IMG/VR virus record: IMGVR_UViG_3300041405_000025
Coordinates: 1-25,576 of that record
DNA length: 25,576 nt
Strand: one strand, 5' to 3'
DNA from: a virus
Made by a program: the position numbers and the translations under genes. This document shows, piece by piece, positions 1-25,576 of the stretch. Numbering within the stretch: the first letter of the stretch is position 1; every line of letters begins with the position of its first letter. The notes beneath the pieces were generated by a model, which searched no databases, was not told where the DNA came from, and was given only the letters and a program-made list of their open reading frames with translations.

Positions 1-383
1 GTAACTATACCGCTCCACGTGGTATTACGTTCTTGTCTCCGCATCAGATGTCGTCTGACGCATTGCAACTCCAACGTGAGAACACTGAGGACTTCGTACA
101 GGTTGTAGCCAACAAAGGTTACTATGATGGTTGCCGTCGACTGGGTCAAGAACCCGACCTTGAGATCTTCCACCACATTATCCGTCGTAAGGGGAAAGCA
201 TATCTTGCATTGCAACGTGGTAAACACCGTAACACTGTAACAGCTGTAGAAGATCAGTACGTTCTGATTCCAATGTCACAAATCGCCACTATGCCGTGGG
301 ACATCGACAAAGAAGAAGACTACTCGTTGAAAGTGATTCCGGGATCGGTCATCGGTGGTGATGACGGCGACGCTTGGGACTAA
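1..383 (+). CDS. Unrecognised phage protein, C-terminal part only
   Basis: This reading frame is open from the left edge (first full codon at base 3), so the start lies outside the window and only about 126 residues of the C-terminus are visible. A TTG at 33 and an ATG at 48 are internal codons and not convincing starts, since neither has a Shine-Dalgarno sequence. The fragment is soluble and mixed alpha/beta in composition, with a basic patch (HHIIRRKGKAYLALQRGKHR) and a very acidic tail ending GGDDGDAWD. I do not recognise the family. A UUCG-loop terminator follows 17 bases after the stop, so this is the last gene of its transcript. Confidence 0.85.
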   Translation, partial: NYTAPRGITFLSPHQMSSDALQLQRENTEDFVQVVANKGYYDGCRRLGQEPDLEIFHHIIRRKGKAYLALQRGKHRNTVTAVEDQYVLIPMSQIATMPWDIDKEEDYSLKVIPGSVIGGDDGDAWD

Positions 384-400
384 AAAGAAAAACGTCATAC

Positions 401-429
401 TGCCTCCCTTCGGGGAGGCAACTTATTTT
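401..429 (+). terminator. Rho-independent terminator with UUCG loop
   Basis: A perfect 8-bp stem (TGCCTCCC / GGGAGGCA) is closed by a TTCG tetraloop and followed by ACTTATTTT. It lies between the stop at 383 and the next gene at 448. It is preceded by CATAC, a box that also precedes the hairpins at 1212 and 3814. Confidence 0.8.
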
Positions 430-447
430 CATTACGAGGTTTCAGAA

Positions 448-765
448 ATGTCCCATGTTGTAAAACTAGCCGATAGCGTGATCTGTCAGATCAAGTTAGC
501 TAACCTGTTGAAGCAACACAAGCATTACATCGGTGTATACGTTGCACGACACAATCTAAACCCTGTTATAGACGAGATATGCCGTCAGGCGAGTCAGTAT
601 CTAGGTTTAACGGTATCGTCGCGTAAAGAGCTTGAGGAAGGCTTGTGGAAACATTATAAAATCAAGATCGATATATGGCAAAAGCCTGATCCATTTGAAG
701 ACCGCAATCATCTCACATTAACAATCGGTGGTTTGACCGCTATCATTTTTGACTACGAGAACTAA
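448..765 (+). CDS. Hypothetical phage protein, 105 aa
   Basis: The start is the ATG at 448, preceded by the ribosome-binding-like stretch ACGAGGTTTCAGAA. The frame is open further upstream, to a GTG at 355, but that would run through the terminator hairpin at 401-420 and overlap the previous gene. The protein starts MSHVVKLADSVICQIKLANL and ends IIFDYEN. It is predicted soluble and mostly helical, with no membrane segment and no motif I recognise. It lies four bases upstream of the next gene and is probably co-transcribed with it. Function is unknown. Confidence 0.75.
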   Translation: MSHVVKLADSVICQIKLANLLKQHKHYIGVYVARHNLNPVIDEICRQASQYLGLTVSSRKELEEGLWKHYKIKIDIWQKPDPFEDRNHLTLTIGGLTAIIFDYEN

Positions 766-769
766 TCCA

Positions 770-1204
770 ATGACTGATCTATCTGAAATTCGTGCACAGA
801 GGCTTGCTATGTATACAGCTCCAACCAAACTTGCTGAATCCATCGTTGCCCATCTCGAGTGGTGCATCCGTAATTTCCAAACATCCGCAATTCTAATCAG
901 ACTGGCCGAGCAGAACGTATCGGTAGTACGGGGTAAGATCATTGAGTACGTTGCTCAAATCGAAAGCTGGGACCATGTAGACCCATCCAGCTATAGTAGC
1001 TTTGAAGTGGCTTGTCAAACCTTGTACCTTAAACACAATATCTACATTCGTCAGGAACAGAAAGAGATGTCTAGTCCTGATTACAGTTTCATGGACACGG
1101 ACATCTCCGGGTTCAATAGATTCTTTTACGATCTGGAACTCAATGCTTCTGATCCGTACTTCGGTACAATCACTCGTGACTACTACAACGATGTGAGTTC
1201 TTAA
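770..1204 (+). CDS. Hypothetical phage protein, 144 aa
   Basis: The ATG at 770 follows the previous stop by four bases, with a weak GAG-type ribosome site (ACGAGAACTAATCCA). A TTG at 749 in the same frame lies inside the preceding gene and is less likely. The product starts MTDLSEIRAQRLAMYTAPTK, is rich in helix-forming residues in its first half and in aromatic and acidic residues near the end (FMDTDISGFNRFFYDLEL). No family is recognised. It is the second gene of a two-gene unit ended by the hairpin at 1212. Confidence 0.75.
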   Translation: MTDLSEIRAQRLAMYTAPTKLAESIVAHLEWCIRNFQTSAILIRLAEQNVSVVRGKIIEYVAQIESWDHVDPSSYSSFEVACQTLYLKHNIYIRQEQKEMSSPDYSFMDTDISGFNRFFYDLELNASDPYFGTITRDYYNDVSS

Positions 1205-1211
1205 TCATACT

Positions 1212-1233
1212 GCTCTCCTTCGGGAGAGCTTTA
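1212..1233 (+). terminator. Rho-independent terminator with UUCG loop
   Basis: A perfect 7-bp stem (GCTCTCC / GGAGAGC) with a TTCG loop is followed by TTTATG, eight bases after the stop of the 144-aa gene. It is flanked by CATA on the left and TATG on the right, like the hairpins at 3814 and 19632. Confidence 0.8.
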
Positions 1234-1282
1234 TGTCGTCTAACTACCTCTTGCAGAGTGCATTCCCTTTAACGTCATAAAT

Positions 1283-1307
1283 GCCCTCTCATCTGGAGAG
1301 GGCTTAT
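1283..1307 (+). terminator. Second terminator-like hairpin
   Basis: An 8-bp perfect stem (GCCCTCTC / GAGAGGGC) with a five-base loop is followed by TTATTG. It has no gene of its own and lies about 50 bases after the first terminator, so it is a backup terminator or ends a short untranslated RNA. Confidence 0.55.
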
Positions 1308-1382
1308 TGTAGTTTAAATTTAGCTTACGCTGGTACAGCATTAAGGACTCTATAAGAGCTATGCTTTGGTTACTAACGTAAC

Positions 1383-1397
1383 CGCTGTATATTACTG
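1383..1397 (+). promoter_or_regulatory. phiKZ-type early promoter element (TATATTAC)
   Basis: TATATTAC at 1388-1395 is preceded by CGCTG. It matches the AT-rich early-promoter core I recall for phiKZ-group phages. The same CGCT..ATATTAC layout occurs on the - strand near 12780 and 14096. It points toward the 1507 gene but lies about 110 bases upstream of it, so it would make a long leader or drive a short RNA. Confidence 0.5.
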
Positions 1398-1465
1398 AAT
1401 AAAAGCCCCTACGGGGAGTCCGATGCTCTTAGTACTGTATTAGATAGGCCCCCTCAGTATTTAAT

Positions 1466-1486
1466 CAATCGTATGTTAAAGTATAA
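1466..1486 (+). promoter_or_regulatory. Possible late promoter (TATG in AT-rich stretch)
   Basis: ATCGTATGTTAAAGTATAA lies 20-35 bases before the ATG at 1507. phiKZ late promoters are reported to share only a short TATG motif, so this match is weak. The position ahead of a predicted late virion gene is what makes it worth noting. Confidence 0.3.
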
Positions 1487-1506
1487 ACCCTGATCAGGTA
1501 AAGAAA

Positions 1507-2658
1507 ATGAATAAGTCCCGTATAACGGATATGGATGTAAAGAACAAACCCGAAGTAATCTCAATGGAGTCTGATTGGGTCAGCCTACCTGATGACGTAG
1601 CTGCATTAGAGATCTATGACACTGAGCGTGCCCATAAAGCCCTTGTAGAACTCGCTAAGCGTGTAGACACTGTACGTGACCAACCTTCACTTGAAGCTTA
1701 CCAATGGACCTATCAGACGCTTACAGGGATGACAGATCTAGTTGATCGTAAGAGTATCTCACTGGAATCCTTTAGTGGTGGTACCATCTCGAAGAAGACG
1801 GGTTTAGCACAAGCTATTCGTGCAGAAGCTGGTAACCTAGCTGCTAAGCTTGAGATCTCGATTGAGAACTATGCTCGTGACATCAAAGAAGACTTCTTGA
1901 TTATAGCTAAGACCTATGATGGTGCACATCGTAAGTTGAAAGCAACTGATGCGGATATCGAAGAAACTAAGAATACCAAAATCGAAGTTAACCATACTCG
2001 CATCTTTGATATGTTTATGGTTAAAGATGTTTTCAAAGGTAAGGAACCAATTCAGTGCATTCGTCAAGAAACTCAGTATCTCGAACGGTTGACTCAAATC
2101 GTAGGTAAAGGTGTTGAACGTCTTGCCAAGGATGTACGTGAATTAGGTGAGGAAGATAAGCTTGAGCGCAATGGTCGTGATCTTCCCGATACAAACGCTT
2201 CAATGCACCTGATGTTTAACCGTAAAGCTAAGGTCAAGGAAGGACAGTTTGAGAACGATTCTAAGAAAGTTCGTAATCCCAAAAAGACCCACAGTTGGGG
2301 ACAACACTTCTGGATTATCTTCGGCGCTTTAGCGTTTGGCTCTGCCGGTGAAAACATGGCACGCTGGATTAATTCTGACAAAAAGGATTCGGAAGCAAAA
2401 GTCACCAATAGTTTGACTGATATCCATAAGTTCATCCGACATGTCGAAGGAATGGATGAGATCGTTGACGAGCTGGCAGGTCACGTACAAGACCTGATCG
2501 AACTCTTCAAGAAAGTCAATGAAACACAAGAATCAGCGCTGAACCGCCGGACCGTTCCGATCATCGAACTGGCGAACTTTATTATGAAACAGATTATCGA
2601 TATCACTAAAGGTACCGATACTCTGTTCACCCGACTCGTACGAAAACATAGCAAATAA
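1507..2658 (+). CDS. phiKZ-type internal head (inner body) protein, paralog A
   Basis: The start ATG has a good ribosome site (AGGTAAAGAAA). The 383-residue product is mostly helical and charged. It carries several S-x-E sites of the type cut by the phiKZ prohead protease: SME at 19-21, SLE at 61-63 and SLE at 85-87 (SISLESF, the best placed). It is a clear paralog of the next gene: SLESF..LAQAIRAEA aligns with SVESY..LAKDIRAHA, a WGQHFWIIFGALAFG-type aromatic segment (near residues 257-272) aligns with its WFWAIVLGWVG, then IHKFI with IHKVI and PIIELA with PILELA. Expected fate: packed in the prohead core, N-terminal pro-region removed, mature part in the capsid inner body. Membership is inferred from these patterns, not a search. 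Confidence 0.8.
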   Translation: MNKSRITDMDVKNKPEVISMESDWVSLPDDVAALEIYDTERAHKALVELAKRVDTVRDQPSLEAYQWTYQTLTGMTDLVDRKSISLESFSGGTISKKTGLAQAIRAEAGNLAAKLEISIENYARDIKEDFLIIAKTYDGAHRKLKATDADIEETKNTKIEVNHTRIFDMFMVKDVFKGKEPIQCIRQETQYLERLTQIVGKGVERLAKDVRELGEEDKLERNGRDLPDTNASMHLMFNRKAKVKEGQFENDSKKVRNPKKTHSWGQHFWIIFGALAFGSAGENMARWINSDKKDSEAKVTNSLTDIHKFIRHVEGMDEIVDELAGHVQDLIELFKKVNETQESALNRRTVPIIELANFIMKQIIDITKGTDTLFTRLVRKHSK

Positions 2659-2668
2659 GGTACCTACC

Positions 2669-3793
2669 ATGGCACGCGTAAGCCCAACAATGAAACATGC
2701 TAAACCCGCTCTGACCGCAGAGCAAGCAGCAATCGAAGACTTCATCAATGCTATTCCTCCGGCTATCATCCGTGAAGGTGATCCAGCCGACTTCGTCGAC
2801 AACTCTATTACTGAAGTAGTGGATACCATCGACACCGATCTCGACCCAATCGTGGAATCGACCGTAGTTGCTGAAAACCTCGATGATCTGGCTATTGATG
2901 TGGATGGTGTCACCTCCGCTGTAGCGATGGAATCGTTTACTCGCATTTTCCATCAGATGTGTGATATGTCTGGTCACCCTGTGGCCTCGGTCGAATCGTA
3001 TAAACCAACTAAAGGTGGCGTTAAGCGTCTGGCTAAGGATATTCGTGCACATGCCGATATGATCCGTGGTTGTGTTAACCTGAGTTTCGAAGAGTATGTC
3101 GATAAGGTCGATGAAGCTATCGGTACGTCGATGTCCAACTATAAACAAGCTCTGGGTGAACTTAACCGTATCAATCAAGACATCCATGTACCTGACGGTG
3201 AAGTGGTCATTAACCACAAAGCTGTTTGGCAGCTGTTCCACATGGGTGGTAAGTTGATGGACCTGCGTGACTTCAGTAAAGAAGTTAACGGCGTCAAAGA
3301 ACTGACTGCTATGGTGGCCAAGGCCAAAGATAACCTGAAATCCGGTGGTGACGGTAATGCTCTGAACGGATCGGGTGAAGTGAAACTGATGAACAACACC
3401 ACCGTTAAAATTTCTAATGGTCGTGCTGTATTCAATACCGAAGCTGCTCCTAAGCCAGATAAAGCCTGGACCGGTGGTGACTGGTTCTGGGCTATCGTTC
3501 TTGGTTGGGTTGGCATCGCCTACCGCATGTGGAAAGGCGGTAACGGTGAGGAGAAGACCCAGAAAGAGCAATCCATTCAAGCGATCCATAAAGTGATCGA
3601 TGAGATGAAGAAGATGGCACCGCTGGTAGAAAGCCTTGAGAAAGAAGCCAAAGAAGTCATGCAGATCGCTGGTGATGACGCTGACAAGAAACGTGCTGCT
3701 TCTCCTATCCTGGAACTGGCTTCGAAGACTATTGCTCACGTAACTGCCGTGACCTATGGTGCTAAGAAGATGTTCGAGAAGATGGGCGAGTAA
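2669..3793 (+). CDS. phiKZ-type internal head (inner body) protein, paralog B
   Basis: The ATG follows AAGGTACCTACC, ten bases after the previous stop, so the two paralogs form one operon. The product is 374 residues. Residues 1-88 are acidic and look like a propeptide, with AME at 86-88; a second site, SVE at 107-109, lines up with SLE85-87 of paralog A and is the likely cut. Downstream, regularly spaced features match paralog A: LAKDIRAHA, NHKAVWQLF (aligned with NHTRIFDMF), WFWAIVLGWVG, IHKVIDEM, PILELASK and a Y/KG near the end. The W-rich stretch around residues 271-285 could insert in or contact a membrane or the inner-body core. It is terminated by the bidirectional hairpin at 3814. 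Confidence 0.8.
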   Translation: MARVSPTMKHAKPALTAEQAAIEDFINAIPPAIIREGDPADFVDNSITEVVDTIDTDLDPIVESTVVAENLDDLAIDVDGVTSAVAMESFTRIFHQMCDMSGHPVASVESYKPTKGGVKRLAKDIRAHADMIRGCVNLSFEEYVDKVDEAIGTSMSNYKQALGELNRINQDIHVPDGEVVINHKAVWQLFHMGGKLMDLRDFSKEVNGVKELTAMVAKAKDNLKSGGDGNALNGSGEVKLMNNTTVKISNGRAVFNTEAAPKPDKAWTGGDWFWAIVLGWVGIAYRMWKGGNGEEKTQKEQSIQAIHKVIDEMKKMAPLVESLEKEAKEVMQIAGDDADKKRAASPILELASKTIAHVTAVTYGAKKMFEKMGE

Positions 3794-3813
3794 CAAAAAA
3801 AAATAAACATACT

Positions 3814-3838
3814 GCCCCGGCCATTCGGCTGGGGCTTT
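3814..3838. terminator. Bidirectional terminator between convergent genes
   Basis: A 9-bp stem (GCCCCGGCC / GGCTGGGGC, one G-T pair) with loop ATTC. On the + strand it is followed by TTTATG and on the - strand by TTTATTTTTTTTTG. It separates the + strand internal-head operon from the - strand accessory block, the only convergent junction in the window. Confidence 0.85.
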
Positions 3839-3844
3839 ATGCGG

Positions 3845-4093
3845 TTACTCTTTGACCCAACCGCTGACACGGACTAAATCAAGAGTTTCATGTTTAATGG
3901 TAAACCCAGCTCCACGGAGTTTCTCCAGACCTAGGCGGTGGATTTCTTTATCGGATTGACCACCGGGTTCATCAATCAATGTAAAGCAATGCCCCTTGTT
4001 ACCATTACGCATGGCGTCACGTAAGGCGTGTTCAACAGGACCCATGTTTAACTCAGTGTTAACTTGTTTTACCATCTCTTCAAGCGATTGCAT
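3845..4093 (-). CDS. Hypothetical phage protein, 82 aa
   Basis: The start is the ATG at 4093, with only a weak ribosome site (CCAGAGTATTCCTTTA). The product, starting MQSLEEMVKQVNTELNMG, is soluble and alpha/beta: a charged helical start, then DKEIHRLGLEKLRGAGFTIKHETLDLVRVSGW, which resembles the end of a small alpha/beta fold with exposed strands. No family is recognised. It is the last gene of the - strand accessory block, ends six bases before the bidirectional terminator, and is separated from its upstream neighbour by a 200-base structured stretch, so it may have its own promoter. Confidence 0.7.
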   Translation of the reverse strand: MQSLEEMVKQVNTELNMGPVEHALRDAMRNGNKGHCFTLIDEPGGQSDKEIHRLGLEKLRGAGFTIKHETLDLVRVSGWVKE

Positions 4094-4164
4094 TAAAGGA
4101 ATACTCTGGTTGTAATGTTATGTGAAATGAATGTTGATTTGTATCGTACTGTTACCTAGAGTTA

Positions 4165-4290
4165 AGTGCAGGGTTGGTCCCACGAGGGGATTGGTCTGAA
4201 TCGAGACTCAAAGTAACAACCCATGGATTGAGGCCACTAACCTCTTGACATGGTCGGCTCACTGGGAGTAGTGCCCCGGTGAGCCTCCTT
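4165..4290 (-). ncRNA. Structured intergenic stretch, possible small RNA or leader
   Basis: Between the stop at 4294 and the start at 4093 there is no gene. The stretch folds on paper into three consecutive elements. The first (4171-4222) is closed by GGGTTG/CAACCC and contains two inner hairpins (CCC-ACGA-GGG and GTCT-GAATCG-AGAC), a three-way junction. The second is GAGG/CCTC (about 4231-4245). The third is GGCTCAC/GTGAGCC with a 16-base loop (4254-4283), just after the upstream gene. It is not a tRNA: there is no 5+7 T-arm and no anticodon arm. It could be an untranslated leader, an attenuator or a trans-acting RNA; strand and activity are unproven. Confidence 0.3.
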
Positions 4291-4293
4291 TCT

Positions 4294-4509
4294 TTATGCC
4301 GTCTTCCATGTGAAAACGATATCATCGCCATTCCACTCGAAAGTAGCGATAACGTCTTTACTACTGTGGTGAGCGAAGATCTGACCATTGCCGATGATGT
4401 AGTCACCTACACGTCCGCACGATCGACCTTCTTGTTCACACAGTGCGTTGAGTACTGCACCAGCACTACCCGCTTTGTAACTACCGAATGGACCTTCATA
4501 CATCTTCAC
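4294..4509 (-). CDS. Hypothetical small phage protein, 71 aa
   Basis: The GTG at 4509 has an AAAGGA ribosome site seven bases upstream and is preferred; the ATG two codons later (4503) is an alternative. The start lies inside the end of the preceding gene (14-base overlap), so translation is probably coupled. The product (MKMYEGPFGSYKAGSAG...) is soluble, with a strand-rich second half (GDYIIGNGQIFAHHSS, VIATFEW, DDIVFTWKTA) resembling a small beta-sheet fold. Family and function are unknown. Confidence 0.65.
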   Translation of the reverse strand: MKMYEGPFGSYKAGSAGAVLNALCEQEGRSCGRVGDYIIGNGQIFAHHSSKDVIATFEWNGDDIVFTWKTA

Positions 4510-4912
4510 AATGTATTCCTTTTATGATTAAAGCTTTCTCTAGACCGAGTTGATCTGGCGTGAATGATAAAGGTTCTTTACCATGACCATTCAGGAGAGC
4601 GGTAATCGCCAGATTCCAGAACTTGACGTGTGCAGCCTTTTGCTCTGGCCAGTCGAGATGCGTATACGACTTACATTCTGACCATGCCCAGCCAGCATGT
4701 TTCAGTTCGTTGAGAATGTGGCCATACAGCGTAGTCGATCCATCGATTAGGTGACAGATCCGTTTAACCGCTAGCTTACGCCATATACTCAGAGACGTGT
4801 GTTCTATCGTGTTACAGAGATAATGCTGTTGATCGTATTCATCATGCACCATTGCGGCTTGAATGACTTTCACGATTTGACGGTTTACGAAAAGATGCCA
4901 CAACTTGATCAT
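4496..4912 (-). CDS. Hypothetical phage protein, 138 aa
   Basis: The ATG at 4912 overlaps the previous stop in an ATGA arrangement and follows AAGGAACTGAG. The product is largely helical and rich in His, Trp and Cys (MIKLWHLFVNRQIVKVIQAA ..., HAGWAWSECKSYTHLDWPEQ). No clear metal-binding spacing or known motif is seen. It belongs to a string of translationally coupled small genes (4294-5369) probably expressed together early in infection. Function is unknown. Confidence 0.7.
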   Translation of the reverse strand: MIKLWHLFVNRQIVKVIQAAMVHDEYDQQHYLCNTIEHTSLSIWRKLAVKRICHLIDGSTTLYGHILNELKHAGWAWSECKSYTHLDWPEQKAAHVKFWNLAITALLNGHGKEPLSFTPDQLGLEKALIIKGIHCEDV

Positions 4913-5277
4913 CTCAGTTCCTTAGTAATCTTTCCGAATGTAAGGGTGAACGTGTCATGTACCTTGTTGTAATGGGTCCCGAAACCTTTAGCCAGGAAAT
5001 GGGTTTCCATATACTGGTAGATTAACGAGTGAGTATGAACATACTGATCTTCCGGGTTTCGATCAGTATTGAGCATATCGGAGATACTGAAGTCCAGTTC
5101 CACACGACCATCGGAATCGATGTATCGCCATGCATTATCGTTGAGGTATTTCTGGCTGACTAGTTGTTCCTCGATTAATGCAATGGCTTTATCAGCTACA
5201 GCACGCATAGCACTGGCGTAAGCATTATGTACGAATGCACAGCTAGTTTGATCTACAGCAATTACTTGTTCAGTCAC
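4909..5277 (-). CDS. Hypothetical phage protein, 122 aa
   Basis: The start is the GTG at 5277, supported by AAAGGACTTCCGCT just upstream and by overlap (GTGA) with the stop of the 31-aa membrane microprotein gene. The product (MTEQVIAVDQTSCAFVHNAY...) has a helical N-terminal half (AYASAMRAVADKAIALIEEQL) followed by an aromatic-rich, probably beta-containing C-terminus (HFLAKGFGTHYNKVHDTFTL). No domain is recognised. It is coupled to the downstream 138-aa gene by an ATGA overlap. Confidence 0.7.
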   Translation of the reverse strand: MTEQVIAVDQTSCAFVHNAYASAMRAVADKAIALIEEQLVSQKYLNDNAWRYIDSDGRVELDFSISDMLNTDRNPEDQYVHTHSLIYQYMETHFLAKGFGTHYNKVHDTFTLTFGKITKELR

Positions 5278-5369
5278 AGCGGAAGTCCTTTAATAACGTA
5301 ATTGTAATACATGCCACCGACTACGCCGATGAGCAAACCCCAGTATAGAACTTGGTCACTGATCGGCAT
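5274..5369 (-). CDS. Membrane microprotein, 31 aa
   Basis: A short frame from the ATG at 5369 to a TGA overlapping the next gene's GTG. The product starts MPISDQVLYWGLLIGVVGGM and is almost entirely one hydrophobic segment (about residues 7-25) followed by a basic K. Support comes from the hydrophobic pattern, the coupled overlap with the downstream start, and several similar genes nearby. The ribosome site is weak (CTAAAGATT). It would sit in the inner membrane; role unknown. Confidence 0.5.
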   Translation of the reverse strand: MPISDQVLYWGLLIGVVGGMYYNYVIKGLPL

Positions 5370-5374
5370 AATCT

Positions 5375-5662
5375 TTAGAACCTATGTAGGTTAGTTAGAA
5401 GATGGTTTACTGTATCTGGACACTGCTCAGTACGACGAACGACTTTATAGAAGTCGCCATACACACCACTATCCCGACAGCAGCTACATGGAGATTCGTA
5501 CTCCCAACGATAGTACTCGATATCGAATTCAGCCAGACAACTAGCTGAACCGAAATGGTCTTGGATATCGGAGAGGATACGCCCGAAGGACTTTTGTTCT
5601 TCGGCATTGGCCAACCACAACGTATCCTTATCGTTCTCCGGGTAAACCCATTCTTTACTCAC
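5375..5662 (-). CDS. Hypothetical cysteine-containing small protein, 95 aa
   Basis: The start is the GTG at 5662, which overlaps the previous stop (CAGTGA) and follows GGAGCACTATCA. The product is acidic and aromatic-rich (FDIEYYRWEYESP) and has a compact cysteine cluster, CSCC, plus single cysteines before and after, which might bind zinc or form disulfides. The spacing does not match a finger I can name. It is the last member of the coupled run from 6906 and is followed by the microprotein gene at 5369. Confidence 0.65.
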   Translation of the reverse strand: MSKEWVYPENDKDTLWLANAEEQKSFGRILSDIQDHFGSASCLAEFDIEYYRWEYESPCSCCRDSGVYGDFYKVVRRTEQCPDTVNHLLTNLHRF

Positions 5663-6282
5663 TGATAGTGCTCCGCTTTGAAGTCTTTGAAAGCTTCATG
5701 TACGTTAACAGCCTTGACGTTATTGAGATCGTGTTGCATCCACTTAACGATAATCTCGTTCAAGATCTCAACTGTGCGTTCAGCCGCTTGCCTAACGGCA
5801 TTAGCCGGATCTTTACCCTGATGATGCGCAACGAATGCCGCCATGCGCTCATGAGCTGGAGTACCAGCCCATGGGAACTGACGATCGATAACCACAACCG
5901 GTACGATGTAACCATCACGGTAAACCGCAAGAGTCTCCACGCCGACATTCAGGTTAGCGCTCCATTCGTAACGCAAGTTAGGACCGCCCATGAAACGAAA
6001 AATCATTTCATAGTTTTCACCCTTGGCTTTGCAAGCTTCAATTACACGGGCTTGCTGGCTAATAGCTTCACGGGAAATGAAGTTATCAATATTGAAGGGT
6101 AAAGCTGTGAACTGAGTTAGCTCACAGTTGAATTTAATGAGTAGGTTATCCAATGTTGACCCCTTGGTGTTCATCAGGTTGATTAATGTGAAGTGGATCA
6201 TGCCATCCGAAGGTGGAACGACTGCGCGGTGCGCGCGATCGCCAGCCGATAGCATGGAAGACATTATTTGTGAGAACGTCAT
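5659..6282 (-). CDS. Hypothetical phage protein, about 207 aa
   Basis: The end at 5659 is firm. The start is not: I list the ATG at 6282 (MTFSQIMSSML...), but a TTG at 6291 and later ATGs are possible, and none has a strong ribosome site at ideal spacing. The product looks like a real globular protein (DGYIVPVVVIDRQFPWAGTP; a C-terminal helix with AVRQAAERTVEILNEIIVKW). With this start it overlaps the upstream same-strand gene by 137 bases, unusual here, where other overlaps are 1 to 14 bases. No family is recognised. Confidence 0.65.
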   Translation of the reverse strand: MTFSQIMSSMLSAGDRAHRAVVPPSDGMIHFTLINLMNTKGSTLDNLLIKFNCELTQFTALPFNIDNFISREAISQQARVIEACKAKGENYEMIFRFMGGPNLRYEWSANLNVGVETLAVYRDGYIVPVVVIDRQFPWAGTPAHERMAAFVAHHQGKDPANAVRQAAERTVEILNEIIVKWMQHDLNNVKAVNVHEAFKDFKAEHYQ

Positions 6283-6673
6283 GGTATTCAAGATTCTCAG
6301 GTTCCTTCTGCTCGAATACGTTATGGATACACCAGACCTGTTGTGGTCCAGTGTGCGTAATAGCCTTTACGCAACCGATGTGCAACACATTGAGTTTACC
6401 GGGATGTTCCCAGCGAAGCGTATGCCCCAGTCGCTCGCCGATATGGCGAACTGCCGTCAACAACATACGTTCCATACCCCAACGACGATCAGACATCGAG
6501 CGGTATTCCTGTGCATCAGTCAATGCCTCACGGAAACCGTCAGCGTTTACGAACTTGGTGAAGTCCTTGATCATGTTGATCTGATGAATGATTTCGGTCA
6601 AGGACGGACAGCTCAATGCGTCACTGCGATCAGATACACGGATGATCAAATCTACCAATGCTTGGTCGTTCAT
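6146..6673 (-). CDS. Hypothetical phage protein, 175 aa
   Basis: The ATG at 6673 overlaps the previous stop (ATGA) and has GGAG upstream. The first ~125 residues look like a real helical protein (MNDQALVDLIIRVSDRSDAL...; CVKAITHTGPQQVWCIHNVF). The last 45 residues, which lie over the next gene in another frame, are Arg/Ser/His-rich (GWRSRAPRSRSTFGWHDP) and look like out-of-frame translation. Either the overlap is real and the tail is unconstrained, or a frameshift in the sequence or the phage separates one longer gene into two. Function is unknown. Confidence 0.6.
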   Translation of the reverse strand: MNDQALVDLIIRVSDRSDALSCPSLTEIIHQINMIKDFTKFVNADGFREALTDAQEYRSMSDRRWGMERMLLTAVRHIGERLGHTLRWEHPGKLNVLHIGCVKAITHTGPQQVWCIHNVFEQKEPENLEYHDVLTNNVFHAIGWRSRAPRSRSTFGWHDPLHINQPDEHQGVNIG

Positions 6674-6906
6674 TTCAAATGCTCCGAAAGGGCGTCAAGA
6701 TCGATGGTATCAAAGCTGCCAAGCTTATGACGCTCGCTGGCTTCCATGACAAGTGCGGTAAAGATGAAAGCTTGTTCAAAAGTTTCATGATTGTTCTGGA
6801 TAATGTAATGTGACTTACATGGTCCAGTACCGCGATCATAATCCCCTTGTGTATACGCTTGTCCTAACATGGTCATCACTTGACCACGGGTAATATGGAA
6901 AGACAT
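6670..6906 (-). CDS. Hypothetical small phage protein, 78 aa
   Basis: The ATG at 6906 has a strong ribosome site (CAAGGAGCTTAACG). It is the first gene after the terminator at 6956, so it likely begins a transcription unit running to 5274 or beyond. The product (MSFHITRGQVMTMLGQAYTQ...) appears helical, with a middle rich in His, Asn and Gln and an acidic C-terminus (DTIDLDALSEHLK). No family is recognised. The start overlaps nothing, but its stop overlaps the next start by four bases. Confidence 0.7.
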   Translation of the reverse strand: MSFHITRGQVMTMLGQAYTQGDYDRGTGPCKSHYIIQNNHETFEQAFIFTALVMEASERHKLGSFDTIDLDALSEHLK

Positions 6907-6939
6907 CGTTAAGCTCCTTGTTTAAATAAAAAGTAAAGC

Positions 6940-6977
6940 ACTAAAGAAAATAAATGCCTCCCCTAATTAGGGGAGGC
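6940..6977 (-). terminator. Rho-independent terminator
   Basis: A perfect 8-bp stem (GCCTCCCC / GGGGAGGC) with loop TAATTA, read on the - strand just after the oxygenase-like gene, is followed by ATTTATTTTCTTT. This is one of the strongest terminators in the window and splits the accessory block. Confidence 0.85.
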
Positions 6978-6985
6978 TTATGCCG

Positions 6986-7603
6986 TTAGATGCCGACCTT
7001 AGACACATCGGTCTCATGACCGAGTGTAAGGCGGATCAACTGCCGTTTAACGCGTTGCATCAAAGGCATCGACTTATGAATGCAGGTCGAGTTCATCACG
7101 TAAGCCCGATTGGGTTCCATGGTGAAGTGTTGCATACCCAGCAGTTCACGGAGCATGTGGTCACAACTACCACCCTGACCTGGAGTACCGAAGAAACGAC
7201 CAGCCCAAACATCACAGCCTGGGAAGTTGGACGCAATCAGAGTACCACCCAGCTTCGAACGGTATTGTTGAGTGTGCTGTTCTTCAGTCAACATACGACC
7301 TGGAACACCATTCAACCAACCATTACCACCGCCACCACCCCAACCGAAGATGTAGTTACCATCGATGTGAATACCACCACGGCGATGAGACTCACCTTCA
7401 GCCACTTCACGTTCATCGACCGTGATGTAGAAAGGATCTGGACTGGTAATACCGGCGTCACCTAACATTTGACGGATCAGAGCTTGATACTCTGGCGAGA
7501 TCTCGTCAGGGATGTTACCATCCTCAACGCGAACCATGTAGTGTTGAACGCCGGTGAACTCAGGGAAAGATACCGCTTGCAATGGACGGGCAATCGAATG
7601 CAT
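6986..7603 (-). CDS. Probable 2OG-Fe(II) oxygenase-like protein
   Basis: The ATG at 7603 follows AAGGTCTGTAAAA. The 205-residue product shows the sparse motif set of 2-oxoglutarate/Fe(II) dioxygenases: H79-I-D81 in GGIHIDGNY (iron ligands), a distal H176 in NSTCIHKSMP, and R187 or R191 in VKRQLIRLTLG at the usual +11 to +15 distance for binding 2-oxoglutarate. A glycine-rich loop (about residues 88-99, GWGGGGGNGWLNG) directly after the HxD is unusual. Length is close to that of a minimal double-stranded beta-helix enzyme. The substrate is unknown; nucleic acid, protein or small-molecule hydroxylation are all possible. The assignment rests on motifs only; a structural protein with chance motifs remains possible. 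Confidence 0.55.
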   Translation of the reverse strand: MHSIARPLQAVSFPEFTGVQHYMVRVEDGNIPDEISPEYQALIRQMLGDAGITSPDPFYITVDEREVAEGESHRRGGIHIDGNYIFGWGGGGGNGWLNGVPGRMLTEEQHTQQYRSKLGGTLIASNFPGCDVWAGRFFGTPGQGGSCDHMLRELLGMQHFTMEPNRAYVMNSTCIHKSMPLMQRVKRQLIRLTLGHETDVSKVGI

Positions 7604-7605
7604 TT

Positions 7606-7857
7606 TTACAGACCTTCTACGTGTGCTTGGATTTCATAAGTGATCAACAGCGGGGAGTTGCTGTTGAGTGCGTCAATCACATCGTGGTGATTAAGCGACG
7701 TCGTATACGACTTAGGGATAAACGTCATATTACGGCGATTACTTTCATCACCACGAGTGACATAACACTCGAACATGTTGTCACGTGCCAGACGCTTGAA
7801 GTAATTGTAGTCTACGGCATCGTGTTGTGCAGTTACAGCAATTACGTATTGCGACAT
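7606..7857 (-). CDS. Hypothetical phage protein, 83 aa
   Basis: The start is the ATG at 7857, overlapping the previous stop (TAATG), with GAGCG just upstream. A start at 7884 would lie inside the preceding gene. The product starts MSQYVIAVTAQHDAVDYNYF and ends ITYEIQAHVEGL. The pattern of two beta strands at the ends with helices between (YFKRLARDN, HDVIDALNS) suggests a small alpha/beta fold. No known family. It is two bases from the oxygenase-like gene and probably co-translated with it. Confidence 0.7.
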   Translation of the reverse strand: MSQYVIAVTAQHDAVDYNYFKRLARDNMFECYVTRGDESNRRNMTFIPKSYTTSLNHHDVIDALNSNSPLLITYEIQAHVEGL

Positions 7858-8444
7858 TAGAAACGCTCGAACGACAGGTTGCATTGAGTTTCACCGCCGT
7901 TCTCAACGAACAGTTGCAGGAAACGACGAAGTGGGGAACGGTACAGCAGACGGATCGAATAGTCAGTGGTGTAATCACCACGATCGTGTTCGATATCTTT
8001 CAGCATGTTGACCATGCGGTCATCATTCTTGATATAGCTGTACGTTTCATGAGCGTTGAACAACTCCATCAACGGTTCGAAGTCGGGCATGAGGACATGA
8101 CCGCCTTTGATGTAGGTGGTCTCGAACAATGCTTCGATACGTGCGGTAAGCACATTAACCTCCTTTAGTGAACCATCTATTACTTGATAGATGGAGTTAC
8201 GGGTTTCGATATCCAGAGTGGTGTCACCATTAAAGGTTTCACTCAGGACGAGAGAAGTTCGGATTGGGTGCCATTCATCATGAACATAATGCTCGGCTTG
8301 TAGGATCAGTTCCTTTGCAAACGACACGTCGTTGAGGTGACCTGGGAATTCCATAGCTACTGGAACTAGTTTGGCATTACGGGTGCAGTACATCAGCTTA
8401 TGACCATCGCCGTGACGTACAGGATTGAAAGGGGTACGCTCCAT
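7857..8444 (-). CDS. Hypothetical phage protein, 195 aa
   Basis: The ATG at 8444 overlaps the previous stop (TAATG) and follows AAGGAAAGATCTA. The product (MERTPFNPVRHGDGHKLMYC...) starts with a strand-rich section, then carries a long helical region (ELILQAEHYVHDEW; NVLTARIEALFETTY; PDFEPLMELFNAHETY). No catalytic motif is clear. It is flanked by coupled genes of the same unit, probably starting at 8863 or 9267. Function is unknown. Confidence 0.75.
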   Translation of the reverse strand: MERTPFNPVRHGDGHKLMYCTRNAKLVPVAMEFPGHLNDVSFAKELILQAEHYVHDEWHPIRTSLVLSETFNGDTTLDIETRNSIYQVIDGSLKEVNVLTARIEALFETTYIKGGHVLMPDFEPLMELFNAHETYSYIKNDDRMVNMLKDIEHDRGDYTTDYSIRLLYRSPLRRFLQLFVENGGETQCNLSFERF

Positions 8445-8863
8445 TAGATCTTTCCTTCTTCGATGAGTTCAGCGATACGCTTAGCTTCTTTGATGTCGAA
8501 GCGAGCATTGGGTACGTTATAGAAAGCCGAGCGGATGGACTTAACAGCGTTCACCGTATTCGGATTACCTTTAACGACGTTGTACCAGATCAGGCCATTC
8601 TCATCGAGAAAGACGCGTTTAGGGTCAACACGTTCGATAGTGCTGATCAACGCGAGGTCCTCGATATGGTCCATGAGACGTTTGGCCTCGACCATAATCA
8701 CAGCGGGTTCCAACACAGTGATCTTAGAATCGGTAGCACCCACCTCATCAATGATCGTAGCGTTATCACCAGACTTGATGATGTCTTCCACTACGGCATG
8801 AGCTGCATTGAAAGCAGTCCGCAGATCATCCATCGCCTTTACAAACATTTCGGATTTAGTCAT
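8444..8863 (-). CDS. Hypothetical helical phage protein, 139 aa
   Basis: The start is the ATG at 8863, preceded by AGGAATATTCC. A longer frame to 8908 runs through a terminator hairpin and is unlikely. The product (MTKSEMFVKAMDDLRTAFNA...) is mostly helical, with a central segment (IWYNVVKGNPNTVNAVKSIR) that may be a small helix-turn-helix-like unit, but no DNA-binding motif can be claimed. It opens the coupled run 8863 to 7606. Confidence 0.75.
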   Translation of the reverse strand: MTKSEMFVKAMDDLRTAFNAAHAVVEDIIKSGDNATIIDEVGATDSKITVLEPAVIMVEAKRLMDHIEDLALISTIERVDPKRVFLDENGLIWYNVVKGNPNTVNAVKSIRSAFYNVPNARFDIKEAKRIAELIEEGKI

Positions 8864-8880
8864 TGGAATATTCCTATAAA

Positions 8881-8921
8881 TAAAAAAGGGGTATAAACCC
8901 ACTCCCATTATTGGAAGTGGG
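8881..8921 (-). terminator. Rho-independent terminator
   Basis: On the - strand a 9-bp stem (CCCACTTCC / GGGAGTGGG, one G-T pair; arms 8913-8921 and 8898-8906) with loop AATAAT follows the gene ending at 8932, with tail TTTATACCCCTTTTTTA. Confidence 0.75.
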
Positions 8922-8931
8922 GTATTGCGGA

Positions 8932-9267
8932 TTAAACCTTACGCATTGCAGCCTTCTGGAACTTGAAGGTTTCGTTGAACTTGGCTTCCCAAGCGGCGAA
9001 CTCTTCGAACTCGCCATACTGCGCCTTGAACACATTGTAGATACCGGTCTTCGATGCTTCGAAGAGGAAGGCGGCTTTGTTGTGGTCATGTGGGAATTCT
9101 TTGATAGCATCGTTGTAAGCATCGAGCATATCAGTGTGAGCTTTTTCAGCAGCTACTTCAGACCAGCTTGCTTCACGAGCAACCATGTAGATCGCTACGC
9201 CAACAGTAACGGCAGCCAGTGCAGCCAGACCACCGAGGAACAAAGTTTTGGTATCGATTGCGATCAT
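8932..9267 (-). CDS. Single-pass membrane protein, 111 aa
   Basis: The ATG at 9267 has a strong ribosome site (CAGGAGTTACAAC). Residues 9-29 (LFLGGLAALAAVTVGVAIYM) form one membrane segment near the N-terminus. The remaining 80 residues are charged and helical (SEVAAEKAHTDMLDAYNDAI...), probably a cytoplasmic or periplasmic helical tail. It stands alone between a promoter/operator-like stretch (9300-9331) and a terminator. It resembles the 91-aa gene at 11872 in layout (one membrane helix followed by a charged helical tail). Function is unknown. Confidence 0.8.
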   Translation of the reverse strand: MIAIDTKTLFLGGLAALAAVTVGVAIYMVAREASWSEVAAEKAHTDMLDAYNDAIKEFPHDHNKAAFLFEASKTGIYNVFKAQYGEFEEFAAWEAKFNETFKFQKAAMRKV

Positions 9268-9297
9268 GTTGTAACTCCTGTAAATAAAGTTGAGTGG

Positions 9298-9334
9298 ATG
9301 ATACCTGTTAGAGTATCACCCGAGTGATATAGCT
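9298..9334 (-). promoter_or_regulatory. Possible promoter/operator with repeated GATAC/GTGATA
   Basis: On the - strand CTATATCAC (one change from TATATTAC) lies about 60 bases before the ATG at 9267. It overlaps a perfect hairpin or operator TATCAC-TCGG-GTGATA (9314-9329), and GATAC/GTATC recurs at 9300-9304 and 9313-9317. It could be a promoter with an overlapping operator, or simply the terminator of the upstream gene. Confidence 0.35.
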
Positions 9335-9340
9335 TTGTTT

Positions 9341-9676
9341 TTACTTCTGATTCTTCACACGAGCTTTCGCCAAAGCACGACGCAGGTGCTTACGGAACTT
9401 GGCTTTGTGAATGTACATGCTATCACCGATCCGTTGGAAGATCTGTGGGCAAGTATCATGTAGCTTGAAGATTACACCAGGTACCGAGATCCAGTGACAA
9501 CCACGAGCAGCTGGGTAAAGCTGATCGATTTTATCAGAGACTAGGTCCAAGAAGGCATCATTACGATAACCTACATAGACCGCGTAATACTCTTTACCTT
9601 TACGGTTGTAATACTTTAGTTGACGACCAGTTTCTACGTCAGCTGCAACACGTTCAGCGTATGGACTATACATCAT
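9341..9676 (-). CDS. Hypothetical basic phage protein, 111 aa
   Basis: The start is ATGATG at 9676/9673, overlapping the end of the 469-aa gene by 11 bases, with GAGG just upstream. The product (MMYSPYAERVAADVETGRQL...) has an aromatic strand-like region (KYYNRKGKEYYAVYVGYRND) and a very basic C-terminus (HKAKFRKHLRRALAKARVKN), suggesting contact with nucleic acid or another acidic partner. No family is recognised. Its coupling to the 469-aa protein suggests related roles. Confidence 0.75.
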   Translation of the reverse strand: MMYSPYAERVAADVETGRQLKYYNRKGKEYYAVYVGYRNDAFLDLVSDKIDQLYPAARGCHWISVPGVIFKLHDTCPQIFQRIGDSMYIHKAKFRKHLRRALAKARVKNQK

Positions 9677-11075
9677 TCAGCCTCGACACATTAAGACGTT
9701 CAAAGAGATCGACGCGATAACGATCGTGATCGATATACTCGCCGGTGTGATAATTGCGGCATACCCATGCACCTTGCAGGGCATTGCCTTGTGGACTAAC
9801 ACCATACTCCCGCGTGATGACATGGAAGTCATCTTCACGTTCGAAGTGGTAGCCTTCCAATTCTACCTTACGTGGATTGGTAAGCTTCGGTTCGATAGGC
9901 TCAAACCCAGCCAGCATCAAAGCACTATCTGCCAACAATGCGCTATCGGCAGGCTCATCGCCCATGGCGTTGGATTCCAGGCTGACTTCCACATCGCCGA
10001 GTTGACGAATAGGGGCTTCGCGTGAAAGCAGATCCAGGGTGCCACCATCGTAATGAGAGATATGACTACGCAGTTCAGCCAATGCCTCAGTGACTGCTTT
10101 GGTGTGATCAGTAGCTTTATCGAACTCAGGAGCCTTTTGCATCAAAGCCTGAGAAAAAAGATTCGTGGATCGACGTAGAAGTTTTTGCTCCATACGCTCT
10201 TTCATGAGTACGGTCCATACTACACGCTGGATACGAGCGACCGGACTATCCGATTGATCTTTCTTGAACTCGACTACAACTTCATCACGGGTAAAGGTAG
10301 GATTAGCTACCAGTTCACCTATGATGCGTTCAGCGACCTCAGTGATCTCTTCGGTCGAAGTCGTATCGAATGGATTCAACTTCAGTAGTTCAGATGTGAC
10401 CACCAACTTCACGAAGTGCAGATCGTTTCCACGCTCCGGGGCTAGTTTCATTGGCTGGGTTGAATTCGTATAGTGGTTCTTGTAGACTGTGGCGCATGCA
10501 ACCGCTGGATCGGTAATGCCTTGATGGATCAAGCTGAGTACAATGTTGGAGATATCAGGGTAGCGCAACTCGATATCGTTCAAACGGTACATGGCCTGAA
10601 TTGCTTTACCCATCGGTTCCATGATTTCACGCGATGGATGTTCCATAGCGCGCAACGCGGGCATTTGAAACAGTTGACGTAGTCCTGTATTCATCATGTT
10701 GTAACCTTGTGGTTGAAATTCCGGCCAGCCAGTTGTGTCGAAATCTGGATTTTTACCAGAAGCGATTTGAGCTGCGATGGAATCCATGAATATCCCGAAT
10801 GAACGGGTACGGTTTTCCCCGCTCAGAGTCATAGTCAGTTTCAGATAACGATCTATCAAATCGGCGCCCTCTGGCGTACTAACACCGAGGCACAGATCAT
10901 GACAGTTCTTACGGATTTGATGGAAGCTTGCAACCACTACATGCGAGGGTTCGAAATCGCGTGCGTGTGCAGACTTATCATCCAGCTTTGGGATCAAACC
11001 TTGAACACGGAACAGATCCATGATGCGGTCAATGATCATCTGATCAAAACCACCATTTGCTTTGGTATTGAACAC
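9666..11075 (-). CDS. Large unrecognised phage protein, 469 aa
   Basis: The start is the GTG at 11075, preceded by AAGGACTAAAGCT. It is by far the largest gene of the accessory block. The first ~300 residues are helical (FDQMIIDRIMDLFRVQGLIP..., IQAMYRLNDIELRYPDISNI), followed by a charged linker and a C-terminal section that looks beta-rich (VELEGYHFEREDDFHVITRE; AWVCRNYHTGEYIDHDRYRV). One SLE (365-367, in VEVSLESN) resembles a prohead-protease site; whether the protein enters the head is unknown. No catalytic motif is recognised. It could be structural or a host-interaction factor. Confidence 0.75.
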   Translation of the reverse strand: MFNTKANGGFDQMIIDRIMDLFRVQGLIPKLDDKSAHARDFEPSHVVVASFHQIRKNCHDLCLGVSTPEGADLIDRYLKLTMTLSGENRTRSFGIFMDSIAAQIASGKNPDFDTTGWPEFQPQGYNMMNTGLRQLFQMPALRAMEHPSREIMEPMGKAIQAMYRLNDIELRYPDISNIVLSLIHQGITDPAVACATVYKNHYTNSTQPMKLAPERGNDLHFVKLVVTSELLKLNPFDTTSTEEITEVAERIIGELVANPTFTRDEVVVEFKKDQSDSPVARIQRVVWTVLMKERMEQKLLRRSTNLFSQALMQKAPEFDKATDHTKAVTEALAELRSHISHYDGGTLDLLSREAPIRQLGDVEVSLESNAMGDEPADSALLADSALMLAGFEPIEPKLTNPRKVELEGYHFEREDDFHVITREYGVSPQGNALQGAWVCRNYHTGEYIDHDRYRVDLFERLNVSRLNDV

Positions 11076-11086
11076 AGCTTTAGTCC

Positions 11087-11356
11087 TTAATGTTTGAAGA
11101 TACGTTTATGGAATCGAATGGATAACATCGTGCCAGCCATCCCACCTAGAGCCGATGGGATCAGTACAATGAAACCTTGATACACGAATAACCCGAACGT
11201 TGCGAACATCGTACAGGTTACGAGGATTGAGGTGAAGCCAGCCGTCCATTCTTTACCTTGAGCGATGTTACGCGATTGGAAGCACTTAACAAATGCCTCC
11301 GAGAACGTAATAAAGAAAGCAGTGAAGAACGGCAGGATTAGTAGCACCAGTTTCAT
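11087..11356 (-). CDS. Multi-pass small membrane protein, 89 aa
   Basis: The ATG at 11356 overlaps the previous stop (ATGA). Its ribosome site is not obvious, consistent with translational coupling. Hydrophobic segments lie at about residues 3-20 (LVLLILPFFTAFFITF), 42-59 (SILVTCTMFATFGLFVY) and 60-80 (FIVLIPSALGGMAGTML), so two or three membrane passes are likely, with a basic C-terminus (RFHKRIFKH). Size and layout recall small phage membrane-disturbing or holin-like proteins, but nothing here specifies lysis. Confidence 0.7.
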   Translation of the reverse strand: MKLVLLILPFFTAFFITFSEAFVKCFQSRNIAQGKEWTAGFTSILVTCTMFATFGLFVYQGFIVLIPSALGGMAGTMLSIRFHKRIFKH

Positions 11357-11511
11357 CGGGTAACTACAAGGTTGATGTTACCGTCTGGACCAACGCGGGT
11401 ACCATAGACGATTTCAGTTTTTGGTTCGGTTGCATGAGGTGCCGACATTTTATCGTTAGCGAACATACCACCGAGGATCAGGCCAGCCAACAGCATTGCG
11501 ACTTTAGACAT
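11353..11511 (-). CDS. Small exported or membrane-anchored protein, 52 aa
   Basis: The ATG at 11511 has a strong ribosome site (AAGGAGTAACATC). The product starts MSKVAMLLAGLILGGMFAND: a short hydrophobic segment (residues 4-18), either a signal sequence or a membrane anchor. It has no lipobox cysteine. The remaining 34 residues are polar and end NINLVVTR. Its stop overlaps the start of the three-pass protein gene, a sign that the two are made together. It is the first gene after the terminator at 11571. Confidence 0.65.
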   Translation of the reverse strand: MSKVAMLLAGLILGGMFANDKMSAPHATEPKTEIVYGTRVGPDGNINLVVTR

Positions 11512-11557
11512 GATGTTACTCCTTGTTTAATTAGAAAAGGTCAAAGCGACCATAAAA

Positions 11558-11590
11558 GAGAAAATAAAATGAGGGCTCCGTAGAGCCCTC
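11558..11590 (-). terminator. Rho-independent terminator
   Basis: A perfect 8-bp stem (GAGGGCTC / GAGCCCTC) with loop TACG, read on the - strand, is followed by ATTTTATTTTCTC. It closes the unit ending at 11598. Confidence 0.85.
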
Positions 11591-11597
11591 CAAAACG

Positions 11598-11834
11598 TTA
11601 ACCGAGTATAGCCAGTACATCGTTCAGGCTTATGTTGCTAGGCAGTGCCATAGCTTCAGCCAGAGCGTCACGCAGGCTATCCCCACCTACATCGTCCAGA
11701 ACACCATTGGTGTCCAAGAGATAGTAGTTACGCGAACCCATGCAGAACGGATCGTTGACGAGCATTGCGTTGTCATCGATTAAAGCGTCCAGCTTCAAGC
11801 CGTCAGCTGCCATGGTTTTATAATCGCGAATCAT
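11598..11834 (-). CDS. Hypothetical acidic small protein, 78 aa
   Basis: The ATG at 11834 follows GAGGACCTAGCA. The product (MIRDYKTMAADGLKLDALID...) is acidic and contains repeated short Asp-rich turns (DTNGVLDDVGGDSLRDALAE) that resemble a calcium-loop spacing, but this is not a confident EF-hand. No membrane segment. It is the last gene of the unit running from 12749. Function is unknown. Confidence 0.65.
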   Translation of the reverse strand: MIRDYKTMAADGLKLDALIDDNAMLVNDPFCMGSRNYYLLDTNGVLDDVGGDSLRDALAEAMALPSNISLNDVLAILG

Positions 11835-11871
11835 TGCTAGGTCCTCTAAGTTGATTTGTAGTTATTGTAGC

Positions 11872-12147
11872 TTAGATCCAGTTGGCGTACAAGGTATTTA
11901 CACGCTCACTGGTTTCCTTGAGGATGTAGGTTTTATCCCAGATCACTCGGTTGGCTTTGATGAAGTCAGCCATAGCCTCCTTCAGTTCATCGCCTTCTTT
12001 GCCACCTGCACGCAGCAGAGTTTCGTGAGCGTCGACGGCAGCCTTGATGGTGTCATAGGCTGTATCGTCGGTGTAATGCATCGCGCTAGCGAACACTACT
12101 GCGCCAACAAAAGCGGCGGCGGTGTACTTCAGGAGGGAACCGATCAT
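11872..12147 (-). CDS. Single-pass membrane protein, 91 aa
   Basis: The ATG at 12147 has the ribosome site AAAGGACATTCAAA. Residues 5-23 (LLKYTAAAFVGAVVFASAM) form an N-terminal membrane segment. The rest is a charged helical tail (DTIKAAVDAHETLLRAGGKE ... IKANRVIWDKTYILKE). It has the same layout as the 111-aa protein at 8932. It belongs to a run of four consecutive small membrane protein genes (12749 to 11872). Function is unknown. Confidence 0.75.
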   Translation of the reverse strand: MIGSLLKYTAAAFVGAVVFASAMHYTDDTAYDTIKAAVDAHETLLRAGGKEGDELKEAMADFIKANRVIWDKTYILKETSERVNTLYANWI

Positions 12148-12176
12148 TTTGAATGTCCTTTTTAATGCGGGTAAAG

Positions 12177-12329
12177 TTAGATGTTGCTTTCAGGTGTTGC
12201 GTCAGGCTCTGCACCAGCAGCGTTAGCTTTCGCTTGTTCTGCTGCAACGCCATCTACGTGTTGGAGGTAAAGGTAAGCAGCAGTACCGAGAGCTGCGATA
12301 ACTGCACCAGCGCCGAGAACGTATTTCAT
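12177..12329 (-). CDS. Membrane microprotein, 50 aa
   Basis: The ATG at 12329 overlaps the previous stop (ATATGA) and follows AAGGAATTCAT, a good ribosome site. The product starts MKYVLGAGAVIAALGTAAYL: a hydrophobic segment at residues 4-21 and a polar Ala-rich tail ending PDATPESNI. It is probably an inner-membrane-anchored peptide; role unknown. It was found by reading between the larger genes. Confidence 0.65.
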   Translation of the reverse strand: MKYVLGAGAVIAALGTAAYLYLQHVDGVAAEQAKANAAGAEPDATPESNI

Positions 12330-12664
12330 ATGAATTCCTTCTTGATATCAATGACGAGATTGGAAACGTCCAATCTCATTAGGTTGTGGTATGTTTCGGG
12401 AACGCTTGGTAACACACTAGCCATCATGAATGCTACCAATGTATCAACTTCTGCTTCCTTCTCTGTGGTATCCATCATTTGGAACACCCGATCAGAAGAA
12501 AGTGCCGCGAACGCAGTTAAGATGGCATGCCGAACGCCAGGCCAGTAGTTATCGTATTCATCTACGATGTCACGCATCCGACCAGCGAATAGAACTGACA
12601 GGGCGAGCAGGATACCAGCGATAACGATGATCGTTACCCCAGTAGCCTTTATATACCGCCACAT
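12326..12664 (-). CDS. Single-pass membrane protein, 112 aa
   Basis: The ATG at 12664 overlaps the TAAC region of the microprotein before it, with a weak ribosome site (CACAGAACTAAC). This suggests translational coupling. Residues 8-27 (TGVTIIVIAGILLALSVLFA) form a membrane segment with basic flanks (R29, R31), followed by a helical domain of about 80 residues. No recognised family. It is the second gene downstream of the early-type promoter at 12780. Confidence 0.75.
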   Translation of the reverse strand: MWRYIKATGVTIIVIAGILLALSVLFAGRMRDIVDEYDNYWPGVRHAILTAFAALSSDRVFQMMDTTEKEAEVDTLVAFMMASVLPSVPETYHNLMRLDVSNLVIDIKKEFI

Positions 12665-12665
12665 G

Positions 12666-12749
12666 TTAGTTCTGTGAAACTTCGAAGGCGAGATCGATAA
12701 CGATCGCGACGACTACTACACCGATTGCAAACTTCACTAATGAAGCCAT
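12666..12749 (-). CDS. Membrane microprotein, 27 aa
   Basis: A 27-residue frame from the ATG at 12749, with a strong ribosome site (AAAGGAGTTAACCC). The product is MASLVKFAIGVVVVAIVIDL plus a short polar tail: one membrane segment and little else. The TATATTAC promoter lies about 30 bases upstream, so this is the first gene of an early transcript. The excellent ribosome site and hydrophobic pattern argue that it is translated despite its size. Confidence 0.6.
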   Translation of the reverse strand: MASLVKFAIGVVVVAIVIDLAFEVSQN

Positions 12750-12775
12750 GGGTTAACTCCTTTGGGTTAATTCAC

Positions 12776-12792
12776 AAAAGTAATATAGCGCT
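12776..12792 (-). promoter_or_regulatory. phiKZ-type early promoter (TATATTAC)
   Basis: Read on the - strand, GAGCGCTATATTACTTTTG has an exact TATATTAC at 12787-12780. It lies in a short gap about 30 bases before the microprotein gene at 12749 and just after the gene ending at 12803. Position and match make it the best promoter call in the window together with the one at 14096. Confidence 0.65.
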
Positions 12793-12802
12793 CAAACGAC
12801 TT

Positions 12803-13144
12803 CTAATACACATTAGAGCTGTTTATCGCATCGAAGTATGACATGGTGCAGGGCATACCGAGATGCTCTATCACACCAGCATAGAAGTCCTCAGACTCCG
12901 CTTCGTAGATGGACTCGTAACGTTCGATAGGTTCACCCAGATATTCTACTCGGATAGCTTCACCAACACCGATACGTTCGATGCAATGACCCCAACGGTC
13001 CACCTCGGTATAGTTCTTATAAAGGTTAACACCCTTGACCGGGTAAATACACACCGGCTCAGGAGATACCATCTCGATCGGAAGGATTGGATAAACCATA
13101 GCGATCGATTTAATCATTTCACGGATGTCACTGATACTACGCAT
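12803..13144 (-). CDS. Hypothetical phage protein, 113 aa
   Basis: The ATG at 13144 follows TATAGGAAATAAGA. The product (MRSISDIREMIKSIAMVYPI...) is soluble, with a strand-rich middle (EPVCIYPVKGVNLYKNYTEV; IRVEYLGEPIERYES) and an acidic helix (SIYEAESEDFYAGVIEHLG). No family is recognised. It lies between the terminator at 13169 and the promoter at 12780, so it may be a single-gene unit. Confidence 0.7.
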   Translation of the reverse strand: MRSISDIREMIKSIAMVYPILPIEMVSPEPVCIYPVKGVNLYKNYTEVDRWGHCIERIGVGEAIRVEYLGEPIERYESIYEAESEDFYAGVIEHLGMPCTMSYFDAINSSNVY

Positions 13145-13159
13145 TCTTATTTCCTATAA

Positions 13160-13188
13160 CGGCATAAAGCCACTCCCGAGGGAATGGC
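13160..13188 (-). terminator. Hairpin terminator after the macrodomain gene
   Basis: On the - strand a 9-bp stem (GCCATTCCC / GGGAGTGGC, one G-T pair) is followed by TTTATGCCG. The same TTTATGCCG tail follows other hairpins in the window. Confidence 0.7.
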
Positions 13189-13195
13189 CTTTGGA

Positions 13196-13690
13196 TTAAT
13201 CCCATTTGTCATCTTGTTCCATCCAAGGTGGATAAACTACCACGATTGGATTAGGCATGTGTGAAGCGAATAGCTTAATGGTGTCTTTAACGTCGCTAAA
13301 GTTTAGACCACCATTAGCACAGCCTAGGGGTGGGATTACGATACGCCATGACGGCTCGATATCCCCTTCTTCATTGTCGACTGATGTTACTGAGTCGACC
13401 ATCCACTGTAACCCAGCGGATATGTATTCTGCTAGCGATGGATCTTGCCAGCGGTCCTTCGTAGGAAACATCATGTAGCGTTTCCCATTTTCAGCTTGAT
13501 AGATTACCGGATTACCGATTGTAATAATCTTCATCCGGCAATCATGGCGATAACGTTCGTATAGGTCGGGATGGGCTTCTTTGAACGACTTCGCTAGCCC
13601 TTTTCCCATCACTCCAACGCAATTAACTGTGATAAGATACAGATCACCTTCCTGTCGGAAGATGTCGGTACCGATTACGAATTCAACCAT
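13196..13690 (-). CDS. Macrodomain protein, DarG/TARG-like ADP-ribose hydrolase
   Basis: The start is the ATG at 13690 (MVEFVIGTDI) with the ribosome site GGAGACCTATC; an upstream ATG (13726) lacks one. The 164-residue product is a complete stand-alone macrodomain. The first loop, VNCVGVMGKGLAKSF (residues 22-36), closely matches that of DarG-type antitoxins, including the lysine at 30. The second, IPPLGCANGGL (119-129), matches the phosphate-binding loop. Family role: binding ADP-ribose and removing it from DNA or protein. No DarT toxin or DarG C-terminal domain is present. In a phage such a protein could reverse DNA ADP-ribosylation by host DarTG defence, or act on NAD metabolites; this is inference. 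N130 lies where DarG proteins I recall have Asp. Confidence 0.85.
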   Translation of the reverse strand: MVEFVIGTDIFRQEGDLYLITVNCVGVMGKGLAKSFKEAHPDLYERYRHDCRMKIITIGNPVIYQAENGKRYMMFPTKDRWQDPSLAEYISAGLQWMVDSVTSVDNEEGDIEPSWRIVIPPLGCANGGLNFSDVKDTIKLFASHMPNPIVVVYPPWMEQDDKWD

Positions 13691-13749
13691 GATAGGTCTC
13701 CATTTAGATGTGTGTAAATCATTCATCTAATTGGGCAACCTGTATTACT

Positions 13750-13926
13750 TCATTTACTGAATTCATCGTACAGCTTCTTCATACCTAGCGCAGCGCCACA
13801 GATACCAGCGACTACAGCGATGGCGGTTACGTAATGCTGAGTTACTTCTTTGTTGTGTCGAGCTTTTTCGAACTCTTTGTTATTGGTCTCTTTCGATTTA
13901 GTCTCATCGTAGAAATTAGCGAACAT
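13750..13926 (-). CDS. Single-pass membrane protein, 58 aa
   Basis: I chose the ATG at 13926, preceded by GAGGTAACTGAC, over the ATG at 13947, which overlaps the previous gene and lacks a ribosome site. The product has a very charged N-terminal half (MFANFYDETKSKETNNKEFE...) and a membrane segment at about residues 33-50 (YVTAIAVVAGICGAALGM), then KKLYDEFSK. This C-terminally placed anchor with a charged domain on the other side is unlike most of the neighbouring membrane genes, which start with the hydrophobic segment. Function is unknown. Confidence 0.7.
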   Translation of the reverse strand: MFANFYDETKSKETNNKEFEKARHNKEVTQHYVTAIAVVAGICGAALGMKKLYDEFSK

Positions 13927-13936
13927 GTCAGTTACC

Positions 13937-14068
13937 TCATAAACCATTAAAAGCGATAGTTAATACTAGAGAGATCACGAAGAGTGCGCCTAAGCGGCCT
14001 GGGGATACCCAAGTGCTTCTTGCTTCCAGCGCTGCGGCTTTCTTCTGTTGTGCGATCTTGTCATCCAT
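13937..14068 (-). CDS. Membrane microprotein, 43 aa
   Basis: The frame from the ATG at 14068 gives MDDKIAQQKKAAALEARSTW followed by a hydrophobic segment (about residues 25-40, LGALFVISLVLTIAFN). The ribosome site is CTGGAGTATGGACT. The TATATTAC promoter lies 28 bases upstream of the start. The charged, helical N-terminus with a C-terminal anchor matches the layout of the next gene (58 aa), and the two probably work or are made together. Function is unknown. Confidence 0.6.
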   Translation of the reverse strand: MDDKIAQQKKAAALEARSTWVSPGRLGALFVISLVLTIAFNGL

Positions 14069-14091
14069 AGTCCATACTCCAGTTTAGTCAC

Positions 14092-14108
14092 TATTGTAAT
14101 ATAGCGTT
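14092..14108 (-). promoter_or_regulatory. phiKZ-type early promoter (TATATTAC)
   Basis: Read on the - strand, AAACGCTATATTACAATAG has an exact TATATTAC at 14103-14096. It lies in the 50-base gap between the structural operon (ending at 14119) and the microprotein gene starting at 14068. It shares CGCTATATTAC with the promoter at 12780. Confidence 0.65.
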
Positions 14109-14118
14109 TAAAAGGGTT

Positions 14119-14514
14119 CTATTGTTGCGCAGGAGGCCACGTGGTATCGACTGTGAACACGATACCAATCAAGACACCCGATTGGTCAATAACAGGTTGC
14201 GCGCGTGTCACAACGCCTTGTAGAGAGCTATACGCCACACGGTAATCAACGTACAGTCTACGGAAGGCTTCTTGTATCTTATTACCCAAAGCAGCATAAC
14301 GACTACAGAGCTGCATCGCTCTGTTGACATCATCATTGAACTTGGCCGGGGTTAACCCAAAACCGAAATTAATGTAGGTTGTCACATAGAGCAGTGCAGC
14401 TTCGTAGAACTCGTCAGAGAACTTAAAGAAGTCCTCTATCTGAGCAATGGCGGGTCGGTTAAACTCGAAGAACTTGAAGGACCATGATTGGTCGATCGGA
14501 ATAAACACATTCAT
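14119..14514 (-). CDS. Probable virion structural protein, 131 aa
   Basis: The ATG at 14514 follows ACTGGAGAGACC. The product (MNVFIPIDQSWSFKFFEFNR...) has a strand-rich, aromatic start, then a long helical section (QIEDFFKFSDEFYEAALLYV...; MQLCSRYAALGNKIQEAFRR) and a beta-like end (VLIGIVFTVDTTWPPAQQ). It is the last gene of the five-gene operon from 19590, 11 bases after the 459-aa gene. The structural role is inferred from position only. Confidence 0.65.
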   Translation of the reverse strand: MNVFIPIDQSWSFKFFEFNRPAIAQIEDFFKFSDEFYEAALLYVTTYINFGFGLTPAKFNDDVNRAMQLCSRYAALGNKIQEAFRRLYVDYRVAYSSLQGVVTRAQPVIDQSGVLIGIVFTVDTTWPPAQQ

Positions 14515-14525
14515 GGTCTCTCCAG

Positions 14526-15905
14526 TTAGAGCGGTGGTGCGGTATCTGTCTCAACATGACGCACTAGGAACAAGTCCAGCGTGGCAATGCCATCATACTT
14601 AGATACGTTGTTACCTGGGTCAGTAGGGATACGGTTATCGTTTACACCCAATAACGTGCCATAGTAGGTTTTGACTGTATCACCATCTAAAGTCTGGTAC
14701 CGTACAGGCATTCCCGGCTCTAGTAGATCAACATTACTACGGAACCATTGCACCTTCAGCGGTTGTCCCCGTTTCTGGGCCATTGTGGTGTAATGCTTGT
14801 ATGGGTTAGAACTAAAACGCTCAGTAGCCCAGCGTACGTTGTTGATCCCTTCAGCCAAAGCCTCACCTGCCACCTCAAACAAATTGGTAGCTCGGTCTAA
14901 CAACATGCGGTTGCCTTTAACCGTACCCTGTGCCAACAGTTTCGCGGCGTCACCAAAACGTAAGCCATTCCCCTCTTGGATTTTCAAACCAGTAGATTGA
15001 TCGTCCGAGGTGTTCTTACCGGTGGCGATAATAGTGATCGACTTCGGTGTGACTAGGAATGTTTTCTCTGAACCTTGGAAGCGTTCATTGGGCATGTTGA
15101 TGATATTCAGCACACGTGCATTCTTCTGATAACGGGTAACGTCAAACAAAGGATACACGTAAAACTGATTATCTTGGATATATCGACCAAGACCTGTTGG
15201 GTATACCCCCACCTCATCGTTCTGTAGAAACTTAGGTACGTCCTTTAAAAGGATACCATCAGGGAAGGCGATCTGATGTTGAATATCCGGGTTAGCATTA
15301 TCACGCCAGACATTCATCCCTTCGATTCGTTTATTAGAACCTGCAAAGAGTTTGTCGAAATAGTAAGTGTGAATCCACACCAACATATCTAACGTAGTCA
15401 TCTGCCTTAAGGTTGTCCCCACGGTAGTCATCATCAGTTTATAACAGGCTTCATCAACCAGCGTAAATACTACAGACTTCATACCCATTTGATTCATCTG
15501 GGCTTTGGTGGTCATTGCAGGCGACTTGTTAGTGAGTGTGGTATTATCACCTCCTTTCAAGTCGAGAATAGCTTTATACCGTTTTGTCCCTGCACGTCGT
15601 TCCCAGTTACGAGAACTGGTACCTTCCATCAGAGGGATTTCAGTTATGTCAATGTACATGTTGTCACGATATGGCAACACGTCGTAGGTATAATCCCCGA
15701 GTGACATCAGACATTCAATTTGTCGAACATCACCTAATGCGCCAGTACTGTAGTCTCGGGCTAGGTGAATGTAATCGAAGCGTGTGGGTTTAATCCATTG
15801 ATTATTCACACGGATGTTAATAGTTGTTCGTACGTTGTAATAACCTTCGCCTTCAGTCGTAACACGCTCTGCGGCTTTATTCAAAAGTGTAGCATCATAG
15901 GACAT
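14526..15905 (-). CDS. Probable virion structural protein, 459 aa
   Basis: The ATG at 15905 overlaps the previous stop (TAATG) with the ribosome site GGAGCTTTACTA. The product (MSYDATLLNKAAERVTTEGE...) is strand-rich, with many aromatic/Asn/Gly turns (YRDNMYIDITEIPLMEG; QDNQFYVYPLFDVTRYQKNA) and a C-terminal barrel-like section (PGMPVRYQTLDGDTVKTYYG), the look of a tail or baseplate structural protein. No catalytic motif is visible. Together with its operon partners it resembles conserved virion genes of phiKZ-group phages, but I cannot assign a specific homolog. Confidence 0.7.
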   Translation of the reverse strand: MSYDATLLNKAAERVTTEGEGYYNVRTTINIRVNNQWIKPTRFDYIHLARDYSTGALGDVRQIECLMSLGDYTYDVLPYRDNMYIDITEIPLMEGTSSRNWERRAGTKRYKAILDLKGGDNTTLTNKSPAMTTKAQMNQMGMKSVVFTLVDEACYKLMMTTVGTTLRQMTTLDMLVWIHTYYFDKLFAGSNKRIEGMNVWRDNANPDIQHQIAFPDGILLKDVPKFLQNDEVGVYPTGLGRYIQDNQFYVYPLFDVTRYQKNARVLNIINMPNERFQGSEKTFLVTPKSITIIATGKNTSDDQSTGLKIQEGNGLRFGDAAKLLAQGTVKGNRMLLDRATNLFEVAGEALAEGINNVRWATERFSSNPYKHYTTMAQKRGQPLKVQWFRSNVDLLEPGMPVRYQTLDGDTVKTYYGTLLGVNDNRIPTDPGNNVSKYDGIATLDLFLVRHVETDTAPPL

Positions 15906-16495
15906 TAGTAAAGCTCCGCCAAGTGACGTTCAATGTCATCCACGATAGACACGTATGGTTTAAGTTGCCCATCACGATCATCCAACGCTTTAAGATGACG
16001 GTTGGTAGCTAGTAAGTTACGACGTCTGGACATATCAACCAAGTTATCAAAGATACTACTTTTGATATCGGGTCGAGGTTCCAGTTTCTTAGCAACTCTG
16101 TAGACTTCAAGGGCTAACGCTTCGAAAGCCCTCAAGTCTTCAATGGGTGGCAAGTCATCGATGTGTAAGGCTGCCTTAGCTGCTTGGAGATGATCATACA
16201 GATGGTCTTGGATATCGGCATACATCTGTACGCAGTCCTTTAATTGCGTAATTGCAATTGGATGACCTTCAGCCATGTTCATTGCCAAGGCAGCAGCTGT
16301 CATGTTCTTATACTCCATACGACCTACGGCCAGAGTATCCACCAGCTTATCGCCGGTGACGTTCATCACGGCCTTACCCGAGGCAAGGTACTCGGTAGAC
16401 ACTTCCACCAAGTTAGACGCCATGCATTTATAACGCAGGTTGAATAAGCGCCATGCAGGCGTGTAACGCTTACACAATACGATTGGCTCGCTCAT
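15905..16495 (-). CDS. Probable structural or assembly protein, 196 aa
   Basis: The ATG at 16495 follows AAGGAACTAAAC, two bases after the previous stop. The product (MSEPIVLCKRYTPAWRLFNL...) is almost entirely helical, with runs suited to coiled coil (QMYADIQDHLYDHLQAAKAA; DLRAFEALALEVYRVAKKLE). In this operon of larger strand-rich proteins a small helical member could be a chaperone or a connecting subunit; this is inference. No family is recognised. Confidence 0.65.
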   Translation of the reverse strand: MSEPIVLCKRYTPAWRLFNLRYKCMASNLVEVSTEYLASGKAVMNVTGDKLVDTLAVGRMEYKNMTAAALAMNMAEGHPIAITQLKDCVQMYADIQDHLYDHLQAAKAALHIDDLPPIEDLRAFEALALEVYRVAKKLEPRPDIKSSIFDNLVDMSRRRNLLATNRHLKALDDRDGQLKPYVSIVDDIERHLAELY

Positions 16496-16497
16496 GT

Positions 16498-17910
16498 TTA
16501 GTTCCTTATTGCGTAACCGAGCATCAAGATCAGTACGGGGTGATAGTAGAACCGCTCAAGGTTATCCCAAGATAGGCAACACTTAATAACGTCCAACAGT
16601 TGTTCTTTGTTGAGTTGTTCACCGCGAATCATCTGCCAAGTTAACAGTTCCAGTTTAGACTGAAGTTTTGCATCTTCATAATAGAAGGCTTCAGAGAAAA
16701 CGTAATAGTCATCGATCGCAACTGGTTTAATATCAGGTGGGAATTTCCATGCCTGACCTAGATCAAGTTGTTCTTCTGGCGGTACCCGATGGAACCAAGT
16801 ATCGTTCCGCTCCATTTGAGACTTATACGGTCCTGGGATAGGACGACGTGGTTGTCCCGGACGGAATGGGATACCCTCTGGCATCGCGCGGTTAGTACCT
16901 TTATACTGAGCATCGATGTTAGTCGGTGCATCAATAGGAAACACCATGCGTGGGATACCCGAATAGCCGATAGCTTGTAGTTCTGGTTTCCAACGAGAGA
17001 TCATCGTCATCACGAGGTGAGTACGTTCCGTTGCACCACAACCGATCATCGGATTCTGGTTAACCAGCATATCCCATACTGACGGTTGTCGCATTACTGG
17101 TTCAGACATCACGTTCAGGATTTTCGCTTTACGTAGGTCCCAACTATTAGTGGTATCCAGAATGCTGAGCAATAGTTTCACTACGAAATGATCGTAAGTG
17201 TAATCAAGCTGGTCTGGTACCAAGAACGTACTGTATTGACGTGAGAAGAAATCGGTAATGTAACGACGAATGATCTCAGCGCGTACACGAGCGAACTCAC
17301 CGTTAGCAGCTTGTTCAGCTTCTGTTACGTATGGGTTACAACCGCTAGCCAGTTTGTTGGCATCCCAGAAATAAGTAATCTGGGTCTTAGCCTCAAGATT
17401 CAACGTTTGTTGTTCACTGAGGAAGCCGACCATCTTCCATTCAACAGCATACGTCGAGTCACGCATATACGTTTCACGACGAGCACTGGTGATTGTAAAG
17501 ATACCGATACGGCCATCACCGATGTTACCCCACATCATGTCTCCTTGGTTAGGAGTCAGAGCAGGATACGTGTGACCAGAACCCGTAACACTAAACGTAC
17601 GAATACGCTCATCTTGGGTGATATCTAAAGGTTGGTTAACCTTGATGTCGATCCCATTGATCCGTTGATACTGCTGGTATGGCGGTGCACGATCTAAAGC
17701 CAGAGGTGTTGGTTCTTGAGAAGGTTCTAGAATCTGGGAGAAGTATGTTACTCGCCAGTTAGAACCATTGATCCAAGCCAACATGCTCGACTTAGGTACG
17801 AACTTGGTATCAACTGCAATACCACGATAAGCCGTAGGGTAGGCTTTTACCTGAACGGGGTTAACCTCGGGGGAGACTTCCATCTCCTCCTGTTCATCAT
17901 ACAAAGGCAT
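16498..17910 (-). CDS. Probable virion structural protein, 470 aa
   Basis: The ATG at 17910 follows AAGAGGGTCTAACG. After an acidic start (MPLYDEQEEMEVSPEVNPVQ) the protein has beta-rich sections (GRIGIFTITSARRETYMRDS; YAVEWKMVGFLSEQQTLNLE), a helical middle (RAEIIRRYITDFFSRQYSTF), a Pro/Gly/Arg-rich linker around residue 350, and a helical C-terminus. The multi-domain build without a catalytic motif fits a baseplate or tail component. It is 12 bases after the 555-aa gene in the same operon. Assignment to a specific phage protein is not possible from sequence alone. Confidence 0.7.
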   Translation of the reverse strand: MPLYDEQEEMEVSPEVNPVQVKAYPTAYRGIAVDTKFVPKSSMLAWINGSNWRVTYFSQILEPSQEPTPLALDRAPPYQQYQRINGIDIKVNQPLDITQDERIRTFSVTGSGHTYPALTPNQGDMMWGNIGDGRIGIFTITSARRETYMRDSTYAVEWKMVGFLSEQQTLNLEAKTQITYFWDANKLASGCNPYVTEAEQAANGEFARVRAEIIRRYITDFFSRQYSTFLVPDQLDYTYDHFVVKLLLSILDTTNSWDLRKAKILNVMSEPVMRQPSVWDMLVNQNPMIGCGATERTHLVMTMISRWKPELQAIGYSGIPRMVFPIDAPTNIDAQYKGTNRAMPEGIPFRPGQPRRPIPGPYKSQMERNDTWFHRVPPEEQLDLGQAWKFPPDIKPVAIDDYYVFSEAFYYEDAKLQSKLELLTWQMIRGEQLNKEQLLDVIKCCLSWDNLERFYYHPVLILMLGYAIRN

Positions 17911-17922
17911 CGTTAGACCCTC

Positions 17923-19590
17923 TTAGGTTTTAGGTCGAATGTCGGCAATGATACCGGCCATCAACACGTTAGTAGGTCCGTAGAGATCACGTCCAATCAT
18001 ACCGCCTCCACCACCACCCGGACTGGTTGTGTCTGGGTTAGTATCACCGCGACTAATCTTACCGCAGTTGATGTCAGCTAGTTTAACGTAACCAGTCTTA
18101 CGCACGTCTTCAAGATCTTGAGTATAGACAGTAGTACCTTCACCCGGCCAATCTGGATTAGGTGTTCTCGGTCGCCCGCCGCCAATGAGTTCCATTCTAT
18201 CAAATGCTTCACGGCCTTTACAAACCCAGAACATTCGACACAATTGCCAGAAGACATGTGGATATCTACGCATTCCTTCCCATTTGTATTTAGGGACTGT
18301 CAACCAGTTACCTCTTGCGGCAATCTGGATATGGTAGACGTACTGCGGTTCGAGATCTCGACCAGCCATCAACTTGAGTGTACCGGGTTCCATTGTGACA
18401 GGTACTTGTAAGCGTTCGCCGTTCTGATAAATTCGTACATCAAAGAACCCATCATGACCAAAGGCTTTATCTCCTACCGTTTCGAAGAACTCTAGGAAAT
18501 AAGGGTTGAATGTAAAGCGACCCAAAGACTTAAAGTCCATGAGGTACTTAAGGTCATTACAATCCAAAGCCAGTAGACCGGTAAAGAATGTAAGCTGATC
18601 AGGGAACTCTTCGTGTGGTACAAAGTCATCTGTGTCTGGGTATTGAATGTAAGTCATCCCACGCCGTTCTGCTAGAATGAATGCATGTTCCAGTGAACCA
18701 CGCAACATAGTAGTCTTACGATCTACTTGTTGGTAATTATGGTGCAATACGTATTCAGGTCGGAACAACTTAGGGATCGGGCATTGATGCACTAGCATCG
18801 GGTATTCAACATATAGATGGGTAGGACGATCATAACGACAGATATAACTGAAGTTAACTTCGTACGCACCTGCCTTATCTGAAACAGGTTGTGGCGTCTC
18901 TGGAGTGTTGATAAAGTCAAAGTGACCCACGACATCGACTTGACGTTCATATACCGTCAGCTGAGGGTGTGTGCCCGTGTACGTGACCATCTCGGTGGTT
19001 GGCTGAATGAATCGCTCGTTCAACCAATCCTTAAACTCAAGTCCACTTGGCCATGCGGATTTCTCCATCGTGTCATATAGACCACGGAACAAAGCCATGA
19101 GTGTTACAGGCATGTTGTAGTGATAGTCTAACGCTAGAGTTAAATCACCCACGCCCTGAGAATAACGCATTCGCATAGTGTCCAACCAACGTTGAGCAAC
19201 CACGACGTTAGGAGCTTGATAGCGAATATCAATACGGAAGTCTACAAATCGGCGAACTGGTCTTACTGTGATACCACGCTTCTCATCGATGAAGATCGGG
19301 TAGTTATCATTGTTCTTTACTGATGTGGATAGAGTGAAGTTTTCTTCAGCTATCTCTTCATACGAAACTTCAATACGTTCTTCTGGATCGAAGTGTACAG
19401 CATTTGCAGATTCACAGCAGTTACCGAATAAACCATCATTCATTGGTACGGTTTCAGAACGTCCTGGGAAATATGCTTGGGTAGTCCCAGGCAACCCCAT
19501 GAATTGTACGAGTTGACTCAGTACGCCTACACTTACCGAACGCACGATGGTTTCGTATACGTCGGGTAATGGAATTACGGAAGAAGGCAT
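17923..19590 (-). CDS. Probable virion structural protein, 555 aa
   Basis: The ATG at 19590 has the ribosome site AATGAGGACACTACA. It is the first gene of the structural operon, following the terminator at 19632. The product (MPSSVIPLPDVYETIVRSVS...) is strand- and aromatic-rich through most of its length (RRFVDFRIDIRYQAPNVVVA; GHDGFFDVRIYQNGERLQVP) and ends with a glycine-rich linker (SPGGGGGGMIGRD, near residue 530) before a short hydrophobic tail. This is typical of a large tail or baseplate subunit; the assignment is by general look and context. Confidence 0.7.
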   Translation of the reverse strand: MPSSVIPLPDVYETIVRSVSVGVLSQLVQFMGLPGTTQAYFPGRSETVPMNDGLFGNCCESANAVHFDPEERIEVSYEEIAEENFTLSTSVKNNDNYPIFIDEKRGITVRPVRRFVDFRIDIRYQAPNVVVAQRWLDTMRMRYSQGVGDLTLALDYHYNMPVTLMALFRGLYDTMEKSAWPSGLEFKDWLNERFIQPTTEMVTYTGTHPQLTVYERQVDVVGHFDFINTPETPQPVSDKAGAYEVNFSYICRYDRPTHLYVEYPMLVHQCPIPKLFRPEYVLHHNYQQVDRKTTMLRGSLEHAFILAERRGMTYIQYPDTDDFVPHEEFPDQLTFFTGLLALDCNDLKYLMDFKSLGRFTFNPYFLEFFETVGDKAFGHDGFFDVRIYQNGERLQVPVTMEPGTLKLMAGRDLEPQYVYHIQIAARGNWLTVPKYKWEGMRRYPHVFWQLCRMFWVCKGREAFDRMELIGGGRPRTPNPDWPGEGTTVYTQDLEDVRKTGYVKLADINCGKISRGDTNPDTTSPGGGGGGMIGRDLYGPTNVLMAGIIADIRPKT

Positions 19591-19599
19591 TGTAGTGTC

Positions 19600-19613
19600 C
19601 TCATTAAAAAGAT
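19600..19613 (-). promoter_or_regulatory. Possible late promoter (TATG) ahead of structural operon
   Basis: Between the terminator at 19632 and the start at 19590 the - strand reads CGGATCTTATGATCTTTTTAATG. The TATG about 20 bases before the start is the only promoter-like motif here; it is short and therefore weak evidence. Confidence 0.25.
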
Positions 19614-19622
19614 CATAAGATC

Positions 19623-19651
19623 CGGCATAAAGTCCTCCCCGAAGGGAGGAC
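19623..19651 (-). terminator. Terminator after the 944-aa gene
   Basis: A perfect 8-bp stem (GTCCTCCC / GGGAGGAC) with loop TTCG on the - strand is followed by TTTATGCCG and preceded by CATAACG. It shares the CATA-hairpin-TTTATG layout of the hairpins at 1212 and 3814. Confidence 0.8.
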
Positions 19652-19659
19652 CGTTATGT

Positions 19660-22494
19660 TTACTTCGACGCTTTCTTCGCAACACCACACAGGGCATCTG
19701 CAACTTCAACGCAGTGTTTAGTGATGAACTTGTAAAGATCCACGTGAGACTGAGCCAACAGCTTCATTGCGGTAGCTGCTGCATCAACGCCGGACTCATC
19801 CCCTTTCACACGGCTATATGCACTAATAGGCAATGCACGAGTACGAGTAGTACGAATCTTGGTAGCCAAGCTAACAGCACGATCACCGGTAGTGTTCGCC
19901 AGCTTACGAGCAATGCCAACGTAAGTCTTAGCCATCTTCAGCAGGTTAGCGATATCACCCTTGGACAGAGTGTACGAGGTGTTCTCGCCAGCCTTAGCAG
20001 CTTTAACGCCAACCGGAATACCAGTGTGACCCAACGCTTCAATCTTCTCGGCACGATCACTACCGGAACCCTCACGGATCTCCAGTTTGTAACCACCGAG
20101 CAGACCTTTATCGAAAGCAGCATTAGGGAAGCTAGCCTTGATGTTCTTCAGGGCCGCCAAGCCATCGAGTGCTTTACCGATTTCATCTTCCGAACCGGCA
20201 GAGATAATATCGTTAACCCCTTTAACTACAGTCGACTGAAGTTGTTCAGAAGCCTTGATACCTTTAACAGCGATATCGGTAGTAATACCAAGATCGGATG
20301 CTACAGCTTTGACAAGGTTGGTTTCATCGGTAGCCAAATAACCACGAACACCAGTTACTTCACCAGTAGTAAAGCTCGAGTCTTTCAGTTGGATCAGACA
20401 CAGGTCAATTTGTTTATCCAATGCATCGGCACGAGAAGTCACTTTATCAACCAGAGCACGGGACCACCAGTTCTCGATCTTCTGTGGTAGTTGACTACCC
20501 AACATGGTCAGACGAGAGATCATGCCACGGAAGGATTCCAGAGTAGCAACGTAGGCCAGATCCATGTCCTTACCGCCGTAAGATTCCAGCGATACTTTAG
20601 CAGGGGTCTTAGTGCCGACAATGCTGTCCAGTTTAGCCAAACGTTTACGCAGCGGTTCAGCCTCAGCGTTCATGTAAGCCAACAGACCAGGAGAGTACGA
20701 TTCGTTAGCGATACCATCTTCCAACAGTACGCGGAACTTCTCGAGGGACTCTTTCTCTTTCTGGAGTTCTTCGATGGTCTTATCGGCTAGCTCAGCGTCC
20801 TTCTCTTCTTTGTCGCCCCACTCACCAACTTCAGCGGCGTCAGCCATAGCTTCTTCTACGTCTTCATCGGTAGTGCTAGTGTCAACATCCTTAACCTCAA
20901 CTTCGCCTTTATCGAAGTCAGCTTCGGTTTCATCGTCATCGGCTACTTCAACCTGACCACCATCAACATCTGCATCAGCTGGTTCGTCAACAGCAACTTC
21001 TACATCGCTGGTATCGGATACGTCTGCATCTACAGGTGGAGCTTCATCGACTACATCACCAGCTACGTCAGTGGTACCTTCACCGGTTTCATCGCCAGAA
21101 GTGCCTTCAGCCAAAGGTTGTTCGTCTTCAACTACACCATCTGTGGTAGTCCCCGAATCTTCCTCAACTTCCGCGGTAGCATCAGCTACTGCATCTACGC
21201 CGTCTTGGAGATCTTCAGCGGTGTCTTCGGTAATGGATTCTTCTACGGTAGCAGCGGTACCATCTGAATCGCCCATGTCACCGCCAGCAGCGGTCAGATC
21301 TTCTTCAGCATTAACGCCAAGGTCTTCGGCACCTTCCAAAGGAATATCATCGTCTTCTGCGACTGCATCATCGGTTTGTTCAGTGTCGGTAGTTTCAGTA
21401 ACTGCGTCATCACCATCAACCACTTCAGCATACTTGTTTACTTCTGGACCTTCATCCTCAGTAACTTCTGCGGTAGTGTCGTCAGTAGTAACTGCATCAC
21501 CTTCAGCTGCACCGCCGTCACCGGCTTCTTCAGTAACCGCATCTGTCGCATCACCGGTAGTTTCATCGGTAACTTCAGCAGCTGCGTTCTGATCATCGAC
21601 TTGGGTGTCTACGTCAGTATCAGTACTACCTTCTTCAGTAACTGCCGAATCGTCTGTACCAGTTTCTTCGGTTCCGTCACCAGCATCACCAAGGTCTTCA
21701 CCAGTAGTCTCGCCGTCAGTAACATCCCCACCAGTATCACTATCAGTAGTATCGTCGGTCCCATCAGTTTCCCCACCTTCAGCAAAGTCATCTGCACCTT
21801 CGAGAGGTGTGTCGTCATCTAAGCCTGCATCGTCAGTAGACGTATCGCTACCAAATGCATCACCGCCATCAGTGGATTCACCACCATCGGTATCGGTTTG
21901 GGTGGCATCATTGATTGCATCACCGAGTTCCTCGTCAGCGCCTTCTTCTGCTTCCGCAGCTTCTTGATGAATATTCTTGGCTTCGGCTTCTTCCTCAACC
22001 TCGTCTTCTACCTCATCTTCGGCAGCATCTTCTTCAGCATTGATCGCGGCTTGTTCTTCAGTAACGGCATTACCGTTAGCATCCAATTCACCACCACCTT
22101 CTGCGGCATCACCACCAGTTGCTTCTGCGGTAGCTTGTTGAACGATCTCATCTTTGGCGGATTGTGCTTGTTCGCCTTCTTGCAGGAGTTCAGTCATCTC
22201 AGAAGCAACTTCTGGAGCAACCTGAGCATTACCGGTGCCTTCCAGCTGAGCGTCATCAGTAGATTCAGTCTGAGTGATGTCTGCTTTATCGTCAGGAGTG
22301 ATTTCATCCTTAGGGGTAGATTGACCAATGTCATCACCGGCTTCGGTTACGTCAGCTTCTGGTGTTACGGGCGCAGTTACTTCTTCAGCATCTGCATGAG
22401 AGATTGCGCCTTGCTCACTGAGTTCTTTTGCAGTCTCTTCGGTGTGATCCTCTTTCCCATAAGAAAAGAGATTTCTTGAATTCTTTTTCAACAT
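19660..22494 (-). CDS. Internal head protein with giant acidic propeptide, 944 aa
   Basis: The ATG at 22494 follows AAGGTAAACAAC. After a short basic start (MLKKNSRNLFSYGKED), residues ~15-545 are low complexity and made almost only of D, E, T, A, G and V, with imperfect repeats of PLEGA(D/E)D. Then comes a coiled-coil-like segment (ELADKTIEELQKEKESLEKF) with the ELQ..L..LE..YSPGLLAYM pattern shared with the pro-region of the 453-aa gene. A prohead-protease-type site, SLE (635-637, VSLESYGG), follows. The remaining ~307 residues are helical and end YKFITKHCVEVADAL, similar to YIVRYIKGHCVAIDAQ in the 453-aa paralog. Inferred: the acidic part scaffolds the prohead core and is destroyed on maturation. 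Confidence 0.85.
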   Translation of the reverse strand: MLKKNSRNLFSYGKEDHTEETAKELSEQGAISHADAEEVTAPVTPEADVTEAGDDIGQSTPKDEITPDDKADITQTESTDDAQLEGTGNAQVAPEVASEMTELLQEGEQAQSAKDEIVQQATAEATGGDAAEGGGELDANGNAVTEEQAAINAEEDAAEDEVEDEVEEEAEAKNIHQEAAEAEEGADEELGDAINDATQTDTDGGESTDGGDAFGSDTSTDDAGLDDDTPLEGADDFAEGGETDGTDDTTDSDTGGDVTDGETTGEDLGDAGDGTEETGTDDSAVTEEGSTDTDVDTQVDDQNAAAEVTDETTGDATDAVTEEAGDGGAAEGDAVTTDDTTAEVTEDEGPEVNKYAEVVDGDDAVTETTDTEQTDDAVAEDDDIPLEGAEDLGVNAEEDLTAAGGDMGDSDGTAATVEESITEDTAEDLQDGVDAVADATAEVEEDSGTTTDGVVEDEQPLAEGTSGDETGEGTTDVAGDVVDEAPPVDADVSDTSDVEVAVDEPADADVDGGQVEVADDDETEADFDKGEVEVKDVDTSTTDEDVEEAMADAAEVGEWGDKEEKDAELADKTIEELQKEKESLEKFRVLLEDGIANESYSPGLLAYMNAEAEPLRKRLAKLDSIVGTKTPAKVSLESYGGKDMDLAYVATLESFRGMISRLTMLGSQLPQKIENWWSRALVDKVTSRADALDKQIDLCLIQLKDSSFTTGEVTGVRGYLATDETNLVKAVASDLGITTDIAVKGIKASEQLQSTVVKGVNDIISAGSEDEIGKALDGLAALKNIKASFPNAAFDKGLLGGYKLEIREGSGSDRAEKIEALGHTGIPVGVKAAKAGENTSYTLSKGDIANLLKMAKTYVGIARKLANTTGDRAVSLATKIRTTRTRALPISAYSRVKGDESGVDAAATAMKLLAQSHVDLYKFITKHCVEVADALCGVAKKASK

Positions 22495-22522
22495 GTTGTT
22501 TACCTTAGTAGTATTGCTTTAT

Positions 22523-22554
22523 GTGACTAGACGGTTCGTCCTCCACCTAGTCAC
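22523..22554 (-). terminator. Inverted repeat, probable terminator
   Basis: A perfect 8-bp inverted repeat (GTGACTAG / CTAGTCAC) with a 16-base loop lies in the 102-base gap between the 370-aa and 944-aa genes and is followed on the - strand by ATAAAG. There is no T-run, so an operator or processing site is also possible. Confidence 0.4.
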
Positions 22555-22596
22555 GGGACGAATGATACTATCAGATAATAAGTCAGCAATGTTCGT

Positions 22597-23709
22597 TTAG
22601 TTGTTCGCTTCGCATACGTTCAAGATAGCCGACATATTACGGCAACTCAATGCAAGCAAGTTTAGGTACGGGTTTACCAGCCAGTTGTTGAATGCTTCCA
22701 GTAGCATGATAAACGATGTTGCGTTCTGTAGTGCATCGCCCGTGTATTGACCTTGAGCAACGCCTTTACGAATTACCTCAAGATAGTTGACGATATCTTT
22801 AACTCGACCATTACGTCGCATCCGCGGCACCATACCAATACGAGCTGCAAGGTCCGTGGAAGTTACGATAACCTGACGAAGGATGCTTTGTTCGATGGTC
22901 CGAGCGAATACGTCAAATTCAAGATACTCTGGCGGCGATTTAGGTTCAGCGTCAGATGGTTGCAGGACAAACTCTTGACCAGTGAGTTGTTCAACTGGAT
23001 CACTCGATGCTTTCTTACTCAATACCAATAGTTGTTGGTTACCCAGTAGGTGAGGACCCACCATTCGATACCCGTCATTATTGAAACCTGCGCCATTAGC
23101 AAATGCAGTCGGACTGACGTTATTAAGAATAGCTACCAATTGATCCAAGTGTTGAGGGGCGGCTGGATCTAGTTGGATAATAGCTGGGATTACTTTCAAC
23201 AGATCTTCTTCTTGATATTTGAAGTACTTGCGGATGATAACATCCACCGACTTCAAATACATTAGAATACGCTGCGGGTCATTGACCGGTTTGAAGTTAA
23301 CGCATAGGTTAGGGATGCGTGTTTCGATCTTAAACTTACCGTCCTTGTTAACTCGTCGGCTCGCTCGAGACGTAGTATTAATAGCCTCAGCGCGCGTTAC
23401 GATCCGATTAAGGTTCAAGCTAATCGCGGTAGTCCCTTCAGTGAGATCTTCCATCATTCGAATCAAGAACTTAATCAATGTGTCAATCAACCTACCGAGA
23501 TATCCCGAGTCTTCCTCTTCCATACTGAGAGAGAAACCTTTAGGGAACACGTGCTTTGGATTATGGTAGTGTTCAATACCACCAACCAGATACATGATGT
23601 CCTTAGCTAGTGCATCATCGACTTCCATGAGATCACTCATAACCGATGGTCCAGCATTAGGTGCCACTACGGGAACCTCTATTTCAATGTCTTGTCGGTC
23701 ATCACTCAT
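22597..23709 (-). CDS. phiKZ-type internal head protein, 370 aa
   Basis: The start is the ATG at 23709 (ribosome site TTTAGGAGTCACT). The open frame continues to 23865, but that would run through the terminator at 23727 and overlap the upstream gene. After an acidic N-terminus (MSDDRQDIEIEVPVVAPNAG) comes an SME site at 62-64 (GFSLSMEEED), then a helical body (YLGRLIDTLIKFLIRMMEDL; TTSRASRRVNKDGKF; AEAINT). It lies between two genes of the internal-head type and shares their pro-region plus helical-core layout, so it is probably another member, although the similarity is weaker than between the + strand pair. Confidence 0.7.
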   Translation of the reverse strand: MSDDRQDIEIEVPVVAPNAGPSVMSDLMEVDDALAKDIMYLVGGIEHYHNPKHVFPKGFSLSMEEEDSGYLGRLIDTLIKFLIRMMEDLTEGTTAISLNLNRIVTRAEAINTTSRASRRVNKDGKFKIETRIPNLCVNFKPVNDPQRILMYLKSVDVIIRKYFKYQEEDLLKVIPAIIQLDPAAPQHLDQLVAILNNVSPTAFANGAGFNNDGYRMVGPHLLGNQQLLVLSKKASSDPVEQLTGQEFVLQPSDAEPKSPPEYLEFDVFARTIEQSILRQVIVTSTDLAARIGMVPRMRRNGRVKDIVNYLEVIRKGVAQGQYTGDALQNATSFIMLLEAFNNWLVNPYLNLLALSCRNMSAILNVCEANN

Positions 23710-23719
23710 AGTGACTCCT

Positions 23720-23748
23720 AAATAAAACGGAGCACCGAAGTGCCCCGT
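23720..23748 (-). terminator. Rho-independent terminator with UUCG loop
   Basis: On the - strand a 9-bp stem (ACGGGGCAC / GTGCTCCGT, one G-T pair) with TTCG loop is followed by TTTTATTTAGG, just after the stop at 23762. Confidence 0.8.
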
Positions 23749-23761
23749 TAGGTTTACTGGA

Positions 23762-25123
23762 TTAGTCTTCCGACTTAGCTTTGGTGATGACTTTGATTTG
23801 TGCATCAATCGCAACACAGTGACCTTTGATGTATCGTACGATGTAATCCACAATCTCACCCGCACGCGGAGAAGACTCTTGAACCATCTTACCGACCTTC
23901 ATGGTCATCTCGCTGTAGACATCACCGGTTTCTTCGTCAGCTTTAGCAGCTGAACGTTTAACCGCTTCGATCAGCTTCTTACCAGCTTGAGAGATCTTTT
24001 CTGTTTCTGGACGAATGTCTTTCAGTTGGATGATGAGTGCCTTGATGTCACGTACCAATTTACGCAACTCTGCGGTTGACGAAACAGGCAATTCTTCGGT
24101 CTGACCAAGAGCAGGTTCTTTGCTATCGTGGTAAGTCACACCGATCGACAAACCGTGTTCACTAACGTCCATGGTGTAACCACCCGGCAGTTCATCTTTA
24201 TCAGCTTGTTGATCGATCAGGAATTGTAGAGGCTTGGAGTACTGAGCAAAGAATGCATCCAGTTCCTCAATACCTTTACCGTTGGCATCGAACTTAATCA
24301 CCCCTTTAACCATACCGTCAAGAAACTTAACGATTGCATCAGGATATGAAGTCGAAGCAAACTGTGCCAAGCCATGAATATCTGGGGATACCACGCGATC
24401 GATTTCTTCACCGTGTTTCAGGATGGTTGAAGCACATTGGAAAGTACCTTCGCCACCACTGACTTTAATCTTACTCAGTTGACCATCCAGTTTATCAACT
24501 GCACGCTCTACATGAAGAATGCCATCCAGCAGGTTATGGCCGGTACGTTTGATGAACTCAAGAATCTTCTCAACAATCGCGATGAACTTATCGAGTGCAC
24601 CTTTAGCCATCGACTTAATGTCTTCAAGCGAAATGGTAGCGAGGTCGTGTTGTTCACGTGGACTCTTAGCATTGAACGATTCCATAGAACCGATCTTGCT
24701 AGTCAAGCCCAGTTGCTGTTGTGCGATCTGCATGTGTACTTGCAGTACTTCAGCGGTCTGATTCGAGATACCGTTAAAGCCAGCCTTACGAACGATCGTG
24801 TGATAACATTCCATAGCTGTTTGCAGAGCGACGAGTTGATCAGCCTTGGCTTGCAGTTCTTCGTGTTCAGCAATTACAGCTTCGGTCGGTACGATTGGCA
24901 CCTCTTCAAGAATCTCAGTAACAGGTACGTCTTCTTGAACGATCGGAGCAGGAGTAACTTCTGGTACGATAGGTTGTTCGGTCAGTGGGATATTAACCGA
25001 TGGTTGATCTACGGCGGCAACGGGCGCCAGTACCGGAGTATCAATAGTAGCTTCAGCCGGAATGGTCTGAAACTCTTCTACACTGACACCAACGTCAGCA
25101 AGTGCATCTTTTACAAGACTCAT
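23762..25123 (-). CDS. phiKZ-type internal head protein with Pro/Val-rich propeptide
   Basis: The ATG at 25123 follows AAGGTAACCACT. The product is 453 residues. Residues 22-82 are rich in P, V, E and I (VAAVDQPSVNIPLTEQPIVP), then comes HEELQAKADQLVALQTAMEC, a helical pro-region also seen in the 944-aa protein, ending at SME (146-148, GSMESF), the likely cut; a further SLE is at 165-167. The mature part is helical (LDKFIAIVEKILEFIKRTGH; ELRKLVRDIKALIIQLKDIR) and ends YIVRYIKGHCVAIDAQIKVI. phiKZ-group relatives are packed in the capsid, cut by the prohead protease and form the inner body. Membership is inferred. Confidence 0.8.
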   Translation of the reverse strand: MSLVKDALADVGVSVEEFQTIPAEATIDTPVLAPVAAVDQPSVNIPLTEQPIVPEVTPAPIVQEDVPVTEILEEVPIVPTEAVIAEHEELQAKADQLVALQTAMECYHTIVRKAGFNGISNQTAEVLQVHMQIAQQQLGLTSKIGSMESFNAKSPREQHDLATISLEDIKSMAKGALDKFIAIVEKILEFIKRTGHNLLDGILHVERAVDKLDGQLSKIKVSGGEGTFQCASTILKHGEEIDRVVSPDIHGLAQFASTSYPDAIVKFLDGMVKGVIKFDANGKGIEELDAFFAQYSKPLQFLIDQQADKDELPGGYTMDVSEHGLSIGVTYHDSKEPALGQTEELPVSSTAELRKLVRDIKALIIQLKDIRPETEKISQAGKKLIEAVKRSAAKADEETGDVYSEMTMKVGKMVQESSPRAGEIVDYIVRYIKGHCVAIDAQIKVITKAKSED

Positions 25124-25152
25124 AGTGGTTACCTTGATGGAGAACTATAGGA

Positions 25153-25576
25153 TTAGCGAGTAGCGTCAAGTTCTTGTAGACACGCCGCGTTACGAGCTGC
25201 ACCGATTTTACCGAGATAGCTTACGATCGGGTCATAACTAGGCTTGAGCTTAACAACCAGATCTAGCATCATGTCGCTGATGGTATCCAGATCTTCCTTA
25301 GCCGACTTCCATACCGTTTCACCACGGCGATTCTCGAGTTCAGCCACCGCTTTGGACAGGGTACCCATCTCATCGTAGATCTTAGCTTCTGCGTTGAACA
25401 TACTACCCAATGCATTCATGGTGGCAATGTTCTTTTTCAGTGTGCCTTGGATCTCAGCGAATGTACGTACGGCATACGTGTGAGAATCAGGGGCAGACTT
25501 AGCATCGATGTCTTCCAGATATGGACCCAGTGCGATATGTTGGAAAGCAATAGCCTTGTTACCCGGCAACACCTTA
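25153..25576 (-). CDS. Internal-head-type protein, C-terminal part only
   Basis: The frame is open through the right edge (first full codon ends at 25575), so the start is outside the window and 141 residues remain. A GTG at 25572 is an internal codon. The fragment is helical and alternates charged and hydrophobic residues (IQGTLKKNIATMNALGSMFN; LSKAVAELENRRGETVWKSA; YDPIVSYLGKIGAARNAAC), similar in character to the cores of the neighbouring internal-head proteins. It is followed after 29 bases by the 453-aa gene, probably in one operon. The assignment depends mainly on position. Confidence 0.65.
   Translation of the reverse strand, partial: KVLPGNKAIAFQHIALGPYLEDIDAKSAPDSHTYAVRTFAEIQGTLKKNIATMNALGSMFNAEAKIYDEMGTLSKAVAELENRRGETVWKSAKEDLDTISDMMLDLVVKLKPSYDPIVSYLGKIGAARNAACLQELDATR

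What the first reader, a model, noticed from the sequence alone, without database searches (positions are those of the whole stretch)
13196..13690. Stand-alone DarG/TARG-like macrodomain in a phage accessory block, without DarT
The loops VNCVGVMGKGLA and IPPLGCANGGL are those of macrodomains that remove ADP-ribose from DNA or protein. In bacteria DarG neutralises the DNA-ADP-ribosylating toxin DarT, and DarTG is a known anti-phage defence. Here the domain stands alone with its own terminator among small, early-looking genes. This suggests a phage-encoded counter to ADP-ribosylation defence, a route different from the NADAR-type anti-DarT protein known in a T4-like phage. The Asn at position 130, where DarG proteins I recall have Asp, may change specificity.
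Basis: partly seen in the sequence, partly recalled or inferred. Interest (0 to 1): 0.65.

Follow-up and report, generated by a model that had tools for sequence, protein, structure and literature searches.

The report
Jumbo-phage ADP-ribose-removing macrodomain (phiKZ gp104)
The gene is real, but it is the already catalogued macrodomain protein (phiKZ gp104) carried by phiKZ-type giant phages; its enzyme core resembles the bacterial antitoxin that strips ADP-ribose off DNA, yet nobody has shown what it acts on.

Summary
The ORF is real: 164 aa, minus strand, 13196-13690, under strong purifying selection. It is the ortholog of phiKZ gp104, PhiPA3 gp108 and 201phi2-1 gp167, a published family with one copy in each of 15 phiKZ-type records. 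By profile, sequence and fold it is a DarG-class macrodomain (best PDB hits: M. tuberculosis and Thermus DarG, then DarTG, then TARG1), with the catalytic-type lysine intact. It lacks the C-terminal half of DarG, and no relative examined carries DarT, so "stand-alone, DarG/TARG-like, no DarT" is confirmed.

The Asn at 130 is not a signature: close orthologs have D, S, N or H, and true DarGs D, P, S or N. The neighbourhood is late virion genes, not early ones. The 3' hairpin lacks a U-tract and abuts a TATG late-promoter motif.

DarT countering stays possible and untested. Published work shows gp104 is imported into the phage nucleus and that knockdown lowers ChmA without changing PFU; DarTG is rare in P. 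aeruginosa (1 of 100 strains). The most likely role is an ADP-ribosyl hydrolase guarding the phage nucleus against host ADP-ribosylation.

One new side observation: a conserved hairpin in the gene's 5' leader.

The parts
13196..13690 (-). macrodomain gene, ortholog of phiKZ gp104 (164 aa, including stop codon)
13457..13459 (-). codon of Lys78 in FPTK, aligned with the lysine of the same motif in DarG and TARG1; invariant in 41/41 aligned sequences
   Evidence: codon coordinates computed from the start at 13690
   Evidence: codon coordinates computed from the start at 13690
13700..13734 (-). 5' leader hairpin built on CAATTAGATGA, conserved upstream of the gene in phiKZ-type relatives
13166..13191 (-). 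3' hairpin directly after the stop codon, terminator-like but without a U-tract
13160..13168 (-). TTTATGCCG after the hairpin; contains TATG, the published core of phiKZ late promoters; 5 copies in the window against 0.6 expected
14526..15905 (-). neighbouring late gene, corresponds by position to phiKZ gp101 / 201phi2-1 gp164 (virion protein)

Best explanation
This is the phiKZ gp104 ortholog of a phiKZ/201phi2-1-type jumbo phage: a single DarG-class macrodomain that most likely hydrolyses ADP-ribose off a macromolecule. By analogy with phiKZ gp104 it should be imported into the phage nucleus. There it would keep phage DNA or nuclear proteins free of ADP-ribose added by host enzymes, with DarT-type DNA ADP-ribosylation as one candidate. 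Shown here: family, fold class, retained motif residues, absence of the C-terminal half of DarG, absence of DarT. Shown by others for phiKZ gp104: nuclear import, lower ChmA on knockdown. Inferred: catalysis, substrate, counter-defence role.
For: Best profile is DarG (NF048014 E 1.9e-39; PADLOC DarG E 5.2e-39). Solved-structure hits are M. tuberculosis DarG, Thermus DarG, 7omu (Thermosipho DarTG), then a gap to TARG1. AlphaFold model pLDDT 90.7, and Foldseek ranks the same DarG structures 1-4 and TARG1 5-9. All six plasmid relatives examined lie just downstream of DarT/DUF4433. Lys78 and the GxG loop are invariant, and Asn23 is present in every sequence that covers it. dN/dS 0.04-0.14. phiKZ gp104 is imported into the phage nucleus, and a selection against its import yielded only target-site escapes (PMC11087766). 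ASO knockdown lowers ChmA; the authors predict a benefit in hosts with other defences (PMC12571901). No NADAR or KptA found in 13 records.
Against: No enzymatic or infection test of any gp104-family member against ADP-ribosylation was found. DarTG is rare in P. aeruginosa (1 of 100, PMC10855318), whereas the gene is constant in its phages. The phage macrodomains are acidic (net -4 to -8, pI about 5), whereas Thermus DarG and several plasmid DarGs are neutral to basic, which does not favour a DNA substrate. The clade has a long stem and weak placement beside DarG. A survey of viral proteomes argues that phage macro domains mostly act on small ADP-ribose derivatives (PMC9503650).
Confidence: 0.5

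Rival explanations
1. It degrades small ADP-ribose-derived signals or toxins of NAD-based immune systems (for example Thoeris-type messengers) rather than cleaning DNA or protein.
For: A survey of viral proteomes argues this is the main role of phage macro domains (PMC9503650); a jumbo-phage overview says the same (PMC7824862). The gene is constant in the phages, as expected for a general function.
Against: The domain is nearest to DarG, which acts on DNA, and not to Poa1p- or MacroD-like classes. phiKZ gp104 is concentrated in the phage nucleus, an odd place to destroy a diffusible cytoplasmic signal.
Confidence: 0.2
2. Specific counter to DarT: it removes ADP-ribose from thymidine of phage DNA made by host DarTG. 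This is the narrow form of the best explanation.
For: DarG-class fold and retained lysine; plasmid relatives sit with DarT; nuclear localisation of phiKZ gp104. Other phages carry anti-DarT factors by other means (AdfA; AdfB of ICP1, PMC11481870).
Against: DarTG in 1 of 100 P. aeruginosa strains; acidic protein; no C-terminal half of DarG, so sequestration of DarT is unlikely.
Confidence: 0.2
3. Catalytically idle ADP-ribose reader, or housekeeping removal of ADP-ribose by-products, tied to phage nucleus biology rather than defence.
For: Knockdown lowers ChmA in an ordinary host without changing PFU (PMC12571901), so it does something in PAO1 without a known ADP-ribosylating challenge.
Against: Lys78 and the ligand loops are invariant; KptA, the usual source of ADP-ribose-1''-phosphate in RNA repair, was not found.
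Confidence: 0.1

Closest known systems
phiKZ gp104 / PhiPA3 gp108 / 201phi2-1 gp167
   Same: Orthologs: 64-81% identical over the full length, same position next to the gp97-gp101 virion genes, single copy.
   Different: Only sequence divergence; this contig's copy is 90% identical to its nearest metagenomic relative and has a slightly longer acidic loop near residue 105.
DarG antitoxin (macrodomain of DarTG; PDB 5m3i, 5m31)
   Same: Fold, ADP-ribose loops, catalytic-type lysine in FPTK; 32-34% identity, TM 0.77-0.80.
   Different: No C-terminal domain (match covers 7-152 of the 338-position model), no DarT partner, score 136 against a cut-off of 250.
TARG1 / OARD1
   Same: Same broad macrodomain class, lysine aligned.
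   Different: About 18% identity; TARG1's motif Asp (GCGLDRL) aligns with Gly127 here.
Anti-DarT factors AdfA (NADAR, T4-like) and AdfB (ICP1 gp145)
   Same: Phage-encoded proteins proposed or shown to blunt DarTG (PMC11481870; the NADAR nature of AdfA is from general knowledge).
   Different: Different proteins; no NADAR gene found in these phages; no anti-DarT activity shown for gp104.

Membership tests
phiKZ gp104 orthologous group | Full-length homology, single copy and conserved gene order | tested here: met
   clade support 100/99
Macro domain (PF01661) | Score above the curated cut-off | tested here: met
   28.1 bits against 22
DarG antitoxin | DarG-class macrodomain with the FPTK lysine | tested here: met
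DarG antitoxin | C-terminal half (about positions 153-338) and score above the equivalog cut-off | tested here: not met
   135.9 bits against 250; match ends at 152 of 338
DarG antitoxin | Gene paired with darT | tested here: not met
   PF14487 in 0 of 15 records; 6 of 6 plasmid relatives examined do have it
DarG antitoxin | Removes ADP-ribose from DNA thymidine | not testable with these tools
   Needs an enzyme assay
TARG1 | Lys plus motif Asp of GCGLD | tested here: not met
   Lys met, Asp column is Gly127
Anti-DarT counter-defence factor | Rescues DarT toxicity or phage growth on DarTG hosts | not testable with these tools
   No published test found for gp104

The most novel reading that the evidence does not exclude
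A nucleus-imported DarG-class eraser that keeps jumbo-phage DNA free of ADP-ribose inside the phage nucleus, meaning that host ADP-ribosylation can reach or precede that shielded compartment. Its production would be controlled by a dedicated leader hairpin found essentially once per genome.
Probability: 0.15. Interest if true: 0.7.

Novelty: new member of a known kind. Interest (0 to 1): 0.32.

Why it matters
gp104 is one of the best-studied cargo proteins of phage-nucleus import, yet its biochemical role is listed as unknown. Placing it in the DarG class gives a concrete, testable substrate (ADP-ribosylated DNA) and a reason for it to be inside the nucleus. That would link ADP-ribosylation defence with the shielded compartment of jumbo phages.

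Tried and rejected
DNA-level search for near relatives in the phage collection found nothing. Two scans of bacterial genomes with short patterns found no relative; this shows only that the phage-specific patterns are absent, since plasmid tblastn finds DarGs. The Alt/exotoxin ART family search rang nowhere, including in the controls, so it says nothing about phage-encoded ARTs. Rfam gave no meaningful match for the 5' or 3' hairpins. Asn130 as a specificity switch was rejected on alignment. A formal covariation count on the leader was not made, because MAFFT shifts the 3' arms around a bulge. Derivation of the phage clade from within DarG is not resolved by the tree: long stem, weak deep nodes. 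The core-genome paper of the phage family does not mention the gene.

Full report
Observation. The ORF at 13196-13690 on the minus strand encodes 164 aa from the start conserved in relatives (MVEF; an upstream in-frame ATG at 13726 is not conserved). Both quoted loops are present. Pfam Macro scores 28.1 bits over a cut-off of 22, PHROG 335 'phosphatase' 7e-36, the NCBI DarG model 1.9e-39 and PADLOC DarG 5.2e-39. dN/dS against relatives with measurable dS is 0.04-0.14; dS is above 1, so these are rough. This is a real, selected gene.

What it is. tblastn finds it in 259 phage records, best in 201phi2-1 (79%), Phabio (70%) and phiKZ (65%). In 201phi2-1 and phiKZ the genes before it are the inner head and virion genes gp95-gp101, and the window has the same order. 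It is therefore the gp104 ortholog of a phiKZ/201phi2-1-type jumbo phage. The window is a 25.6 kb virus record on its own. Macro occurs exactly once in each of 15 related records, while DarT is found in 0 of 15, NADAR in 0 of 13 and KptA in 0 of 13. Two of these records, the window and L004's, are clearly fragments.

Class of the domain. Sequence and profile searches of solved structures give M. tuberculosis DarG, Thermus DarG and the Thermosipho DarTG chain, then nothing convincing until TARG1 at E 0.2. The AlphaFold model (pLDDT 90.7) gives the same order by fold: DarG at ranks 1-3, DarTG at 4, TARG1 at 5-9, Poa1p later. Six plasmid relatives were examined and all six lie directly downstream of a DarT/DUF4433 gene (in the Mycobacterium plasmid that gene is annotated as a 126-base fragment). 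Lys78, in the same motif as the DarG and TARG1 lysine, is invariant in 41 sequences. The match to the DarG model stops at position 152 of 338, so the C-terminal half is missing and the score is far below the equivalog cut-off. It is built on the DarG plan but is not a DarG antitoxin. The tree joins all phiKZ-type proteins with 100/99 support on a long stem, and its join to DarG is weakly supported.

Residue 130. Across close orthologs it is N, S, D (phiKZ) or H, and among DarGs D, P, S or N. It carries no evident specificity signal.

Context and expression. The upstream neighbours are late virion genes. A hairpin directly follows the stop codon and hairpins in the same place follow most orthologs. 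It has no U-tract and is followed by TTTATGCCG. That 9-mer family occurs five times in the window against 0.6 expected, and TATG is the reported phiKZ late-promoter core (PMC10612078). The hairpin may separate this gene from a late promoter of the next one; this is inference. Nothing here marks the gene as early.

What is published. phiKZ gp104 is described as a macrodomain protein of unknown function that is imported into the phage nucleus through a surface including residues 77-95 and the PicA pathway; PhiPA3 gp108 is a homolog that phiKZ does not import (PMC11087766). Antisense knockdown lowers ChmA without changing CFU or PFU, and the authors expect such genes to matter in competitive conditions or in hosts with other defences (PMC12571901). 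The Goslar copy is annotated as phiKZ ORF104-like. Comparative surveys propose phage macro domains mainly as erasers of small ADP-ribose derivatives (PMC9503650, PMC7824862). DarTG was found in 1 of 100 P. aeruginosa strains (PMC10855318). No test of gp104 against DarT was found in the held library; subscription papers and preprints are not held.

Mechanism. Most likely it is an ADP-ribosyl hydrolase acting inside the phage nucleus. Class, fold, motif residues and single-copy conservation are shown here; import and the knockdown effect are shown by others for phiKZ; catalysis, substrate and the defence link are inferred. For a DNA substrate: DarG class and nuclear location. Against: acidic charge, rarity of DarTG in hosts, and the survey arguments for small-molecule substrates.

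Side finding. The leader of the gene carries CAATCTAATGAG (phiKZ, PhiPA3, Psa21 and others) or CAATTAGATGAG (201phi2-1 type). An exact motif lies at this gene in 10 of 12 records searched; the window and Phabio differ by one base there. The only other exact matches to the pooled pattern are three CAATTTGATGAG sites elsewhere, one each in the L005, PA7-type and Phabio records. In each of 11 leaders tested the motif forms the 5' arm of a hairpin 40-70 nt before the start codon. Shuffling the rest of the leader matches the energy in under 3% of trials for 10 of 11, and the inner stem changes sequence yet stays paired between phages. The leaders are related, so these are not independent tests. In L005 a GIY-YIG endonuclease ORF begins at this very motif and runs in frame into the macrodomain. 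The role of the element is unknown.

Noticed in passing
window 13700-13734 (-); leaders of L003, L004, L006, L007, L008, L013, L014, L016-L022: Conserved 5' leader hairpin upstream of the macrodomain gene, with an almost single-copy sequence motif (CAATCTAATGAG or CAATTAGATGAG) and a stem that changes sequence but stays paired. No Rfam match.
   Followed up: partly
L005:5230-6480 (IMGVR_UViG_3300034358_000008): A GIY-YIG / I-TevI-like homing endonuclease ORF starts at the leader motif and reads in frame into the macrodomain as one 416-aa open frame.
   Followed up: partly
window 1230, 1273, 4293, 13160, 19623: TTTATGNCG occurs five times against 0.6 expected; contains TATG, the published phiKZ late-promoter core. 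At 13160 it directly follows a hairpin.
   Followed up: partly
window 19660-22494 (-): 944-aa virion structural protein with a long, highly acidic low-complexity N-terminal half (PHROG 27483, corresponds to phiKZ gp97 by position).
   Followed up: no
window 9666-11075 (-): 469-aa protein with only its C-terminal 50 residues matching phage families of unknown function; no Pfam domain.
   Followed up: no

Follow-up and report, generated by a model that had tools for sequence, protein, structure and literature searches.

Identification of a gp97-type inner-body protein precursor

The window analysed here is a 25.6-kb IMG/VR fragment, the features of which are collected in Table 1. Its minus strand contains an ORF of 944 aa, with an ATG start and an AAGG a short way 5' of it, which encodes the gp97-type precursor of an inner-body protein in a jumbo phage of the phiKZ group, phiKZ_IP-like with a long N-terminal extension. 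According to an end-to-end profile match (Table 1), and to tblastn matches with 201phi2-1 gp159, Viktualia, Phabio, PhiPA3 gp102 and others, the protein is an orthologue of phiKZ gp97, 201phi2-1 gp159 and PhiPA3 gp102 (phrog_27483, phrog_27812). It resembles them in gene order, charge density of the acidic tract, cut motif and a mature domain of around 300 aa, and differs from them in sequence only, the identity of the mature domain being 55% with 201phi2-1 and 26% with phiKZ. The gene sits between gp96-type and gp98-type genes, within an arrangement that reproduces the gp95-gp101 order of phiKZ and is common to the window and loci L001-L007, except that 201phi2-1 and Viktualia have one gene more. 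No near relative at the DNA level was found among phage records. When distant mature domains were used as queries, matches were obtained in Pseudomonas phages only (68 records); two weakly matching loci, L013 and L014, were discarded as false matches.

Table 1. Features of the gp97-type gene and of other loci in the window.
Feature	Position	Strand	Basis
gp97-type inner-body protein precursor, 944 aa	19660..22494	minus	phrog_27483, E 1.5e-202 (residues 1-943 of 944); tblastn to 201phi2-1 gp159
Basic N-terminal targeting-like peptide, residues 1-15; [S/A/G/T]-x-E motif is G-K-E-15	22450..22494	minus	16 orthologues; same layout in gp95-type paralogues
Acidic disordered tract, residues 16-529 (15-545 in the first-pass annotation)	20908..22449	minus	Composition
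DDDTPLEGADDF, motif copy 1, residues 226-237	21784..21819	minus	Aligned copies in L009-L011, 201phi2-1, Viktualia, Phabio
EDDDIPLEGAEDL, motif copy 2, residues 380-392	21319..21357	minus	Alignment and repeat analysis
GE-x-D-[I/V]-x-DVD motif, residues 530-538, end of acidic tract	20881..20907	minus	Conserved in orthologues
Helical module before the cut, residues 562-637, common to phiKZ_IP paralogues	20584..20811	minus	AlphaFold2 helices; hhalign to gp95/gp93
Predicted maturation cut motif, S-L-E 635-637	20584..20592	minus	[S/A]-[L/M/V]-E in 16/16 orthologues
Possible second cut, T-L-E 651-653	20536..20544	minus	S-L-E there in 11/16 orthologues
Mature domain, residues 638-944, mainly alpha-helical, net +7	19663..20583	minus	Composition, AlphaFold2, profile and structure matches
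gp95-type internal head protein (phiKZ_IP), upstream neighbour, short acidic propeptide	23762..25123	minus	PF12699, 147 bits
gp96-type internal head protein	22597..23805	minus	phrog_12254; start 23805 assumed, listed ORF begins 23865
Strong GC-rich hairpin GTCCTCCCCGAAGGGAGGAC between gp97 stop and gp98 start	19632..19651
Macro-domain protein, counterpart of phiKZ gp104	13196..13726	minus	PF01661, 27.8 bits (cutoff 22)
469-aa ORF	9666..11075	minus	PHROG families of unknown function, matched by the last 50 residues only
Head-protein gene of tandem pair	1507..2658	plus	phrog_24630
Head-protein gene of tandem pair	2669..3793	plus	phrog_24630

Phage phiKZ gp97 has been published as an inner-body protein with an S/A/G-x-E motif that is cleaved and injected (PMC10449902), which bears out the earlier assignment of the window protein to the internal head proteins; it is one of six inner-body proteins, for each of which 100-200 copies are reported (PMC13282480). 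That proteins of the gp97 family carry a long propeptide that is removed is therefore already known. What is new is that 15 further orthologues carry the acidic tract, with the charge per residue held while D and E interchange; that the tract is placed between two conserved modules, a targeting-like N-terminal peptide and a helical module before the cut; and that the remainder of the protein, once freed of the tract, scores as the phiKZ_IP internal-head family. A frameshift or an assembly artefact as the source of the tract was ruled out, since it is open and acidic in the 15 other orthologues and the codon usage of the ORF broadly matches that of its neighbours.

Two further observations concern gp97-like genes. 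The window harbours, on the strand opposite to gp97, two related head-protein genes in tandem, and the first of the 2669-3793/1507-2658 pair is a 47% orthologue of 201phi2-1 gp193, whose record describes it as similar to phiKZ gp97; the pair may represent distant, short-propeptide relatives of gp97. At L016:6180-6900, around 480 bp of the gp97 gene are present as two direct copies separated by a stop codon, which may reflect either misassembly or a true duplication within the gene.

Composition of the acidic tract

The giant acidic tract described in the first-pass annotation was confirmed. Residues 15-545 (531 residues) include 187 D and E against 8 K and R, for a net charge of -179, and 81% of them are D, E, T, A, G or V, the remainder being mainly S, Q, L, P, I and N, with no Cys. 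Charge-hydropathy analysis places this stretch on the disordered side. It does not constitute the whole propeptide, however, as had been implied: residues 1-14 are basic (+4) and residues 546-637 form a conserved, mostly helical module, after which residues 638-944 show a pI of 9.1. The charge is extreme above chance, because the 201phi2-1 orthologue, with -188, is the most negative among the 461 ORFs of at least 100 aa in its genome, the runner-up having -96.

The drifting short repeats that had been noticed in the tract turned out to be weak. Shared 5-mers are in modest excess (9 versus 3.3 in shuffled sequences, p = 0.016), but there is no tandem array, the best score given by Tandem Repeats Finder being 40 for a period of 12 and about two copies, and with these results tandem-repeat expansion was ruled out as the origin of the tract. 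Nor are [S/A]-x-E sites inside the tract enriched over shuffles, their counts being near those of shuffled sequences in most orthologues. There is one clear recurrence, DD(D)xPLEGA, both copies of which (Table 1) are kept in place among the closer relatives while the flanking sequence drifts; it is possibly a short binding motif.

Acidic tails were also observed in other head proteins of these phages. The C-terminal end of 201phi2-1 gp271 (L026:24356-26245), corresponding to phiKZ gp177, a protein that is also cleaved and injected (PMC10449902), is acidic over around 140 aa, and that of 201phi2-1 gp214 (L025:24043-26796) over around 90 aa, a tail also present in phiKZ gp129. Acidic disordered segments thus recur in the phiKZ-group head.

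Conserved modules and cut motifs

In the alignment of 16 full-length orthologous proteins, a [S/A]-[L/M/V]-E motif coincides with E637 of the window protein in every case, so the S-L-E cut site proposed in the first reading of the sequence is where it had been placed and is conserved. The window protein has further motifs at residues 583-585 (S-L-E) and 651-653 (T-L-E). Close to the N-terminus, all 16 proteins have a [S/A/G/T]-x-E motif with its E at position 12-15, the chance rate for any single case being 10-52%. The gp95-type paralogues begin alike, as illustrated by HPP-Temi (MLKNIHKYITSLEDF in gp97 and MLRSIHKYTSSLEEF in gp95), and phiKZ gp93 is cut at SLE-13 (PMC5694885). Judging from the alignment, this conserved peptide of around 13 residues would be targeting-like and carry its own cut motif. 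At the other end of the tract, G530, D536, V537 and D538 are each present in 15 of 15 non-redundant orthologues.

The computed mass of phiKZ gp97 is 87.8 kDa, and cleavage at the site aligned with E637 would leave a product of 32.9 kDa, while cleavage at the next motif, SLE-532, would leave 30.7 kDa. The mature inner-body proteins of phiKZ are reportedly of 26-31 kDa, according to an abstract from 2012, and this range would favour the second site, which in the window protein is TLE-653. The final N-terminus could follow this motif instead of E637.

Relationship with the phiKZ_IP family

No Pfam match was obtained for the full-length protein, probably because of its composition. The C-terminal 399 aa (residues 546-944) match PF12699 (phiKZ_IP) with 31.4 bits, above the cutoff of 27; only two of eight orthologue segments match at E <= 1. 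Comparison of the orthologues with gp95/gp93 profiles using hhalign gave 97.1% (E 7e-11, 334 columns), versus 0.9% for the gp96 control. Apart from gp97 orthologues, a Foldseek search of BFVD with the AlphaFold2 model (pLDDT 78) retrieved internal head proteins and structural virion proteins of jumbo phages, with E down to 7e-11. The model also matches phiKZ gp86 in the capsid structure (8y6v_G) with a Z of 9.9 over 216 residues, a value that helical bundles can reach by chance, and all other PDB entries matched were helical bundles of unrelated proteins. For the gp95-type neighbour, modelling from the single sequence gave a pLDDT of 39, too low for the model to be used.

The phiKZ_IP members listed for phiKZ in 2017 were gp93, gp94, gp95, gp162 and gp163, with gp97 absent (PMC5694885). 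Given this absence and the profile matches, gp97 would seem to extend the family by one divergent member, with not all orthologues reaching the Pfam cutoff. With the members in phiKZ and with SPN3US gp53 and gp54 it has in common the profile, the helical module before the cut, the S/A/G-x-E cut motif, the targeting-like N-terminus and, possibly, the helical fold; it differs in the charge of the propeptide, which in the other members is only about -10 to -30.

Variation in length, sequence and charge among orthologues

The propeptides of the 16 orthologues range from 392 to 646 aa, with a charge per residue of -0.286 to -0.338, while the mature domains have 300-318 aa and a charge of +3 to +11. 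With 637 aa, the window propeptide is among the longest, only that of L009 (646 aa) exceeding it. The comparison of related phages suggested in the first-pass annotation, as to whether length varies freely, thus reveals wide variation; the length itself, which had been considered unusual, is so with respect to other head proteins but is the rule among gp97 orthologues. The exception is Noxifer, where the protein encoded at the same gene position still has the N-terminal motif, the module of helices and the cut site, but with only around 75 acidic residues between the two modules and a propeptide of around 140 aa.

Within the tract, the coefficient of variation is 23% for the D fraction and 17% for the E fraction, but 4.5% for their sum; the two fractions are inversely correlated (r = -0.89), and the standard deviation of D+E is 0.016, versus 0.048 if they were independent. 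With phylogenetic contrasts the correlation is -0.69 (sign-flip p = 0.04) and the variance of D+E is 31% of that expected without compensation, although with 15 contrasts this is a small sample and a modest test. Compensation between D and E is support for selection on charge, not proof of it. Charge is conserved more than sequence because the two residues replace each other, and in distant orthologues the identity of the tract is no better than that of shuffled sequences (0.28 and 0.29 for the window versus phiKZ). These comparisons suggest that the acidic tail is old and that its charge has been kept while its sequence has not.

Possible roles of the acidic propeptide

The extension may work as a removable acidic core segment, in a way similar to gp67 and gp22 of phage T4. 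We favour this reading, although tentatively, because the charge is T4-like and no gp22 counterpart had been confirmed by 2017. The charge per residue of T4 gp67 is -0.31, the same as that of the tract, and the acidic charge of the T4 core, mainly due to gp22 and gp67, is about -25,000 per prohead, while that of the gp97 propeptide would be -18,500 to -37,000, assuming the 100-200 copies reported for phiKZ; this likeness shows neither homology nor role. As of 2017, no counterpart of the T4 scaffold gp22 had been confirmed in giant phages, and a core or scaffold role of the long propeptides had been raised (PMC5694885); within the wider group, a further candidate for the scaffold is SPN3US gp22 (PMC7411985). 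Like the gp97 propeptide, T4 gp67 and gp22 are acidic, present in many copies and cut by the prohead protease (a cut predicted in our case), but they are stand-alone proteins degraded to fragments, while in gp97 the acidic part belongs to the same polypeptide as a conserved mature domain, which is retained in the head. The N-terminus of gp97 is in turn reminiscent of the capsid targeting sequences of T4 IPI-III, of around 10-20 N-terminal residues, with the protease motif at the end and common to several internal proteins; no acidic tract follows these sequences, unlike in gp97, where the targeting role of the peptide is putative.

According to this model, the short N-terminal peptide would target the gp97 precursor to the growing prohead core, where the disordered polyanion would fill and hydrate the core and hold the inner-body proteins apart and soluble, constituting the acidic scaffold phase that in T4 is supplied by separate degradable proteins (gp67, gp22). 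A gp175-type protease would then cut the N-terminal motif, many [S/A/G]-x-E sites derived from composition, and SLE-637, perhaps also TLE-653; the small peptides would exit, and the folded, slightly basic domain would remain in the inner body, to be later injected. Charge density, instead of the sequence or its precise length, would be the target of selection. A tract of giant size is not indispensable, given that Noxifer, with a genome of 278 kb, manages with its much smaller one.

It had also been proposed that the polyanion stands in for DNA, which would mean that in the empty prohead it covers those inner-body surfaces that face the DNA, to be swapped for the genome after cutting. The slightly basic mature domain (pI 8.7-9.4 in the five orthologues computed) would be in line with this, and if all copies were confined to the inner-body cylinder, of published dimensions 24 x 105 nm, the local density would be, by arithmetic only, 0.4-0.8 charges per cubic nm, around one third to two thirds of that of packaged DNA. 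We nevertheless consider it unlikely: the total charge of the propeptides is just 3-6% of that of the genome at 100-200 copies, and simple neutralisation does not fit, because the mature domain has +3 to +11 and the propeptide -112 to -197. The increase of propeptide length with genome size (Spearman 0.73, n = 15) was lost once phylogeny was corrected for (p = 0.28, or 0.39 when Noxifer is left out), so that this scaling was dropped.

A role as a solubility and timing tag, by which the tract would maintain the cytoplasmic solubility of the precursor, or of its partners, and block polymerisation of the inner body until the protease acts, seems less likely again. Long acidic disordered tails are known solubilisers, and other phiKZ_IP precursors also start with smaller acidic propeptides, but paralogues with what may be the same fold manage with charges of -20 to -30, and Noxifer with about -30. 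The earlier suggestion that basic core partners are kept soluble finds little support, as the cluster encodes only neutral or acidic precursors of other inner-body proteins and no strongly basic protein stood out among the virion proteins of 201phi2-1.

The propeptide could also be a plain long targeting or spacer element in which only the end modules work, length and charge reflecting drift of a low-complexity linker. The conservation of these modules while the tract ranges from around 75 to more than 500 aa, and its shuffled-level identity in distant orthologues, would agree with this; the charge per residue, steady at -0.29 to -0.34 though D and E each vary, and the reduced D+E variance in the contrasts make it improbable. 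That some of the acidic material is retained in the head in the form of small peptides, with a role in genome condensation or injection, is highly improbable: processed fragments of core proteins are kept in T4 heads (PMC9026906) and some SPN3US propeptide peptides persist in particles, but the propeptides of most processed SPN3US proteins are undetectable there (PMC10052503). The persistence of those few peptides indicates that the removal before packaging assumed in the first-pass annotation, while likely, need not be absolute.

Returning to the acidic core segment removed at maturation, the tail may do the job of separate scaffold proteins, since it appears to be ancient and to have kept its charge but not its sequence. 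A bolder version of this idea, which we regard as doubtful, sees the missing scaffold of the phiKZ-group prohead in the gp97 propeptide, which would be acidic, fused in cis and selected for charge and not for sequence; if true, scaffold removal and cargo maturation would be one and the same cut. How T=27 jumbo-phage heads are assembled, given that no scaffold like T4 gp22 is confirmed for them, has been described as open, and an acidic segment that is conserved, supplied in cis and destroyed at maturation would be a concrete candidate, the close 201phi2-1 orthologue making its test practical. The conservation of charge and not of sequence would also offer a clean natural case for the role of a disordered polyanion in virus assembly.
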